The notes under the pieces: generated by a model
Told to the model about the DNA's origin: nothing
Databases searched by the model: none
What the model saw: only the letters and a program-made list of their open reading frames with translations
Shown here: piece by piece, positions 1 through 64,000 of the stretch
How the letters are laid out: each line of letters starts with the position of its first letter
Numbering within the stretch: the stretch's first letter is position 1
Program-made: the position numbers and the translations under genes
Assembly: GCA_024280855.1 (NCBI GenBank)
Contig: JAJRPG010000023.1
Coordinates: forward strand, 1-64,000
Reading direction: 5' to 3'
Origin: Planctomycetota bacterium
GTDB lineage: Bacteria > Planctomycetota > Phycisphaerae > UBA1845
DNA: 64,000 nt

Positions 1-524
1 AAAAGAATTCTGTTTTTGGCGGTCCCACGAGGATACGCCGTCCAATGAATTCTGCAGGAGAACTCTCTTTCATGGAATCAGGTCCTTCTTTCTGGACCTG
101 GGGGAGTCGATGATTAACCCACAGTACCATTGTCCTCGCGCGTTTACGAATAATTTAATCCTCATTCCTGACGTAGCCAGCCAGCATTTTGCGCCCCCTG
201 ATCTCTCTAGCAAACAGTTTCGATAGATCACCGGCGTTGTTCTTTATATGGAGCAACGATTTTTTGTGTCACGCAAATCAAAGTATGAACTCGGGAAGAA
301 GTCAGCTTCCCGCGCGACAGGAAAATTCAGTGCGCCTTAGATGTGCGGACCTTACCCCCAGGCTTTGTTCTGAACGGGGTCGCTCGCTCTTTGACAATTA
401 AATAGTAGCCCGGGTTGATAGCTTTCGGAGGCATCTAATCAGGACGCGCCTCTTTCAGCCCCACCCCTCTTACAGAACCGCGCCCGTCAGGAAGCGGCCC
501 CTTGTTAGTTGGTAGAGTCGAAAT
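1..524. other. No gene recognised at window start
   Basis: I see no convincing gene here. The only open frame of any length, at 189-401 on the plus strand, encodes a low-complexity Arg/Ser-rich 70-residue product. It lacks a ribosome binding site and resembles nothing I know. The segment lies downstream of the LVIVD-repeat gene, which ends at 525 on the minus strand, so it may hold that gene's 3' end region. I did not see a clear terminator. Confidence 0.5.
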
Positions 525-2621
525 CTACTGGCAACCGAAGGCCGCTTGGAAAATGGCGAAGTCGGCTTCATCCACGTCTCCGTCCAGGTTGAAATCAGTG
601 ACTTCACATTCGACTGATATGGGCTGATCCGGTGCATCGAAGCAATCAGAGAAGATGGCGAAATCGTCCAGTTCGCTCAAGCTGTCACCGTTTAAGTCCC
701 TGACGCCACCACCTAGATCGAGGATGCCGAGTCCAAATGTTCGATCCAACAGGTACGCCGTTGCGCCTGATACCGCGACGTCGAACGATGTGTCCGGTGT
801 GTCGTATGTGCCAAGTGAAAAGGGCGATGTCAAGTTGCTCACGTCGAGGATTTGCAGGCCCCAAGCGCCGTCTGCGACGTACGCAGTGGTTCCTTGCAGC
901 GTGACATTGTGGGCGAATCCCCGTGTGTCGAATGATCCGAGCAGACTGATCGAAGCAGGATTACGCACGTCGAGAATTTGTAGCCCCGAACCGCCGTCGG
1001 CTACATATGCCACATTGTTCGATACGATGACATTCGTCGCTGCGCCAGGTGTGTCGTATGTGCCGAGCAGGACGCCATTTCTTGGATCACTGACATCGAT
1101 AATCTGCAGTCCGGAAAAGTTGTCCGCAATATACGCCGTGGTTCCGACCATCGTTATGCCACGGGCAGACCCCGGCGTATTGTAGGTGCCGCTTAAAGAG
1201 GGAGAAAAGGAATTACTCACATCTATAATTTGCAATCCAGGACCGCCATTGGCTATATATGCGGTGGTTCCGACTAAGGCGACGTCAAATGCCGCGCCCG
1301 GGGTGTTATATGTGGATAGTAAACTGGGTGCTGCCGAGTTTCTGACATCGATGATCTGTAGCCCGGCTGTTCGGTCTGCGATATACGCAATTTTATTCAC
1401 CACCGAAACGCTTGATGCAAGGAACGTATCAAGCGTACCAAGTAACGTCGGCGATGTGGCATCACTAACATCGATGATATGCAAGCCGGAAGCGCCGTCA
1501 GCCATGTATGCTGTCGTATCGATTACCTTTACATGACGGGCTGAGCCAGGCGAATCGACAAAGCCGCGCAAAGTTGGCGACAGCAAGCCCGAATCAAAGA
1601 TTTTAAGCTTGGAAACAGGGCTGCCGACGTAAACGTTGCGACCGGATACAGCCAATGTTTTAGCGTCTAGCGCATCGAACGAGCTATACAAGGTCGGAGA
1701 CGTTGGGTCGCTCACGTCTACGATTTGCAGCCCTAGCTGGTTGGTTGCCAAAAAAGCATAAGTTCCGACGATTGCGACATCCTGTACCAGATTTGCCGGA
1801 ACGTACAATCCCAAAATCGTAGGCAGTGCAGGGTTGCTCACATCAACAATTTCAAGTCCGACGTTAAGGCGGGCAATGTAAGCCGTTGTCCCCGCCACGG
1901 CAACGCCTAATGCGCTGCCGTTACCGAGCGCGCCCAAGGGGCTAGGTGCGGTGGGATCGCTAACATTGATAGTCTCGAACCAGAAGCCTAGTCCGGACAC
2001 GGATATGTATGCTGTTGTCCCAACCACGGAGATACCATTTACAATGCCTGTCGGGATGTAAGAACCGAGGAAAGTCGGCACGGTGAGGTCGCTTACATCG
2101 ATGATTTGCAGCCCGCCATGTGCATCTGCTACATATGCATTGGTGCCAACGACGGCAACCTTCAAAGCTTGATCCGGCGTGTCATATGCGCCAAGAAAGA
2201 CAGGCGAAGCCGGGTCGCTCACATCAAAGATTTGTAGCCCATCTGAATCTACTGCCAGGTACGCGATGTCACCTACTATTGCCACGCCTCTGACACCGGC
2301 AGGTGTGTCGATTAATCCCAGAAGTATGGTAGACGACGGGACGCTCACATCAAGGATTTTCAGGCCGAGTTGCGCGTCGGCTACATAGGCTGTCGTGCCC
2401 ACCACCACTACATCCTGCGGGGTAGCCAGCAAATCGTATCCGCCAATTAAGAGTGGTGATAAACATGGCTGAGCATAAGCCCGAGTAGGTGTGCCGATAG
2501 CAGTTCCCAGGATCAAGATCGCTACCATCGCTGCAAAATGCTTGGCACTAGCGAGATAGTTGAAGTCAATTTTTTCGTTCGATTCGTCGTTGTCGTTAGT
2601 GTGTTGCTTTGTCTGAATCAT
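525..2621 (-). CDS. Secreted LVIVD-repeat protein with dockerin-like C-terminus
   Basis: The 698-residue product has a long N-terminal region with a hydrophobic export segment at about residues 30-50 ending in a likely AYA cleavage motif. About 14 repeats of roughly 42 residues follow (about 55-635). Each carries an LQIIDVSDP-like strand and an AYVADG-like strand, the pattern of LVIVD repeats (PF08309), which are thought to form a beta-propeller. The last 60 residues hold two calcium-loop motifs, DLNGDSLSELDDF and DFNLDGDVDEADF, as in type I dockerins. An AAGGA ribosome binding site precedes the ATG. The protein probably acts outside the cytoplasm as a surface or secreted binding protein. No catalytic residues are visible and its ligand is unknown. 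No cohesin gene is present in the window, so the dockerin-like pair may serve anchoring or sorting rather than a cellulosome. Confidence 0.85.
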   Translation of the reverse strand: MIQTKQHTNDNDESNEKIDFNYLASAKHFAAMVAILILGTAIGTPTRAYAQPCLSPLLIGGYDLLATPQDVVVVGTTAYVADAQLGLKILDVSVPSSTILLGLIDTPAGVRGVAIVGDIAYLAVDSDGLQIFDVSDPASPVFLGAYDTPDQALKVAVVGTNAYVADAHGGLQIIDVSDLTVPTFLGSYIPTGIVNGISVVGTTAYISVSGLGFWFETINVSDPTAPSPLGALGNGSALGVAVAGTTAYIARLNVGLEIVDVSNPALPTILGLYVPANLVQDVAIVGTYAFLATNQLGLQIVDVSDPTSPTLYSSFDALDAKTLAVSGRNVYVGSPVSKLKIFDSGLLSPTLRGFVDSPGSARHVKVIDTTAYMADGASGLHIIDVSDATSPTLLGTLDTFLASSVSVVNKIAYIADRTAGLQIIDVRNSAAPSLLSTYNTPGAAFDVALVGTTAYIANGGPGLQIIDVSNSFSPSLSGTYNTPGSARGITMVGTTAYIADNFSGLQIIDVSDPRNGVLLGTYDTPGAATNVIVSNNVAYVADGGSGLQILDVRNPASISLLGSFDTRGFAHNVTLQGTTAYVADGAWGLQILDVSNLTSPFSLGTYDTPDTSFDVAVSGATAYLLDRTFGLGILDLGGGVRDLNGDSLSELDDFAIFSDCFDAPDQPISVECEVTDFNLDGDVDEADFAIFQAAFGCQ

Positions 2622-3107
2622 ACTAAATCCTTCATTCCCATCATTTTTTTGTCACGTTAAGGCTATTTATACGGTTGAGGATCTCGTAGCCTAAGCGTCA
2701 CCACCTCTATTCTATTTTGCGAATAGAGAGAGGACTGTCGCCCAAGAGACCGATGCGTCTTCGTCAAGCGCGAGTTTGATCAAACGCTCGACCTCGAAAT
2801 TTTGTATTAATCAGTCACGATCAAACGACGTTATTGACGCAAGAAACCCCGTGTGCCCATTGTACTCAAAAGGTGTTCCTGGTTCAACTAATAAGGCGGT
2901 TTCCCCGCGTTTCTCTCATAGCATGCCGTAACGCATAGTTTTATTGGAACCTCCGCCATGAGCTATCACGTTCGCCGCTAACGCCTGGAGAAGTTCTTAA
3001 TGCCGTCAAACTGAATTTACATTTCACGTCCCCGGGCTTCCCGCTATCAGATGATCCCTCATCATCCACAATTGACGGCCAGTCATGCGTTTGGTATATG
3101 TTAGGTC
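2622..3107. other. Divergent intergenic region, no gene
   Basis: This 486-base gap separates the LVIVD gene (minus) from the Y-family polymerase gene (plus) and should carry both promoters. Apart from the polymerase promoter candidate at 3072-3100, I see no coding frame, RNA gene or repeat family member in it. Confidence 0.5.
3072..3100 (+). promoter_or_regulatory. Sigma70-type promoter candidate for the Y-family polymerase
   Basis: TTGACG (3072-3077) and TATATG (3095-3100) are separated by exactly 17 bases, close to the sigma70 -35/-10 consensus. The -10 box ends only 7 bases before the ATG at 3108. Transcription would therefore start at or next to the start codon, giving a leaderless or nearly leaderless mRNA. 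There is no good Shine-Dalgarno sequence, which agrees with this reading. I could not recognise a LexA-type operator. Confidence 0.5.
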
Positions 3108-4334
3108 ATGGATGGCGGAGGAAAACATTTATCCACGCTGTTTCTCGATATGAACGCTTACTTTGCTTCTGTCGAGCAGCAGGAGGAGCCGAGATTTCGC
3201 GGGCGACCTACAGCCGTGGTTCCTACGATCACCGACAATACCTGTTGCATCGCGGTGAGTTACGAGGCTCGGCCATACGGTATTCGCACTGGGACGTCGG
3301 TTCGTGAAGCGAAGCAGCGATGCCCCAAGCTTTGCATCGCACTAGCCCGGCCAGAGCTTTATGTGCAGTATCATCATCGAATTGTGGAGACGGTGGAAAA
3401 TTGTCTACACATTCACGGCGTTCATTCGGTGGACGAAATGTCGTGTCGCCTGATGAGCAACGAGCGAGGCGTTGACACAGCTGTGAACATTGCGAAAAAA
3501 ATAAAAGCCTCCGTCCGTCGTGAGATTGGCGCTTTCGTGCGTTGTTCGATCGGTCTCGCATCGAATCGCTTTCTGGCAAAGGTGGCTAGCAACATGCAAA
3601 AGCCCAACGGTTTGGTCGTGTTAGAGCCTCATGAATTGCCAGGGCGTTTATACGAGCTAGTGCTGGACGATCTGCCCGGCATTGGCCGAAGCATGCTCCG
3701 GCGTTTGCAGCGCGAGGGTATTGAGTCGATGCGACAACTATGTGCGCTGAGTGCCGAAGATATGTCACGCATATGGCACAGCGTGGAAGGCGAACGGTTC
3801 TGGTACTTCCTGCATGGCTATGATTTAGCGGATATTCCTACGCACCGAAGAACGGTGGGACACTCGCATGTCCTGCCGCCCAAGTGGCGCACGCGAGAAG
3901 GAGCTTACGCCGTGTTGATCCGTTTGATCCACAAAGCCGCGACCCGCCTGCGCGATCTAGGCTATTGGACGGGAAAGCTTTCTCTTTATGTCGAGGTGCT
4001 GCCGCATACGAAATGGCGCGAGTGGATTCGCTTGGGCTTATGTCAGGATACACTGAGTATTTTGGAGGCTTTTTACAAAATTTGGCCAGCCTGTCCGCAG
4101 GGTAAGCCCTTTTGTGTCGGCATGAGGCTGAGCGATTTGGTCTGCGAATCGTCCACCACTCAGCCGTTGTTTCTCGGCGAGCGCAACCGCGTGACGCTTT
4201 CGCATACCATGGACCGCATCAACACGATCTTTGGCCGACATAGCGTGTACTTTGGTGGCATGTTCGGTGCCCAGTCTACGGCACCGACGAGAATATCATT
4301 TACCAGCATCCCGGATTTCAATCAGCAGGTGTAA
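3108..4334 (+). CDS. dinB: Y-family translesion DNA polymerase (DinB/Pol IV-like)
   Basis: The 408-residue product is a Y-family DNA polymerase, which copies past damaged template bases with low fidelity. The first metal-binding site is the LDMNAYFASVEQ motif with Asp14. The second is SVDE with Asp109 and Glu110, so the catalytic acidic residues are intact. The finger motif SYEARPYGIR follows at about residues 51-60, and a helix-hairpin-helix segment (LDDLPGIGRSM) lies near 182-193 in the thumb. The little-finger domain fills the C-terminal part and is divergent. I see no obvious beta-clamp-binding peptide at the C-terminus. The gene stands alone and ends 3 bases from the convergent TPR gene. 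It could belong to a DinB-like subgroup rather than strict Pol IV, so the symbol is tentative. Confidence 0.85.
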   Translation: MDGGGKHLSTLFLDMNAYFASVEQQEEPRFRGRPTAVVPTITDNTCCIAVSYEARPYGIRTGTSVREAKQRCPKLCIALARPELYVQYHHRIVETVENCLHIHGVHSVDEMSCRLMSNERGVDTAVNIAKKIKASVRREIGAFVRCSIGLASNRFLAKVASNMQKPNGLVVLEPHELPGRLYELVLDDLPGIGRSMLRRLQREGIESMRQLCALSAEDMSRIWHSVEGERFWYFLHGYDLADIPTHRRTVGHSHVLPPKWRTREGAYAVLIRLIHKAATRLRDLGYWTGKLSLYVEVLPHTKWREWIRLGLCQDTLSILEAFYKIWPACPQGKPFCVGMRLSDLVCESSTTQPLFLGERNRVTLSHTMDRINTIFGRHSVYFGGMFGAQSTAPTRISFTSIPDFNQQV

Positions 4335-4337
4335 AGG

Positions 4338-5291
4338 CTATTTTCGTCGAACGTATATGCCATCGAAGTAGGTGTACCAAGTTTTGCCGTTGTCTTTTGT
4401 GTGTTTAATAAAGTGATGTAAGCGTCCGTCTGGCAGCGGCGTTAATCTGACATCGGCTAATTCCTTTTTGCCATTTGGGGAAATGCTTTCGCCCGTGAAG
4501 TGCATCGCGCCATCTTCGACGCGCCCAACGTAGCGAACGATTCCGCCATCTGCCGACACCCAGTTTTGTTTCCATAGGCCATCGGTCGGGTCGAAGTAGT
4601 TAATACTTTTTCCAGTTCCGCCAGTAACAGAGGTCCAGTTTTCCATAAGGAGAAAACCATTAAGTTGTCGCTCGATGAGATTGTGGCCAACCTTTTTCCC
4701 GTTCTTGTTGTAAACATCCCAATCGCCGATCCAGAAATCAAATTGGCCATAGCCCGGCGGTCGAGAGATATTTTTAGCATTTTTTCGTAGCTTGGACAAT
4801 ATATCCTGAAAGGCTTGGGACTCTCGAACGTAAGAAAAATCGGAGTCGCGATCTAGCTGACTTGCATTATTGTAGCCCGAAGCGACAGCCTCTTGTAGCG
4901 CCGACATCGCTAAGGCCGCGTCCTTTTTAAGCGAAAAAGCGCAGGCAAGATTATACAGAGACAGGACACGCTGTTGCGGAAACTGTGCCGCATGACGATG
5001 GGCAATAATGGCTTTGTTGAGTTGCCGATCAGCGTGATAACTATAACCCTGACGAAACCATGCCCGCCCGTTTTTGGGATTCGCCTGCGTGATTTCATCG
5101 TAAGCTGTTGCGGCTAAAGCCCATTGCTGCTTAGCGAATAATTCGTCCGCCTGCTGAATGAGCTTGTATTCGGCATCAGGCATTTCATCCGCCAGCAATG
5201 TCGATGGCGCAAGGAAGGAAACCGCAGAAACCAAGATGAGCGTAATCGCCAAACGAGATAGATTAACTTGAGATAGTATGGGCACGATCAT
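4338..5291 (-). CDS. Exported TPR protein with DUF1579-like lipocalin-type domain
   Basis: The 317-residue product begins with a signal peptide or membrane anchor (hydrophobic about 12-34, ending LLADE). A tetratricopeptide-like helical region spans about residues 38-160. From 186 onward the FWIGDWDV motif opens a beta-rich domain resembling DUF1579 and related lipocalin-like domains. These often begin FWIGxWxV and may bind small hydrophobic molecules. No catalytic residues are apparent. The gene is convergent with the Y-family polymerase and apparently monocistronic. The exact ligand and role are unknown. The TPR part suggests a protein-protein contact in the periplasm. Confidence 0.7.
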   Translation of the reverse strand: MIVPILSQVNLSRLAITLILVSAVSFLAPSTLLADEMPDAEYKLIQQADELFAKQQWALAATAYDEITQANPKNGRAWFRQGYSYHADRQLNKAIIAHRHAAQFPQQRVLSLYNLACAFSLKKDAALAMSALQEAVASGYNNASQLDRDSDFSYVRESQAFQDILSKLRKNAKNISRPPGYGQFDFWIGDWDVYNKNGKKVGHNLIERQLNGFLLMENWTSVTGGTGKSINYFDPTDGLWKQNWVSADGGIVRYVGRVEDGAMHFTGESISPNGKKELADVRLTPLPDGRLHHFIKHTKDNGKTWYTYFDGIYVRRK

Positions 5292-5458
5292 TTGTTCCTT
5301 TAATAGCCGTCGAAATTTCCTTAGCCGATTCTAATGATGAAAATCATACGTCATAGGCGTGACATCTGCTACAACCATTATAAATCCTGATCTATTCCAA
5401 AAGAAATAAAATGTCTCGCAAGCGATGGTCGCTGCTTAATGGATGCAGTAAGGCTCGG

Positions 5459-6340
5459 CTAATCGTCGTTCGGGAGCGTACGCCTTAGAAAAAGGCATAT
5501 GATGAAGAGTAAAGCAGTAGGGATAAGTAAGAAAATATACCCAACGATCGGATACACATAGCCTACGATTGCATGAAAGAAACCAAGCGCGGCAACGATG
5601 GACATCAACACTTTAGTCTGGCCACTTAACGATTTTCGGTAAAACAGGAGTATCGCGAATAATGTCCATGCCGGACCAAGAATGAAGCCAATATAAAATG
5701 TATACCACAATATTGAAATCATTGTTTGTATTGGTGTTTCGATGAGATATTCACCAACGTAGTTTTGGGAGAATAAGAAAGTAAGTAACGTAATGGTGCA
5801 CACATAAAACAAGGAATTTACGATTCCAAGGCCAACGAAGAGTATCACAATCGTTTCTATTTTGACGAGTTTGCGAACCCGTGAACTTATAGGTTTACAT
5901 TGGCTACTTGTTGAGCACTCAGGGCAACGCGGCATCGTTAAACCTGTCAGGTCATAGCCACACACAGTACACAAGCCTTGGAGTTGTCGTTGCAAGGTAG
6001 CTCGTTGTCGCAAACGGTATCGAGTTAGGACGATGCTTGGGTAGCAAGCACAAAGAGCGAAAACAAACCAAAACGGACACCACCCCCGTATCCATCCTCG
6101 GTCAAGCGTATAGCCAAACCAACGGTAGTTCTTAAACAGCCTTGGTGCGGTACGATTATTTAGTACGCCTGAAACTTTAACGACTACATCACATCTGTAG
6201 CCGCCATAAGAGACATTGACATTACCCAGTCGTATATTGAGATAGTCGCCAGTACCATGCCAAGCTGTAGACCACACCCTCGTGACAATCATCCCAAGGC
6301 ATACAAGGCAAAGAATACTGATAAGGATTTTTCGTGCCAT
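5459..6340 (-). CDS. Multi-pass membrane protein with CxxCGYDL zinc ribbon
   Basis: The 293-residue protein has an N-terminal hydrophobic segment (about 5-22), another near 88-105, and a C-terminal block of several transmembrane helices (about 160-285). Between them lies a four-cysteine ribbon, C124-x2-C127 with GYDLTGL and C139-x2-C142 in PRCPEC. This motif is frequent in otherwise unrelated planctomycete membrane proteins and presumably binds zinc on the cytoplasmic side. The extracytoplasmic loop after the first helix is variable. I do not recognise a function. The gene is bounded by short intergenic spaces and shows no operon link to its neighbours. Confidence 0.7.
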   Translation of the reverse strand: MARKILISILCLVCLGMIVTRVWSTAWHGTGDYLNIRLGNVNVSYGGYRCDVVVKVSGVLNNRTAPRLFKNYRWFGYTLDRGWIRGWCPFWFVFALCACYPSIVLTRYRLRQRATLQRQLQGLCTVCGYDLTGLTMPRCPECSTSSQCKPISSRVRKLVKIETIVILFVGLGIVNSLFYVCTITLLTFLFSQNYVGEYLIETPIQTMISILWYTFYIGFILGPAWTLFAILLFYRKSLSGQTKVLMSIVAALGFFHAIVGYVYPIVGYIFLLIPTALLFIICLFLRRTLPNDD

Positions 6341-6449
6341 TAGTTTCGTGCCATTGTGACGAGAAGCTGTCCTACCGAATAGTACGCCTGTGAAAACTCT
6401 TTGTCACTAGCTGGTTTGATAATGCTCTTAGAGGTCGTTAGAGAAACAA

Positions 6450-8003
6450 TCAAACCATATGAGATGGCTTATCGATAATTTCATCGACGTGTTGCTGGGT
6501 GGATTGTTCGCCGTCGAAGCTGAAGAGTATGTGGTCTTCGTCGATGCGGGCGTGGAGGTGGACAGGGCGTTTCCAGATGCGATGAAGTTCTTTTAACGTG
6601 GCGACCGCGTATTTTATTTCCAGGTCCGCTCCGGTATGACGATGGCCTAGATACAGTTCGCCGCGATTGCGGTAGTTGCCGTCCAGCACATATAAAAATG
6701 GCTGCGCGTGATTGGTTAGCATGAAGAGCATTTGGCGTTTGATGGTAGCGAAATCTCGATTGACAACAACCATGCGGCCGGTCTGCGGGTCTTGCCGATA
6801 GTGGTAGAGTTTTTGCTGATCGACGAACTCCGGTGTGAGGTATTCATCGAGAAAATTTACGTCGTTGTATAAGGCTCGAACTTCAAAAATCTTTTTTCGT
6901 CCGGGCGAATCCTGGCCTACGACGCGATGCTTTGGGGCTTTATCTTTTCCCCAGTTTCGTCGGGCTTCCATGTCCTCGCACGCATCGAACTCTGGCCCAT
7001 AACGACCGGTGTTCCAGCGATATTCAATATCGCGAAGCAATTCGATGCCTAACTTGTACGGATTAAGTTGGCCTGGCGACGTGGCTAACGTGCCGGAATG
7101 GTGATCGCAATAATCGATCAGCTCATCAGCTTGTAGGATGTATTTGGTCATCATCGTGGAGTGCCAATAGCTCGCCCATCCTTCGTTCATGATCTTGGTT
7201 TGACCCTGCGGCGCGAAGTAATAAGCTTCCTCGCGGATCATGGCTAAGACGTCTGCTTCCCAATCCTCTAGCGGAGCGTTGTGGAGTAAAAAAAGTAGAA
7301 TGTCGCGCACCGGGGAAGATGGAAATGATACTCGCGCCTTAGTTTGTCGATCCTGAATCTCCTCGCGTTCACTACGAAGTTGATCTGGCGGGTTAATATA
7401 TCGATCCATGTAACTCTTAGCCGGGTATCGCGTCGGGGCTGATGGGTCTTTGGAGATCGCTTGTCCTGGGGGGGCTTCCTCGTGGTCGCGGCGCATGAAT
7501 ACCGAGTGCGGGTCGATGAGATTTTCTAGTGACAGCACGGTGTCAATATATCGTTCGACACGTTCCATTCCGTGCCTTTCCGAGAATCGTCGAATGCGCG
7601 TGGCATGGTTAGCCATCTCGTCCATCATGCGGCGGTTGGTCTGAGAAAACCAATAATTATTCTTGAAAAAATCGCAATGGCCATAAACGTGGGCGATGAC
7701 GGTTTTGTGATCTACCGGCAAATTGTCGTTGAGCAGGTAGGCGTAACAAGGGTTGTTGTTGATAACCATTTCATAGATTTTGCCTAGCCCGTATTTATGC
7801 TGCTTGCGAAGTTTCTCGAAGCTCATGCCGAATCTCCAATGCGGATATCGCTTGGGGAAGCCGCCGTAGGCTGCAAATTCAGACATTTGCTCGGCTGTGA
7901 GCATTTCAAAAATGGTGGGGTAAAAATCAAGCCCTTCACGGCGCGCATGCTCCGCGATGATCTCTACCTGCTCGGCTATGGCTTTGGTAAGTGGTTGGTT
8001 CAT
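6450..8003 (-). CDS. spoVR: SpoVR family protein
   Basis: The 517-residue product matches the SpoVR/YcgB family in length and overall sequence. This includes the N-terminal FYPTIFEMLTAEQMSE region, repeated HVYGHCDFF and NEGWASYWH histidine-rich motifs, and a C-terminal YLGHRHTGADLE motif. SpoVR proteins are cytoplasmic. In Bacillus they affect spore cortex formation, while in non-sporulating bacteria they accompany PrkA and YeaH in a stationary-phase or stress operon. The HVYGHCDFF and EGWASYWH motifs look like metal ligands, but no enzymatic activity is firmly established for the family. Here it is the last gene of prkA-yeaH-spoVR, 58 bases after yeaH. Confidence 0.93.
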   Translation of the reverse strand: MNQPLTKAIAEQVEIIAEHARREGLDFYPTIFEMLTAEQMSEFAAYGGFPKRYPHWRFGMSFEKLRKQHKYGLGKIYEMVINNNPCYAYLLNDNLPVDHKTVIAHVYGHCDFFKNNYWFSQTNRRMMDEMANHATRIRRFSERHGMERVERYIDTVLSLENLIDPHSVFMRRDHEEAPPGQAISKDPSAPTRYPAKSYMDRYINPPDQLRSEREEIQDRQTKARVSFPSSPVRDILLFLLHNAPLEDWEADVLAMIREEAYYFAPQGQTKIMNEGWASYWHSTMMTKYILQADELIDYCDHHSGTLATSPGQLNPYKLGIELLRDIEYRWNTGRYGPEFDACEDMEARRNWGKDKAPKHRVVGQDSPGRKKIFEVRALYNDVNFLDEYLTPEFVDQQKLYHYRQDPQTGRMVVVNRDFATIKRQMLFMLTNHAQPFLYVLDGNYRNRGELYLGHRHTGADLEIKYAVATLKELHRIWKRPVHLHARIDEDHILFSFDGEQSTQQHVDEIIDKPSHMV

Positions 8004-8061
8004 CCCTACTTCTTTTCGTTTACGCCTCGCATTAGTAACTGTTGCACTTCACAAATACTGA

Positions 8062-9159
8062 CTATCGTCCGGGGGTGAAGAAGGTCTTCAAGCTATCGTA
8101 GATGTCGTCTTTCGTATTAACCCGCGAAGTAATCACCGCTTCCTCTTTGTCCATGAGTTCGTGAAGGACGTTAATAAAATTTCCGCTACCATAAGCACTC
8201 GCCACCTGGCAATAGCCGAACATGTTCAAGGATGGGATGAGCTGGTCAGTCAATAGCGAGCAACATTCCCGGCTATCGGATTCGCTGCTGTTGTCGCCGT
8301 CGGAAAAATGGAACAGGTAAATGTTCCACTCGCTAGGCGAATAATTTCGTGTGATGACATCGTGAGCGAGTTTATAAGCGCTGCTAATGCGCGTTCCGCC
8401 ATCTTCGCGGATGTGGAAAAACGTTTCCCGATCGACCTCGCCGGCGCGTACGTCGTGAACAATGTAGCGGCTTTCAATGCCCTGATAATTTCTCCGTAGC
8501 CAAGCGTCGATCCAAAACGCTTCGAGCCTGACCAATTCTTTTTGTTCGTCACCCATAGAGCCAGACACGTCCATCATGTAAATGATGACGGCGTTGGACT
8601 GCGGGCTAAGTACGGTTTTCCAGCTTCGATAAATTTTGTCGCATCGCTCGAACGTTATTTTTGGTCGGTCCGGGTTGTATAAGCCGGACATGATTTGTCG
8701 GCGAAGTGCCCGACGGAAGGTGCGTTTGAAGTGGCGCAGGGATTCCGGGCCTGTTTGTCGAATGCCTGTGTAGCGGTCGCGTTCGCTGGTGATGTTATGC
8801 TTTCCCTTTGGCTGGATACGGGGCAGTTGCAGGTCTTCGCCGAGGATATCAGCTAATTCGTCAAGGCTGATATCCACTTCGAGAATGTGCCGGCCTTCCT
8901 GGTCGCCGCCTGGGCCTTGTTCGCCGGGTTGACCGACCGTGTCGCCGGGCTGGCCATCACCTTTACCGACGCCGCCGTCGTCATTGTCGCCGTAACGAAA
9001 ATAGGGCGATTCGATGCCGTGTACGGGGATGCTGATAAACTTTTTCCCTTCGCGCCCGATGAGTTCGTCGCGGGAGAGAAACTTGCGCAAGTCTTCACGG
9101 ATTTTACCCTTGACGATTTTGCGGAAGCGTTGATGGTCATTGTTGATTGGCAATACCAT
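8062..9159 (-). CDS. yeaH: YeaH/DUF444 family VWA-domain protein
   Basis: The 365-residue protein belongs to the DUF444 (YeaH/YhbH) family. Its C-terminal half is a von Willebrand A-like domain with the MIDAS motif DVSGSMGD (Asp197, Ser199, Ser201). The N-terminal part is basic and carries a Gly/Asp-rich linker at about 57-88. Family members are co-transcribed with PrkA kinase and SpoVR and probably act as a metal-dependent adaptor or scaffold of that system. The biochemical role is not settled. The gene lies 67 bases downstream of prkA and 58 bases upstream of spoVR, consistent with one transcript. Confidence 0.92.
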   Translation of the reverse strand: MVLPINNDHQRFRKIVKGKIREDLRKFLSRDELIGREGKKFISIPVHGIESPYFRYGDNDDGGVGKGDGQPGDTVGQPGEQGPGGDQEGRHILEVDISLDELADILGEDLQLPRIQPKGKHNITSERDRYTGIRQTGPESLRHFKRTFRRALRRQIMSGLYNPDRPKITFERCDKIYRSWKTVLSPQSNAVIIYMMDVSGSMGDEQKELVRLEAFWIDAWLRRNYQGIESRYIVHDVRAGEVDRETFFHIREDGGTRISSAYKLAHDVITRNYSPSEWNIYLFHFSDGDNSSESDSRECCSLLTDQLIPSLNMFGYCQVASAYGSGNFINVLHELMDKEEAVITSRVNTKDDIYDSLKTFFTPGR

Positions 9160-9226
9160 AGTTATCGCATCACGGTTCGGTGTTAGCTTTACTCGTTTTA
9201 CACAAACACATGCATGTGTGTCATGG

Positions 9227-11290
9227 CTACGACACAGACTCTTTGGTGTCTCCTCTGGCGAAAATACTGGCTACATAATTAAGCACATCCGTAGCCGAGG
9301 TTTCGTTGTAGCCAAAGTGTTTGATTAAACGCTGTTTGACGACGTCAATCTTGGCCTGGGTCTCGTCGTCCACGACGCCAGAGACGACATTTTTCAGCTT
9401 GATGGTATCGCGCTGATCTTCAAAGAGCTTTAATTCCAACGCTTTTTGGAGACGGGCGTTGGTATGGTATTCAAACTTTTTCCCGTCGAGCGATAGCGCG
9501 CCAATGTAGTTCATGATCTCCTGGCGGAAGTCGTCTTTACGAGATTCCGGGATGTCGATTTTTTCTTCGATCGAACGCATGAGCCTTTCGTCTGGCTCTT
9601 CGTCTTTACCGGTGTATTTGTTGCGCACTTTTTCGTGTTGGGTATAAGCCCGGACGTTCTCAATGTAATTTGAACACAACCGTCCGATGGCGTCCTCGTC
9701 GGCGCTAATCGCCCGCTGCACTTCGGACTTGATGATGTCCTCATATTCCTCGCAGGCCGCTGTTAAGAGTTCCCGATAGCGGGCTTTAGTGTCTTTGTCA
9801 TTGAGCAAACTATGATGAGACAAACCGTTTTCAAGTTCGTTCATGACCATGAACGGGTTGATGCACTTTTGCTGCACGGCATGGTCGGAGACTAATGCGT
9901 TGGACAATTTGTCTTGTACATAACGCGGGCTAATGCCTTCCATACCTTCGCGCGGGGCTTCGTCGCGCAGCTCGCGGACTGACTCTTCGGTGAAGTTGGG
10001 GATATTTTTTCCGTTATAAAGCTTGAGCTTTTGCATTAAGGTCAGCCCGGCTTTTTTAGGCTCTTCCAATCGCGTCATGACGGCCCACATAGCTGCGACT
10101 TCGATGGTGTGCGGTGCGATGTGGATGCCGCGGATGCGCTCCTTATTGAAATCTTTTGTATAAATAGCGATCTCATCGTCGAGCCTTGTGTTGTATGGAA
10201 TGTCGATTTTGATGGTTCGGTCGCGGAAGGCTTCCATCAATTCATTCGACTGCAACTTCTTATACTCAGGCTCATTGGTATGACCTAAGATGACTTCGTC
10301 AATGTGCGTTTGTGCGAACTTTTTCGGCTTAATTAAGTGTTCTTGTGATGCGCCAAGTAAGTCGTATAGGAAAGCAACGTCAAGTTTTAGCACTTCGATA
10401 AACTCAACCATGCCGCGATTAGCTATGTTGAGTTCACCGTCGAAGTTGAATGCGCGCGGGTCGCTGTCCGTGCCGTACTCGGCGATTTTTCGGTAGTTGA
10501 TGTCACCGGTGAGTTCGGTGGAGTCCTGATTTTTCTCGTCTTTAGGCTGGAAGGTTCCAATACCGACGCGGTCCTTTTCGCTTAGTATGACGCGGTGAAC
10601 GCGCACATGGCTAAGGACTTTTTTCCAGTCGCCGTCATATTTAACCAAAAGTTCTTCGTAGATGTGACGGCACAGTGGGTCGAGCGGGCCTTCGATACGA
10701 ATGCGTGAAGCCTCTGCAAGGTCTGCATTAAGCGTCTCAAGCACGGCGTCACGCGCTTCAAGAGGAATAAGCTTGAGTGGTTCTTCGTGCATAGGGCAAG
10801 GGCACACGGTTGAATTGCCGTCTTCGTCGGTTACATGCCATGAAAATGAATATAGCGCGCCTTCACCCAACGCGGCGTAATGCTCCAGCCCTTTTTTTAG
10901 TAAGCGGGCAATCGTACTTTTAGAGGAACCTACCGGCCCATGAAGTAGCAGGATGCGCCTTTCGGTGCCGTATGAGTGAGCCGCGGATTTGAAAAAATCT
11001 ACCAGGTGCATGAGCGGTTTATCTAAGCCGAAGATGCCGTCGACGCCGTTGTTGAGTGGGTCATCGAAGAAGTTGTAGTGTACGAGTTCCTCGCGCAGTT
11101 GCGTGTAGCGTTTGGAGCCGAAGTGCATAATCATGTTGTACATGCGTTGAAAAGCATTTCGAGCGATTTGCGGTTTTTTGGAGACGAGGTTCAGGTAGTC
11201 CTCGAACGAACCTTCCCAGTGCTGCTCTCGAAACCGATCGGGATTCACACATTTATCTATGACACCGAGTATCTTTTGTGCATCCGCCAT
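9227..11290 (-). CDS. prkA: PrkA family AAA+ serine protein kinase
   Basis: The 687-residue product is a PrkA/YeaG-type protein: an AAA+ ATPase-like domain followed by the PrkA C-terminal kinase-like domain. The Walker A motif GPVGSSKST lies at residues 118-126, preceded by the conserved region containing [16 protein letters not shown]. In Bacillus and enterobacteria PrkA/YeaG is a cytoplasmic protein, reported as a Ser/Thr kinase or AAA+ protease-like factor, active in nutrient stress and stationary phase. It is the first gene of the prkA-yeaH-spoVR operon. The 341-base upstream region is the likely promoter site. Length is slightly above the 630-650 residues common in the family. Confidence 0.93.
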
Positions 11291-11631
11291 TTCAATTTCT
11301 CCCGTGCTAACAACACCCAGCTAAAAGCCCCCAACGCTTCGTGCGAAGGAGTTCGACACGCGCAAGTAATTATAGGAATCCTACGATCCCGAAGTCAACG
11401 ACGCCAATACACAAGTGTCTACAAACAAAGGACTTGTGAACCTGCGTGCTTACCTAAATCAACGCGCGCGCAACAGTTTACTATCGACCGAACGGGCCAA
11501 TTCGATTGGGAGATTTAAGCGAATCAATTGTTTCAGGTGGTTGTTTGAGGTCTTATAAGGTTATGAACTAACGGATGTTATCCATTGACTGCTTTGAACA
11601 GACGTTTTGCGACGCCCTATAATTTTTATGT
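11291..11631. other. Intergenic region upstream of prkA
   Basis: The 341 bases lie between the prkA start and the end of the thiamine gene, both on the minus strand. They should contain the prkA operon promoter and the thiamine gene 3' end. I see no gene, terminator hairpin or member of the repeat families, and no TPP-riboswitch-like element. Confidence 0.4.
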
Positions 11632-12699
11632 TCATGTTGTGATTGGTGAGCGAGTATTGTGAAGTTGGGTACAAAGGTCGGCTGAGGCGGCGGATGGGTC
11701 TGCAGCGCCAATGACACAACTACAGACACAAATGCAGGCGCGGGGGGCACCGGCTGAGATGTCGCTGAGATTGGCTGAGTTTATGCCGCCGATGGCGACC
11801 AGGGGGAGCGCGGTTTGTTGGGCGGCATGGGCGAGTAGCGATGGGCCTGGGATGTGGTCCTGGGGTTTTGTGGTTGTAGCGAACATGGGGCCTAGGGCGA
11901 TGTAGTCTGGCGCATCTTGGATGGCTCGTTCAACTTGTTGGGGTGTGTGGGTACTTATTCCTACGATCATGTGAGCGGGGAGCAAGCGTCGGGCGTCGGC
12001 GATGGTCATGTCGTCCTGGCCTAGATGGACGCCGTGGGCGTTTGAGAGGCGGGCGATGTCTGGTCTATCGTTCATGATGAAGAGGGCGTTGTTTTCACGA
12101 CAGAGAGATGCCAACCTCCTGGCACGGATGGTAAGTTCACGATCGGAAAGATTCTTTTCTCTTAGTTGAATGACGTCTGCGCCGCCCTTGATGGCGGCTT
12201 GGGCTGTTTTGTACCAGTCCTTTTTGCACAAGGATTCGGTGATAAGCACATATAAGCGGGCATGGCTAAATCGCTCGTGGGCGGCGTGGATTTTGTGCAG
12301 TCGCCGCTCTATGTCGTAGACCTTGTAGCGAATGGTTTCTACCTGGCGAGCGCATTCGCTGGCGATGGGTTTACTGTACTCTTCGACAGCTCTAAGCGCC
12401 TGGGCGGCACGTTGGCCATTGGCTTGGGCGACGTTCCAGGTGCCGCTGCGATTGTATTCTGAAGAAGTTTCGATGGTTTGGCCTATATCGCCGACAGAGT
12501 CTCGATGGTTAATCATAGCTGAGCGCAGTATTTGGGGGACGCTGGCGGTGAGGTCGTGTCGAAGTTGTTTGATGGATTCGGATAAGCTGCGGTCTTCAAG
12601 CTGAAATCTGGCGTATTCCTCCCAGACACGCAGTGCTTCGCCTGCGCGATTAACATTTGCGTCGAGGATTCTTAGGATAGTTGGGTCGAACTCATTCAT
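11632..12699 (-). CDS. thiE: Thiamine phosphate synthase with N-terminal ThiD2 domain
   Basis: The 355-residue protein joins two parts. Residues 1-135 resemble the ThiD2 domain (PF17792), with the opening ILDANVNRAGEALRVWEEYARF pattern and a later ANGQRAAQALRAVEEYSK segment. Residues about 148-345 are a TIM-barrel thiamine phosphate synthase. This part has QLREKN, the Mg/diphosphate segment FMNDRPDIA, the HLGQDD motif, and the phosphate loop GPMFATTTK. It should couple HMP diphosphate with the thiazole phosphate in the cytoplasm. The ThiD2 domain has been proposed to supply HMP-phosphate kinase activity, but its catalytic role is less certain. The C-terminal phosphate-binding strand is unusual, reading ACICVCSCVIG with three cysteines. 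The gene is divergent from the CPBP protease gene with an 83-base spacer and no visible TPP riboswitch. Confidence 0.9.
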   Translation of the reverse strand: MNEFDPTILRILDANVNRAGEALRVWEEYARFQLEDRSLSESIKQLRHDLTASVPQILRSAMINHRDSVGDIGQTIETSSEYNRSGTWNVAQANGQRAAQALRAVEEYSKPIASECARQVETIRYKVYDIERRLHKIHAAHERFSHARLYVLITESLCKKDWYKTAQAAIKGGADVIQLREKNLSDRELTIRARRLASLCRENNALFIMNDRPDIARLSNAHGVHLGQDDMTIADARRLLPAHMIVGISTHTPQQVERAIQDAPDYIALGPMFATTTKPQDHIPGPSLLAHAAQQTALPLVAIGGINSANLSDISAGAPRACICVCSCVIGAADPSAASADLCTQLHNTRSPITT

Positions 12700-12782
12700 G
12701 CGGCATGATACTTTACTGGCAAGTATGATAATTTCAAATTTCGATCTTGCTTATGATGCGATTCCTGCCAGTATAGGAGCCT

Positions 12783-13505
12783 ATGGCTAAGCAAAGTAAT
12801 GATAGTTCGGGAGCATCCGACCGTGGGGTGCTTGCTCGTCCTTTGGATGCGCTGGTTTTTCTTATTCCGCTGATGGTTTTCTATCAGGTGGTGGCGATGA
12901 TGAGGCCCTCAGGATTGGGCGGACGTAGTGACCATGTCATCGCGTTTGATCTGATTTTGCGGGTGTTGGAGCTTTTTGGTCCGTTTGGGGCTTGGGCGCC
13001 GCCGGCGATGGTTATTGTTATTTTGCTGGCTACCCATTCGGCGTCGGGGATGCCGTGGTCTATAAAATTTCGACGGGTGGGTTGGCTATATATCGAATCG
13101 CTGCTTCTCGCATTGCCGCTGTTGGCTTTGAATTGGGCTGTGCCGCTGTCCGGCGTGTTGGGAGTTTCGACGGGTACGATCGATAAGCTTGCGCTGGGCG
13201 TTGGAGCTGGGGTGTATGAGGAGATGGTGTTTCGGCTCATTTTTATTACGGGCATGATTATGATTGGCGTCGATATACTTCGCCAGAATCAGGCGGGGGT
13301 CGCGGTGGCTGCGGTGATGATTTCGGCTTTGGTGTTCGCGGCGCATCACTATCAACCTATCGGCAGTGATCCCTTTCATATGGGGAGCTTCGCGTTTCGC
13401 TCGTTGGCGGGCTTGTACCTGGCTGGGGTGTTTTGGTATCGAGGGTATGGGTCAGCGGCAGGTTGTCATGCGGCGTACAATGTGGCGCTGGTTACGATGT
13501 TTTAG
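12783..13505 (+). CDS. CPBP family intramembrane glutamic endopeptidase
   Basis: The 240-residue integral membrane protein shows about seven hydrophobic segments. It carries the CPBP/Rce1-type active-site motifs: EEMVFR with Glu146, Glu147 and Arg151, a FAAHHY motif with His188 and His189, and an HAAYN motif near residue 231. This family includes CAAX prenyl proteases and bacterial proteins linked to bacteriocin immunity or membrane protein processing. The substrate is unknown here. The gene faces away from thiE and ends near the 26-base hairpin repeat at 13572. It appears to be a single-gene unit. Confidence 0.88.
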   Translation: MAKQSNDSSGASDRGVLARPLDALVFLIPLMVFYQVVAMMRPSGLGGRSDHVIAFDLILRVLELFGPFGAWAPPAMVIVILLATHSASGMPWSIKFRRVGWLYIESLLLALPLLALNWAVPLSGVLGVSTGTIDKLALGVGAGVYEEMVFRLIFITGMIMIGVDILRQNQAGVAVAAVMISALVFAAHHYQPIGSDPFHMGSFAFRSLAGLYLAGVFWYRGYGSAAGCHAAYNVALVTMF

Positions 13506-13571
13506 TATTAGTATGATTGTCGCGATTTGGTGGAATGTTATTACTATTGGGCGCAAAATGAGTTCGTAGCT

Positions 13572-13597
13572 CCGCGCAAGCTGAAGCATGCGGCTCG
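13572..13597 (+). repeat. Family 1 hairpin repeat, copy 1
   Basis: A 26-base element with the core GCTGAAGC and the end GCGGCTCG lies between two convergent genes. It folds into a short stem around a TGAA loop, with an internal mismatch. Its right edge abuts the stop codon of the minus-strand gene ending at 13598. Other copies are at 23427, 33173 and, inverted, at 50395. It could act as a two-way terminator or processing site, but no T-tract is present. Confidence 0.75.
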
Positions 13598-14488
13598 TTA
13601 TGGGGCTTGGTTTGCTTTGTGAAAACTGCTTGGCCAATTGCGGTCCCAATAGGCGCGTCGCTCAATTTGTACAAGTGAACCTTTCGCTCCGCCGGTTCTG
13701 TATCTTAATAATCGATACGGGGCTTTAGCTTCCACTACAAAACTCGTTGGTTGACCTGACCATTGGACGTCGATGCGGACGCCGCTGATGGTTCCGAGGG
13801 GCGTGGTGACTTGGCTTTTCGCGCCGATGGTCATGGTGGCTGAGATTGCTTTTGGCTCGACGCGGTGGGTGGAGCGCATTGGCTCTAACACGTTCAGCGT
13901 TCTTGGTTGGCCTGAAGATGCGACGTCTCTAGCGATTAATAGTAAGGATTCGTATGGGACAGCGTCTGTTTTAATCGACGAAGTCGTATCGCCTTCGCTG
14001 GGGAAGTAAGAAAAGTTTTTCACGGTTAATTCGTCGTTTGACCATCGTAAGTGTTTGAACGTTGTGCCGCACCATTCTTGCGACGAGGTTACCATTTTGA
14101 ATGGAGATAGATCGTTTCGATCAATAAATATAGTGGTTTGATAGCGATAGTTGTAGTTTTCGGTGGGGATTTCTTCGACCATGTTAACCTTGAACACCTG
14201 AACGGAGTCGCTGGCGATGAGGTCTGTTTTTACGCCGGATTGTGGGTGCATCCATTGGCGGTTTATGATGATTGTACGGGTGTATGAGCGGGGCTTGCCA
14301 TACAGGGTGTCCACGGCGCGGTAGTAAGACATTTCGGCTAGGCCATCATCCCAGGTGTCCAGTGAGCCAAGGCTTGGGCTGCTAGTTTTGTTTTCCTGTG
14401 CCATTGAAGTGGCAGTGGAGTATAGGCTGGTGAGTCCGCTTATGAAAATAAGACAGACGGTCGTGCGTGTTTTAGATGAGGTAGTCAT
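13598..14488 (-). CDS. Secreted protein of unknown function (EWCG motif)
   Basis: The 296-residue product begins with a signal peptide (hydrophobic about 9-30, ending SMAQ). The mature part is beta-rich and contains the sequence TSSQEWCGTTFKHL. This recurs in a family of secreted proteins that are sometimes misnamed as Maf homologues in databases; that is from memory. DUF3108-like outer-membrane or periplasmic proteins look similar in overall plan. The start lies 3 bases after the stop of the FlgI-like lipoprotein gene, so the two are probably co-transcribed and may act together at the cell envelope. No enzymatic motif is visible and I do not assign a function. Confidence 0.6.
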   Translation of the reverse strand: MTTSSKTRTTVCLIFISGLTSLYSTATSMAQENKTSSPSLGSLDTWDDGLAEMSYYRAVDTLYGKPRSYTRTIIINRQWMHPQSGVKTDLIASDSVQVFKVNMVEEIPTENYNYRYQTTIFIDRNDLSPFKMVTSSQEWCGTTFKHLRWSNDELTVKNFSYFPSEGDTTSSIKTDAVPYESLLLIARDVASSGQPRTLNVLEPMRSTHRVEPKAISATMTIGAKSQVTTPLGTISGVRIDVQWSGQPTSFVVEAKAPYRLLRYRTGGAKGSLVQIERRAYWDRNWPSSFHKANQAP

Positions 14489-14491
14489 ACT

Positions 14492-16318
14492 TTATAACTC
14501 CGATTCTGGTCGACCTGTCGGTCGAGATGGTCCAAACAGTTCTGCTATGTTGGGTTGTTCCCACATGAGTTTAGATTGAATTGCGCCATCTGCGCATAAA
14601 TGATATATGGCGCGAACTACGGTACTGTAATCAAGCCCCAGGCCGGTGATTTTATTATGAGCGCCGACGCCTGCTGGTGATCCCATGAGTTGGATGAGTT
14701 TTTCCAGATCGCGTGATGCTGTGACAGGCGGAGAGACTCGCCCGGTAGCTGGTATGCGTCGAAGTAGGGTCAGATCGATGTCATTTTCCAGGGCGTTAAT
14801 GGTAATGTTGCCATCGGGGGACCGGTAGAAAATTGGCGGGTGGCATTGCGGTTTGTCGCCAAATAGAACAATTTTTCTTGATCGTGTTCGTTTTGCGTAG
14901 ATGAAAGTTGAACGGGCACTGGGGATGTGGTCCAGCACGAAATTGCCTGAGCCAATGTGCTTTCTTGTGATGGCGGTGTCCGGGCGATCTGACAAAGATT
15001 CGTATGCGGCGATTTGTATGCGTGGGTCTTCATCATTCAGCAGGCGACGTAATGCGACTCGAGCGACGGCTATGTCCTTGGCTTTGCCTAGTGCGCGGAT
15101 GGCTTTGAAACGATTGGGAGCGAGCGCGTCTTGTGCGATTAGCGCAATGCTATCAGCGGCGATGTGGTCGCCAAGTCGCAGGCCAGCCAGGGCGGCGTAA
15201 AAACGAACGTGTGGTTTTGCGTGTCCATAAAGACCGCTGAGTACGCTAATGGCAGGCTGGCCAATGCTTTCCATGGCTAGAGAAATCAGTTCGTGCGGTG
15301 CGTTGTTATTGACAAGCTCTTGTCCTAGTTGTTGTGTACGGATGGCTACAAAGCGTGGGTCTGTGGATATATATGTCGCACGCACCAGCGATAGGAAGTG
15401 GCTTGTTTCATCTGCAAATTTTCGCGGGATAGTTAGCTTAATAAACGATGGTGAAATCGCCTTGGCTGTGGGTGGGTCTGCTGGGAATTTGGCGTTGATG
15501 CGGTCTTGGATTTTTCGTGCCCAAAGGTAGGACGGCGATGATAGCACCAGGCGCAGTTCGCGTGGGACCAGGGCTTTGCCGCCGCCGAGTACGGTTCCCT
15601 GTAAAGGGCTGATTTTCGTGGCGGCATCGCCTCCGGCGAATGGGTTTAGGAATAGTGGTCCGCTAGCGCGGGCTAGTACTTTGCCTGAGATAGTTTTGCC
15701 TGAAGCTTGTCGAAAAATGTTCAAATTTGTCGTTGCTAACAGGCCACCCATGAGCGATTTCGTTTGCGTTCCGGGCATCGCGGTGACGGAAATGTCGAAA
15801 GGTTGTCCCATGGAGTTTGCGACAGTGACTGTCCCTTGAACGACGACGACGGCGGTGTTGGGTGAGTCGATGAGTTGTTCGGGTGTTGTCAGTTTTTGGC
15901 CTATTTCTGCGTGAACGCGAAATCTTTGTTTGTATAGCATTTCCACGAGCTTCTCGCGGACACGTTTGGGGCATTCGCGCGAACCGTTTTCGCCGAGTCC
16001 TAAGACCAATCCAATGCCGCGTACTCGGATGCCGCCTGTTCCGTCGAAGAATGCGAGAGCGCCGATGGTGTCTTTGATGGCTGCGGAATTTGCCCAGCGA
16101 CCCGCTTGCGGTGCTACGCCGAGGTCAACGGGTTTATCGGAAACTTTTTCCCAGATGAACGGGCTACAACCGAAGGTGGAAAGCATTAGCGCGACGGTTA
16201 GGGCTATGAGTGTGTAACGGGGATGGACCGCAGGTATAAAGCCGTGTTTCGTTCTAAACCGTTTTAACATATCGTGCCCCGTGGATGGCATGGTTTCGTG
16301 CGTGTCCTCAATTATCAA
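14492..16318 (-). CDS. FlgI-like lipoprotein with HEAT-like repeats
   Basis: The 608-residue product has an N-terminal signal with a lipobox (STFGC, Cys51), so it is probably an envelope lipoprotein. Residues about 80-320 resemble the flagellar P-ring protein FlgI: VRGIGLVLGLGENGS, a PNTAVVVVQGTV segment, and ISVTAMPGTQTKSLMGGLL. Residues about 340-450 look like HEAT-type helical repeats. The C-terminal 130 residues are unassigned. No other flagellar gene is present, and a fused HEAT region is not part of classical FlgI. It may form a ring- or pore-associated envelope structure not tied to a flagellum. An internal ATG at 16270 with a GGGG ribosome site is an alternative start that keeps the lipobox. 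The gene lies 3 bases upstream of the secreted protein gene ending at 13598. Confidence 0.75.
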   Translation of the reverse strand: MIIEDTHETMPSTGHDMLKRFRTKHGFIPAVHPRYTLIALTVALMLSTFGCSPFIWEKVSDKPVDLGVAPQAGRWANSAAIKDTIGALAFFDGTGGIRVRGIGLVLGLGENGSRECPKRVREKLVEMLYKQRFRVHAEIGQKLTTPEQLIDSPNTAVVVVQGTVTVANSMGQPFDISVTAMPGTQTKSLMGGLLATTNLNIFRQASGKTISGKVLARASGPLFLNPFAGGDAATKISPLQGTVLGGGKALVPRELRLVLSSPSYLWARKIQDRINAKFPADPPTAKAISPSFIKLTIPRKFADETSHFLSLVRATYISTDPRFVAIRTQQLGQELVNNNAPHELISLAMESIGQPAISVLSGLYGHAKPHVRFYAALAGLRLGDHIAADSIALIAQDALAPNRFKAIRALGKAKDIAVARVALRRLLNDEDPRIQIAAYESLSDRPDTAITRKHIGSGNFVLDHIPSARSTFIYAKRTRSRKIVLFGDKPQCHPPIFYRSPDGNITINALENDIDLTLLRRIPATGRVSPPVTASRDLEKLIQLMGSPAGVGAHNKITGLGLDYSTVVRAIYHLCADGAIQSKLMWEQPNIAELFGPSRPTGRPESEL

Positions 16319-16447
16319 GGACTGCCAACGCTGTATGAGGATACTAACATAGCTAGGCTATCGTCAAGCTGTGGTGGTTTTGTATGGGGTAAGACGGACT
16401 CTGTGGCTTCAAAATTAAGTGTGTGGGAGCGCATTGTTTTGTAATAT

Positions 16448-16489
16448 CCTTCCCCCACCCTTCGAGAGTACCCGAAGAATGGGACACCC
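16448..16489 (+). repeat. Family 2 repeat, HP1 module
   Basis: This copy of hairpin module HP1 has the arms CCTTCCCCCACCC and GAATGGGACACCC around a stem TTCGAG-AGTA-CCCGAA. It lies just downstream of the mqnP-like gene, which ends at 16504 on the minus strand. It is followed by the FlgI-like gene, whose start is at 16318. Confidence 0.8.
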
Positions 16490-16503
16490 GCTTGCTAATG
16501 TTT

Positions 16504-17418
16504 TTATGGCATTGTCCCGCGTGCGAGTAAAATGTCTCCGATAGCTGCTGTGGCGAAAACGATGCTGACGACGCCGTTCATAGTGAAAAAGGCCAGGTTT
16601 ACCCGGCTATAGTCTCCGGGGTGAACGATGGCGTTTTCGATGGTTAGGAGTAACGCGGCGCATACCAAGCCGAAAATGTACAACGTACCCATGTGTGCGG
16701 TTAGGCCTACGCCGATGAGGGCTAACACGACGATGACGTGGGCGAGGCGAGCGATTCGAAGTGCGGTGGTTGGGCCTAGTCGGGAGGGCAAGCTATGGAG
16801 ATTTTCTTGTTGGTCGATGTCAATGTCCTGGCAGGCGTAGATGATGTCGAACCCGGCTATCCAGCAAGCGACGGCGAGGATGAGCAGCCCGGTTGATAGG
16901 CCGATTGACGCCGGGTGAACTGCTAGCCAAGCTGCGCCGGGGGATAGGGCGATAGCAAAGCCCAGGTAAAAGTGAGACCACTTGGTAAAGCGTTTGGTGA
17001 GCGAGTATCCGCATAACCAAAGTAGAACGGGAAGCGATAGGATGATTGGCCAAGGGTTGTGGTAAAAATGTTCGAAGCCCAGGCAGCCCAGGATAAAAAA
17101 TATGGCTGAGATGGTTAGCATCGTCCAGCCCATTGTTGGGGATAACCGGCCTGCGGGTATGGGACGCGAGGCTGTTCGGGGGTTTCGGGCGTCAATATTG
17201 GCGTCAACGATTCGGTTGAAAGTCATGGCTACGCTGCGTGCGGCTATCATGCACACGACGACAAGGCCTAGCTGTCCCCCATGAGGGATGCCGCGACCCT
17301 CGATGTTTCTTCCTGCTAAGAATGCGCCGAGCAATGCGAATGGGAGCGCGAAGACGGAGTGAGATAGCTTGACCATGTCCGCCCAGATGCGCATGGAATT
17401 TACGGCTGCGTTAACCAC
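16504..17418 (-). CDS. mqnP: UbiA-family prenyltransferase, probable MqnP
   Basis: The 304-residue membrane protein has about eight hydrophobic helices and the two Asp-rich motifs of UbiA prenyltransferases. These are NRIVDANIDARNPRTASR (about 68-85) and YACQDIDIDQQENLHS (about 190-205), which bind the prenyl diphosphate through Mg2+. The DARNPRTA pattern and the linked UbiX-like and MenG genes fit MqnP of the futalosine menaquinone route better than 4-hydroxybenzoate polyprenyltransferase. It would attach the polyprenyl chain to the naphthoate ring in the inner membrane. The GTG start overlaps the ubiX stop by 8 bases, showing translational coupling. An ATG at 17394 is an alternative start. 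Confidence 0.85.
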   Translation of the reverse strand: MVNAAVNSMRIWADMVKLSHSVFALPFALLGAFLAGRNIEGRGIPHGGQLGLVVVCMIAARSVAMTFNRIVDANIDARNPRTASRPIPAGRLSPTMGWTMLTISAIFFILGCLGFEHFYHNPWPIILSLPVLLWLCGYSLTKRFTKWSHFYLGFAIALSPGAAWLAVHPASIGLSTGLLILAVACWIAGFDIIYACQDIDIDQQENLHSLPSRLGPTTALRIARLAHVIVVLALIGVGLTAHMGTLYIFGLVCAALLLTIENAIVHPGDYSRVNLAFFTMNGVVSIVFATAAIGDILLARGTMP

Positions 17419-18049
17419 TAATGGATTCTTTCATGTTTAGTGAAGAAGATTCTAACTGCGTCGCCCATCGGGTGTTTAAGTTGTGAGGTACGGCTACGAG
17501 GTCTAAGAGTTTGCCGACGAGGAAATCGACCAGGTCGTCTATGGTTTTGGGCATCATATAAAAGCCTGGTGACGCGGGGCAGATGATGGCTCCGGCTTGA
17601 CTTAGGCGTAGTGCGTTTTGCAAATCGATTTGCCCCATGGGCATTTCGCGTGGTACGACGATGAGACGTCGCGATTCTTTTAGGGTGACAGCGGCTGCCC
17701 TGTCGAGGAGGTTGCTGGCGAGGCCTGTTGCCACTGCGGCTAAGGTATTGCTGCTGCAGGGGCAGATAATCATGGCGTCTACGGGGAAGCTTCCGCTGGC
17801 GATTTTTGAGCCTACGTCGCGGTATTTGTGTATGGTCAGGTTATCCGAATCTTGGCCTAGCAAGCCCGTGGCTGAGATGTTGGTGATGGCTAATTCGTCG
17901 TGTAGTAAACGCTTGCCGTACTCGGTGATGACGAGGTGGACGTGTGCGCCGCCGGTGATGAGGCATTGGGTAAGTCTGCGGGCGTATGCCGCGCCGCTGG
18001 CACCTGTGATGCCCACGATGATTTGTTTTTGATTGGGGCGGTTGTTCAT
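17411..18049 (-). CDS. ubiX: UbiX-type flavin prenyltransferase
   Basis: The 212-residue cytoplasmic protein carries the N-terminal flavin loop GITGASGAAYARRL (about 13-26). It also has a CPCSSNTLAAVATG motif (near 97-110) and a later VVPREMP segment. These are hallmarks of UbiX/Pad1 flavin prenyltransferases, which make the prenylated FMN cofactor for UbiD-type decarboxylases. In this operon the partner decarboxylase would be the MqnL-like step, though no ubiD or mqnL gene lies in the window. The start overlaps the end of the upstream TPR gene by 4 bases, and the stop overlaps mqnP. Confidence 0.93.
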   Translation of the reverse strand: MNNRPNQKQIIVGITGASGAAYARRLTQCLITGGAHVHLVITEYGKRLLHDELAITNISATGLLGQDSDNLTIHKYRDVGSKIASGSFPVDAMIICPCSSNTLAAVATGLASNLLDRAAAVTLKESRRLIVVPREMPMGQIDLQNALRLSQAGAIICPASPGFYMMPKTIDDLVDFLVGKLLDLVAVPHNLNTRWATQLESSSLNMKESISG

Positions 18050-19962
18050 GGTCGAGCCTGGGTGAATTGGGTTGAGATTGGTCTTGGCATGTATCGCTGA
18101 GCTTCCTTAGCCCATATGGAATTTGGATATTCTCTGTAAAGTCGGGCGATGGACTCGTCACTTTTTCTTAATTGGTCAGCTTGTTTGTAGGCTACGCCGA
18201 GTCGAAATAGTGTTTCTGCGACGATGTCACGGTTACTATATTTTTCAAGGCACGTTTCAAGGCCGGTTATTTTTAGTTGCGAATTCGTCTCGCATTTGGC
18301 TATTTCCAGTGCGATGTTGTCTTGAATTTGAGAGTTCGGATACGCGGCGTCTAAACGTCGCAATTGGTCCACATAGGTCGTACTGCGTGGTAGTACGTCG
18401 AGCAGGCCAAACCAAACGGGGGTTTGGTCTCGACTGGGGCCGCTGATGGGGTCGTAGTTGTATATGGGGTCACGATTGTAGGCTAATAATTCGTAAAGTT
18501 GGGTGGCTTCAATGATGATAGTGTCGCCAGATACATTCAAACTTACTTCGGTAGATTCTGGTGCGAAGACAACGCGCAGTGCGCTTTGGTTGAGATTGGA
18601 TGGTGTTTGGCCGTCGGGTGGATGAAATTCACTATCGAGTTTGAAGAGAACTTGAAGCAACTGGTCCCGTGCGCGGTCTACGTCGCCACGGCGTGCGTCC
18701 AGCTTGGCTAATTGCAATAAGGCTACTGCGGAAAGAATCGAGTCTGGATAATTCTTCGCGAGCAACCGCCAACTATCGCGCGATGCGTCGTTAGGAAAAT
18801 CATCAAAGAAACGAATCCACTTGGTTCGCTTGAACTCGGCGGGGTCTACACGGCGGTCGTATGCTCTAGCTTTCAGGTATAACACATTGCCCGCGTAGGG
18901 ACTTAATGGGAAGTATTTTAAGAACCAATCGCAACTTACTATGACCTCCGATTGATGGCGGACGAGAATGGTTTCTTCTCGTGGGATATTCGTAGCTAAG
19001 CCGAATAGCCAGCGTTGTTCGACCATTTCCTGCATGGACTCGACGCTTTGTCCGCGAATGGAGCGAAGGGCCATCGCTTGACGCGTGGCTTGTTCCAGGC
19101 CTTGAGAGGCATCAATGTCTGCAAAGGCTGCACGTTCCTGAGAGGCGAGTAGGCGATAATACAATTCATCTCGCCCCACATAATACTCGAATAGCCCGAC
19201 AGGTAGTCCTAGCATGATAGCTAAGAGCGGTGTGACTGCGCCGGGTCTGTAGTCTACTAATTTAGCAATGAGTAAGGCAATAAAGAATAAGGTGGTGGAG
19301 GCTACGATAGCTAAGACCCAAGGTGCGATGAACTTGATGCGGTCGGCTGGGTTGATTTGCAGGGCGGCGTCGTCGAAGCTGCCCTGCCATGCTAGTGACA
19401 GATAGATGACAGCGGGGACCAATCCCCATAGCGCGGAAACGAATCTAAATCTCGATCGAAACGGGCGTACTGAAGATAGCACGCAGGACGAGATGAGTGT
19501 GAGTCCCAACCAGGGCATGACGGCGAAGAATGAGACGACGGCGACGAAGGGTAAGCTAAACCAAAATCCGTACAAAATGCTTATCAAAATGGGGATTGAA
19601 ATCATGGCGGCCATGAGGAGTCCGATGATGGGAATCTGCATGGGAATGTGTTGCACGCTGATTGGTTCTACCAGCAGCGAGCCTAGCGAGACGGGGGTGT
19701 CCGACCAGAAGCGAAAAGTTTGGACAAAGTCGTCCCAGTAGGTAGCTGAGTTTGGTGCGAAAAGTTCTCCGCTGCGTAGCCAGAAGGCGAAATTTGTGAC
19801 GCCGGCAAAGAGTATTAAATTAATGGTTAATAGAACGAAGGCCCGCGTTCGGTATTTTGATCCTGACCGTGACCACACGTCTTTTAAGTCGAGGCTATCG
19901 TGTGATGAGAGTTCTTGCGTTTTGGCTGGTGTGGATGTTGAGGATGTAGCGCGTTGATTCAT
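18046..19962 (-). CDS. TPR-containing multi-pass membrane protein
   Basis: The 638-residue protein has an N-terminal cytoplasmic stretch, then four to six transmembrane helices within about residues 40-265. A long soluble region of helical repeats follows. The last 100 residues contain clear tetratricopeptide patterns such as AETLFRLGVAYKQADQL. It sits inside the menaquinone operon between menG (7-base gap) and ubiX (4-base overlap), so it is translated with them. It is not a known menaquinone enzyme. It may help assemble a membrane complex or may simply be co-transcribed. I do not assign a function. Confidence 0.7.
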   Translation of the reverse strand: MNQRATSSTSTPAKTQELSSHDSLDLKDVWSRSGSKYRTRAFVLLTINLILFAGVTNFAFWLRSGELFAPNSATYWDDFVQTFRFWSDTPVSLGSLLVEPISVQHIPMQIPIIGLLMAAMISIPILISILYGFWFSLPFVAVVSFFAVMPWLGLTLISSCVLSSVRPFRSRFRFVSALWGLVPAVIYLSLAWQGSFDDAALQINPADRIKFIAPWVLAIVASTTLFFIALLIAKLVDYRPGAVTPLLAIMLGLPVGLFEYYVGRDELYYRLLASQERAAFADIDASQGLEQATRQAMALRSIRGQSVESMQEMVEQRWLFGLATNIPREETILVRHQSEVIVSCDWFLKYFPLSPYAGNVLYLKARAYDRRVDPAEFKRTKWIRFFDDFPNDASRDSWRLLAKNYPDSILSAVALLQLAKLDARRGDVDRARDQLLQVLFKLDSEFHPPDGQTPSNLNQSALRVVFAPESTEVSLNVSGDTIIIEATQLYELLAYNRDPIYNYDPISGPSRDQTPVWFGLLDVLPRSTTYVDQLRRLDAAYPNSQIQDNIALEIAKCETNSQLKITGLETCLEKYSNRDIVAETLFRLGVAYKQADQLRKSDESIARLYREYPNSIWAKEAQRYMPRPISTQFTQARP

Positions 19963-19969
19963 ATCTAAG

Positions 19970-20716
19970 CTATCGGAGTTTTGCTACATAAATGGACACG
20001 ACGCCCATCGTGAGGCTCTTGGCTTGGCTGTCGGAAAAACCGGCTGCGTCTAAACGATTGACCATTTCTTGAGCGTTTAAGAATGAGACGACCGAGCGAG
20101 GGAGATAATGATAGGCGCCGGAGCGGTCTTGAGAAATCCAGGAGGCTCCGATGGGCATGATGTAGTTGGCGTAGAGTTCATAAGCCCGGCGGAACAGGGG
20201 GTTCGTGGGCCGGGTGAATTCCAGGATGATCGCCCGACCGCCGGGGCGTAGTACGCGGGCCATCTCTTTTAGGCCGTCGTCGAGGTTGACGAAGTTTCTC
20301 ACGCCGAATGCACACGACACGATTGAGAAGGAATTATCTGCGAAGGGTAAGTGTAAGGCGTCTGACTCTACCCAGCGTAAGCCTTGGTCGCCCCGGCCTG
20401 ATGCGCGAGATAACATTTCGTGGGCGAAGTCTGTGCCGATGATTGAATTTGGTGATGCCTTAGCGAAGGCCCGTGCGAAATCGCCCGTGCCGCAGGCGAT
20501 GTCTAGCACGTCGTCGTCCGGCTGAACCTGGGCTAATTGGACCGCTCGCTTTCGCCAGTAAGTATCTCGCCCGCCGCTGAATAGTTTGTTGACCAGTTCG
20601 TAACGTGGGGCGATTTCGTTGAACATGCCGCGCACACGCTGGGCTTTGTCAGCTACCTTATGCGGGCTGCGGAGTAGCGGCTTGGACCAGGCTGTTTTGT
20701 CGGCGGCTGATGGCAT
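19970..20716 (-). CDS. menG: Demethylmenaquinone methyltransferase (MenG/UbiE)
   Basis: The 248-residue product is a class I SAM-dependent methyltransferase of the UbiE/MenG family. It has a VRGMFNEIAPRYELVNKL N-terminal signature, the SAM-binding motif VLDIACGTGDFA, and the later GVRNF and MARVLRPGGRAIILEF motifs. It performs the final C-methylation of demethylmenaquinone. I placed the start at the ATG at 20716, because the extension to 20824 is Pro-rich and unlike the family. It is the first gene of the operon menG, TPR membrane protein, ubiX, mqnP. Confidence 0.92.
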   Translation of the reverse strand: MPSAADKTAWSKPLLRSPHKVADKAQRVRGMFNEIAPRYELVNKLFSGGRDTYWRKRAVQLAQVQPDDDVLDIACGTGDFARAFAKASPNSIIGTDFAHEMLSRASGRGDQGLRWVESDALHLPFADNSFSIVSCAFGVRNFVNLDDGLKEMARVLRPGGRAIILEFTRPTNPLFRRAYELYANYIMPIGASWISQDRSGAYHYLPRSVVSFLNAQEMVNRLDAAGFSDSQAKSLTMGVVSIYVAKLR

Positions 20717-21050
20717 GGTGGGGATTGTACGGCAAAAGGGGGATGGTCGGCTATAGGCGGTTGTTTTTGGGGGGAAAGCGGGGGGATGTTGTGATCTGGT
20801 GTCCCATTTTTTGGGGATTCGCAAAGGGTGGGGGACGGATGGTTATTGGGGATGTTTGTAAGTATTCATGACGACATCCACTATTATAGTAGACTCTCTG
20901 GGACTTTTTCGTCATAATAGATACCAGTGGAAGCAACTTTCTCTGCTGCCGAACGATTTGTAGACAAATTTCGATCTGGATGTGTTGGCGGAGACGCCGA
21001 GTAGTGTGCGACTTACATAACTATTATGCGTCAAAGCAGATAGGATATCC
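20717..21050. other. Divergent intergenic region before the PHP-ATPase gene
   Basis: These 334 bases separate menG (minus) from the PHP-ATPase gene (plus). The part next to the PHP-ATPase gene is visibly more AT-rich than the flanks. I could not assign a promoter with confidence. No RNA gene or repeat family member is seen. Confidence 0.4.
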
Positions 21051-23084
21051 ATGAAGAAGATAGACCTCCACATTCATACGGTTGCAACAGTCAGCGATGC
21101 GGATTTCAGTTTCGATCTCCACACTATGAAGAGATATGTCACTGAAGCAGCTTTAGATGCCATCGCCATTACAAATCACAACGTATTCGATGGCAACCAA
21201 TTCGCCGAAATTGAGGATGCGCTAGACGTTGTAGTCTTTCCAGGAATAGAGGTCTCCCTAGACTGTGGGCATGTTCTGGTGATCAGTGACAAAGCCAATC
21301 TGGACGTTTTCAAGGAACAAGCTGAAAAAGTCAATGCGAAAATTACTATCGCTGAAGACCGCATTTCATTTGATGATTTTTTTGACATATTCCATAACCT
21401 AAAAGAATATTTGGTCATCCCTCATTATGACAAGAATCCGGCGATCAAGGGTGAAGACCTAGAGCGTATAAAAGAGTATGTTCCGTGTGGCGAGGTGAAT
21501 AGTGCAAAGAAATTTATCCGGGCCATCAAGGGCGTGACGAGGCTTACGCCAGTTTTGTTCAGCGACGTTAGGATTTCCGCCGAATTGGAATCGCTTCCTA
21601 CGAGACAAACCTTTGTTGATTGTGGCGACTTGTCGTTGGGCGCCCTGAAGGAATGCCTGCGGGACAAGGGGAAAGTTGCGCTATCTAAGAATAACGGGAA
21701 CGAACTATTCCCAATATTTGATAACGGCCAGCAGTTGTCTACGGGGTTGAATATTTTGCTCGGCGAGAGATCGTCAGGAAAGACGTTTACTTTAAATAAA
21801 ATCAATGCTAATCCATCTCACGGCCATGTGAAGTACATTAAGCAGTTCTCATTGGTCCAGCAAGAAGATGCCGCGTATGAACGTGAATACAGCAAGAAGC
21901 TCAAGAGAGATCAGAGCCAGTTTATCGAGGAGTATTTAGCCGGGTTCAAGAATGTTCTGAATGATGTGATGAATGTTGATTTGCGGGTAGATGAGCGAGA
22001 GGTAGCTGATTACATCCGCAGCCTTATTGAGTCTGCGGAGGAGGTTGATAGGCGGGATGCCTTCTCAAATGCCGCGCTCTTTGGTGAGTCCGAATTTCCA
22101 ATCAGTGATGACATAGGCTTGAAAGAACTGATTGATTCAATTCGGCATTTAATTGAAAATGGTGAGTACCAAGCAATAATTGTCAAACATATTGAAATCC
22201 AATCGCTGAAGCAACTCGCAGTGGAATTGATCGAACTGCTTAGGGAAAAAGCCTTGGAAAGAAAGAAGAAGGATTTCGTAAATGTTTTGGTGGGAAACAT
22301 CAGGGAAATCCTAGGGAGACATACGTCAGCGGTTCAAGTTAAGGATGTAGACCTATACAGGGTGATCCTCAACGAGAAGAAGGTTGAGAGATTCACGGAG
22401 ATTGTGAAGCATTTACAAGAAAACGCGACCATCTCAGAGGAATCCATCCAAGGGTTTCGCGTCGTTGCTACAAAGGGGCCATTTGCCGGTGCTGGAGGGA
22501 TCAAGTTAGCAAGTGGAGTTAAAACGGCATTTGGAGAGTCCTTTAAGCATTACGAGCATCCATATAATTATTTGCTGACGCTGTTTGCTAATGAAAGCTT
22601 GACTCAGTCAGAGTATTACAGATTGTTTGTGAATATAACCTACAGAATTCTGAATAAAGACGGATACGTGGTGTCTGGTGGCGAGCGATCCGAGTTCAGG
22701 CTGCTACAGGAAATCAATGACGCACAAGATTACGACATGTTACTGATTGATGAACCAGAGTCTTCCTTCGATAATATGTTCCTTCATAGTGCTGTCAATC
22801 AGATCATTAGAGAGATTTCGGAGACAATGCCGGTGGTTGTGGTTACACACAACAGCACAGTCGGAGCTTCAGTTGGGGCCGACTATTTACTCTATGCAAG
22901 TAAAGAGATTGAAGGGGGCAAGGTGGCATACAAATTGTTTTCCGGCTATCCGACTGACCTAAGTCTTCATTCGCCGGACGGCAAAACGATTAGCAATTAT
23001 GAGATTACGCTGAATTCACTTGAAGCGGGTTGCGATACCTACCTTGATAGGAGACGAAAATATGAAGTTATTGAAGATAGATAA
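21051..23084 (+). CDS. PHP-domain plus ABC-type ATPase (TrlF-like)
   Basis: The 677-residue product fuses a PHP phosphoesterase domain with an SMC/ABC-class ATPase. The PHP part (about 1-225) has the metal motif LHIHT (His7, His9), an AITNHN segment near 40-45, FPGIEVS, and IPHYD. The ATPase part has Walker A GERSSGKT (about 236-244), an ABC-signature-like SGGERS (about 542-547), Walker B LLIDEPESS (about 564-572) and a switch histidine in VVTHNS (about 598-603). Helical, probably coiled-coil, sequence lies between the Walker A and the signature. This plan matches proteins that databases call TrlF-like, from memory. It suggests an ATP-controlled phosphoesterase or nuclease, perhaps in defence or nucleic-acid repair. 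No Toprim or HNH domain is present. Codon use is more AT-rich than that of the neighbours, hinting at transfer. It overlaps its small partner by 23 bases. Confidence 0.75.
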   Translation: MKKIDLHIHTVATVSDADFSFDLHTMKRYVTEAALDAIAITNHNVFDGNQFAEIEDALDVVVFPGIEVSLDCGHVLVISDKANLDVFKEQAEKVNAKITIAEDRISFDDFFDIFHNLKEYLVIPHYDKNPAIKGEDLERIKEYVPCGEVNSAKKFIRAIKGVTRLTPVLFSDVRISAELESLPTRQTFVDCGDLSLGALKECLRDKGKVALSKNNGNELFPIFDNGQQLSTGLNILLGERSSGKTFTLNKINANPSHGHVKYIKQFSLVQQEDAAYEREYSKKLKRDQSQFIEEYLAGFKNVLNDVMNVDLRVDEREVADYIRSLIESAEEVDRRDAFSNAALFGESEFPISDDIGLKELIDSIRHLIENGEYQAIIVKHIEIQSLKQLAVELIELLREKALERKKKDFVNVLVGNIREILGRHTSAVQVKDVDLYRVILNEKKVERFTEIVKHLQENATISEESIQGFRVVATKGPFAGAGGIKLASGVKTAFGESFKHYEHPYNYLLTLFANESLTQSEYYRLFVNITYRILNKDGYVVSGGERSEFRLLQEINDAQDYDMLLIDEPESSFDNMFLHSAVNQIIREISETMPVVVVTHNSTVGASVGADYLLYASKEIEGGKVAYKLFSGYPTDLSLHSPDGKTISNYEITLNSLEAGCDTYLDRRRKYEVIEDR

Positions 23085-23391
23085 GAATCTCGGGCACTAT
23101 CTCGGCGAACAAGGTGGTTTCACTTCTATAGATAAGATCACAAAAGAGGATATCCTAAGGCTTGTGAACCTGACCCTTGCTGAGGAGGTGGAGTTAGACG
23201 AGTACGACGAAAAGGCCATCAAAAATCCAGCACATCAGATTCTCTACAAAAACATCTCTGAGAAAATTGCAAACCTCAAAGAACGGAGACAGGAGTTCAC
23301 GGATGCATCCGAGCGGCTTTACTTGGTGGAATACGAGAAATATCGAGACAAACCACCCCTACAAGGGGCTGAAGACGAAGCAGCCAAGTAG
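23062..23391 (+). CDS. Small partner protein of the PHP-ATPase
   Basis: The 109-residue product is charged and mostly helical, with a C-terminal half rich in Glu, Lys and Arg that may form a coiled coil. I recognise no domain. I chose the ATG at 23062 because AGGAG lies 8 bases upstream (23049-23053). The frame remains open further upstream inside the PHP-ATPase gene, but without a better start. The 23-base overlap with the upstream gene indicates coupled translation. That makes it a probable regulator, antitoxin-like factor or subunit of the PHP-ATPase. It ends just before the family 1 hairpin at 23427. Confidence 0.7.
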   Translation: MKLLKIDKNLGHYLGEQGGFTSIDKITKEDILRLVNLTLAEEVELDEYDEKAIKNPAHQILYKNISEKIANLKERRQEFTDASERLYLVEYEKYRDKPPLQGAEDEAAK

Positions 23392-23426
23392 GTCGTGCAG
23401 TGTTCGACCTACTTGGATATTCGCGT

Positions 23427-23452
23427 CCGCGCGGGCTGAAGCCCGCGGCTCG
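23427..23452 (+). repeat. Family 1 hairpin repeat, copy 2
   Basis: This copy has a perfect GCGGGC-TGAA-GCCCGC stem-loop, ending in GGCTCG. It lies between the convergent small partner gene and the superoxide dismutase gene, where a shared terminator would be expected. Confidence 0.8.
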
Positions 23453-23479
23453 AGGTGCAAGAAACGGCTGTGCTACAAA

Positions 23480-24091
23480 CTACTTAGCTGCGGCGTAGCG
23501 GTCGTTTACGTCTTTCCAGTTTACTACGTTCCACCAGGCGGTGATGTAGTCTGGGCGGCGGTTTTGATAGTTTAGATAGTAAGCGTGTTCCCAGACGTCG
23601 ATGCCGAGGATTGGCTTTAGGCCTTCTGTTAATGGGCTGGTCTGGTTGGGATAAGCCTTGACGACAAGAGAGCCGCTGCTGTCTACGCATAGCCAAGCCC
23701 ATCCGCTGCCGAATTGTGTTGCGGCTGCGGCTGCGAATTTTTCTTTGAATCCGTCGAAGCTGTCGAATGCGCTGGCGATGCCGTCAGCGACGCCGCCTGT
23801 TGGTGCGCCGCCGCCGTTGGCGCTCATGTTGTTCCAGAAGATGGTGTGGTTTAGATGGCCTCCGCCGTGGTTGTTTACTGCGCCGCGGATGTCTTCCGGG
23901 ATGGCGGACAAATCGCAAAGGAGTTCCTCAACGCTTTTTGATTCTAATTCTGGATGCTTAGCCAGGGCTGCGTTAAGTTTGCTGACGTAAGCTGCGTGGT
24001 GCTTGTCGTGATGAATCTCCATCGTCTTGGCATCGATGTGTGGTTCCAATGCGGAAAAATCGTAGGGTAAAGCGGGTACTTCATGGGCCAT
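23480..24091 (-). CDS. sodB: Superoxide dismutase, Fe/Mn type
   Basis: The 203-residue enzyme disproportionates superoxide. Metal ligands are seen in HHDKHH (N-terminal helix), in NHTIFW, and in DVWEHAYY (Asp and His). The fold is the standard two-domain Fe/Mn SOD, of normal length and without a signal peptide, so it is cytoplasmic. Metal preference cannot be read with certainty from the sequence, so the symbol is tentative. AAGGAG lies 7 bases before the ATG. The gene appears monocistronic and is preceded by a repeat-rich spacer. Confidence 0.93.
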
Positions 24092-24340
24092 GGTCGTTCT
24101 CCTTCAGTTGTTAGCTGACGCGGAATCCTGTTGGACGAATCATTCAATCCCACACTAGGCCGGGCGTTGGCTGGGTAAAGTTTCTTGGCTTGTTCCCGGG
24201 TTTGCGTCAGCTATTAATTATAAATTTCTCTGTCACCTTACTGCGCATGGGAGCGTAGTACGCGCGGGGTGGGGCGTCAAGAATGATTGGGATTTTAAGG
24301 TTATTACTTATGTTTGGGTGTCGACGATTCAGAAGAGTCC

Positions 24341-24448
24341 GTCTCCCCGCCATTCGGGAGTACTCGTAGAATGGGGTATTCGATTGTGTTGATAGTTCAG
24401 GCAGGTCAACCTTTCGCCAGTAGACGAAAGAACGACCGTGCCCTACCG
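24341..24448 (+). repeat. Family 2 repeat, HP1 (degenerate) then HP2
   Basis: HP1 here is decayed, with ATTCGGGAGTACTCGTAGAA as its stem-loop, and is followed by a linker reading GTTGATAGTTCAGGCAGG. HP2 follows, with stem CTTTCG and CGAAAG around an AGTA-type loop and the end ACGACCGTGCCCTAC. The same order is seen at 25480-25586. Confidence 0.8.
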
Positions 24449-24462
24449 GGTTTGAACCAAAT

Positions 24463-24481
24463 GTCGGGTCGATGACCCGAC
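24463..24481. repeat. Palindrome GTCGGGTC-GAT-GACCCGAC
   Basis: This perfect 8-bp inverted repeat with a 3-base loop lies between family 2 modules. It may be an extra structural element of the same repeat cluster. Confidence 0.7.
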
Positions 24482-24486
24482 CTACG

Positions 24487-24521
24487 CGGATTCGGGAGTA
24501 CCCTGGAGAATGGGCCATCTG
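24487..24521 (+). repeat. Family 2 repeat, degenerate HP1
   Basis: This shortened HP1-like copy contains ATTCGGGAGTACCCTGGAG and GAATGGGCCATC. It keeps the AGTA loop, but the stem is imperfect. Confidence 0.6.
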
Positions 24522-24532
24522 ATTTTGACTGA

Positions 24533-24596
24533 AGACACGGGTGAATCCCGATTCCGATTTTCAATCGGAGTCGGGACTTACCCATGCCACCCAACA
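24533..24596 (+). repeat. GACACGGG to ACCCATGCCACCC element with 14-bp hairpin
   Basis: The element starts AGACACGGGT and ends ACCCATGCCACCC. Between them lies a stem of 14 bp (24546-24559 with 24563-24576, one T-G pair) and a 3-base loop. Shorter relatives with the same two ends are at 25365-25394 and 27488-27538. Confidence 0.65.
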
Positions 24597-24610
24597 TCCG
24601 ACGTAAGAGT

Positions 24611-24652
24611 CCTTCCCCCACCCTTCGGGAGTACCCGAAGAATGGGGCACCC
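24611..24652 (+). repeat. Family 2 repeat, HP1 module
   Basis: This is a full HP1 with stem-loop TTCGGG-AGTA-CCCGAA and outer arms CCTTCCCCCACCC and GAATGGGGCACCC. It ends 9 bases before the stop codon of the lipoprotein gene at 24662. Confidence 0.85.
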
Positions 24653-24661
24653 CAAGCTAGG

Positions 24662-25312
24662 TTATCGTCGTCCGCCGCCGGTGTCTTGTGGGGTTTCACT
24701 TACCGTTAGTGTTAGGGTCGCGGGGTTGCTTGTTTGATTATCGTCGCTTGTGCCTATGCATTGGAACTGGGGTGTGCCGGTAACGATTGGTGTTAATGTG
24801 ACTCTGCCGTCGCCATTTTGTATGAGCGAAATTGATGGGCCACTGGTTTGCTCGATGACGAAAGTTGTGGCTGGCGTGTCGCCTGTGCTGGTGCATGTTA
24901 GCGTGGCTGATTGGTTTATGGCGGCTGGGTTTGTATTGGCGGAGAGAGAGACAGCTACGGCGCTTGGGCCTGTGATGGTGGTGGTACACGATGACATGGC
25001 CTGGAATAGGCCGTCGCTCGCGGTGAGGCTAATGACTGCGCTGCCGGATTGAAGGGCTGTGAATGTTGTGGTTGGCGAGGTGGCATCGGCGAATGTTCCT
25101 CTGCCGGTGGGGGAGACTGACCATCCATAAGTTGGGATTCCGCCGGGGTCAATTTGGTTAGCGGCGATGCTGCCAGATTCACCCACGGCTAATTCAAGTG
25201 GGCAGGTTGGCTGAATGGAAATGGCGAAGCAGCCTCCCAGGCACATCACGAGTGAAGCGCTGATGATTGACTGGATAAAAACTTTATGCAATGGGCTTGT
25301 CACTGATTGCAT
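24662..25312 (-). CDS. Lipoprotein with Ig-like/PKD-like repeats
   Basis: The 216-residue product begins with a lipoprotein signal ending in the lipobox LGGC, so it is probably anchored in the envelope. The mature part is Thr/Ser-rich and beta-rich. It contains two immunoglobulin-like or PKD-like stretches, for example TFTALQSGSAVISLTASDG and the later AAINQSATLTCTST. There are no catalytic motifs. A TTG two codons upstream (25318) is an alternative start and is better spaced from the GGAG. Ig-like lipoproteins of this kind are common and usually serve in adhesion or as structural modules. No partner is evident. Confidence 0.6.
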   Translation of the reverse strand: MQSVTSPLHKVFIQSIISASLVMCLGGCFAISIQPTCPLELAVGESGSIAANQIDPGGIPTYGWSVSPTGRGTFADATSPTTTFTALQSGSAVISLTASDGLFQAMSSCTTTITGPSAVAVSLSANTNPAAINQSATLTCTSTGDTPATTFVIEQTSGPSISLIQNGDGRVTLTPIVTGTPQFQCIGTSDDNQTSNPATLTLTVSETPQDTGGGRR

Positions 25313-25364
25313 GTCCAAAATGTTTTAGTCTCCTAAGAATGTTAATTCTTAATCTGTATTTGTA

Positions 25365-25400
25365 AGACACGGGACGTACCCATGCCACCCAACACCCGAT
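25365..25400 (+). repeat. Short GACACGGG to ACCCATGCCACCC element
   Basis: AGACACGGGA is followed directly by GTACCCATGCCACCCAACA. The element matches the ends of the 24533 copy but lacks its internal hairpin. Confidence 0.55.
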
Positions 25401-25479
25401 ACTTGAATGTACGCTAGCTTTCGTGGGTAGGCAATATGTAGCTATGAATCAGGTGGTTTGATGGGGGGTATTTGGTTGT

Positions 25480-25586
25480 CCTTCCCCCACCCTTCGGGAG
25501 TACCCGAAGAATGGGGCACCCGATTGTGTCGATAGTTCAGGCAGGTCAACCTTTCGCCAGTAGACGAAAGAACGACCGTGCCCTAC
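25480..25586 (+). repeat. Family 2 repeat, complete HP1 plus HP2
   Basis: This is the best-preserved composite copy. HP1 (25480-25521) is TTCGGG-AGTA-CCCGAA within the C-rich and G-rich arms. A 20-base linker follows, then HP2 (25541-25586), ending ACGACCGTGCCCTAC. The stop codon of the minus-strand cytochrome gene (25583-25585) lies inside the final GCCCTAC of HP2. Confidence 0.85.
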
Positions 25587-27091
25587 GGGGCTAGGGTTTG
25601 TAGAAATCTTCCGATGTCGGCTATTGTCTGGAGGTCGGGGTTGATGCGTTCCTGGATGGGCATGTGCGCACCGGGATGGCCAAATCTGGCTTTGTGGAAA
25701 TATTCCCACGGGTTGGTCTCTGCGAGTGTGCCCAGGTTTTCATGTATTGCGCTTCCTCCGAAATTTCCGGCGCCGTCTGGAGCATGGCAAGTCGAGCAAA
25801 CTTGGCCATAACGAATCGAGCCTAGGGCATCGTTGCCGATGATGAGGCCTGGTACTGGGGAAGTAAGAGGCAAGATGTAGGTGTCTGAGTCGATGGTTTT
25901 TTCTAATACAAATTTCACCACGTCCCAGGTATCGGATTCGGTCATGCCGAATGCTAGCATGTCGTGGCCATTGGCTGCGGTGTTGGTGGATGTGAGCAGG
26001 TCGTATATTGATTGTGGCGAGAGGGTTGTTCCGAACACGCCGGTTATTCCTGTGAGGTGGGTGGTGGAAACGTGGCCATATGCGCCGTCTACGCCTTTGT
26101 AATCCCAGCCATGACATTCCTTGCATCGGTATGTGTTTGCGCCTGTGCCAGCTCTGTCGCCGGTTATTGGATATAGCGGGTGGTCATCTGTTGAGCCTGG
26201 AACCGTTGCTTCACTGGTAATCCACCATTTATCGTAAACTTTTCCGCCGCGAATGCTATCGGCTAAGACGTAGCTGGCTGGGAGTCTTGATGTTGGTCCG
26301 GTGATGGCATCGAAATAGGCGGCTAAGTCTGTCTGGGAGATTTCGTTGTCGCGGAATGAATCTGTAAATATGCAGCCGGTTAGCAGTCCGGTTACGTCTT
26401 GAGAAAAGCATTGTTGTAGGGCGGCGTAGTCTGCGACGTCGATGTCGGTGTCTCCGTCGGCGTCTGCTTCGGTGACAATGTCAATGGTAACTTGCGTGGC
26501 GTAGTAGTTGGCTGATGTAAAACCACTAGGGCAAAATGTCGCGTTAGCTGAGACGAAAAAGGTGATGGGGCCTACGTCGGTGGCGGGTGCTTGCCAGCGG
26601 ACGGGGTAGTCGTAAGAGAAGCCGTTGGCGGTCCAATTGTTTCTCGAATCGCCATAGCCTTTGCTCGTGCATTCTAGGCCGGGGGCGCTGCTTCCGGTGT
26701 GGGTAATGTAGAACGGTGAGCCGTCGGCGAATTTTGTAACGCCGAGGTTGCCGTCTGCGTCGATAAGTGTGCCGACGTGGCCTGATGCGTTTTCTACGCT
26801 TAGTTGAAAGCCTGCGCCTTCCCGGTCCGGGTCGAAAATGTGGACGCGTAAATCGTAGATTCGAGAGGGTTCGTAACGTGCGGGGAGATCGAGAACGGTT
26901 ACGCTTCCTATGCCCAGGTTTACGGGAGAGTGGCAAGCGGTGCAGGTTTGTCCGTTAATGCCGAAGGTGGGGCTGACGGCTGGGCCGCCGGTGGTTCCTG
27001 CTGGTGCGCCGCCACGGCTTGCGAAAGCATGACTACTAAGCGAGCAGACCATCGCCGTGACTAGAACTAATGTTAATGTTGAACCGCGCAT
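25583..27091 (-). CDS. Secreted triheme protein with Reeler-like and CHGWDYKG modules
   Basis: The 502-residue product has a signal peptide (about 1-25) and three CxxCH heme-binding motifs: CTACH at 50-54, CKECH near 322-326 and CSTCH near 430-434. Residues about 40-210 resemble a Reeler-like domain, with GFQLSVENASG and an N-terminal heme. At about 215-270 sits a dockerin-like pair (DADGDTDIDVADY, then FRDNEISQTDL). Residues about 275-502 form the roughly 225-residue diheme module. It opens with a DKWW motif, then HPLYP, CHGWDYKG, a HLTGITG stretch and ARFGHPGAHMP, where the Met could be a heme ligand. Two further copies of the module occur in the 57675-61712 protein. It is probably a periplasmic or surface electron carrier. 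GGGGGGAA precedes the ATG. Confidence 0.8.
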   Translation of the reverse strand: MRGSTLTLVLVTAMVCSLSSHAFASRGGAPAGTTGGPAVSPTFGINGQTCTACHSPVNLGIGSVTVLDLPARYEPSRIYDLRVHIFDPDREGAGFQLSVENASGHVGTLIDADGNLGVTKFADGSPFYITHTGSSAPGLECTSKGYGDSRNNWTANGFSYDYPVRWQAPATDVGPITFFVSANATFCPSGFTSANYYATQVTIDIVTEADADGDTDIDVADYAALQQCFSQDVTGLLTGCIFTDSFRDNEISQTDLAAYFDAITGPTSRLPASYVLADSIRGGKVYDKWWITSEATVPGSTDDHPLYPITGDRAGTGANTYRCKECHGWDYKGVDGAYGHVSTTHLTGITGVFGTTLSPQSIYDLLTSTNTAANGHDMLAFGMTESDTWDVVKFVLEKTIDSDTYILPLTSPVPGLIIGNDALGSIRYGQVCSTCHAPDGAGNFGGSAIHENLGTLAETNPWEYFHKARFGHPGAHMPIQERINPDLQTIADIGRFLQTLAP

Positions 27092-27561
27092 CTATTCCCC
27101 CCTGTACATGACTGAGCCGTATTAATCGGCTAACGAAACAGGGCGCACCCTAGCTTCGGTAAATTCGCAGCATATTTCGTGCCCGCGTTATTACCCGCTC
27201 TGCCCCGCTAAATCATAGCGATGTTGTTGGAAGGATTCCACGTCGGCTATTAGTCGATAATGAGGTCCGATAGCTCGAAGAAGGGCATGTTTTAGGTGTC
27301 GAGACATGTTTTCGATGGGCAGACTAATGCTCCGACATGCTTAAATTGATGGGTCGCACGCCAGGCCCTGCGGTTAGTTGGCTCCAGGAATTCTTTAACC
27401 GAGCCGGTAGCGCCAGCGCCCGGTGTCTTTGGGTTGTCGTGTGTATTGCAAATGTCTGGTTTGATTGTCTCTGTGATAGCATGCCGAGGACACGGGTCGC
27501 TGGCGCTCGCCGCTCGGATCGTATTACCCATGCCACCCGGATATTAGAATGCGATGGGGTA
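27092..27561. other. Intergenic region between the triheme gene and recG
   Basis: No gene is seen in these 470 bases. A relative of the GACACGGG to ACCCATGCCACCC element lies at 27488-27538. Both flanking genes are on the minus strand, so the region holds the recG 3' end and the promoter of the cytochrome gene. Confidence 0.5.
27488..27538 (+). repeat. GACACGGG to ACCCATGCCACCC element
   Basis: It starts GGACACGGGT, ends TTACCCATGCCACCC, and shares both ends with the copies at 24533 and 25365. The middle is different and contains GGCGCTCGCC-type inverted bases. Confidence 0.5.
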
Positions 27562-29643
27562 TTAGCCTGTGAACATGAGCGATTGGCTGGCGGCGTAGCG
27601 TCGTTTTAATTCTCGATTGAGTTCTCGGTGTTGAGAAATTTTCAGGTCGGGGTCGTCTCGGAGGATTTCGGCTGCGTCGTCGCGGGCTTGTTGTAGCAGG
27701 TGGATGTCGCGGGTGATGTCGGCTGCTTTGAATGTTGGGATGCCGTGTTGGCGCGTGCCGAGTAGTTCGCCTGGTCCGCGCATGAGCAGGTCTTGCTCGG
27801 CGATGTGGAATCCGTCCGTTGATTCGCAGAGGATATTCAAGCGTTCGATGGATTTTGGGTTTTTGGAGTCGGAGAAAAGTAGGCAGTATGATTTTTGATC
27901 GCCTCGACCGATTCTGCCGCGAAGTTGGTGAAGTTGGCTTAGGCCATAACGCTCGGCGTGTTGGATGACCATCATCGTGGCGTTGGGGACATCGACCCCG
28001 ACCTCGATGACTGTGGTTGCGACGAGGGCGTTGAGGTCGCCGCTGCGAAAACTAGCCATGATTTGGGATTTTTCTGCGGGTTTCATGCGGCCATGCAGCA
28101 GGCCGACTTTTGCGTTGGATAGATGCTCGTTGGCTAAGCGGTCTGCTTCTACTGTGGCAGCTTTGAGGGGGAGCGATTCAGATTCGTCTACGAGCGGGTA
28201 GACGATGTACGCTTGTTGCCCTGATGCGATGAGCTTGCTGACGAAAGTCCATGCCCGCGTTTCTAATTCTTCTGTGACGAGAGTAGTGACAATGGGTTGA
28301 CGCCCGGGCGGCGCGTCTTCGATGATGGATGCGTCGAGGTCGCCGAATAGGGTCATAGCTAGTGATCGTGGGATAGGGGTGGCGGTGAGGATGAGGGTGT
28401 GTGGTCGTCTTCCTTTGGCGGTTAGGGCGGCTCGTTGGGCGACGCCGAACTTGTGCTGCTCGTCGATGATGACCAGGCCCAGGTCTTGAAAATCTACGTT
28501 TTGTTGGATGAGTGCGTGCGTGCCGACGATGATGTCGATTTCGCCGCTGCGAATTTTTTGCAGGGTGGTTGTGCGCTGGCTTTTGGTTAAGGAGCCTGCG
28601 AGGTAGCTGATGTTGACGCGACTCTCGCTTAGGTAGGCGGTTAGTTTTTGAAGATGTTGCGAAACGAGGACTTCGGTGGGTGCGAGAATGGCGACTTGTT
28701 TTCGGTTGGCGACGGCAACGAGTGAGGCGTAGACGGCGACGGCTGTCTTGCCTGCGCCGACGTCTGCTTGCAACAATCGACTCATGGGAATGTCGCGGGC
28801 GAGGTCGGTGCAAATTTCTTCGATGGCTTTGTCTTGTCCGGGGGTGAGTTTGAAGGGGAGGCGCTTTCGGATTCGGTCATCAATGGTTTTTGTGCATGGT
28901 AGTGGGGTAGCGCCGCGGATTTGGTGGGCGCGGCTGCGACCTGTTTGTACGGCTAATTGGCAAAGTAGAAATTCGTCGTAAGCGATTCTGTGTCGAGATA
29001 TTTCCACGTCCTCTTGAGTTCGTGGCTTGTGGAATCGCAGGATAGCTAGTCTGCGGTCGGTTAGTTTTCGTCGTTCTACTAAATCTGGCGGAATAAATTC
29101 GACGAATAGCTTGGCTAGGTCGTCGATGATGTTGACGATGATTCGTTCGATTTGGGCGCTGGTTAGTTGGCTGGTGGCGGGGTAGACGGGGTTCCATTTG
29201 TCCTGGTCTACGCGGAGTGCGTCCTGGTTTTCGTCTACCGTTTGCCAGGCGGGGTTGGTTAGCTTGGCCTGGTCTTCGACTACGATTATTTTTCCGGTTA
29301 ATCGAACGACTTGGCCTTCGTGTAATTTGTCCAGCAGGTAAGGCGAGTTGAACCATTGGATGCGGCATGAGCCTGTGCCATCGACGAGGTTGGCGGTGAT
29401 GCGCTGTTTGGTGAGAGAGCCTCGTGAGCGGAGTCGCGTAATTTCGCCGACGAGGGTGGCGACTTTGCCTTCTTCGATGTCTTCGATGGGGGTTGATTTT
29501 GGGGTGAGGTCGTATCGGCTTGGGAAATGCTCGATTAAGTCTTCTACGGTTTTGATACCGAGTTTGACAAAGGCTTTGGCGCGTCCTGGCCCTACGCCGG
29601 GTACGAATTGGACGGCGTCGGTAAGGGTTAGGTTGAGGGTCAA
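27562..29643 (-). CDS. recG: ATP-dependent DNA helicase RecG
   Basis: The 693-residue product is RecG, which rewinds stalled replication forks and branch-migrates Holliday junctions. The N-terminal wedge/OB domain (about 1-240) includes VPGVGPGRAKAF. The helicase core has motif I ADVGAGKTAVA near residue 295, the DEQHKFG box, ATPIPRSLAMT, and a C-terminal helicase domain with GRIGRGDQKSYC. Length is normal. The start is a TTG, because an in-frame stop lies just upstream. The gene stands apart, ahead of a divergent sulfurtransferase gene. Confidence 0.95.
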   Translation of the reverse strand: MTLNLTLTDAVQFVPGVGPGRAKAFVKLGIKTVEDLIEHFPSRYDLTPKSTPIEDIEEGKVATLVGEITRLRSRGSLTKQRITANLVDGTGSCRIQWFNSPYLLDKLHEGQVVRLTGKIIVVEDQAKLTNPAWQTVDENQDALRVDQDKWNPVYPATSQLTSAQIERIIVNIIDDLAKLFVEFIPPDLVERRKLTDRRLAILRFHKPRTQEDVEISRHRIAYDEFLLCQLAVQTGRSRAHQIRGATPLPCTKTIDDRIRKRLPFKLTPGQDKAIEEICTDLARDIPMSRLLQADVGAGKTAVAVYASLVAVANRKQVAILAPTEVLVSQHLQKLTAYLSESRVNISYLAGSLTKSQRTTTLQKIRSGEIDIIVGTHALIQQNVDFQDLGLVIIDEQHKFGVAQRAALTAKGRRPHTLILTATPIPRSLAMTLFGDLDASIIEDAPPGRQPIVTTLVTEELETRAWTFVSKLIASGQQAYIVYPLVDESESLPLKAATVEADRLANEHLSNAKVGLLHGRMKPAEKSQIMASFRSGDLNALVATTVIEVGVDVPNATMMVIQHAERYGLSQLHQLRGRIGRGDQKSYCLLFSDSKNPKSIERLNILCESTDGFHIAEQDLLMRGPGELLGTRQHGIPTFKAADITRDIHLLQQARDDAAEILRDDPDLKISQHRELNRELKRRYAASQSLMFTG

Positions 29644-29819
29644 GGTTTATTTTCCGTTCATACAACACACGACATCTTTCATTGTCGCAAAGTGCAGACT
29701 TTATCGCATTTTTCGGTTTATTGATACCGCTTGTGAATCGGCTGGGCGTGTGCGATGATTGGGGTTGTTAGAGTGCGAATATACGGTTGGGTATTTCTGG
29801 AGCAGTGAGTTCAAACATC

Positions 29820-30677
29820 ATGTATCAAACTTTAATCGAGCCTGAACAATTACGCGCGTTAATTGATGACGCGAAGGTGGCAGTGATTGATTGCCGGTTT
29901 ACTTTGAAGGATACGTCGTATGGGCGGGTTGCGTACGCGGCGGGGCATGTGCCGGGTGCGGTGTATGCGCATCTCGATGATGATTTATCTAGTGAAGTGA
30001 TCGCCGGGACGACTGGGCGACATCCGTTGCCTGATGTGGGAAAAATGGCGGCGCTGTTTGGGAGTTGGGGAATCACGGATGGCGTGCAGGTTGTGGCGTA
30101 TGATGATGCGGGGGGGATGATCGCCTCGCGGGTTTGGTGGCTTCTTAATTGGCTTGGCCATGATTCGGTGGCGGTTTTGAATGGCGGTTGGCAGGGATGG
30201 TGCGAGCTTGGCGGAGATATTTCTCAAGAGGCGTTTTCTCCGACGAAGAATGAAACATTTCATGCGCACATTCGATCTGAAATGGTGGTAAGGGTTGATG
30301 AAGTTGATGCGCGGCTTGGTGATGAGTCGTTTTATCTTTTTGATTCGAGGACGTTGGAACGTTATCGCGGTGAGCATGAGCCTATTGACCCGGTAGCTGG
30401 TCGGATTCCGGGTGCGCGTCATGCGTGTCATGAAGCGGTTCTTGGCTCGGATGGAAAATATCTGGACTCGGCGACTTTGCGGAAGCATTTCGAGGGGGTG
30501 CTGGGTGATGTTGATGTGAGCGACGCGGTGTTTTATTGTGGTTCCGGGGTGTCTGCGGCGAAGAATTTGTTGGCGTTGGCTCATGCGGGGTTAGGTATGG
30601 GTAAGCTTTATGCGGGTTCGTGGAGCGAATGGATCGCTGATCCTGCGAGACAGGTCGCTCACGATCGGGAAGAATAG
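29820..30677 (+). CDS. sseA: Rhodanese-type sulfurtransferase (thiosulfate/3-mercaptopyruvate)
   Basis: The 285-residue enzyme has two rhodanese domains. The second carries the active-site loop CGSGVSAAKN, with Cys240 (counted from the ATG at 29820). It transfers sulfur from thiosulfate or 3-mercaptopyruvate to cyanide or thiols. CGSGVS/T loops are typical of the SseA-like group, but the substrate cannot be fixed from sequence. An in-frame TTG at 29787 is less likely as start, because homologues begin close to the YQTLIEPEQL segment. It may be followed on the same transcript by the DUF1272 gene 37 bases later. Confidence 0.9.
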   Translation: MYQTLIEPEQLRALIDDAKVAVIDCRFTLKDTSYGRVAYAAGHVPGAVYAHLDDDLSSEVIAGTTGRHPLPDVGKMAALFGSWGITDGVQVVAYDDAGGMIASRVWWLLNWLGHDSVAVLNGGWQGWCELGGDISQEAFSPTKNETFHAHIRSEMVVRVDEVDARLGDESFYLFDSRTLERYRGEHEPIDPVAGRIPGARHACHEAVLGSDGKYLDSATLRKHFEGVLGDVDVSDAVFYCGSGVSAAKNLLALAHAGLGMGKLYAGSWSEWIADPARQVAHDREE

Positions 30678-30714
30678 TGATTGAAATTCTTGTTTGTTGA
30701 TTGGGAGTGGGAAA

Positions 30715-30894
30715 ATGACGTTGGAAATGAAGACCTCCTGCGGGCAATGTCAGGTCTCTCTTGATTTAGCTGGGATAGCCTATATTTGTAGCTATGAATG
30801 CACCTTTTGCGAGACCTGTAGCCAGGGATTATCGCTTGTTTGCCCTAATTGTGGCGGAGAGCTTGTGATCAGGCCTTGTCGAAAAGATAGTTGA
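30715..30894 (+). CDS. DUF1272 zinc-ribbon protein
   Basis: The 59-residue protein has four CxxC pairs, in CGQC, the ICSYECTFCETC segment and VCPNCGGEL, which is the DUF1272 pattern. Proteins of this family are small, probably zinc-binding, and of unknown function. The ATG at 30715 is preceded by GGGAG. It may be co-transcribed with the sulfurtransferase. Confidence 0.85.
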   Translation: MTLEMKTSCGQCQVSLDLAGIAYICSYECTFCETCSQGLSLVCPNCGGELVIRPCRKDS

Positions 30895-31132
30895 AATTCC
30901 GGTATTTGGGCTGAAAGGCTTTCTGGCGTGTGTAGTGGCTATTGTTGAGGGCATATAAGGATATGCCACACATGATACATTTCTGATACTTTGAATCGAG
31001 CGTCGATGGGCGGTAGACTATACTTGCGGGATGGGTTTGCCTGGTGTGGTATCGGGCGAAGATGTTGTTGAGAGATTGAGGCTGGCGTCACCCTTTATCT
31101 AAGATGAATGGCACGGAAGGCGAGTAGTACAA

Positions 31133-31861
31133 ATGTTGAGACACGCAGGACTGATATTGTGTTGGGTGTTGTTGTCTGGTGTGGCTAGTTATGCTGGTGA
31201 TGACGCGGGGCGCAAGATCATTGAGCAGTGTGCTAGTAAAATTAAGCAGGCTCACGTTGTGTCTTACGAAGTCGATTACAAAGGTACTGCCTGGGTTGCG
31301 AAGCGTGTGGGTGAGGTTAGTGGCAAGGTCGTGGTGGGGGGACGTTCCGAGTGGGATGTTGATGAGTTCTGGTGCGATGTCACGTTGAAAAAACATGATA
31401 GTGAAGAAGCGATTCATTTGATGGCTGGTTCAGATGGCGACCAATATTTTTTGATAGACCCTAAAACGAAGATGGCACATCTGGATATGGACCCGGCTGT
31501 GCTTGGTAGTCAGGGTCGGAATGTGCGACGGGCGATTTTTCGACAGTACACTTCAAAGGAGCCTATGAAGGATGTTTTGGAAGCCAAAAAGATAGAGCTT
31601 CAAGGTACTGAGTTGGTTGGTCAAGAAGCTTGTCATAAAATAGAAGTTATCGAGGAAGATGATAGCCGTTCGGTATGGTTCATTTCGCAAAAGGATTATT
31701 TGCCTCGGCGTGTTGTAGGCTATCATGTTCATCCTGAACATGGTGAAGGCACGACTGATTTGACCATGAGTCATGTTAAAATTGATCCACGAATGGATCA
31801 TGGTCCGTTTAAATTAGTAGTCCCTGCGGGGTTCACGAAGACTGACGACTTTGCGCCGTAG
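31133..31861 (+). CDS. Exported LolA-like protein (DUF1571/DUF2092-like)
   Basis: The 242-residue product has a short signal peptide (about 1-21) and then a beta-rich body. Its pattern resembles the LolA/LolB-like fold of outer-membrane lipoprotein carriers and related DUF families. These include VSYEVDYKG, a DGDQYFLIDPKTK strand and a terminal FKLVVPAGF-like segment. No catalytic residues are seen. It may bind lipids or lipoproteins in the periplasm. The next gene, starting at 31939, encodes a second protein of similar plan, so the two may be an old tandem pair. Confidence 0.6.
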   Translation: MLRHAGLILCWVLLSGVASYAGDDAGRKIIEQCASKIKQAHVVSYEVDYKGTAWVAKRVGEVSGKVVVGGRSEWDVDEFWCDVTLKKHDSEEAIHLMAGSDGDQYFLIDPKTKMAHLDMDPAVLGSQGRNVRRAIFRQYTSKEPMKDVLEAKKIELQGTELVGQEACHKIEVIEEDDSRSVWFISQKDYLPRRVVGYHVHPEHGEGTTDLTMSHVKIDPRMDHGPFKLVVPAGFTKTDDFAP

Positions 31862-31938
31862 CAGTTTTTTGGGTAGATGTCGCAGCTGCGTTGGGCTGTC
31901 TTGTTTGTATATGAATTTGTTTCGAGAGGATAGGATTA

Positions 31939-32661
31939 ATGAAGCTTCGTTTAGTAACTTTGCTGTTGGTATCAGCTACGTTTGGTTCAGTAAACTCGGT
32001 TTTGGCTGAAAGGCTTAGTGTGCCAGAAGCCCGCACTCAAATGAAAGATGCCTGGAATAAGGTCAGGACATTATCCGCGACATCTTTACAACGAAATGTT
32101 AAGGACATTCGTGCTGCAGATGTTTCTACTACCTTACTGGGTACATATTTCCTGATGAAAAAAGATGGCAAAGTTCTTATTCGACAGGATATATCAGTTA
32201 CGTCGTCTTTGGATTTTAAGGAACACGATATTACGACTACAACGGCGAGCGACAGTACGACGATTGGAGATGGCACTTACCAGTATTCTGTTTCAACGGT
32301 AGAATCCGGTACGGAGGTGACGAAATATAAGCAGTCGCCCATGCTTTGTATCGGCGGACTCGCGTCTATGCAATTGTTTTTTGAGAGATACGAAATTCGC
32401 CGGTTAGCGGACTCGACTTATGAAGGCCAGGATGTTTTCATTTTTGAAGCCATTGCCCGGACCAAGAGGCCTCGTCGTGCCGTTGTGACTATAAGTAAGA
32501 AATACGGCATCTTATTGAAACGCGATAGTTATGATAACGAGGGAACCTTGCGAAGCTCTTTGATGTATGACGATATCAAAATTAACGGAGATATTGATCC
32601 CAAGAAATTTGTATTCGTACCGCCCCCCGGCGTACCTATCCAGGATATGAGCAAAAAATAG
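31939..32661 (+). CDS. Second exported LolA-like protein
   Basis: The 240-residue product has a signal peptide (about 1-24, ending VLA) and a beta-rich body. It has an RTQMKDAWNKVRTL helix near the start and a FVFVPPPGVPIQDM end that recalls LolA-type proteins. The RBS GAGGATAGG lies just before the ATG. It is 78 bases after the preceding gene of similar fold. I do not assign a specific substrate. Confidence 0.6.
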   Translation: MKLRLVTLLLVSATFGSVNSVLAERLSVPEARTQMKDAWNKVRTLSATSLQRNVKDIRAADVSTTLLGTYFLMKKDGKVLIRQDISVTSSLDFKEHDITTTTASDSTTIGDGTYQYSVSTVESGTEVTKYKQSPMLCIGGLASMQLFFERYEIRRLADSTYEGQDVFIFEAIARTKRPRRAVVTISKKYGILLKRDSYDNEGTLRSSLMYDDIKINGDIDPKKFVFVPPPGVPIQDMSKK

Positions 32662-32750
32662 CTATTGCTATGTAAGATGGCGTTCTAGTTTTCAACTGTA
32701 CGGCCGATGGTTCGAAGGGGCATTGAGCTTGGTGGAATCCTGGTTAGCCT

Positions 32751-33113
32751 ATGATTCAATCTATCAATCTTGCCGAAAAATTTGGCCTGTTTACCGAGCA
32801 TTGGGTTCCCAAGGTTGTTGCGGACTTGGGCGATTCCTATGTCAAGTTAGCCAAGATCAAAGGAGAGTTCGTCTGGCATGCCCATGAGCATGAAGACGAA
32901 CTTTTTTTTGTGGTGAAAGGGGAATTGATAATCAAGCTGCGTGATGGTGAGTTGCGGCTTGGTCCTGGTGAATTGGCGGTGATACCCAAGGGGGTTGAGC
33001 ATTTGCCGGTGGCTGATGAGGAGGTTCATATTATGTTGATAGAACCGAAATCAACGGTAAATACTGGCGATGCCAGCGATGAGCGAATGATTGATGCGTT
33101 GGATCGCATATAG
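32751..33113 (+). CDS. Small cupin-domain protein
   Basis: The 120-residue protein is a single cupin. Cupin motif 1 appears as FVWHAHEHEDELFFVVKGEL, with likely metal ligands His and Glu. Motif 2 is PGELAVIPKGVEHLPVA. The metal and substrate are unknown. It may be an enzyme or a sugar or small-molecule sensor. It follows the LolA-like genes by 89 bases and precedes the family 1 hairpin at 33173. Confidence 0.85.
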   Translation: MIQSINLAEKFGLFTEHWVPKVVADLGDSYVKLAKIKGEFVWHAHEHEDELFFVVKGELIIKLRDGELRLGPGELAVIPKGVEHLPVADEEVHIMLIEPKSTVNTGDASDERMIDALDRI

Positions 33114-33172
33114 TGCTTTTTCCCTTCTGAGTTTGTGCTGATTGCAATTGAATTTACATATACCTCTCGAAG

Positions 33173-33198
33173 ACGCGCAAGCTGAAGCATGCGGCTCG
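33173..33198 (+). repeat. Family 1 hairpin repeat, copy 3
   Basis: The sequence matches the 13572 copy almost exactly, with the core GCTGAAGC and the end GCGGCTCG. It lies downstream of the cupin gene and upstream of the S9 peptidase gene, both on the plus strand. Confidence 0.75.
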
Positions 33199-33306
33199 GT
33201 CTGGCGTTGCTGGACTTCTCGGTAGCGGTTAGCCTGTTTTGTAGTGTGGTCTGCTCCGATCTAAGGCAGACGGGAGCTTGTTTAGAAAATTAGGAGCAGA
33301 ATTATC

Positions 33307-35361
33307 ATGCGGACGAAACTTTGTGGTTTGATTATTATTGGAGTGATGCTGATGACATCTGGGTCCATGCAAGCACTAGCTGGGGAAACACATCCTTTTT
33401 CGGTGCATGATATGTTAGCTATGGACCGTATCGGTGATCCGCAGGTTTCGCCGGACGGATTACAGATTGTTTTCGTGTTGCGAAAGACTGACATGGAAGC
33501 TAACAAAGGGCGATCAGACCTTTACCTGATTGGTACCGATGGCCACGGTTTGCGACGACTAACTTCGCACCCGGCTGGTGATGGTAACCCGCGATGGTCG
33601 CCGGATAGTCGGACGGTATTTTTTCTTTCAAGCCGAAGTGATTCGTCGCAGGTGTGGCGCATTAACATTGATGGCGGTGAGGCGGAGCAGGTTACGTCGC
33701 TGCCGATTGACATCTCAGCGATGAATTTGTCGCCCACCGGCAAGCACCTAGCTATTGGCGTTGATGTTTATCCTGATGCTGATGGAATTGATGCTACCAA
33801 GAAACGTCTGGACGAGGTGGCGGCTCGTGTGACGACGGGGCTGGTGTTCGATAAGCTTTTCATTCGTCACTGGGATACATGGAAGGATGGCCGACGGGCG
33901 CATGTGTTTGTTGTAGGGACCAGTGGCGGCGAGGCTGTTGATGTCATGCAGGGGATGGACGCGGATTGCCCGACGAAGCCTTTTGGCGGCGCTGAAGATT
34001 TTACGTTTTCTCCCGATGGACAATCGATTGTTTTCTCGGCACGCGATGCAGGTGCGAAGGAAGCATGGTCCACAAATTTTGATTTATATGTTTCTCCGAT
34101 TGATGGGAAAAATAAGCCACGATCGTTGACGAAAGATAATCCGGCTTGGGATGCAGGTCCGGTATTTTCTCCGGATGGAAAAACGCTGGCTTATCTGGCG
34201 ATGGCGAAAGCGGGGTACGAGGCTGATCGGTTCCGTGTGGTGCTTATGTCCTGGCCTGGTAGTCAAAAACGCACGTTGACAGAGGAGTGGGATCGATCTC
34301 CGGGGTCGCTAACCTGGTCTAACGATGGGCAGGTGATTTTTGTGACAGCTTCTAATGTGGGACAGCGATCACTATTTTCGATTGAGACGACTAATGGAAA
34401 AGTGCGGACGGTGGTACGAGACGGGAATATCGGTGGCGTTGGCGTAGCTGGGGATCGTGTTGTTTTTGGCTTAGACGATTTGCGATCTCCCGTTGAACTC
34501 CATTCGGTTAAGTCTGATGGTAGCGATCGAAAGACCATTACTAATATCAATGCGGAAAAAGTGGCTGCGACGCGGATGGGAGATTTCGAGCAGTTTACGT
34601 TTAAGGGTTGGAATAATGAAGAGGTTCATGGTTATGTGGTGAAGCCGGTGGACTTTGATCCCAGTAAGAAATATCCAGTAGCTTTTTTGATTCACGGCGG
34701 GCCTCAAGGTTCGTTCGGGAATCATTTTCATTATCGGTGGAATCCGCAGGCGTATACGGGAGCAGGGTACGCGGCTGTCATGGTCGATTTTCACGGTTCG
34801 ACGGGATATGGCCAATCTTTTTGCGATTCGATTCGCGGCGATTGGGGCGGTAAGCCATTGGAAGATTTGCAGAAGGGGCTAGCTGAGGCGCTGCGTTTGA
34901 ATCCCTGGATGGATAGTGACAGAGTCTCGGCACTTGGTGCTTCCTATGGCGGGTATATGATTAACTGGATTTCTGGGAATTGGCCTGATCGCTTTCGATG
35001 TTTGATTAACCACGACGGAAATTTGGACGAGCAACTTGCTTATTATGATACGGAAGAGTTATGGTTCCCCGAATGGGATCATCAGGGCACGCCATGGGAT
35101 AATCCGGAAGGATACCAGAAGCATAATCCAATCAATTATGTGAAAAACTGGAAGACGCCAATGTTGGTGATTCATGGTGCGCTGGATTACCGTGTGGTCG
35201 ACACGCAGGGTATGTCTACGTTTACAGCTTTACAGCGGCGGGGTATTCCTAGCAAATTTCTTTATTTTCCCGACGAAAATCATTGGGTTTTGCAGCCAGC
35301 GAATAGTGTGCTTTGGCATGATACAGTGATTGACTGGCTGGATGAGTGGACAAAGAAGTAA
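33307..35361 (+). CDS. S9 family prolyl oligopeptidase/acylaminoacyl-peptidase
   Basis: The 684-residue product has a signal peptide (about 1-25). An N-terminal beta-propeller follows, with repeats such as SPDGQSIVFSARD and SPDGKTLAYLAM. A C-terminal alpha/beta-hydrolase carries the catalytic triad, with Ser in GASYGGYM near residue 545, Asp near 622 in ALDYRVV, and His near 658 in ENHW. S9 peptidases cut after proline or alanine in short peptides. The propeller gates substrate size. The signal peptide indicates periplasmic or secreted action. An AGGAG lies just upstream of the ATG. The 3' end is convergent with the zinc-ribbon gene, 13 bases away. Confidence 0.92.
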   Translation: MRTKLCGLIIIGVMLMTSGSMQALAGETHPFSVHDMLAMDRIGDPQVSPDGLQIVFVLRKTDMEANKGRSDLYLIGTDGHGLRRLTSHPAGDGNPRWSPDSRTVFFLSSRSDSSQVWRINIDGGEAEQVTSLPIDISAMNLSPTGKHLAIGVDVYPDADGIDATKKRLDEVAARVTTGLVFDKLFIRHWDTWKDGRRAHVFVVGTSGGEAVDVMQGMDADCPTKPFGGAEDFTFSPDGQSIVFSARDAGAKEAWSTNFDLYVSPIDGKNKPRSLTKDNPAWDAGPVFSPDGKTLAYLAMAKAGYEADRFRVVLMSWPGSQKRTLTEEWDRSPGSLTWSNDGQVIFVTASNVGQRSLFSIETTNGKVRTVVRDGNIGGVGVAGDRVVFGLDDLRSPVELHSVKSDGSDRKTITNINAEKVAATRMGDFEQFTFKGWNNEEVHGYVVKPVDFDPSKKYPVAFLIHGGPQGSFGNHFHYRWNPQAYTGAGYAAVMVDFHGSTGYGQSFCDSIRGDWGGKPLEDLQKGLAEALRLNPWMDSDRVSALGASYGGYMINWISGNWPDRFRCLINHDGNLDEQLAYYDTEELWFPEWDHQGTPWDNPEGYQKHNPINYVKNWKTPMLVIHGALDYRVVDTQGMSTFTALQRRGIPSKFLYFPDENHWVLQPANSVLWHDTVIDWLDEWTKK

Positions 35362-35374
35362 AGAATTTATTGGG

Positions 35375-36211
35375 TTATGCCGCTCCATTTGCGTCGAGCG
35401 CGATGGCTGGTTTTACAATCGGTGTGGGCGAAGGTGAATTTTCAGTCTGCGATGATCGTGCCTGGGCGATGACTGATAGGGCAACCAAGGCGATCACCAC
35501 CAAGCTTCCTGCGATCCAGGCCGTTGATATACCGCCGACGCGTGATGGCTCATTCCATGTTGGGGGCTGCTGCGAAATTTTACCCGAAGTTAGAGCATGG
35601 GACAGGGCGTTTAGATTCTCGTTGCCAATGGGCGGGCTGATGGGGGTTATAGCTACGGGTACATATGTTTCCACGGGCTTTGGCGTTGTTTGCTGTTCAT
35701 AGATTAAGGCGACCTGACATGCGTGGCAGACGGTGTCGGTTGGGGCGACATCGGCATGGCATTGCCAGCACCGAGAAAAGAACAGGCATAAGCCTGGCGT
35801 TTCGATAGTGAATCGCCATTGATGGTCGGTCCAGGGGCCTCGGACGATTGAAGTTTCGTTGACCACGCCGCGACGAATTTGTCGCACAATTCGATCTAGC
35901 GTCACGCCGGGGAATTGACGCACATGTTCGAGGACGTACCAAGGGCCTGAGTGGGCTTTCATTTTGGCAATCATCTGCTGGCTGAGGTCTTGTTCGCATT
36001 CGTCGCACATTTGCGCATTACGCGATACCAATTGCCCGCATGATACGCAGGGTGTGGTGTCTCCGTGCCAGACGGATTGCCCCAGTTGGCTCAAAGGTCC
36101 GATACCTTTTCGGGCGGCAATTTCGAGTGGGTGGTCGCCCGGCGGAAAGTCTTCACCGATAGTGGGCGGCTGATGGTCTGGGTTTATTGGCTGATATTGC
36201 TCGTCTGTCAC
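35375..36211 (-). CDS. Membrane protein with two zinc-ribbon modules
   Basis: The 278-residue protein has two four-cysteine clusters: C55-x2-C58 with C69-x2-C72, and C148-x2-C151 with C162-x2-C165. The second contains CWQCHADV, a heme-like CxxCH that is more plausibly part of the zinc site. Between them is a conserved stretch (SGPWYVLEHVRQFPGVTLDR) that I associate with a planctomycete family, from memory. A single transmembrane segment lies near 225-250, with a Pro/Ser-rich tail. The function is unknown. It could be a membrane-anchored adaptor. Confidence 0.65.
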   Translation of the reverse strand: MTDEQYQPINPDHQPPTIGEDFPPGDHPLEIAARKGIGPLSQLGQSVWHGDTTPCVSCGQLVSRNAQMCDECEQDLSQQMIAKMKAHSGPWYVLEHVRQFPGVTLDRIVRQIRRGVVNETSIVRGPWTDHQWRFTIETPGLCLFFSRCWQCHADVAPTDTVCHACQVALIYEQQTTPKPVETYVPVAITPISPPIGNENLNALSHALTSGKISQQPPTWNEPSRVGGISTAWIAGSLVVIALVALSVIAQARSSQTENSPSPTPIVKPAIALDANGAA

Positions 36212-36386
36212 TGTATCGTCTCCCTGTTAGGCTACTTATTGTAGGTAGGCTACAATTGTCGGACAACTGATATTTCGCACGGAATTGTTGTTCTCATCAC
36301 GCAGTATAGTTTGCGAAAGGCCCTTGCGCGGACTAAACTCCCGTTTTATAGATCAGATGTGAAATTTAGGTGAACTGAAGGAAATC

Positions 36387-39300
36387 ATGGCTGAGGCAAC
36401 GACAAGGATCAAATTGGGGCGTTACGACTTTACCGCTATTGAGACGCGATGGCAGGCGTATTGGGCGGAGCATCAGACGTTCAAGGTGAATAATCCTGGT
36501 GATTTTGGCCAGGATGGGAAAAAACCTAAGTACTACATTCTCGATATGTTCCCTTATCCCAGTGGCAGCGGGCTTCATGTGGGGCATCCGCTGGGGTACT
36601 GCGCGACTGATATCGTCTCTCGATTCAAGCGGATGCGCGGTTACAATGTGCTGCATCCTATGGGGTTTGATTCTTTTGGATTACCGGCTGAGCAGTATGC
36701 GATTCAGACGAATGTCCACCCGGCTGAGACGACTAAGAAAAATATCAACACCTATCGTCGGCAGTTAAAAATGTTTGGTTTCAGTTATGACTGGGACCGT
36801 GAAGTAGCCACCTCTGATGTTCGATTCTACAAGTTTACGCAGTGGTGTTTCTTGCAGATGGTGAATAGTTGGTACGACGAGCAGGCCACATGGACCGCGC
36901 CGGATGGAAAGGCGATGGTGGGGCAGGCTCGTCCTATAGCGGAGTTGGAGTCGGCGCTGGTTTCTGGCGAATGGGGTGTAGATGAATCTTTGAATCTCGT
37001 GCGCCATGTGGCCGACGAGCATTTTTGTAAATGGTCTGATCTGACAAAGGCCCAGCAGCGCGAAGTTATTGATGGTCATCGCCTCGCGTTTATCGATGAA
37101 ATATCGGTTAATTGGTGTCCTGAGCTTGGCACTGTTCTTTCCAATGAGGAAGTGGATAACCATGGCCGAAGTGATCGCGGTAGCCATCCGGTGTTTCGCC
37201 GACCCTTGCGTCAGTGGATGCTGCGGATTACGAAATATAGCGAAAGACTCATCGACGATTTAGATGAGCTGGATTGGCCCGAACCGATTAAGTTGATGCA
37301 GCGGAACTGGGTGGGGCGAAGCACCGGGGCGGAAGTGGTGTTTCCTTTGGCTAATAAGTGGGAGATTAAGGATGGTCAGTGGTCTTGCACGGACGCTGCG
37401 ACGACCATGCCAACTTCGTTGAACTATGATAGTTTTCCGCACGCGATACGGGTTTATACGACTCGGCCTGATACGTTGTATGGGGCGACGTATATGGTGG
37501 TTGCGCCGGAGCATCCGCTTGTCGAGCAGCTTACGATTGACGCGCAGCGCGAACAGGTGAGTGAATATGTCGCGGCTACGCGGCGGCGATCGGAGCTTGA
37601 TCGCACGATGGATACGAAAGAAAAAACCGGCGTGTTTACCGGCGGGTATGCGATTAATCCGGTGACGGGTAAGCCTATTCCTGTGTGGGTCGCAGACTAT
37701 GTGCTTATGGGGTATGGCACGGGGGCGATCATGGCTGTCCCTGGCGGGGACTCGCGAGATTTTGAGTTTGCGTGCAAGTTTGATCTTGAGATTATCGCTG
37801 TGGTGCAGCCTACGTCAGATTGGATTGAGCAGCGACTCTCAGCAATGACGTCGAAAATCGATCAGCAGGCGCTCGATGGATTTAATGATTTATCGAACGA
37901 CTGTCCGCAACTTGGTGAGGAAATTGCGAAATGTCGGCAGCGAAGTGAAGGGCTGGGTGAGAAGACGCTAACGGTTTTACGTGACGGCGTAGGTTTAACT
38001 AAGTTAGTTAATCACTTTGTGAATAACCCTAGAGCATGGGGAGGGCCTTTTTCGGGCGAGGGTGTTGCGGTTAATTCTCCCGGTGAGTCTGGCGTCGCGG
38101 TGATAGCTGATTCTTGCGGGTTGAACGGTAAGACGACGACTGAGGCGAAGTCTGCGATTTTAGATTGGTTGGAAGCTCGCGGGGTGGGACGCTCAGCTGT
38201 GAACTATCGACTGCGAGATTGGGTGTTCAGTCGGCAGAAGTATTGGGGTGAGCCTATTCCCGTTTTGCATGGTGAAGATGGTGATATGGTCGCTATCGAG
38301 GTGGACGAGCTGCCGCTTGCTTTGCCGGAGATGGAAGATTTCAAACCCGCGCCGATAGCAGATGGTGACGATACCGTTCCTATGCCACCGTTGGGTCGGG
38401 CTAAGGAATGGGTGCATGTTGAAAGAGATGGCAAGACCTATCGTCGTGATCTGAATACTATGCCGCAATGGGCCGGGTCGTGTTGGTATTATCTGCGATT
38501 TATTGATCCGGAAAACACCACGCGCATTTGCGATAGTGAGGCTGAGAAGTATTGGATGCCAGTCGATTTGTATGTTGGGGGCGCGGAACATGCCGTGTTG
38601 CATCTTTTATATGCGAGGTTTTGGCACAAAGTACTTTATGATTTGGGCTATGTTTCTACGCGCGAACCGTTTAAGAAATTGTTTAACCAGGGGATGATTC
38701 AGAGTTTTGCTTTTCGAGATGCTCGTGGATTGGTCGTTGGCCCGGATAAGGTTGATGCGCTTGATGGCGATAAATTTGTGTTGAAAGATTCGGGTGAGTC
38801 GGTCGAGCGCATCGTGGCTAAGATGAGTAAGGGATTGAAGAACGTAGTCAATCCGGATGAGATTATCTCGCAATATGGCGCGGATACGTTTCGATTTTAC
38901 GAAATGTATATGGGGCCTTTGGATGCTTCCAAGCCTTGGAATACGCGCGATGTGCCAGGATTACATAAACTCTGTCAGCGCATCTGGCGATTGGTGGTTG
39001 ACGAGGAAACCGACGAACTTTCTACGGCGCTAAGTGACGATGCGCCGACACCAGAGGCGCTGCGTGCATTGCATAAGACAATAAAACGTGTGCAGGCGGA
39101 TATTGAATTGTTAAAGCTCAACACAGCTATCGCGGCTATCTTTGATTTTGTGAATATCTTGACGCCGCTTGAAAAGCGTTCACGGGCGGTGATAGAGCCT
39201 TTTGTGTTGGTGATTGCTCCCTTTGCGCCGCACCTCGCTGAGGAGCTTTGGTCTCGGTTGGGGCATGATACGACCCTCGCCTATGAACCTTGGCCTGGTT

Positions 39301-39515
39301 ATGACGAGGCGCTGACAGTGGATGATGAGGTTGAAATTGCGGTGCAGGTCTGCGGTAAAATGAAAGCACGCATTACGGTGGCTGCTAACTCAGATGATGA
39401 TGCGATGAAGGAAGCTGCGATGGCTGATGATCGCGTAGCTAAGGCGATAGCAGGGAAAACGGTCCGTAAGGTGATTGTTGTAAAAGGTCGGCTGGTGAAT
39501 ATCGTAGCGACGTAG
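36387..39515 (+). CDS. leuS: Leucyl-tRNA synthetase
   Basis: The 1042-residue enzyme charges tRNA-Leu with leucine in the cytoplasm. The HIGH-type motif appears as SGLHVGHPLGY (about 56-66). The KMSKS motif is AKMSKG (about 810-815). The CP1 editing domain follows the first catalytic half. The C-terminal anticodon-binding domain ends in KVIVVKGRLVNIVAT. It is about 150-180 residues longer than bacterial LeuRS from other phyla. One extra segment of roughly 80 residues lies near 477-560 at the end of the editing domain, and another insertion near 165-230. AAGGA precedes the ATG. It is followed on the same strand by the CYTH gene after 43 bases. Confidence 0.97.
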   Translation: MAEATTRIKLGRYDFTAIETRWQAYWAEHQTFKVNNPGDFGQDGKKPKYYILDMFPYPSGSGLHVGHPLGYCATDIVSRFKRMRGYNVLHPMGFDSFGLPAEQYAIQTNVHPAETTKKNINTYRRQLKMFGFSYDWDREVATSDVRFYKFTQWCFLQMVNSWYDEQATWTAPDGKAMVGQARPIAELESALVSGEWGVDESLNLVRHVADEHFCKWSDLTKAQQREVIDGHRLAFIDEISVNWCPELGTVLSNEEVDNHGRSDRGSHPVFRRPLRQWMLRITKYSERLIDDLDELDWPEPIKLMQRNWVGRSTGAEVVFPLANKWEIKDGQWSCTDAATTMPTSLNYDSFPHAIRVYTTRPDTLYGATYMVVAPEHPLVEQLTIDAQREQVSEYVAATRRRSELDRTMDTKEKTGVFTGGYAINPVTGKPIPVWVADYVLMGYGTGAIMAVPGGDSRDFEFACKFDLEIIAVVQPTSDWIEQRLSAMTSKIDQQALDGFNDLSNDCPQLGEEIAKCRQRSEGLGEKTLTVLRDGVGLTKLVNHFVNNPRAWGGPFSGEGVAVNSPGESGVAVIADSCGLNGKTTTEAKSAILDWLEARGVGRSAVNYRLRDWVFSRQKYWGEPIPVLHGEDGDMVAIEVDELPLALPEMEDFKPAPIADGDDTVPMPPLGRAKEWVHVERDGKTYRRDLNTMPQWAGSCWYYLRFIDPENTTRICDSEAEKYWMPVDLYVGGAEHAVLHLLYARFWHKVLYDLGYVSTREPFKKLFNQGMIQSFAFRDARGLVVGPDKVDALDGDKFVLKDSGESVERIVAKMSKGLKNVVNPDEIISQYGADTFRFYEMYMGPLDASKPWNTRDVPGLHKLCQRIWRLVVDEETDELSTALSDDAPTPEALRALHKTIKRVQADIELLKLNTAIAAIFDFVNILTPLEKRSRAVIEPFVLVIAPFAPHLAEELWSRLGHDTTLAYEPWPGYDEALTVDDEVEIAVQVCGKMKARITVAANSDDDAMKEAAMADDRVAKAIAGKTVRKVIVVKGRLVNIVAT

Positions 39516-39558
39516 GTACCGCTTTGGCATAAGTGATTGCTAATTCAGAGAGCAACTC

Positions 39559-40128
39559 ATGGCTATAGAGATTGAGCTTAAACTTCAAGTCGAATCACAC
39601 GACGCAGTGCGTGAGCGATTACGTGAATTGGGTGGGATATTTGAAGGGGTTTATCTCGAAACGAATCATATTATGGATCAGCCTGATGGCACGCTGCGAC
39701 GGCAAGGTAAGGGTTTGCGCGTGCGGTCGATGGTTTGTGAGCAAGGCAAAGAAGTTCCCGCGACCCTAACTTTCAAAGGGCCTAGATTGGCGGGGGCGTT
39801 AAAGTCGCGGGAAGAAATTGAGGTCGAAGTTTCGGATGCGGAAGACGCGCGTAACGTTCTCGTATCGTTGGGGTATGTTAGCGTACTGACTTATCAGAAA
39901 CGCCGGGAACGGTGGCGGTTTTCGTCCTGCCACATAGAATTGGATGAGCCTCCTTATTTAGGGTGTTTTGTGGAAATTGAAGGGGCTGATGAGCAGACGA
40001 TTCGGGGGGTGCAAAAGGAGTTGCAGCTTGATACGTTTTCGGATGTGTCGCCGTCTTATGTTCATTTGCTAATGGATTATTGCAAGGCGAACGATATTGT
40101 GAGTCGAAATTTACAGTTGAATGGTTGA
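39559..40128 (+). CDS. CYTH domain protein (class IV adenylate cyclase-like)
   Basis: The 189-residue protein starts with the EIELK signature at residues 4-8 (ExExK) of CYTH enzymes. It has further conserved charged residues such as RRQGKGLRVRSM, and EIEVEV and FVEIEG strands. The CYTH tunnel binds triphosphates. Members include CyaB-type adenylate cyclases, thiamine triphosphatases and inorganic triphosphatases. The sequence resembles the CyaB-like group, but activity is uncertain. It may be co-transcribed with leuS. Confidence 0.85.
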   Translation: MAIEIELKLQVESHDAVRERLRELGGIFEGVYLETNHIMDQPDGTLRRQGKGLRVRSMVCEQGKEVPATLTFKGPRLAGALKSREEIEVEVSDAEDARNVLVSLGYVSVLTYQKRRERWRFSSCHIELDEPPYLGCFVEIEGADEQTIRGVQKELQLDTFSDVSPSYVHLLMDYCKANDIVSRNLQLNG

Positions 40129-40179
40129 TGGGTAATAGCTGCGAAGTCTTCGCAGTTGGGGTTTTATGGGAGTTGGATG

Positions 40180-40617
40180 ATGAAGAGTTCAAAGGTTGGA
40201 TTGGTATTGGCTTCTACAGCGATAGGGTTGTTCGGATTGAATGTATTAGCTGGGGCGGACGAGAGCGGGAAAAGTGATGCGTTCAAACCTGTCGCGTCGC
40301 TTCATTCGCTCATGGAAGCCCAGGTCGATTATTTTAAGGGACTGGGCAAACTCATCAACAATCCTGATGCTCCCAAGCGTATGAAATACATCCATCGCAA
40401 GGCGGAACTATTAGCTGAGCTTGCTAATGTCAATGTGCATCATAATAAGGCTGTGGACTATCGCGCATGGGCTGCTTCAGTTCGGGATGATGCGATGGTT
40501 ATCGCAAAGGAGGCCAAGAAAGCCCGGAAATCAGGAAGCGCAGACGAAGCGGTCTTTAAGGCGAAGTTTGCCAACATTAAAAATACCTGCGGCGCTTGTC
40601 ACGATGTCTACCAATAG
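40180..40617 (+). CDS. Cytochrome c' (class II)-like protein
   Basis: The 145-residue product has a signal peptide (about 1-25). A helical body ends in a CGACH heme motif at 137-141, near the C-terminus, as in class II cytochromes c'. The C-terminal position of CxxCH and the four-helix pattern support the assignment. Such proteins bind NO or carry electrons in the periplasm. Two neighbouring ATGs (40177, 40180) share the upstream GGGAG; the second has the better spacing. The gene is convergent with sppA. Confidence 0.8.
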   Translation: MKSSKVGLVLASTAIGLFGLNVLAGADESGKSDAFKPVASLHSLMEAQVDYFKGLGKLINNPDAPKRMKYIHRKAELLAELANVNVHHNKAVDYRAWAASVRDDAMVIAKEAKKARKSGSADEAVFKAKFANIKNTCGACHDVYQ

Positions 40618-40626
40618 GCTGTTGTG

Positions 40627-41640
40627 CTACTGGCCCGCGATGCCCGGAGCCCACAGGTATAGAAAATCAGGTGAAGCCTGTTTGAGTAGTCCGGTCGCAT
40701 CGATGTTGATCAAGTTAATGTCGATGCCGGGCTGGGGCATGTGGGCGTAATAGTTTGGCTTATACTCGGCTGGGCGATGGTAAGTGACGACGACAGCCGA
40801 TGTTATGTTCGTCTGTTTTTTCAGGGTAGCGATGGTGTTACGCATGGTCGCAAGCCTGTCAACTAAACCCACCTTTACGGCTTGGGTTCCTGTGAATACG
40901 CGGCCATCCGCTAGCCCGCGAATCGTAGCTTCATCTAATTTGGGGCGTCCTGCGATGACGACTTCTACAAAACGTCCGTACATATCATCGACAAGCTGTT
41001 GAAATAATTCTCGATGTTTGGGTGACAGTGATCGAAACGGTGAGCCAGCTTCTTTGTTAGGGCCTGAAGTAATGGCTTCGTTTTTGATGCCGAGCTTGGC
41101 GAGCGTGCCGCTCATATCGAACAGTTGCATGATGACACCGATGCTGCCAGTGACGGTGGATGGCTGGGCGATGATGTCATCGCAGGCGCACGCGATGTAA
41201 TATCCTCCGCTAGCTGCGACGTCCATCATGACGGCTACGATGGGTTTGCCGGACTTTTTGAAATGTGTAATTTCATCGTGGATTATTTCGCTGGCTACGA
41301 CTGTTCCGCCGGGCGAGTTGATTCTTAGGATGACGGCTTTGACGTTTGGATCGCGCCTGGCTTTGTCCAATTGTTCGCGGATGAGACTGACCGAGTGTTC
41401 GCCGGTTCCCATGAGTTGGGGCTTAGCGGAATTCATCAGTACACCGCTGGCGTGAATGATGGCTATTTTGTCGCTGGCGAAAAAACTGTCGCGGCTAAGC
41501 TGCGTCTCGACGAGTTGACGACTGCCGGACACTGGCGTGATGAGTAGGCTTGGCGACTGACAACCCATGAGCGATATACTTGTCAGAGCTATTACGAGAC
41601 AAGAAAATTTTCTAATCATGTTGTTATTGAAATGGCTCAC
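40627..41640 (-). CDS. sppA: Signal peptide peptidase SppA (S49 family)
   Basis: The 337-residue product is a short-form SppA/S49 serine protease. It has a lipoprotein-like N-terminus (lipobox LMGC) and the core motifs RINSPGGTVVASE and DVAASGGYYIA (nucleophile Ser). The Lys-containing SGPNKEAGSPFR segment carries the general base. SppA degrades cleaved signal peptides in or at the membrane. The start is GTG at 41640, because GGGAGG lies 6 bases upstream. An ATG at 41619 lacks a ribosome site. The lipobox is unusual for SppA but seen in envelope-associated homologues. Confidence 0.9.
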   Translation of the reverse strand: MSHFNNNMIRKFSCLVIALTSISLMGCQSPSLLITPVSGSRQLVETQLSRDSFFASDKIAIIHASGVLMNSAKPQLMGTGEHSVSLIREQLDKARRDPNVKAVILRINSPGGTVVASEIIHDEITHFKKSGKPIVAVMMDVAASGGYYIACACDDIIAQPSTVTGSIGVIMQLFDMSGTLAKLGIKNEAITSGPNKEAGSPFRSLSPKHRELFQQLVDDMYGRFVEVVIAGRPKLDEATIRGLADGRVFTGTQAVKVGLVDRLATMRNTIATLKKQTNITSAVVVTYHRPAEYKPNYYAHMPQPGIDINLINIDATGLLKQASPDFLYLWAPGIAGQ

Positions 41641-41646
41641 GTTTGA

Positions 41647-41652
41647 CCTCCC
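41647..41652 (-). promoter_or_regulatory. Ribosome binding site deciding the sppA GTG start
   Basis: GGGAGG on the minus strand lies 6 bases before the GTG at 41640. No comparable site precedes the downstream ATG at 41619, so the GTG start is preferred. Confidence 0.7.
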
Positions 41653-41759
41653 ATATCATAGCGTTTATCAGATACGCCGCGCAAATGCGAAACGCTGGCG
41701 TCGAGCGTAACAGAATTAGATAAATGTGGCGAGTTGAAGTTTATTTATGGTTAAGGGGA

Positions 41760-43583
41760 CTATAAGCCGGTTTGTTTTCTTACGATCATGTCGAAGTTTC
41801 GTACTAAGCCTGTATATACGCTCCATACGACAAAGCTGTACACCACAGCTGCGATGCCCGTGCCTAGTAGGCCAGCCATTCTTGCCGCTTGAACTCCTGC
41901 GGTAAATTCTTTGGGGCTATCAAAAAGATTGTTGAGGTCAACGAGGTAGTAGATAGCGGTGAACGGAGTAAAGGGCGCGAAGAACGCGCCCACCTCGCCG
42001 CCACCCGCGCCGCCTACGATGGCTTTTCCTAGAAGCGAAGCTACGATCGATAACACGATCACCAAGCCCACACTATACATCACGGCGGTGACTGTTTTTT
42101 TCGTGACCAGCGAGATGCGCAGGCCGATCACGCAGGCGCAGCCGGTATAGATAATGAGTAAGATAGCCATTTCTACGGCAGATTCGATCCAGATAGCCGG
42201 CGTGGTTTTTGGTTGGGTGAGTCCATACAAGCTAAACACGAGTAGAAATAACACTGGCCCAATGAGTAGTGGGACGGCGAAGGTGACGAGTCCGCGAAGC
42301 TTGCCCCACAAAATATATTTACTTGTAACCGGCGTGGTCAACAAGATGTCCATCGTCTTGGATTCACGTTCTTTGGTCATGGAAGTTGCAGCGGTGTTCG
42401 TCGCGATGATGATCGCTATTGCGAATTGGACGACGATGATGAATGACAGTGACTGACGTGTGACATCGGCGCTAATGCTTCCCGTCATATGGGATATGCC
42501 CAGAGCTGAGCATCCAACGATTCCTGCAATAATCAGTGACCAGCGTAAGAATGCGCCGCTGCCTCCGCCTCTGGTTCTCGCTTCTCGCCATGCGACTGGA
42601 TTAGCCCATACCGAACGTGGCTTTCGAGATCGGTCGGATGCAGACGTTTTTCTGAATCGATCTGTAAATTTAGCCCAAAAGGTCTCGTCGCCGGAGATAA
42701 CGCTGCGTCGGACAAAAAACACGCTTGTTAGTGTGAGCAGAAACGCCAGGGTTAGGGTCCAGCAAACGTAAGCGGCGGAGGGGTAAGCCAATGCGAACCG
42801 GGCGGTACTTGAATATTCAGATAGCCTTGCGTAATCGGGTGCATGAATGCGGTTTAGAGCTACGTCCAGTGCGAGAAACGGATGGAGTGGGGTTAGCCAA
42901 CTCATCTGAACGCCCGCGACGTTTGGTTGCGATGCTTCAACCCAAGTGCCAGACCATTGGCCCAGCATCCATAGGCTAATCAGGTATAAACCGATTAACA
43001 GAAAGAACGAAAATATCGTGCCTCTGGTTCCAACCTTTCGCATGGCGACAAATATGGCGAGTGCGCCGGTAAGGACTGCTGTTGAGCCAGATAGCGCGAA
43101 ACTTTCAAAAACTTGTGATGTGGTGACGCCACCGTAAGCCATGGTCATGAGAAAAATCGGTAGGCCTGCGATGAGTAGCATGATGACGAAATACAAACGA
43201 CTCATGAGCGAGCCGAAGACGATTTGGCTATTACTCAGCGGTGTGGAAAGTAAAATGTTAAACGTCTGGGCGTCGCGTTCCTGTGTGATAGCCGCCGCTG
43301 TGAATATGGGGGCGAGGAAACACATGAGCGCTAGTTGGGTGAGGGAGGTATGGGCGAACGTTTGCGAGGCGGCTTTGGCTAATTCTGCTAACGAGCCGCT
43401 TTGATTATTTCCGCTGAGAATTAAGGAAAACAGTACGACCAGCAGCAACGCTGCCAGGTAGCCCGCGCGAAGCCACAGATGGCGCGTGCGCTTTGACGAA
43501 CCCTGCACCACGCGCACGAGAATCGGATTGGCTGGTATCAACAGCCAAATCCATAGCCATAATCTGTGAAGCACTTGTCCCAT
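41760..43583 (-). CDS. ABC-2 type transporter permease with internal duplication
   Basis: The 607-residue membrane protein has about twelve transmembrane helices in two similar halves. Each half contains an ABC-2 coupling-type motif: QERDAQTFNILLSTPLS near residue 100 and KERESKTMDILLTTPVT near 402. This suggests a duplicated and fused ABC-2 permease. It lies 48 bases downstream of the ABC ATPase gene, with which it must form an exporter of unknown substrate. A large membrane protein gene upstream (44609-47104) probably belongs to the same unit, as in many planctomycete and Bacteroidetes gliding-type (Gld-like) loci. Confidence 0.85.
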   Translation of the reverse strand: MGQVLHRLWLWIWLLIPANPILVRVVQGSSKRTRHLWLRAGYLAALLLVVLFSLILSGNNQSGSLAELAKAASQTFAHTSLTQLALMCFLAPIFTAAAITQERDAQTFNILLSTPLSNSQIVFGSLMSRLYFVIMLLIAGLPIFLMTMAYGGVTTSQVFESFALSGSTAVLTGALAIFVAMRKVGTRGTIFSFFLLIGLYLISLWMLGQWSGTWVEASQPNVAGVQMSWLTPLHPFLALDVALNRIHAPDYARLSEYSSTARFALAYPSAAYVCWTLTLAFLLTLTSVFFVRRSVISGDETFWAKFTDRFRKTSASDRSRKPRSVWANPVAWREARTRGGGSGAFLRWSLIIAGIVGCSALGISHMTGSISADVTRQSLSFIIVVQFAIAIIIATNTAATSMTKERESKTMDILLTTPVTSKYILWGKLRGLVTFAVPLLIGPVLFLLVFSLYGLTQPKTTPAIWIESAVEMAILLIIYTGCACVIGLRISLVTKKTVTAVMYSVGLVIVLSIVASLLGKAIVGGAGGGEVGAFFAPFTPFTAIYYLVDLNNLFDSPKEFTAGVQAARMAGLLGTGIAAVVYSFVVWSVYTGLVRNFDMIVRKQTGL

Positions 43584-43631
43584 TGAAAATAATGTCCTGG
43601 ATAATTATCACCAAGTTAGAAGCGGCGACCT

Positions 43632-44561
43632 CTATTGCACCATACCCTTCGTTAATTGCATAAACGCCGTTTCAAGATTGATAGGCTCTTCTTTGATCTC
43701 ACGAATTTTGAAATTATTTTTTATCAGAAGCTTAGTTAGTGGGGTGAAATCGTGCGTTTGTTTTTCTAAATCTACGATGATGGTTCCGTTGTCTTGTGCG
43801 ACGGAGCGGATGCCGTTGACACGTTGTAAAAGAGTTATAGCTAAGTCCTGTTGCTCGGTAACGCGAATGTGTAATTTGGTTCCCGTTTGAACGCGCTTTA
43901 GCACGTCGGCGATGGAGCCATGAAATAATAATTCGCCGCGTTCGATGATACCGACGGTGGAACAAAGCTCTGCGAGTTCGTGCAAAATATGCGAGCTAAT
44001 GATAATGGTTTTGCCCATGTTGCGAAGTTCTTTGAGCAATTCGCGGATTTCGATGCGGGCACGAGGGTCTAGGCCGCTGGCTGGTTCGTCCAACAGCAAC
44101 ACTTTAGGGTCATGCAGCAAAACGCGGGCGAGGCTAAGTCGCTGCTGCATCCCGCGCGACAATGAATCTACCATCGCTTCTTTTTTGTATTCGAGGTCGG
44201 TTAATTCTAAGACATCTCCGACGACGCGGGTGCGTTGTTTTCCTACGATATTATAAGCGCTGGCGAAAAATTCCAGATATTCCTGAACGACCATGTCTTC
44301 GTATGCGCCAAAAAAGTCGGGTACATATCCGATGAGCGGGCGAATTTTCCTGGACTCATATCCCACTACATGGCCACAGATTCTGGCTTCTCCCCAGGTG
44401 GGTTGCAAAAGCGTCGCTAAGATTTTTATGGTGGTCGTTTTCCCTGCGCCATTAGGGCCGATGTAGCCAAAGCATTCACCTTCTTCGAGGTTTAGTTCGA
44501 GATTGTTTAATGCGATTAGTTTACCGTATCGCTTGGTTAGGTTTATCGTTTGTACAATCAA
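43632..44561 (-). CDS. ABC transporter ATP-binding protein
   Basis: The 309-residue ATPase has Walker A GPNGAGKTTT (about 36-45), the signature LSRGMQQRLSLAR, Walker B VLLLDEPASGLD, and the switch histidine in IISSH. The C-terminal 80 residues form the accessory domain common in ABC-2 exporters. It powers the fused permease encoded downstream. The start is TTG, supported by a GAGG about 9 bases upstream. The gene starts 47 bases after the large membrane protein gene. Confidence 0.95.
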   Translation of the reverse strand: MIVQTINLTKRYGKLIALNNLELNLEEGECFGYIGPNGAGKTTTIKILATLLQPTWGEARICGHVVGYESRKIRPLIGYVPDFFGAYEDMVVQEYLEFFASAYNIVGKQRTRVVGDVLELTDLEYKKEAMVDSLSRGMQQRLSLARVLLHDPKVLLLDEPASGLDPRARIEIRELLKELRNMGKTIIISSHILHELAELCSTVGIIERGELLFHGSIADVLKRVQTGTKLHIRVTEQQDLAITLLQRVNGIRSVAQDNGTIIVDLEKQTHDFTPLTKLLIKNNFKIREIKEEPINLETAFMQLTKGMVQ

Positions 44562-44608
44562 GTCCGCTACCTCTTCAAAAGGTGATTAAGCATCATCATG
44601 ATACTACT

Positions 44609-47104
44609 TTACTCAGGTTTGGGCGATATTTCAGCTACTCTAAAGGGCGCATGAGTCACTGGAATTTGAAAACGGTACATCGTGGACGAATATCGAGCGT
44701 CAGGCTCGATGGGGCGATAGTTACTTTCACCTCGTTTCGTGAATAATCGTATAGGCCCTGCACCTTCAACAAAGCCAATGAGTATGACATACCCCGGCCG
44801 CATCGGTTCGGCTGGGATGGCGTATCCTTTTTCAACGTCGGTCGTAGCTGGTTTTGCAGGAGCGCCAGCTATGAGTGAATCGGTAAGGTCTAGTTGCCGT
44901 AACCTGTCGCGCGATATAGCGTAAAAAGAGGCCATGCCTCCGAAGTTCATGCCGCCCGTATCCCTAGCGCCGAATTCACCCACCGTCGAAGCCAGAAGTA
45001 GTGCTTGCTGTTCCTCGCCGCGTGCGTATCGAGCGTCGCTAGATGGACCAAGACCAATGCTTTGCAATAACCCTTTGAAGTTGGCTGCCCATTGGTCGTG
45101 CGCGTGGGCGAGTTTACTTTTCTCACGAAGTTGAATAGCAGTCTCCCCAGTCGATGGGCTATAACATAAATCGTATAACATGATACGCGAGCCGTCTGAT
45201 GGTAGTTCGCCGAGGTTGTATGTAAAGATTGATTGGTCGCGTAATTGGTTCGTTACGTTGATGCTGTCCGTGTCACCGAAATCGATGGTTGAATGTATAA
45301 GCAGGCAGTCTTTTAGCGGAACGCCAAGGTTATTGATAACATAGCTATCTTCAGAGATCAGGCGATTCCTAATGATAATGGAGCCCTCAAGCGTGCCGTC
45401 TAGTACGCCGTCCCATCTTCCTTCGAATTGTTTTAGTGTGCCTCGAATGCGTACGTCACGAATTTCCGCGCTGCCCGGCAATATGCGATAAGTGCCAGGG
45501 TCTGCGAAACTGCTAACGCCGGAGGCCATGTCGTTTCTGCTGGGAATGGGTTTAATCCAACAGGTGCTAGGACCAGGCTTGGTCGCGCCGAGCGGGTCAC
45601 TGGGCAACCAAACATCCATCAGTTTGTCTTGACTCGTTTTTAAGCCAAACAACACTGTGGCGTGTGCCCGTTGCGAACCGGCTTTTACGTCTATGATGGA
45701 TAATTGATGTACCGTGTCGCCGAAGCCCCGCATCCAGTTTACGACGACCACGGAGAGCGCGCTGCAAGCGATAGCTGTGATGGAAAACATCGTCCAACTA
45801 TACCGCCGCCATCCTTTGCGCGTGAGAAACATCCATGAGCCAAAGGTCGCGATGAACACATAGGTGAGTGTGAAAACGCCAGCGAGAAGCAAATATGCGC
45901 TACTAAAAGTAGGAAATGAGACTGCACCGGAAATTTTATCGTAAATGGAAATCGCGTGCGGTCGGCCTCGCTCAGCATCTTCGATCGGATTCAGGTGGAA
46001 TACCTTAGCGAATACATCAGTTGATTCACCTTCGCCGCTAAATAAGTCGCGCAGTGTAACCCCGGAGAAAATGATACGCCCACGTCCGACTTCTCGCCGC
46101 GAAACAATTTCTGTATCAAGTGTTTCCTCATAAGCAATGCGGGTTGCGCCGTCGCGTAGTTTTCCTTTGACGATGGGGACAGGTGTGGGGAACCCGCTTT
46201 GAAGCCACAAATCTCCGGTATCAAACCGCGATTCTGTCTTAGGTTTGCCAAGGAGTTTTACTCGAACGTCCCAAAGGTTATCCACGATTTCTACTTCACC
46301 AAGTTCGACAGGCATCATCTCATACAGTTTCGGTGAAAGCGTGATCGAGCCAGCCGTCGTGGACGCCGTGAGAAAGAGAACGCCGCCTTGATTCACCCAC
46401 TCCAACATGGCTTCAAGCTGTCGCTGCGTCAGGTCTTCCGGCTTAGCGGCATCCCAAACGATGTAGTCAATACTTTCTATACCGTGCCAAAGTTCAGGTA
46501 CGTCAGCAGGGCTGATGTGTCCCACATGAACGAGCCTGCGAAATTTTTCGCGTGTGTCGCTGTCCATCAAATTTTGCACCCGGCCTGCGGTGCTGTTCCC
46601 GATGGAAATAATCAATACGTCGTCGTCCGAAATAATCATGGGTGGCTCGGTAGGCGTAGCGCGATAGTCCAACAGCCCTTGAGATAATACCTGAGTAGCC
46701 TCACCTTGAGCATCGAAAAATTCGACGTGTATTTTCATATCGCCACGAACAGGGCGAGCCGGTATGAATAGTTGAATACGTTGTGCGCCGCCGTTGTCTT
46801 GTCGAAGATGAATTTCTACAGAGTCAAAACACGCATCACCATCGCCGTCAAACTGAGATACGCGGGCTGAACCGTCGAAGGTGGCTTGGTCGACCAAAGA
46901 CAAGTCGATCGTGACAGGTATCCAATGGCCATTGCGTACAGCATGGCCGCCGGGAAACACCGGATAGCCGACATGCGTGACGTTCGCCTCGACAATGGCC
47001 TGGGCATGGGGGGGCGTAATCCATGTCAATGCGAAGATTGCGGCGCAGACCATCGATGCGGTGTTTAATCTGGCCCATCGGTTAGTTGTTTTTGCTATGC
47101 CCAT
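44609..47104 (-). CDS. Large membrane protein linked to the ABC exporter
   Basis: The 831-residue product has an N-terminal signal (about 1-37). Beta-rich extracytoplasmic sequence follows, with a region (about 170-280) that resembles a GATase1-like or DUF4350-like fold: YIVWDAAKPEDL, then WVNQGGVLFLTAS. Two or three transmembrane helices lie near 390-460, then another large soluble domain. No catalytic residues are clear. It is the first gene of the unit followed by the ABC ATPase and permease, and may be the extracytoplasmic partner of the exporter. I use the ATG at 47104. A GTG at 47140 with a GGGGA upstream would add 12 residues. Confidence 0.65.
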   Translation of the reverse strand: MGIAKTTNRWARLNTASMVCAAIFALTWITPPHAQAIVEANVTHVGYPVFPGGHAVRNGHWIPVTIDLSLVDQATFDGSARVSQFDGDGDACFDSVEIHLRQDNGGAQRIQLFIPARPVRGDMKIHVEFFDAQGEATQVLSQGLLDYRATPTEPPMIISDDDVLIISIGNSTAGRVQNLMDSDTREKFRRLVHVGHISPADVPELWHGIESIDYIVWDAAKPEDLTQRQLEAMLEWVNQGGVLFLTASTTAGSITLSPKLYEMMPVELGEVEIVDNLWDVRVKLLGKPKTESRFDTGDLWLQSGFPTPVPIVKGKLRDGATRIAYEETLDTEIVSRREVGRGRIIFSGVTLRDLFSGEGESTDVFAKVFHLNPIEDAERGRPHAISIYDKISGAVSFPTFSSAYLLLAGVFTLTYVFIATFGSWMFLTRKGWRRYSWTMFSITAIACSALSVVVVNWMRGFGDTVHQLSIIDVKAGSQRAHATVLFGLKTSQDKLMDVWLPSDPLGATKPGPSTCWIKPIPSRNDMASGVSSFADPGTYRILPGSAEIRDVRIRGTLKQFEGRWDGVLDGTLEGSIIIRNRLISEDSYVINNLGVPLKDCLLIHSTIDFGDTDSINVTNQLRDQSIFTYNLGELPSDGSRIMLYDLCYSPSTGETAIQLREKSKLAHAHDQWAANFKGLLQSIGLGPSSDARYARGEEQQALLLASTVGEFGARDTGGMNFGGMASFYAISRDRLRQLDLTDSLIAGAPAKPATTDVEKGYAIPAEPMRPGYVILIGFVEGAGPIRLFTKRGESNYRPIEPDARYSSTMYRFQIPVTHAPFRVAEISPKPE

Positions 47105-47302
47105 AAAAATAGTAGCTAATGTAAGAGAATCATCACCCACTTATCCCCACACCGACAGAAAAACGTCGGAGACTCGCTTGTCGCAACCTCATACGCCATG
47201 CGACGCTGTATCGTCATATGTTTGAGAGCTTGCGCCAGTCTGGTTTATTGTATTCGCCTACGCACAGTACATCAACAAATGGCCTTGGCGATAAATAGCT
47301 AT

Positions 47303-47327
47303 AAAAAAAGACCTGCAAAAGCAGGCC
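47303..47327 (-). terminator. Rho-independent terminator of clpC
   Basis: On the minus strand the sequence reads GGCCTGC, loop TTTT, then GCAGGTC (one G-T pair), followed by a run of seven T. It lies 59 bases beyond the clpC stop codon and is the clearest intrinsic terminator in the window. Confidence 0.9.
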
Positions 47328-47385
47328 TTGGTAGGAGGTTATATTTTTACGGTCACGCCGCGTCAAACGCAATAGAAAGCGATTC

Positions 47386-49911
47386 CTACGTCTGGTCGCT
47401 TGGGGAAGCGCCTACTGGTTCTGGCTTATCCGGCTTATCCGTCTCGACAGACACGGCATCGAGTTTGATTTTGACTTCGTCGTCGTCAGACTTAATGGCC
47501 GTGACTGTGACGATGACTTTGTTCTTGCCCTCAAATTCACCTCGCAGCATCGCTTCCGAGAGCGCGTCTTCAAGGTGATGTTCAATGGCTCGACGCAAAG
47601 GCCTGGCTCCAAACTTTTCGTCCGTACCATGCTCGATTAAGAAGTCCTTCGCATCAGTCTTGACTTCAAGTGCGAAGCCCTGAGCTTGCAAACGAGAGGC
47701 TAGCTTGCTTAGTTCGAGATCGATAATGTGGATCATCTCATCGTGACCCAGCTTATGGAACACGATGACTTCATCAAGACGGTTAAGGAATTCAGGTCGG
47801 AAGTAATCTTCCAGTTCGACCTGCAACACTTCCTTCATCTTCTGGTACGTCACATTTTCGTCACGCTTTTGGAATCCGTACTCGTCTTGTACCGTAATGC
47901 GATGAGCGCCCACGTTACTCGTCATAATCATGATGACGTTTTTGAAATCGACATGACGACCAAAGGAGTCAGTCAGGCGACCCTCTTCCATGATCTGCAA
48001 CAACATATTGAAGCAGTCCGGGTGGGCCTTTTCTATTTCATCTAACAGAATGACTGAGTAAGGTCGGCGACGAATTCGCTCGGTCAGTTGGCCACCTTCT
48101 TCGTAGCCTACATATCCCGGAGGCGCGCCGATCAAACGCGAGACGTTGTGCTTTTCCATGTACTCTGACATGTCTAGCACAAACAGCGCATCAGGATCAC
48201 CAAACATGAACTCAGCTAGGCACTTAGCCAAATATGTTTTACCTACGCCGGAAGGGCCTACGAAGATAAAACTACCCATCGGACGATTCGGGTCTTTCAA
48301 TCCGCTACGACTTCTGCGCACCGCACGGGCCACTGCTTTCACAGCTTCGTCCTGAGAGATAACCTTCTTATGAAGTTCATCTTCCAGGTTAAGCAATCGC
48401 TTCGCTTCGTCACGACCCATGCGTGTAAGCGGAATGCCAGTCATAGAGCTGATGACTTCTGCGATGATTTCTTCATCAACAACACCATCAGCCTCTTTCG
48501 TGCGGTCCCGCCATTCTTTTTGCAGGTTACGCTTTTTGAGTTTGATCGAATCAATCTGGTCACGCACCTGAGCTGCACGCTCGTAATCGGCGTTTTTGAC
48601 GGCTTCGTCTTTTTCCCCAGCTAGACTGTCCAGTTGATGTTCGATTTCGGTAAGGTTTGGCGGTTTCGTCATTGACTTCAATCTGACCCTCGCACCAGCT
48701 TCATCCATTACGTCAATAGATTTATCAGGCTGCACCCGCGTAATATAACGATCAGACAATTCAACCGCGTGTTCGATAGCTAGATCAGTAATTCGGACAC
48801 GATGGTGGGCTTCATAGCGATCGCGGAGACCCTTCAAAATCGAGACAGATTCTTCACGATTAGGAGGCTCAACGATGATCTGCTGGAAGCGTCTTTCTAA
48901 CGCGGCATCTTTTTCAATATACTTACGGTATTCGTCCAGGGTCGTCGCGCCGATGCACTGAATCTCACCACGACTTAACGCTGGCTTGAGTACATTGGAC
49001 GCATCGATCGCGCCTTCCGCGCCACCGGCACCAACCAGCGTATGAAGCTCGTCGATAAACAGGATGACATTACCCGCGCGACGAACTTCGTTCATGACCG
49101 CTTTGATACGTTCTTCGAATTGGCCACGATATTTCGTGCCCGCGACCATCATCGCAAGGTCTAGCACGACGATGCGATGGTCAGCTAATAATTCGGGTAT
49201 GTCGCCCGCGATAATCCGCGTAGCTAACCCTTCGACGATAGCTGTTTTACCTACGCCAGCCTCACCTAGAAGCACAGGGTTATTCTTTTGACGGCGGCAA
49301 AGAATCTGAATGATTCGTTCAATTTCTTTCGCACGACCGATGACCGGGTCAAGCTTTCCCTGCTTACCCATAGCCGTCAAATCTCGGCCAAAGGAATCTA
49401 GCGCGGGTGTCTTGCTCTTACCCTTTTTCCCAGGCTCGCCGCCGGCCATGGCCACCGAATCATCCGAATCTTCACTGGCTCCGAGAAGATTAAGAACTTC
49501 CTCTCGTACATCTTCCAGCTTCAAACTCAAATTCATCAGCACCTGAGCCGCGACACCATCTTGCTCACGCAACAGCCCAAGCAATAAGTGTTCCGTGCCT
49601 ACATAGTTGTGGTTGAGATTGCGCGCTTCTTCGATGGCGTATTCAATCACCTTCTTCGCACGCGGTGTCTGCGGAAGTTTGCCCATCGTCACGGTTTCGG
49701 GACCGCTCTTGACCAGCTTCTCGACTTCCAAGCGAACCTTGCGAAGATCAACTTCGAGATTCTTAAGCACATTGGCACCAACGCCTGATCCTTCTTTGAC
49801 CAAGCCGAGCAGAATATGCTCTGTGCCAATGTACTCGTGATTGAATCGCTGCGCCTCTTGATTGGCCAGCGCCATAACTTTTCTTGCACGATCTGTAAAA
49901 CGTTCAAACAT
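47386..49911 (-). CDS. clpC: ATP-dependent Clp protease ATP-binding subunit ClpC
   Basis: The 841-residue AAA+ unfoldase feeds proteins to ClpP. Two ClpN repeats fill about residues 1-145, shown by the repeated EHILLGLVKEG and EHLLLGLLREQ motifs. AAA-1 has Walker A GEAGVGKT near 216. A UVR motif lies near 430. AAA-2 has Walker A GPSGVGKT near 553. The C-terminal 30 residues are acidic. The presence of UVR and double ClpN marks ClpC rather than ClpB. No ctsR, mcsA or mcsB genes lie upstream, so regulation differs from the Firmicutes operon. The terminator follows at 47303. Confidence 0.97.
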   Translation of the reverse strand: MFERFTDRARKVMALANQEAQRFNHEYIGTEHILLGLVKEGSGVGANVLKNLEVDLRKVRLEVEKLVKSGPETVTMGKLPQTPRAKKVIEYAIEEARNLNHNYVGTEHLLLGLLREQDGVAAQVLMNLSLKLEDVREEVLNLLGASEDSDDSVAMAGGEPGKKGKSKTPALDSFGRDLTAMGKQGKLDPVIGRAKEIERIIQILCRRQKNNPVLLGEAGVGKTAIVEGLATRIIAGDIPELLADHRIVVLDLAMMVAGTKYRGQFEERIKAVMNEVRRAGNVILFIDELHTLVGAGGAEGAIDASNVLKPALSRGEIQCIGATTLDEYRKYIEKDAALERRFQQIIVEPPNREESVSILKGLRDRYEAHHRVRITDLAIEHAVELSDRYITRVQPDKSIDVMDEAGARVRLKSMTKPPNLTEIEHQLDSLAGEKDEAVKNADYERAAQVRDQIDSIKLKKRNLQKEWRDRTKEADGVVDEEIIAEVISSMTGIPLTRMGRDEAKRLLNLEDELHKKVISQDEAVKAVARAVRRSRSGLKDPNRPMGSFIFVGPSGVGKTYLAKCLAEFMFGDPDALFVLDMSEYMEKHNVSRLIGAPPGYVGYEEGGQLTERIRRRPYSVILLDEIEKAHPDCFNMLLQIMEEGRLTDSFGRHVDFKNVIMIMTSNVGAHRITVQDEYGFQKRDENVTYQKMKEVLQVELEDYFRPEFLNRLDEVIVFHKLGHDEMIHIIDLELSKLASRLQAQGFALEVKTDAKDFLIEHGTDEKFGARPLRRAIEHHLEDALSEAMLRGEFEGKNKVIVTVTAIKSDDDEVKIKLDAVSVETDKPDKPEPVGASPSDQT

Positions 49912-50504
49912 AATCAGGCGTCTCCGCCGGCAGCCGGGCGACGTTACATGAGTCGCTTACGGCAAACCAAATTGTAAATCCGAGTCCATTCTTTCCACGC
50001 TCGTCGCAAGACTGCGAGCCAATCCCAAACATGGTGAGGCTAACATCCCCACTGGGATTTTAGCACCGTCATATCGGACCAGCAACTTTACAGTTGCGTA
50101 CCCGCGATCCACGCGGATAGAGCGAGTAGTTACGCTTCCCGATACCTCAGCCAATCGCCGGAATCATCCGATTTCGTGAAAAACTGCGCATCAGCCACCC
50201 CAGTATATCGACCAGTCCGCCGCACGAATCCATGCTCCGCACTTGCACGATAATTATAGTGAACAAAAGGGTTTACGTCCGAAACTAAAGGATCGTCGCT
50301 TCCGCCATCGACGTAAGGGTAATCTCGGTCTACAATGCAGGACTACCCAGCAGGATCGCGTCATGGTCGCTGGGCATTGGTCGATAATGAATTACGAGCC
50401 GTGGGCTTCAGCCCGCGCGGACTGACGGGAAAGTCAAAACCAGGAATTAGTTGACCAAATCCGCCAGTCAATGAACCAATTGTTTTTTTACAGTTAGAGC
50501 TGAC
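49912..50504. other. Spacer upstream of clpC
   Basis: These 593 bases hold the clpC promoter and the inverted family 1 hairpin at 50395-50420. An open frame at 49957-50154 on the minus strand, with a TTG start and no ribosome site, is not convincing. I see no RNA gene. Confidence 0.5.
50395..50420 (-). repeat. Family 1 hairpin repeat, copy 4 (inverted)
   Basis: Read on the minus strand this is the same 26-base element as at 23427, with one change in the stem. It lies about 480 bases upstream of the clpC start and 85 bases before the small gene at 50505, so unlike the other copies it is not next to a gene 3' end. Confidence 0.75.
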
Positions 50505-50675
50505 ATGTTAAAAAGCTACATCGTTTACTACAAGTTCCAAAACCCCGGCGATAAAAAGCCTGGGCCTGTGCGCCAGTTCCGTGTGTACGCCAATTCCTTC
50601 GACGAAGCGCGAACCCTTGCCGACCGGCAGGGCAACTATCCCAACATGGAAGTCCTTCGCGTCACCGCCGTTTAG
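50505..50675 (+). CDS. Small hypothetical protein, 56 residues
   Basis: An ATG opens a complete 56-codon frame, MLKSYIVYYK up to VLRVTAV and a TAG. The product is a compact alpha/beta-looking protein with a Tyr-rich N-terminus, an FDEAR helix and a VLRVTAV end. Codon use is GC-rich at third positions and resembles neighbouring genes, which supports coding. No Shine-Dalgarno sequence is obvious. I do not recognise a family. It lies between the family 1 hairpin and a family 2 repeat. Confidence 0.5.
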   Translation: MLKSYIVYYKFQNPGDKKPGPVRQFRVYANSFDEARTLADRQGNYPNMEVLRVTAV

Positions 50676-50699
50676 TAATGTATTGGCATCCCACTTTTT

Positions 50700-50800
50700 G
50701 GTGCCCCATTGTTTGCCTACTGGCAAAGGGTGGGGGAAGGATATTATCTTGTAGGTCACGGTCGTTCTTTCGCCGACCGAGGCGAAAGGTTGACCTGCCT
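50700..50800 (-). repeat. Family 2 repeat, HP2 then HP1 (inverted)
   Basis: Read on the minus strand the order is HP2 (50751-50800), a spacer AAGATAATAT, then HP1 (50700-50740). HP1 has the stem TTTGCC-AGTA-GGCAAA, a compensatory version of TTCGGG-AGTA-CCCGAA. HP2 has an 8-bp stem CTTTCGCC/GGCGAAAG. It lies between the convergent small gene and the IPTL-CTERM gene. Confidence 0.85.
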
Positions 50801-50857
50801 AAACCATTTCCGTGCTAACAGCCATAAATAGATGATTCTTTGTTTTAGAGGCTTCGA

Positions 50858-51700
50858 TTATATCGCCGATTCGGTCATTGCATCCCTACGGTTTCGTGCA
50901 ACCAAAGTTGAAATCGTCATCATGAAAAGCAACATCACTACCAAGCCCCAATTCGACATAGTTGGTACATCAACTGCCGGGTGCGAGATTAACATCACAT
51001 CATCAAAATCTACCTCAATAGCTGGCGCCCCCACAGCCCCTGGCGTGTTCAGATTAATCAAACGTATCTCCAATGGCTGGCCTAACTGCGGATGTGCACT
51101 CCCGATCGTGACTGAAACCGTACTCAATTCAAAAACGCCATTCACCAGCGTCGCTGCCAACGTGTTGTCATCTTGAGCGAGTAGTACGCCACCAGCTAAG
51201 AGTTGAACCTGATACCCGGGGAAACCATCGAGATTAAAAAAGCCAAACACATCACAAGGCGGAGGCCCTGTACCAGAGGCAATATCCCCCACTTGAACCG
51301 TGAGCGTGTAGACAGTATCAGCCAAGAGCGTGTCGCCGAGAACCTGCGCGAGTCCCATAGGCCCGCCCCCGATGTCGCCATTTAGAAATGTTAGCCCAAC
51401 ATTGATACCTTCAGGCGCACCAGCCGGGAAAAATGTTTGCCCCGTAGGGTCAAGCGCGCCAACTACATCGCCGCCGCCAAAGATGCCGTTGGGGTCAAAA
51501 ACCGTCCAACCAGTTGGTGTGAACAAAGAAAAGCAGCCAGGATCAGTAAAATCCGCCTCGAACCCAGGATTTGAAATCGTCAAAGGGGTTCCAGTCGCCT
51601 GCTGGATTTGGCTTGACGCCCGAGTCTCCGACAAAGAACCCTGAGCCAAGATGCCAGCCATCACAATTGTTTTGATTAACGTACGTTTTCGATAAGCCAT
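50858..51700 (-). CDS. Exported protein with IPTL-CTERM-type C-terminal sorting signal
   Basis: The 280-residue product has a signal peptide (about 1-29) and a beta-rich body beginning at the LTISNPGFEAD motif, typical of proteins with PEP-CTERM-like sorting. The C-terminus has the VPTMSNWGLVVMLL sequence, a transmembrane helix, then ARNRR. This is the tripartite IPTL-CTERM pattern recognised by exosortase/archaeosortase-like systems. No sortase gene lies in the window. The body may bind carbohydrates or other ligands, but I assign no activity. It probably ends up at the cell surface. Confidence 0.85.
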   Translation of the reverse strand: MAYRKRTLIKTIVMAGILAQGSLSETRASSQIQQATGTPLTISNPGFEADFTDPGCFSLFTPTGWTVFDPNGIFGGGDVVGALDPTGQTFFPAGAPEGINVGLTFLNGDIGGGPMGLAQVLGDTLLADTVYTLTVQVGDIASGTGPPPCDVFGFFNLDGFPGYQVQLLAGGVLLAQDDNTLAATLVNGVFELSTVSVTIGSAHPQLGQPLEIRLINLNTPGAVGAPAIEVDFDDVMLISHPAVDVPTMSNWGLVVMLLFMMTISTLVARNRRDAMTESAI

Positions 51701-51747
51701 ATGTCATTCCTATGTCACAAACCATATTCCCGCACGAACGAACCGTC

Positions 51748-51767
51748 ATACCCGTGCAGGCGGGTAT
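51748..51767 (+). repeat. Hairpin ATACCCG-TGCAGG-CGGGTAT
   Basis: A perfect 7-bp inverted repeat lies beside the family 2 copy at 51775. Its surroundings (CCGTCATACCCGTGCAGG) resemble short dispersed CATTCCCGCGNAGGCGGGAATCC-type elements found in several bacterial genomes, from memory. Confidence 0.55.
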
Positions 51768-51774
51768 CCATCCC

Positions 51775-51880
51775 GGTGCCCCATTCTTCGCCTACTGGCA
51801 AAGTGTGGGGGAAGGATATTATCTTGTAGGGCACGGTCGTTCTTTCGCCGACCAAGGCGAAAGGTCGACCTGCCTGAACC
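51775..51880 (-). repeat. Family 2 repeat, HP2 then HP1 (inverted)
   Basis: Minus-strand order is HP2 (about 51826-51876) then HP1 (51775-51815). HP1 reads TTTGCC-AGTA-GGCGAA, an intermediate with one T-G pair between the two other stem versions. The same AAGATAATAT spacer as at 50700 joins them. It lies between the IPTL-CTERM gene and the spondin/beta-helix gene. Confidence 0.85.
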
Positions 51881-51923
51881 ATGTAATCCCCATCTACGCC
51901 AGGCATCCGATCTTCACTATTTT

Positions 51924-54170
51924 TCAATCAATCCGCGTAACCGTAAAAGTTCCAAGCGGCGCCTGCTCTGCCCCATCAAGAAACGGAAAACCAACAATCT
52001 GCGTAATAGCCTCAGCCGGGTTCGTATCCGCATTCGGTGAGGTAAATGTAACTCCGTCATCAGTCCCCGCATCGTATGGCTCTATCACCACAACAATCTC
52101 ATCCGCCCACTGGTTATGGTTAAAAAGCACCAAGCTATCCAGCCCCCCAAACCAATCCGGGCTAGGCGCGAGCATCGAGGTCATCGTCACCAGCCCAAAC
52201 GCCTGCGTAGCCGTGAAGTCCACCGACACCGAACCCGGCGATGGGAAAATCCCGCTGCCAGAGATCACGCTCCCCGCATCACCCGCTGAGATAGCTGCAT
52301 TCACTTCGTTAGTCAGCGCCGTCTTGCTACCAAGCTCTGCCATGTTCTCAATACCCACCGAGCTTAGTGAGCCTACTTCCCAGAAGTCCACGTTGCGATT
52401 ATGCGTGCCACCAATTAAGCCGGAAAAATGCGCACCGGAAGGAAAATCCTGTGGATGAGTAGCTGCGCTCCAGGTGGCTTCAAACGTCAGTTGATATTGC
52501 GCTGTCGGCGTAGGCGGGCCAGTAAATGCTAGCTGATAAGAAGCGTAATCCCGCAGGTCCACATTTCCGTCTGGGTTGTAATCCGAACATCCGCAACTAG
52601 GATTCACCCCGCCATTAGGGCCGACCATGCACCCGGCTAGGCTTTCTAGATCGTTGAGATTAATAATGCCGTCACCGTGGCACGGTCCCTGTTCATAAGC
52701 CCCCATATCCAGATACGTCACGCTGCCAACGCCGGTATCCATAACACCCGTATTATCAATGGCGCGGTCTTTGCCATCAAGGTCAACCAACCCACCACCA
52801 GCCGCAAGATAAGCATCATTATCTCCAGCATCGATGCAGTGGGAGCCGGGCATGAGCCTAAGATCGTCGTCAGCCGTCCCAGCTATACCGTCAGGCCCAA
52901 ACGGATCTACGAATAACGGATCAGCATCGATATTCCCGCCGCCGTCGATCCCTAACGATGTATTCCAAAATGCGCTACCGCCGCTGTTTTGAACATTACT
53001 GTATGCGAACGATGGCGTACTGTTGTCAAAATTGTATATTTCGTAAAAAGTGTCGCCCCAGAATGTACTGTTAGTCACCATTGGGCTGGAAGAGTTGTTA
53101 AAAATCCCGCTGCCAAATGAATCGGCCAGATTGTTGCTGAATGTGCAATTAGTCATAATTGGATTGGAAGAATTAAGATTGTACATTCCGCCGCCAGGGC
53201 CTCCGCCAAAGCCAATACTAGAATTAGCTTTATTACCGTTGAACGTGCAATTGGTAAGAGTCGGGCTGGATGCCCCAAGATTGTACATTCCGCCACCAAA
53301 GAGGGCACCGTTACTACTGAACTCACAGTTAATCATTGTCAGATTGGAGTTAGAGTTGTACATGCCGCCACCGAAATTAGCCTTGTTCCCCCTGAAAGTG
53401 CAGTTAGTTAACGTCGGATTATTATTGGAATTAGACATTCCTCCGCCAGTGTTGAGGGCTATATTATCGCTGAATGTGCAATTTATCGCAGTCATGTTCG
53501 AGGCACTGGAATTCAATACTCCAGCGCCGAATAGTGCGTTATTTTCACTGAATATGCAATTTAGTAGCATCGGACTAGACGAGAGGTTACACATCCCCCC
53601 GCCAGAAGTTGCACTGCTTTCACTGAACATGCAGTTGGTCACTTTAGGGTTACTATTGTCATTAGCCATTCCGGCGCCAAATCTGGCAAAATTGTTACGG
53701 AATATACAGTTTGCAATCGTTGGACTGCTGCCGACATTATACATCCCTCCGCCACTGGGGTTAAAGGAAAGAGTTGTATCACCTGTTCCTCCAGTAATCG
53801 TAAATCCATCTAACACAGTAGCCGCCGTCTCATCGTTTACACAGCGAACAACCGAAACTCCGCTGCCAGTATTTTGCACATTCGTCGCGTCGATAATAGT
53901 AGCCGCCGCACCATCCATACTTCGCAGCTTGATAGCCTTACCTATAAAATCAATAGCTTCAAAGTAAGTCCCCGGCGCGACCTCAATCGTATCGCCATCT
54001 ACTGACGCGACGATGGCATCTTGGATTGAGCAATAAGGATCAACAGCGATCCCGCTCCCCGGCGATGGGCAGTTGTCGTCGTCCACATAAAGCGTAGTTT
54101 GGCCATTAGCCCCGCAGCACAAAGCCAGCGTAACCAATAGCGCCAAACTCAGATGCTTTGGCGCAGCCAT
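51924..54170 (-). CDS. Secreted beta-helix protein with dockerin-like and spondin domains
   Basis: The 748-residue product has a signal peptide (about 1-24). It opens with a YVDDDNCPSPGSG strand and a DAIVASVDGDTIEVAPGTY segment typical of right-handed beta-helix surface proteins. Residues about 110-400 hold about ten repeats with NCTFSGNKA and GGGMYN motifs, as in polymorphic outer-membrane repeats. At about 500-560 lies a dockerin-like pair (HGDGIINLNDLESLAG and YNPDGNVDLRDYASY). The C-terminal 190 residues resemble the spondin_N domain, with YQLTFEATWS, HFSGLIGGTHN and FTVTRID. Spondin_N domains bind matrix or calcium in animals and are also seen in bacterial secreted proteins. I set the start at the ATG at 54170; an upstream frame to 54263 looks spurious. 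Confidence 0.85.
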   Translation of the reverse strand: MAAPKHLSLALLVTLALCCGANGQTTLYVDDDNCPSPGSGIAVDPYCSIQDAIVASVDGDTIEVAPGTYFEAIDFIGKAIKLRSMDGAAATIIDATNVQNTGSGVSVVRCVNDETAATVLDGFTITGGTGDTTLSFNPSGGGMYNVGSSPTIANCIFRNNFARFGAGMANDNSNPKVTNCMFSESSATSGGGMCNLSSSPMLLNCIFSENNALFGAGVLNSSASNMTAINCTFSDNIALNTGGGMSNSNNNPTLTNCTFRGNKANFGGGMYNSNSNLTMINCEFSSNGALFGGGMYNLGASSPTLTNCTFNGNKANSSIGFGGGPGGGMYNLNSSNPIMTNCTFSNNLADSFGSGIFNNSSSPMVTNSTFWGDTFYEIYNFDNSTPSFAYSNVQNSGGSAFWNTSLGIDGGGNIDADPLFVDPFGPDGIAGTADDDLRLMPGSHCIDAGDNDAYLAAGGGLVDLDGKDRAIDNTGVMDTGVGSVTYLDMGAYEQGPCHGDGIINLNDLESLAGCMVGPNGGVNPSCGCSDYNPDGNVDLRDYASYQLAFTGPPTPTAQYQLTFEATWSAATHPQDFPSGAHFSGLIGGTHNRNVDFWEVGSLSSVGIENMAELGSKTALTNEVNAAISAGDAGSVISGSGIFPSPGSVSVDFTATQAFGLVTMTSMLAPSPDWFGGLDSLVLFNHNQWADEIVVVIEPYDAGTDDGVTFTSPNADTNPAEAITQIVGFPFLDGAEQAPLGTFTVTRID

Positions 54171-54320
54171 AGGCCGTCGCACGTTGGCCGAAATTGTAGA
54201 AATAATCAAAACCTTGTACCCCTCACAAACATATCGAAACCCGGCTGAACTGTGACCGTCCACCGTACCATCGAGCTAGCCAAATTACAAGAAAAATCGC
54301 GCTCTAAATGGCTAATTCCC

Positions 54321-54370
54321 GTAGGGTACGGTCGCTGATTCGCCGACCGAGGCGAAAGATTGACCTGCCT
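54321..54370 (-). repeat. Family 2 repeat, HP2 only
   Basis: On the minus strand it reads GGCAGGTCAATCTTTCGCC, loop, then GGCGAATCAGCGACC. The stem changes on one side but keeps most pairing. It lies between the start of the spondin gene and the end of the Cys-rich gene. Confidence 0.75.
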
Positions 54371-54436
54371 GTACCATGCAAGCGCCCATGATGTATGGGC
54401 GCTTGCGAGGCAGGATTGGATTTTCGCTATGGACCG

Positions 54437-57400
54437 CTATGGACAGGGCACTGGGCAACCAGTGTCGCTATAAGGCGCTAGCTGGAAGGCCTTGACGACT
54501 AGAAGAATATCAGAGGCATTGATAATTCCGTTTGGCTCGCATGGGGAAATATCGAAAGCTTCGAATGGTATTCCAAGCGAGAAGTCGAGTTGGAACGCGA
54601 GGACGACAGCTAGTATATCTTCTGCGTTGACAATGCCGTTTGAGGTGACGTCGCCCCATTGTGGTATATCTACCGTCGTCGGTAGTGACGAGAACGTGGC
54701 ACATTCTGCTGTGACGGTGTACGAGCTATTCGGGCCAGGCACAATGTCTACACCTTGAACGATGACCACGCCCCAATCGACCAGTGATTGGACCACCGGC
54801 GTGTTCACGACTGAGCCATCTGCCGCAATGTATTTGTCCAGGCATGTCCAATCTGATGAGGTCAGGCGAAGGGCGACAGGCGCATTAGAAATCGTGGGCA
54901 ATGCCTCCACGCTAAATGCACGAGGCCCAACGGGTAGCAGGGTGGGGGCGTCAGCGATGGACTGACCCACACAGAGTCCATTATTGCAAGCATCGTTTTT
55001 AGAGCAGACGTCTAAGTTGTCGCAAGCAGTGCCGTTAAGAACGAGATTCGCATCACATAGTCCGAAGCTATCGCAACTATCCGCGAGATCACACTGGGTG
55101 CCAAACGTTCGGCCACAAGATGTGCCTCTTGGTTTGTAATTTGGCAAACAACTGCCGAAATTGTCACAGGAATCCGGGCCATCGCATTCTCGATCTGCGG
55201 GGTCACCGCATGGCGTATTTGAAGGACGCGGTGGATGCACACACAAACCACTTTGGCACACATCGAGCGAGCATTCAATCCCGTCGTCTGTACACACAAT
55301 GTTGTCTGGTTTGGGGTTTGATTCGCATATACCTAATCCATCACAAGCATCCGGGCTATCGCACTCTGTATCGCTAGGATTGCCGCAGGCCGTTCCTTCA
55401 AACAAATTGGACCAGTCTGATGATGACACGCTTGGGATGCACGCTTCGCAATCATTCGCCGGGTTTCGATCACCCGCCGCGTAACAAATACCATTAATCA
55501 CACAGTCGTCAACGGTAGATATATTGAGTGCAATCGTGCCCGTATTATTTTCAAAACCAGCAACGCGAAGAAAGTAATCTTCACCAGCGATTGTGTTGAA
55601 ATTGATAGCGGCATGCAGTCCTACACCGCTATCATCATCGCAGGCGATTTCTGTGCCTCCAGCGTCCGGGCATTCGTCGTAAATACTTAGTACTGAGTCG
55701 TTAGATGGCAATAACACACTGCCGGTTGTACTTGCAAAGGTGATTCCATCGCACAAGGCCGTGTACACAAACCAAACATCGCCGTTTGAATTGGGCTGAC
55801 AACTCGCTTCGGCGTCGTCCGGGCCTCCATTTTCATTGGCGCTTGTGGTTGTTCCAGTAAGCGCTGGTATAGCAAAACCACAATCGTCATTGCATTCAGG
55901 GTCTTCCACGCCCATGCAGACACCAGCGTCGTCGCATGTGTCAACACCAATTCCAGGTCGGCCTGTGCCTGTGCATGGGTCACCATCATCGCATGGCGTA
56001 CCGACTATTAGCAGATCAAAAAAGCTGGTTGCGACAAAAGTATTGCAGGATTCACAATCGTTGGCGGGGTTCAGTTCGCCATCGCTATAACAAACGCCAG
56101 CAATTAAACAGTTTCCAGAGGCGAGGATATTGTCGCAAGTCATGCTTAACTCGTTGCACGAATCATTGGTACACGGAAGCGAATCGTTGCAATCGACTCC
56201 CGTGCCACCTGAGCAAACGCCCGCCGTGCATGCTTCACCCGTATTGCAGAACAGGCCATCATCGCAGGCGTTTCCATTGGGGACGTCATTGTCTAAGCAT
56301 GTCCCGGCGCCGTTACAAGTGTCTGCGTTAGTACATTGCGACATGCTGGGGTCACCACACGGTGAATTGTTGGCAGCAAGATTTGTCTGGCAAATGCCAC
56401 TACCATTACATGTGTCAGCCAGGTCGCATTCCGCATTACTAGGGTCGCCACACGGTGTACCGTTTGTTCGAGGGTTAGCCAGACATACTCCGCTACCGTC
56501 GCAAATGTCCGGTGCGTCGCATTCCGTACTACTTGTATTACCGCAAGGTGCGCCCATGAGCGAAAATGGATGAGTCACCACGCCCGTGTTCGCATCGCAA
56601 ACATCGTCCGTACATTCACTGCCATCATCAATAGTAGTCAGTCCACCAGCCGCTGGGTCACAGCAAAAGACGTTGGCGTTAAAGTTTTGTGCGTTAACGC
56701 AGGTATTGCTTGCCGTACATGCATCATCCGTACAAGCGTTACCATCATCACAATCGAGATTAGTTTGGCAGGCAATTGAAATCCTCGCTGGAGTTAAAGT
56801 AAGCGGCGTGAGTACCGTACCAGCGAAATCGAGCATGAAGCTAATCTGCGGATTATTTTTGAACGCAATCGTATAAGTCCCGGCCGCAGTAGCTGGAACT
56901 TCGATAAGCAAGGTGCCACCATAGCGAGCCGTGCCGTCGTCTGGCACTCCCGTTGTCGCGCCAGGTCCAGTCGTGCAAAAATATTCGTAATCAGGTAGGA
57001 TCGTCGCGACCCCACAAAGCGGATCAAAACCCGCAACAACCAGCCCGGAATTATCAATGCAAAACTCACCAGCAGGACAAGATGAAATGTCGCAACGAGG
57101 GCCATTGGGGTCGACCAACTGACCAACGGTGCAACGCTTGAGGATAACAAACGCGCCAGCCGTAGCATCAGGTGTAGCAAAAGCAGTCAGAGGCGCACCC
57201 GTGCCGCTAGCTAAGGAGGTAGAGTCATAGGCCGCCTGATATGTGCCAAGCAGGGGCGTACCATCTAAATTCGCATCCCACCCCGAAATCATGATTGCTA
57301 ACTCGACGAGTTGCCCGCCGCCTTGCAAAATGATTTCATCACCCACAATTGTATACGCACCATCAGCACCGATTGGTACGAAGGCGATTTCCTGAGCGCG

Positions 57401-57460
57401 ACTTACAGCTACAGGAAACATCAATATACACGACATAAAGAAGACTGCTGTTCGTTTCAT
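54437..57460 (-). CDS. Secreted Cys-rich repeat protein with dockerin-like C-terminus
   Basis: The 1007-residue protein has a signal peptide (about 1-22). An N-terminal domain with lower Cys content spans about 25-225, and a long Cys-rich region about 230-860. This holds many repeats of about 32 residues in the pattern CGDPSNAECDLADTCNGSG, close to disintegrin-like Cys repeats. One segment, near 520-640, lacks the Cys pattern and reads like a pre-peptidase (PPC-like) domain, with DVWFVYTA and EDYFLRVAG. The last 140 residues form a module shared with the 57675 protein. It includes two dockerin-like loops (TSNGIVNAEDILAVV and PNGIINASDILLVVKAF) and ends in PVPCP. It is probably a surface or secreted binding protein. 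No enzyme motif is seen. Confidence 0.8.
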   Translation of the reverse strand: MKRTAVFFMSCILMFPVAVSRAQEIAFVPIGADGAYTIVGDEIILQGGGQLVELAIMISGWDANLDGTPLLGTYQAAYDSTSLASGTGAPLTAFATPDATAGAFVILKRCTVGQLVDPNGPRCDISSCPAGEFCIDNSGLVVAGFDPLCGVATILPDYEYFCTTGPGATTGVPDDGTARYGGTLLIEVPATAAGTYTIAFKNNPQISFMLDFAGTVLTPLTLTPARISIACQTNLDCDDGNACTDDACTASNTCVNAQNFNANVFCCDPAAGGLTTIDDGSECTDDVCDANTGVVTHPFSLMGAPCGNTSSTECDAPDICDGSGVCLANPRTNGTPCGDPSNAECDLADTCNGSGICQTNLAANNSPCGDPSMSQCTNADTCNGAGTCLDNDVPNGNACDDGLFCNTGEACTAGVCSGGTGVDCNDSLPCTNDSCNELSMTCDNILASGNCLIAGVCYSDGELNPANDCESCNTFVATSFFDLLIVGTPCDDGDPCTGTGRPGIGVDTCDDAGVCMGVEDPECNDDCGFAIPALTGTTTSANENGGPDDAEASCQPNSNGDVWFVYTALCDGITFASTTGSVLLPSNDSVLSIYDECPDAGGTEIACDDDSGVGLHAAINFNTIAGEDYFLRVAGFENNTGTIALNISTVDDCVINGICYAAGDRNPANDCEACIPSVSSSDWSNLFEGTACGNPSDTECDSPDACDGLGICESNPKPDNIVCTDDGIECSLDVCQSGLCVHPPRPSNTPCGDPADRECDGPDSCDNFGSCLPNYKPRGTSCGRTFGTQCDLADSCDSFGLCDANLVLNGTACDNLDVCSKNDACNNGLCVGQSIADAPTLLPVGPRAFSVEALPTISNAPVALRLTSSDWTCLDKYIAADGSVVNTPVVQSLVDWGVVIVQGVDIVPGPNSSYTVTAECATFSSLPTTVDIPQWGDVTSNGIVNAEDILAVVLAFQLDFSLGIPFEAFDISPCEPNGIINASDILLVVKAFQLAPYSDTGCPVPCP

Positions 57461-57674
57461 TTTTTCTTCTCTCCATCCAAATTCCAGATTCGAGAACTGT
57501 TACGTCAGCACGGCCAACAAGATCGGATGCACAGCACGCGCATCCATCCCGTCGCCACGACCTCCCTCTAGTCTGACAAGCTACGCACAAAATTGCAACA
57601 ATTGTTTTAACTGTTTTAGAAGTACGTCCATACTTCTTCGTCAGGCAGTATTAACGAAACACTTTTTGTCAAAC

Positions 57675-60600
57675 CTATGGGCAAACTTCTTGGCAGCCCA
57701 TCGCCGAGTATTTCACCAATTGAAAAGCCTTCACGGCCTGCAGAATGTCGGAGCTATTGATAATGCCGTTGGGTACGCATGGCTCCAAATCCATCTCCTC
57801 TAATGTTGCAAGAGTAAAGTCAAGCTGGAAACCTTTTACAACTGTCAAAATGTCAGCCGCATTTACAATTGAATTGCTATCGACGTCCGCCCAAAGGTTT
57901 GTGGTGGCCGACTGTGCGAATGAATAGTCTGCAGTGACGGCATCGCCACAATCCGTTCTCACTGTATATGTTGAGTTAGGCGAGATAGCTACATCGCGCA
58001 CAAAAATCGTGCCCCAGTCATCGGGCATTTGGAACGCAGGCAACGCGCTGAGTGAGCCGTCAAATTGAACATATGCAGACAAGCAAAATACGTTCGGGTC
58101 ATTCACGCCACCATCTAGTCTGAAGGCTACGGGCTGCGCTATGGCAGTCAGATCGATTCGCACATGTCGGCTCCCCGAGCCTGTAGCTATTGGTTCTGGG
58201 CAATTCCCTGAAATGCAAACGTCGATACTCTCTTCGCAAAATTCGCCTGGGCATGGATCAGTCCCTGCTACACAAAACCGAGATACGCACGTTTCCGCGC
58301 CATTGCAAAACAAGCCGTCGTCACAATGCGAGTCCAACGTGCAATCGACGGGGAAGTTAAGCTGGGCATATCGGCCAATATCAGCTGCGCTCGCGTCGGT
58401 TCCGCCGCCTGCCAGCCAACCGGGCATCGGTCCACCGGCGTTACCAATCCGAATTTTGTGTAATAACCGAAGCGGGTCGTAAACTGCGACGGTGCCGATC
58501 CATTCCCGTGTCGACCCTGAACCAAAATCCAAATCCGTTCCGTCCGGGCCATGACATACGATACATGATGTCGAGCCGCCGGTTTCATACTCAATCAATC
58601 CATTAGCAGGGTCGCCGACGAAATCGCCGTTGAACGCGACGAACGGGTCCGTGTCGATCATCAGATTTTCGATAAATTCGACCACATCCCATATATCATT
58701 ATCACTAAGCCCCAGATTGCCATAGCCATGTCCGTTCGTGACGGTATCCAATTGGATGATCTGGAAAAGCCCCAACGAGGATAATCGCGTTCCGAAAACG
58801 CCAGGTATGCCTGTGAAATTCGGGCCGCCATTATATTCGCCGTCCACACCTTTATAATCCCAGCCATGACAGGTTGCGCATCGAAAAGTTTCGTCTCCCG
58901 TGTGGGGACCGCCAGCAGGATACAATACATGTTGTCCGGTTGGCGGGTTCAATCCTAATTCCGCCCACCACTTATCCCAAAGCAGCCCGCCGTGACGAGC
59001 ATCAGCCACGCCGCAAACATCGCTCACATCGTCACACGGTTGACCCGGACAGGGCGGGCTGCCTATCAGGCATTGGCCATTCAGACAGGTTTCCATGCCG
59101 TTGCAAAACAGGCCGTCATCACAATGGCCATCATTTAGACACAATTCAGGAAACATTGCCTGGGCGTATGCGCCGATGTCAGCCGCCCCTTGGTCAGTGC
59201 CTCCTTCAGCTAGCCAGCTTGGCATGGGGGAGTTTGGCTGACCAAATCTGATCTTGTGCATCAACTCCCAAGGGTTCTGGGCTGCGATGGTTCCTACCCA
59301 CTTCGGCTCCTCTGGCGTGCCGAAATTAATTGTGGTTCCCTCCGGTCCGTGGCAGGTGATGCAAGATGTGGAACCAGCTGTCGTGTAATTGACCTCGCCA
59401 GCTACGGCGTCGCCGATAAAGGCTGAGTCCATACCTATATAGTTGTCAGTGTCGATAGTCAGGTCCAAAATGAATTGAACGAGATCGCGGGCGTCTTGAT
59501 CGCTCAGGCCGAGGTTTCTGAAATCGTGGCCGTTAAGCAGGTCGTTGCGCTGAATAATATCGAACATCTCAGCCGCAGACATGGTGGAACCCCATATCCC
59601 CGCGATACCGGTGAAATGGATGCCGCTGCCGTAATCGCCATCAACGCCTTTATAGTCCCAGCCATGACATTCCTTACAGCGGAAAGTATTCGCGTCACTT
59701 TGTTGGCCAACAGCCGGGTACAATGGATGGTCGCCTACTGGAGTTGCGCTTCCGTTGATTAGCCACCACTGGTCCCAAAGTTGGCCGCCTCGCAGTGCGT
59801 CGTTGGTGATGGTCTGGCAATTGGCATCACACAGCACGCCATCTGGCGGTTCGCATGTTTCGTTGCCTTCGACAATGTCGTCTCCGCAAAGCGGCGGTGG
59901 GAGAGCCGGGGCAACCAGCAAGCCTTCAACGCTGGCAGGTACTCCGCCCTTGAACAGGCCAATGGTAACGGGGAGCCGGTTAGGGGCGACGTTGGCCTCA
60001 AAACGAAAATTATACAACGTGCCCCAGCGAAGCGCGTTGGCGTCTATGTTTTGCGATTCAGGTTCAGTGGACCAGGTGATCGAATCTGTGCCCACTATGG
60101 CTGACCAATCCGTCCCGTCGTAAGGCTCGCCGCTATGGTAATCGACGTCATGAAAGCCGATATTTCGTACGCTGGCTCCGGGCTGTAGGGGGACGGAGAA
60201 CGTCCCCGCGCTGCGGTCACTATTCATATTGTATACGGCATACTCATATGACCAGAATCCGCCTGCGAGTTGGACGGTCTTAGCCGAGGCGATAAATCGG
60301 CCATCGCCCGTTACATCTATAGTGGCTTCGACCACCGAGGTGTCGTGATGTCGCCAGGCTTTTATGCCAGGAGACCGCGGGCTTGTCGCAGCCGTCAAAT
60401 TCAATTGGAAATCAGCGTTTGGCTGTGTGACGGTCGCCCGTCGATAAGAGGCGTTGTTTACATTCAAACCGGCAGCCGCATCATCCGCCAAGATATATTG
60501 GGCATCGACAAAATATAGCGCGCCACTGTTGAGGGCTGGGTCGAGGTCGGCGCTGTGAGCTTGAAGTCTTCGGCCTACCGTCGGTTCTGGTGATGGCGCG

Positions 60601-61712
60601 GACCATGGATAAATAAACCAGCCTGTGACGGGATTCACATCGGACCTTGGCCCGAGGTTGCTTTGCTGGCCATTCAAGCTGGCGGAATAGGGGTCAGAAC
60701 ATCCGATGCCAAGCTGGTCGTTACCGGCTGGGGGCGGGGTACATCCAAGATTGCAACTGTCGCCAGTCGTCGCAAGGAATCCGTGCTTTAGCCAACTCAT
60801 GCCAATTTGCTCGAAGCGACCGTCTTTCATGCGGAAGAGGTTTTGGGCAATAACGGGATGTTGGTTATTAAAGCCAAACCAATTGGCTGGCACGTCTCCC
60901 AGATTGCACGAAATCGTGCCGATGGAAAAAGCCGAGACGTCAGAGATGGCTGATTGGCCAAAACTTTTCACGTCGAAAATGCTGTTCACGATGATGTCTG
61001 GACCAGAAGCCGCAACGGTGAGTCCGTCGTTTTGCCCATCTAGTTGTATACGTTTAGGAGCGATTGTCTCCGTCCACTCTCGGCAGCTTTTGTCGTTAGA
61101 CAGGAAGCCTTCAATGACAACCCGGCCCAACGGATGCGATGAGGCCAGCTCGCTTTGGTTTATTTTGGAATCCTGAATGCGTAATGTTGCTTCGATAACT
61201 ATTCGTCTGGTCATAAAATCAATGTTGATCGAAGGTTCCGCTAGTTTGAGTTCTATAGGCTGATTTGTATGAGCCTCGCCTCCCGTGACTATCCACGGTC
61301 CATTATGTTGGAATTTGAATTGCAATTCGCGGAAGACTTGCCTTCGTTGGCCATGCTGAGTGACCATAAATCCGCCGGTTGTTTCGATAATTCCACCCAT
61401 GCGAAAATCTTTCGTCGTGTCAGACGGCATGATGGCACTAAAGGTAGAGGAGGCCTGGATGTCCAGGATAGCGGAAGTTGAGTTAGCGATTTCACCTTGC
61501 GTATCGATAACAGCTAAGGATATATCGAGTGTTTGTAATGTGCGTTGATCGAATTGAATGCGCACCGTCCCGGATTCAACGTGGTAAATTTCTTCGGGTA
61601 CAAGTTCGTTAGCCCTTAGAAAAGTACTGCATAGCATCAGGCTAAGGCCGGTGCAGGCAGCGATTAACAAACGCAAACGGGCTTCTCGAAATGACTTATA
61701 TGAGGCGTACAC
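57675..61712 (-). CDS. Secreted tetraheme protein with two CHGWDYKG modules and dockerin-like end
   Basis: The 1345-residue product has a signal peptide (about 1-35) and a large beta-rich N-terminal part (about 40-610). Near 615-640 it carries a Myxococcus-type CGDDIVEGNETCEPP motif. Two diheme modules follow, at about 640-865 and 905-1135. Each opens with a WDxWW motif, then LYPA, CHGWDYKGVDG, HFTGI or NFTGI, CHGPxGT and a MPxW motif. The four CxxCH sites are CKECH near 677, CITCH near 782, CATCH near 943 and CIVCH near 1047. Short Cys-rich linkers (DDGLFCNGMETC, DDGLFCNGAETC) follow each module. The C-terminal 150 residues match those of the 54437 protein, with SNSIVNAADILTVV and PNGIINSSDIL loops. 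The start is a GTG. It is probably a surface electron-transfer protein. Confidence 0.85.
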   Translation of the reverse strand: MYASYKSFREARLRLLIAACTGLSLMLCSTFLRANELVPEEIYHVESGTVRIQFDQRTLQTLDISLAVIDTQGEIANSTSAILDIQASSTFSAIMPSDTTKDFRMGGIIETTGGFMVTQHGQRRQVFRELQFKFQHNGPWIVTGGEAHTNQPIELKLAEPSINIDFMTRRIVIEATLRIQDSKINQSELASSHPLGRVVIEGFLSNDKSCREWTETIAPKRIQLDGQNDGLTVAASGPDIIVNSIFDVKSFGQSAISDVSAFSIGTISCNLGDVPANWFGFNNQHPVIAQNLFRMKDGRFEQIGMSWLKHGFLATTGDSCNLGCTPPPAGNDQLGIGCSDPYSASLNGQQSNLGPRSDVNPVTGWFIYPWSAPSPEPTVGRRLQAHSADLDPALNSGALYFVDAQYILADDAAAGLNVNNASYRRATVTQPNADFQLNLTAATSPRSPGIKAWRHHDTSVVEATIDVTGDGRFIASAKTVQLAGGFWSYEYAVYNMNSDRSAGTFSVPLQPGASVRNIGFHDVDYHSGEPYDGTDWSAIVGTDSITWSTEPESQNIDANALRWGTLYNFRFEANVAPNRLPVTIGLFKGGVPASVEGLLVAPALPPPLCGDDIVEGNETCEPPDGVLCDANCQTITNDALRGGQLWDQWWLINGSATPVGDHPLYPAVGQQSDANTFRCKECHGWDYKGVDGDYGSGIHFTGIAGIWGSTMSAAEMFDIIQRNDLLNGHDFRNLGLSDQDARDLVQFILDLTIDTDNYIGMDSAFIGDAVAGEVNYTTAGSTSCITCHGPEGTTINFGTPEEPKWVGTIAAQNPWELMHKIRFGQPNSPMPSWLAEGGTDQGAADIGAYAQAMFPELCLNDGHCDDGLFCNGMETCLNGQCLIGSPPCPGQPCDDVSDVCGVADARHGGLLWDKWWAELGLNPPTGQHVLYPAGGPHTGDETFRCATCHGWDYKGVDGEYNGGPNFTGIPGVFGTRLSSLGLFQIIQLDTVTNGHGYGNLGLSDNDIWDVVEFIENLMIDTDPFVAFNGDFVGDPANGLIEYETGGSTSCIVCHGPDGTDLDFGSGSTREWIGTVAVYDPLRLLHKIRIGNAGGPMPGWLAGGGTDASAADIGRYAQLNFPVDCTLDSHCDDGLFCNGAETCVSRFCVAGTDPCPGEFCEESIDVCISGNCPEPIATGSGSRHVRIDLTAIAQPVAFRLDGGVNDPNVFCLSAYVQFDGSLSALPAFQMPDDWGTIFVRDVAISPNSTYTVRTDCGDAVTADYSFAQSATTNLWADVDSNSIVNAADILTVVKGFQLDFTLATLEEMDLEPCVPNGIINSSDILQAVKAFQLVKYSAMGCQEVCP

Positions 61713-62736
61713 TTAATGCACTATCTCCATGTAAAAAAGTTTTAAGAATGAATGCTTCCCTATTCCTCCAAATAGGTGATAGCTTGCCTGTGCGACGAGC
61801 TACTGATTCATCGCACACCTTAGAATAAGTGTAATGGGGATGCACTTCAAGAAAACAATGGTTGATAAGATAAAAAAACTTGGTGGCTTAGGGGCTATCG
61901 GACTTTGTCGTAGAGTTTACTAACGGTAGTTATCAGTTCTGGGACGTAGGTTAGAGCACATAGCTGAAGCGTGACTACTGCGGTAATGAGTGTCGGCTGC
62001 GCGTCATTGTATGTCGAGTTGAATTCGAAGGTTTACCGGCCCTATAATGCGGAGAGAAGTGTCTATGCAGGAGGTTCGAATGTTTCGGCAATTCCAAATG
62101 GTTCGTCGCCAGACTTATTTAACTGTAAGCCGAGTTGTAGTAATCGCTGTTAGCGGCATTGGTAACAACTATTCGCTACGATTAACTCTTTGGTAAGAAG
62201 TTGTATCTATTGGGCCAATAACGAAAAATGATTTGGTCTGTGCAATTTTCAAACAGGCGGATTAGGTAGTATACGAGTTCTAAGGCAGTATAGGCAGAAT
62301 GAATAAAGTGAATCTTTATATTTATGCCTGCCGCTTGCAATTCGGTAGAGTCGTGCGGGTGTTTGGTATCTTGGGTTATTCGAGCCGTTACAGGAAAAGT
62401 ACTAAAATAAATAAAATCCTTGACCCAAAAAGTCCATTTTGGTACATTCGGGATTCGTGGCCAGTGTTGGCAAGCCCGTTTTGGGATTGTTGGCTGGTTT
62501 CTGACTCGCTTAATTTATGGCGAGTTGGTGTTTTAGGAGGAGGAAGAAGCACTGATTAAGGTATCACTAATTTTAGCGCGCCTCACGTCAGTGCAACTCT
62601 TTTGTCACTTTATTGAAAAGGAATTCAGGAGTTTTCGCTTTGTATGTCTTAGGTGCGCAGCGTGTGTCTGCGTTATCCGAACGAACCATTCGTCGTCGTA
62701 ACACTGGGGTTTGGTACTAGCAGGAGGTAAGGACTT
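61713..62736. other. Long divergent intergenic region
   Basis: No gene is seen in these 1024 bases. They divide the tetraheme gene (minus) from the partial Cys-rich gene (plus). A promoter candidate for the latter lies at 62420-62448. An ACTCGC/GCGAGT inverted repeat lies near 62500-62525. The open frame at 62299-62559 looks like chance. Confidence 0.5.
62420..62448 (+). promoter_or_regulatory. Sigma70-type promoter candidate
   Basis: TTGACC (62420-62425), a 17-base spacer and TACATT (62443-62448) fit a sigma70 promoter in the direction of the partial gene at 62737. It would give a 5' leader of about 280 bases. The spacer is itself an imperfect palindrome (CCAAAA, TTTTGG), which could be an operator. 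Confidence 0.35.
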
Positions 62737-64000
62737 ATGAGAGGTAAAGGTATTCGAGCTTGGTCACCCATCGTTGGAGGCTTAGCTATCGGGTTATGTT
62801 TGTTTGGTTTGAGCATTAAAGATGCTCCGGCCGAGGGTGAGCGAAGCTCATCCGATCCTAGGAAAGCTGATGTAAAATCAGTTAGCGGAGGCGCTGTAAT
62901 AGCAACGCTACAAGCTAACGCACCAGCTCCCGCAACGTCGAACCGAGCTTCGACAGATAATCCGACTGTGGGTTATTCGACCGCGATACCTGCAGTAGGT
63001 AACCGGTTTGGTGCAGATGATGAGCTGAGCGTTTTTCGTTCTATCGTCGAAGCGCCTACATCACAAGTTACGCAGCGAAATGGCGGAACCGCTCTTCAGG
63101 GCGATTTCTGCATTTGTGATGCTGACTGTGAAACTCCGGCCAGTGACTGCGAAGTCGCAAAATGTTCTGCCGACCAATCTGGTGGCGGTGAAGTTGATGT
63201 TGGCGAGCAGTATACCTGTCAGATTATCAACCTTGCTAACGGTGCGGAATGCGACCTTGATGGTCTGTTTTGTACTGCAGACGAGTGCGATGGTGCTGGT
63301 GCATGCATTGTCGATCCGGATGCCGCTACTCTTCCAAACCCTTGTTTGAAGCGTTGCGATGGCTTTAGCGCGAATGCTAATGAAGCATGCGGCAAAGACC
63401 AGGATTGCCAGGGTGGCGCCTGCCTTGCAGCTGCTACTTGTGACGACACCAATGATATTTGTATTGCAAATGGTGGCGACGTTGGTCGTTGCTGTGCTTA
63501 CGATGTGAACGGCGATGTCGATGTCGCTATCAGCGGTTATAAGTCTCCAGCAGCTTGCTTTGCAGCAAATAGTGGTACGGCTACCGGGCTTACTTGGCGT
63601 CGTGTTCAGGATACCGTGACAACATTCCGATGCCCAAAGTACAGTGCGGGTATTGCGGATACTTTTGATGCTGGTGGCGCGCTTATTGCCCCAACGCCTG
63701 GTTCAGTTGTTGGTACTGTGCGCCGCACAGACAAAGTTTGTGCGTTTGACCTGACACCTTGTGAAGACACAAATCTTGGTTGTCTAAAAGTATGTGTACA
63801 AACATCTGATGGCATGTTACCTACGGTTCAGCCTCAGTCGTGTACTGGTGACACAGAGTGTGTAACGCTCGGTGACGGTACAGCGACTTGTCAGTCCCAA
63901 GCTTGTGCTCCGCTTACTTGCGGTCAGGATTCTACGCATACGGCATGTACCGGTGCAGGTGGAAATGTCGCCGCAGTGGGTGACCCTATGCGTTGCTCTG
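62737..64000 (+). CDS. Secreted Cys-rich protein, partial at window end
   Basis: The frame opens at an ATG with AGGAGG 9 bases upstream (62722-62727) and stays open for 421 codons to the window edge, so the 3' end is missing. The product has a membrane/export segment (about 12-27), then a Ser/Thr/Ala-rich linker (about 33-120). A Cys-rich region follows, with motifs such as CDLDGLFCTADECDGAG, like those of the 54437 protein. A VNGDVDVAISGY segment near residue 255 recalls a dockerin loop. Its strong ribosome site suggests it is highly translated. The function is unknown; secreted or surface location is likely. Confidence 0.8.
   Translation, partial: MRGKGIRAWSPIVGGLAIGLCLFGLSIKDAPAEGERSSSDPRKADVKSVSGGAVIATLQANAPAPATSNRASTDNPTVGYSTAIPAVGNRFGADDELSVFRSIVEAPTSQVTQRNGGTALQGDFCICDADCETPASDCEVAKCSADQSGGGEVDVGEQYTCQIINLANGAECDLDGLFCTADECDGAGACIVDPDAATLPNPCLKRCDGFSANANEACGKDQDCQGGACLAAATCDDTNDICIANGGDVGRCCAYDVNGDVDVAISGYKSPAACFAANSGTATGLTWRRVQDTVTTFRCPKYSAGIADTFDAGGALIAPTPGSVVGTVRRTDKVCAFDLTPCEDTNLGCLKVCVQTSDGMLPTVQPQSCTGDTECVTLGDGTATCQSQACAPLTCGQDSTHTACTGAGGNVAAVGDPMRCS

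Follow-up and report, generated by a model that had tools for sequence, protein, structure and literature searches.

The window, i.e. the whole stretch of 64,000 nucleotides analysed here, carries at positions 14492–16318 an open reading frame (ORF) encoded on the minus strand, with 608 codons counted from a TTG start; the plus-strand reading of the same interval contains stops throughout. An in-frame ATG at position 16270 appears to be a likelier start than the TTG, and the resulting form of 592 amino acids is used below to number the residues of the fold parts, the structural model and the insert. Domain searches of the predicted protein revealed a Pfam FlgI match at residues 88–321 (E 1e-20, 74.4 bits versus a cut-off of 25.3, covering positions 5–229 of the 343-position profile), as well as a HEAT_2 match at residues 394–447 (E 2.1e-7, 31.5 bits versus a cut-off of 27.7). 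With the NCBIfam FlgI model NF003676 the protein, hereafter FlgI-HEAT, scored only 63 bits and did not reach the cut-off of 300. The first-pass annotation had seen a lipobox, a FlgI region and HEAT repeats in this one ORF, and the combination is real, chance being excluded by the presence of homologues in 147 of the 150 class genomes. A scan for promoters and terminators around the gene gave 4 promoter-like sites versus a mean of 3.0 in shuffled sequences, and 3 terminator-like sites versus 4.6.

A gap of three bases, confirmed here, separates the gene from a downstream ORF at positions 13598–14488 of the minus strand, which encodes a protein of 296 amino acids with an N-terminal hydrophobic stretch; domain searches assigned it to no family above the cut-off. 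No flagellar domain was found by domain search in the seven neighbouring proteins (positions 11632–20824). Genes for a UbiA-type prenyltransferase, a UbiX-like flavoprotein, a TPR membrane protein and a UbiE methyltransferase stand in a row at positions 16504–20824 of the minus strand, an order that is likewise present at the loci of two named close relatives of FlgI-HEAT, which come from a Phycisphaerae MAG (L003, 80% identity) and from a Planctomycetota MAG (L004, 72%) and point to Phycisphaerae as the probable class. The scan of named genomes, which used short exact peptide patterns, found these two close relatives and no others. A single protein encoded at positions 11632–12699 of the minus strand contains both ThiD2 and thiamine-phosphate synthase (TMP-TENI) domains, and the 677-amino-acid product of the plus-strand ORF at positions 21051–23084 presumably begins as a PHP-type phosphoesterase (DLHIHT…ITNHN) and ends in an ATPase-like part.

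To determine the architecture of FlgI-HEAT, a structural model of the monomer was built with AlphaFold2 from 44 homologues (mean pLDDT 85.5, pTM 0.81). The four top matches of the whole model in a Foldseek search of the PDB were all FlgI, with E values from 2.9e-13 to 4.1e-13. The first part of the FlgI fold, comprising the upper inner-ring and outer-ring domains, corresponds to residues 67–302 (positions 15365–16072, minus strand) and is supported by Pfam, Foldseek, hhalign (probability 99.8%, E 3.7e-28) and VIA-align, which placed these residues on FlgI 20–245 with Z of 15.7–17.1 and rmsd of 8.2–8.7 over 196–204 residues; the high rmsd over this length indicates tilted domains. The two N-terminal P-ring domains are thus retained (best Foldseek E 2.9e-13; a VIA match of 200 residues with Z 17.1 and rmsd 8.7). 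They are followed by a HEAT-repeat domain at residues about 303–433 (positions 14972–15364, minus strand), recognised by HEAT_2, by the helices of the model and by matches to alphaRep/HEAT structures in the PDB on the level of both sequence and fold.

The remaining C-terminal domain (residues 434–571, positions 14558–14971 of the minus strand) corresponds, with a match of moderate strength, to the lower inner-ring domain of FlgI. Residues 434–578 folded alone gave a pLDDT of 93.3, and the four best of 990 chains compared by VIA-align were all FlgI 247–365 (rmsd 2.9–3.6 over 76–86 residues), with Z of 5.4–5.6 against 3.9 for the next best, in a range (Z below 8) where a match may reflect just a common arrangement. 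The last helices of the FlgI-HEAT and FlgI families were aligned by hhalign with E 3.9e-4, at a probability of only 35–36%. A profile built from the tails of canonical FlgI proteins matched 10 of the 59 family tails versus 3 of 1180 shuffled sequences at E ≤ 0.05, with the best match (L113) reaching E 2.2e-6. In one relative (L108), the FlgI profile aligns over positions 23–252, skips about 155 residues of the protein and resumes at positions 261–362 (E 0.0018); the whole-length profile recognises both FlgI parts in no more than 5 of the 59 proteins. Used by itself, the C-terminal domain gave no Foldseek match at E ≤ 0.001 and no FlgI among the best 50 matches listed, and a profile search of the PDB with it did not find FlgI (best E 0.089). 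The Salmonella FlgI structures (PF02119; 7CBL, 7BGL, 7NVG, 8Z5N) share a common fold with FlgI-HEAT over both halves, FlgI 20–245 and 247–365. Taken together, the model and the alignments describe FlgI-HEAT as a complete three-domain FlgI fold split by a HEAT insert of about 130 residues. The HEAT repeats, which had been placed after the FlgI region in the first-pass annotation, are indeed present, but they lie inside the FlgI fold rather than C-terminal to the whole of it. The insert enters at mature FlgI residue about 226–228, adjoining the border between the outer-ring domain (160–230) and the lower inner-ring domain (231–346) as delimited in PMC8298488.

A signal peptide with a lipobox (STFGC) is encoded at positions 16166–16270 of the minus strand, ahead of the FlgI region as previously noted, and its cysteine is codon 35 of the 592-residue form (positions 16166–16168). 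The lipobox of the window protein itself is of the loose type. Of the 59 relatives, 56 carry a lipobox, which is strict in 27 and loose in 29, with a few of the loose ones doubtful (e.g., L110 and L117), and two of the three relatives lacking it are ORFs truncated at the start; the G34-C35 column is near-invariant across 44 aligned rows. Among 16 canonical FlgI sequences, two have the strict motif. The lipobox thus predicts that FlgI-HEAT is exported and lipid-anchored in the periplasm, probably in the outer membrane. FlgI is a non-lipidated periplasmic protein, and FlgH is the lipoprotein of the flagellar LP ring. FlgI-HEAT therefore resembles FlgI in its periplasmic export and conserved G-x-G-[LIV]-V core but differs from it in the lipobox and the HEAT insert near the junction of the outer-ring and lower inner-ring domains; it resembles FlgH (PF02107) as a lipoprotein of the same envelope region, while lacking any FlgH match in the domain search.

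The three class genomes without a homologue are G016, G058 and G098; since G016 is 96% complete, FlgI-HEAT is not strictly universal in the class. Beyond the class, with up to four candidates scored per genome, the long form was found in families f47, f88, f97 and f68 with a family profile and an L109 query, and in pieces in family f54; the L109 query, under the same limit of four candidates, detected it in at least 15 genomes of f47, at least three of f88 and at least one of f97. Outside the phylum, the Pfam model found FlgI in only E. coli, Caulobacter and Thermotoga among 14 control genomes.

On a phylogenetic tree of 75 sequences, the 59 FlgI-HEAT proteins are separated from 16 canonical FlgI proteins, including that of E. 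coli, with a support of 100/100, and their identity to E. coli FlgI is 19–25%. As judged from these sequences, FlgI-HEAT is a separate old paralogue of canonical FlgI. The pocket that contacts FlgH has become more polar: a hydrophobic residue is found at I18 in 0 of 59 FlgI-HEAT versus 10 of 16 canonical proteins, at M46 in 12 of 59 versus 15 of 16, at L50 in 7 of 59 versus 10 of 16, and at M104 in 7 of 59 versus 10 of 16, while L103 remains mostly (43/59) and L22 wholly (59/59) hydrophobic in the FlgI-HEAT family. The best explanation of the changes at four of the six positions is that the FlgH-binding surface was lost. The rod-facing lysines Lys63 and Lys95 of mature FlgI (Lys82 and Lys114 in E. 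coli numbering, an offset of 19 residues) are retained in 7 and 8 of 59 FlgI-HEAT proteins versus 8 and 10 of 16 canonical ones, respectively, both positions being variable among canonical FlgI as well. In the rod-facing P-ring loop of the HEAT family, a proline aligned with E. coli residue 54 is conserved in 53 of 59 proteins, and it is preceded by cysteine in 26 of 59.

Other flagellar genes were sought in the source genome, and matches to FlgI, FlgH, FlgA and FliM were all located on contigs other than that of the window, in line with the earlier remark that the window has no other flagellar gene. A flagellar cluster on one of them (C43) encodes FlgF/G-like rod proteins, FlgA, FlgH and a canonical FlgI of its own, together with a rod-binding protein, FlgN, FlgK and a flagellin-domain protein. 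Across the class, a FlgI-family match was present in all 150 genomes and FlgH in 105; the 45 FlgH-less genomes are exactly those with a single weak FlgI match, which is of the HEAT type. FliM and a strong FlgA match are missing as well from 43 of these 45, the exceptions being G127, which has FlgA and FliM, and G082, which has a weak FliM. Of the 43 genomes, 33 are at least 90% complete and three consist of a single contig (G018, G063 and G069). Two kinds of flagellar gene sets are distinguishable within the class: 30 genomes (families f14, f15, f18, f20 and f22) have FlgI matches of 327–424 bits and weak or no FliM, and the remaining flagellar genomes have FlgI matches of at most 260 bits and a strong FliM; these look like two flagellar lineages within one class.

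The presence of the paralogue in all 45 FlgH-less genomes and the non-hydrophobic residues at four of six pocket positions make a part in the basal body very unlikely for FlgI-HEAT. A flagellar cluster does exist elsewhere in the genome, but with a canonical FlgI, FlgH and FlgA of its own, and a basal-body role of FlgI-HEAT was rejected. Unlike FlgI, FlgI-HEAT has no flagellar neighbours and is kept where there is no flagellum; the idea that a P-ring homologue now serves outside the flagellum is supported.

The 296-residue protein encoded downstream had been proposed as the partner of FlgI-HEAT, and the two are probably co-transcribed in the window. It recurs, however, in only 3 of 23 loci compared (the window, L003 and L004), and was rejected as a conserved partner; the recurrent neighbour is smc instead. 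Neighbourhoods were compared for 20 loci of the class and 18 further loci, picked to span different families. Of these 38, 27 have an SMC gene as the immediate downstream neighbour in the same orientation, at a gap of −4 to 256 bp (14 of 22 loci within the class, 13 of 16 beyond it), and SMC_N and hinge domains were confirmed in all six downstream proteins scanned. When all ORFs in the stretches were clustered by BLAST as a control, SMC was found at 26 loci and any other shared neighbour at five at most. Of the 11 neighbourhoods without an adjacent smc, at least two are interrupted by the end of a contig (L121 and L126). In the window genome, smc is located on a different contig (C109), away from the FlgI-HEAT gene, the pair having been lost in the window's family.

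The position of smc immediately 3′ of the gene in many members makes coordinated expression of FlgI-HEAT with this chromosome segregation gene likely. In the rnc-smc-ftsY operon of Gram-positive bacteria, smc likewise stands beside a gene that serves the envelope or export and whose product has no known contact with SMC; here, in contrast, the gene paired with smc lies immediately upstream of it and encodes an exported lipoprotein with the FlgI fold. Since smc is known to share operons with genes of non-interacting products, the gene pair does not imply contact between FlgI-HEAT and SMC, which a protein outside the cytoplasm could not reach directly.

P-ring proteins are flagellar bushings, forming a 26-fold ring around the rod. 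The reading we favour, with moderate confidence, is that FlgI-HEAT is a lineage-wide, non-flagellar lipoprotein paralogue of the P-ring protein, which forms a periplasmic collar with a HEAT arm docking a partner and performs a housekeeping function in the envelope. The homology, the insertion, the lipobox, the distribution, the independence from flagella and the smc gene pair are observed; the membrane, the ring, the docking of a partner and a link to the cell cycle we infer rather than compute. The exported protein would be lipid-anchored on the periplasmic side, probably of the outer membrane. That the P-ring fold is kept in full suggests that a collar is formed, most likely by P-ring-like assembly at the peptidoglycan and outer membrane, and the loss of FlgH contacts together with the weakening of rod contacts would fit a different axis or none. 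FlgA is the P-ring chaperone; a strong FlgA match is missing wherever FlgH is missing, except in G127, so that assembly of a FlgI-HEAT ring would have to proceed without FlgA. The HEAT domains could project from the collar as arms, a natural docking site for a partner. Being kept without a flagellum and often adjoining smc, FlgI-HEAT probably builds a non-flagellar envelope structure with a function unrelated to swimming, possibly tied to cell-cycle-dependent envelope work.

Alternatively, FlgI-HEAT could be a ring-less lipoprotein scaffold, e.g., an outer-membrane adaptor or chaperone, in which the FlgI fold is a monomeric peptidoglycan-facing module and the HEAT repeats are the working part. 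The low identity to E. coli FlgI, the replacement of P-ring loop residues by the conserved proline and the loss of both the FlgH pocket and FlgA would agree with such a role, which we regard as possible though doubtful, because the whole three-domain fold is retained, including a C-terminal inner-ring part that would be superfluous for a mere anchor.

It is unlikely, in our estimation, that a secretin pore (type II secretion or type IV pilus) uses FlgI-HEAT as its collar or as a pilotin-like accessory, with the P-ring fold as a periplasmic bushing. PMC8298488 likens the outer-ring domain of FlgI to the N3 domain of secretins and the peptidoglycan-binding domain of MotY, and secretins are encoded in all 150 class genomes; with FlgI-HEAT near-universal too, this co-occurrence is uninformative, and no secretin or pilus gene recurs beside FlgI-HEAT at the compared loci. 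Many of the secretin domains are located in stop-to-stop frames of 3,000–6,000 codons (e.g., 6169 on G044:C18 and 5018 on G125:C15), and 17 of the 22 family f8 genomes possess just one secretin, which is divergent (E about 1e-24 to 1e-27).

As a ring-fold lipoprotein that is planctomycete-restricted as far as searched, FlgI-HEAT would also be a candidate component of crateriform pores, described in PMC5394234 as enigmatic outer-membrane complexes in touch with the inner membrane; this is distinctly improbable, since the protein occurs in 147 of 150 genomes that are probably Phycisphaerae, whose isolates showed no crateriform structures according to PMC7783415. A second P ring within the basal body, suggested by the Pfam name of the domain and by FlgH in the source genome and 105 class genomes, is extremely improbable given the canonical FlgI in the flagellar cluster, the missing hydrophobic FlgH contacts and the persistence of the paralogue without any flagellar gene tested.

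Searches of the open-access literature brought up no description of a planctomycete FlgI that contains HEAT repeats or works outside the flagellum; P-ring genes noted in a planctomycete were read as flagellar in PMC1586193. A near-universal, flagellum-independent paralogue throughout one class, with members in families of one or more further classes, would mean a second, housekeeping envelope job for the P-ring fold, and it provides a concrete, testable gene in a group of bacteria with poorly understood division and envelope complexes. One could further hypothesise, although we consider it quite unlikely, a planctomycete envelope ring in which a HEAT-armed P-ring protein expressed with SMC links chromosome segregation to envelope remodelling or division. 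Through the gene pair with smc, such a connection of the envelope with chromosome segregation becomes directly testable.
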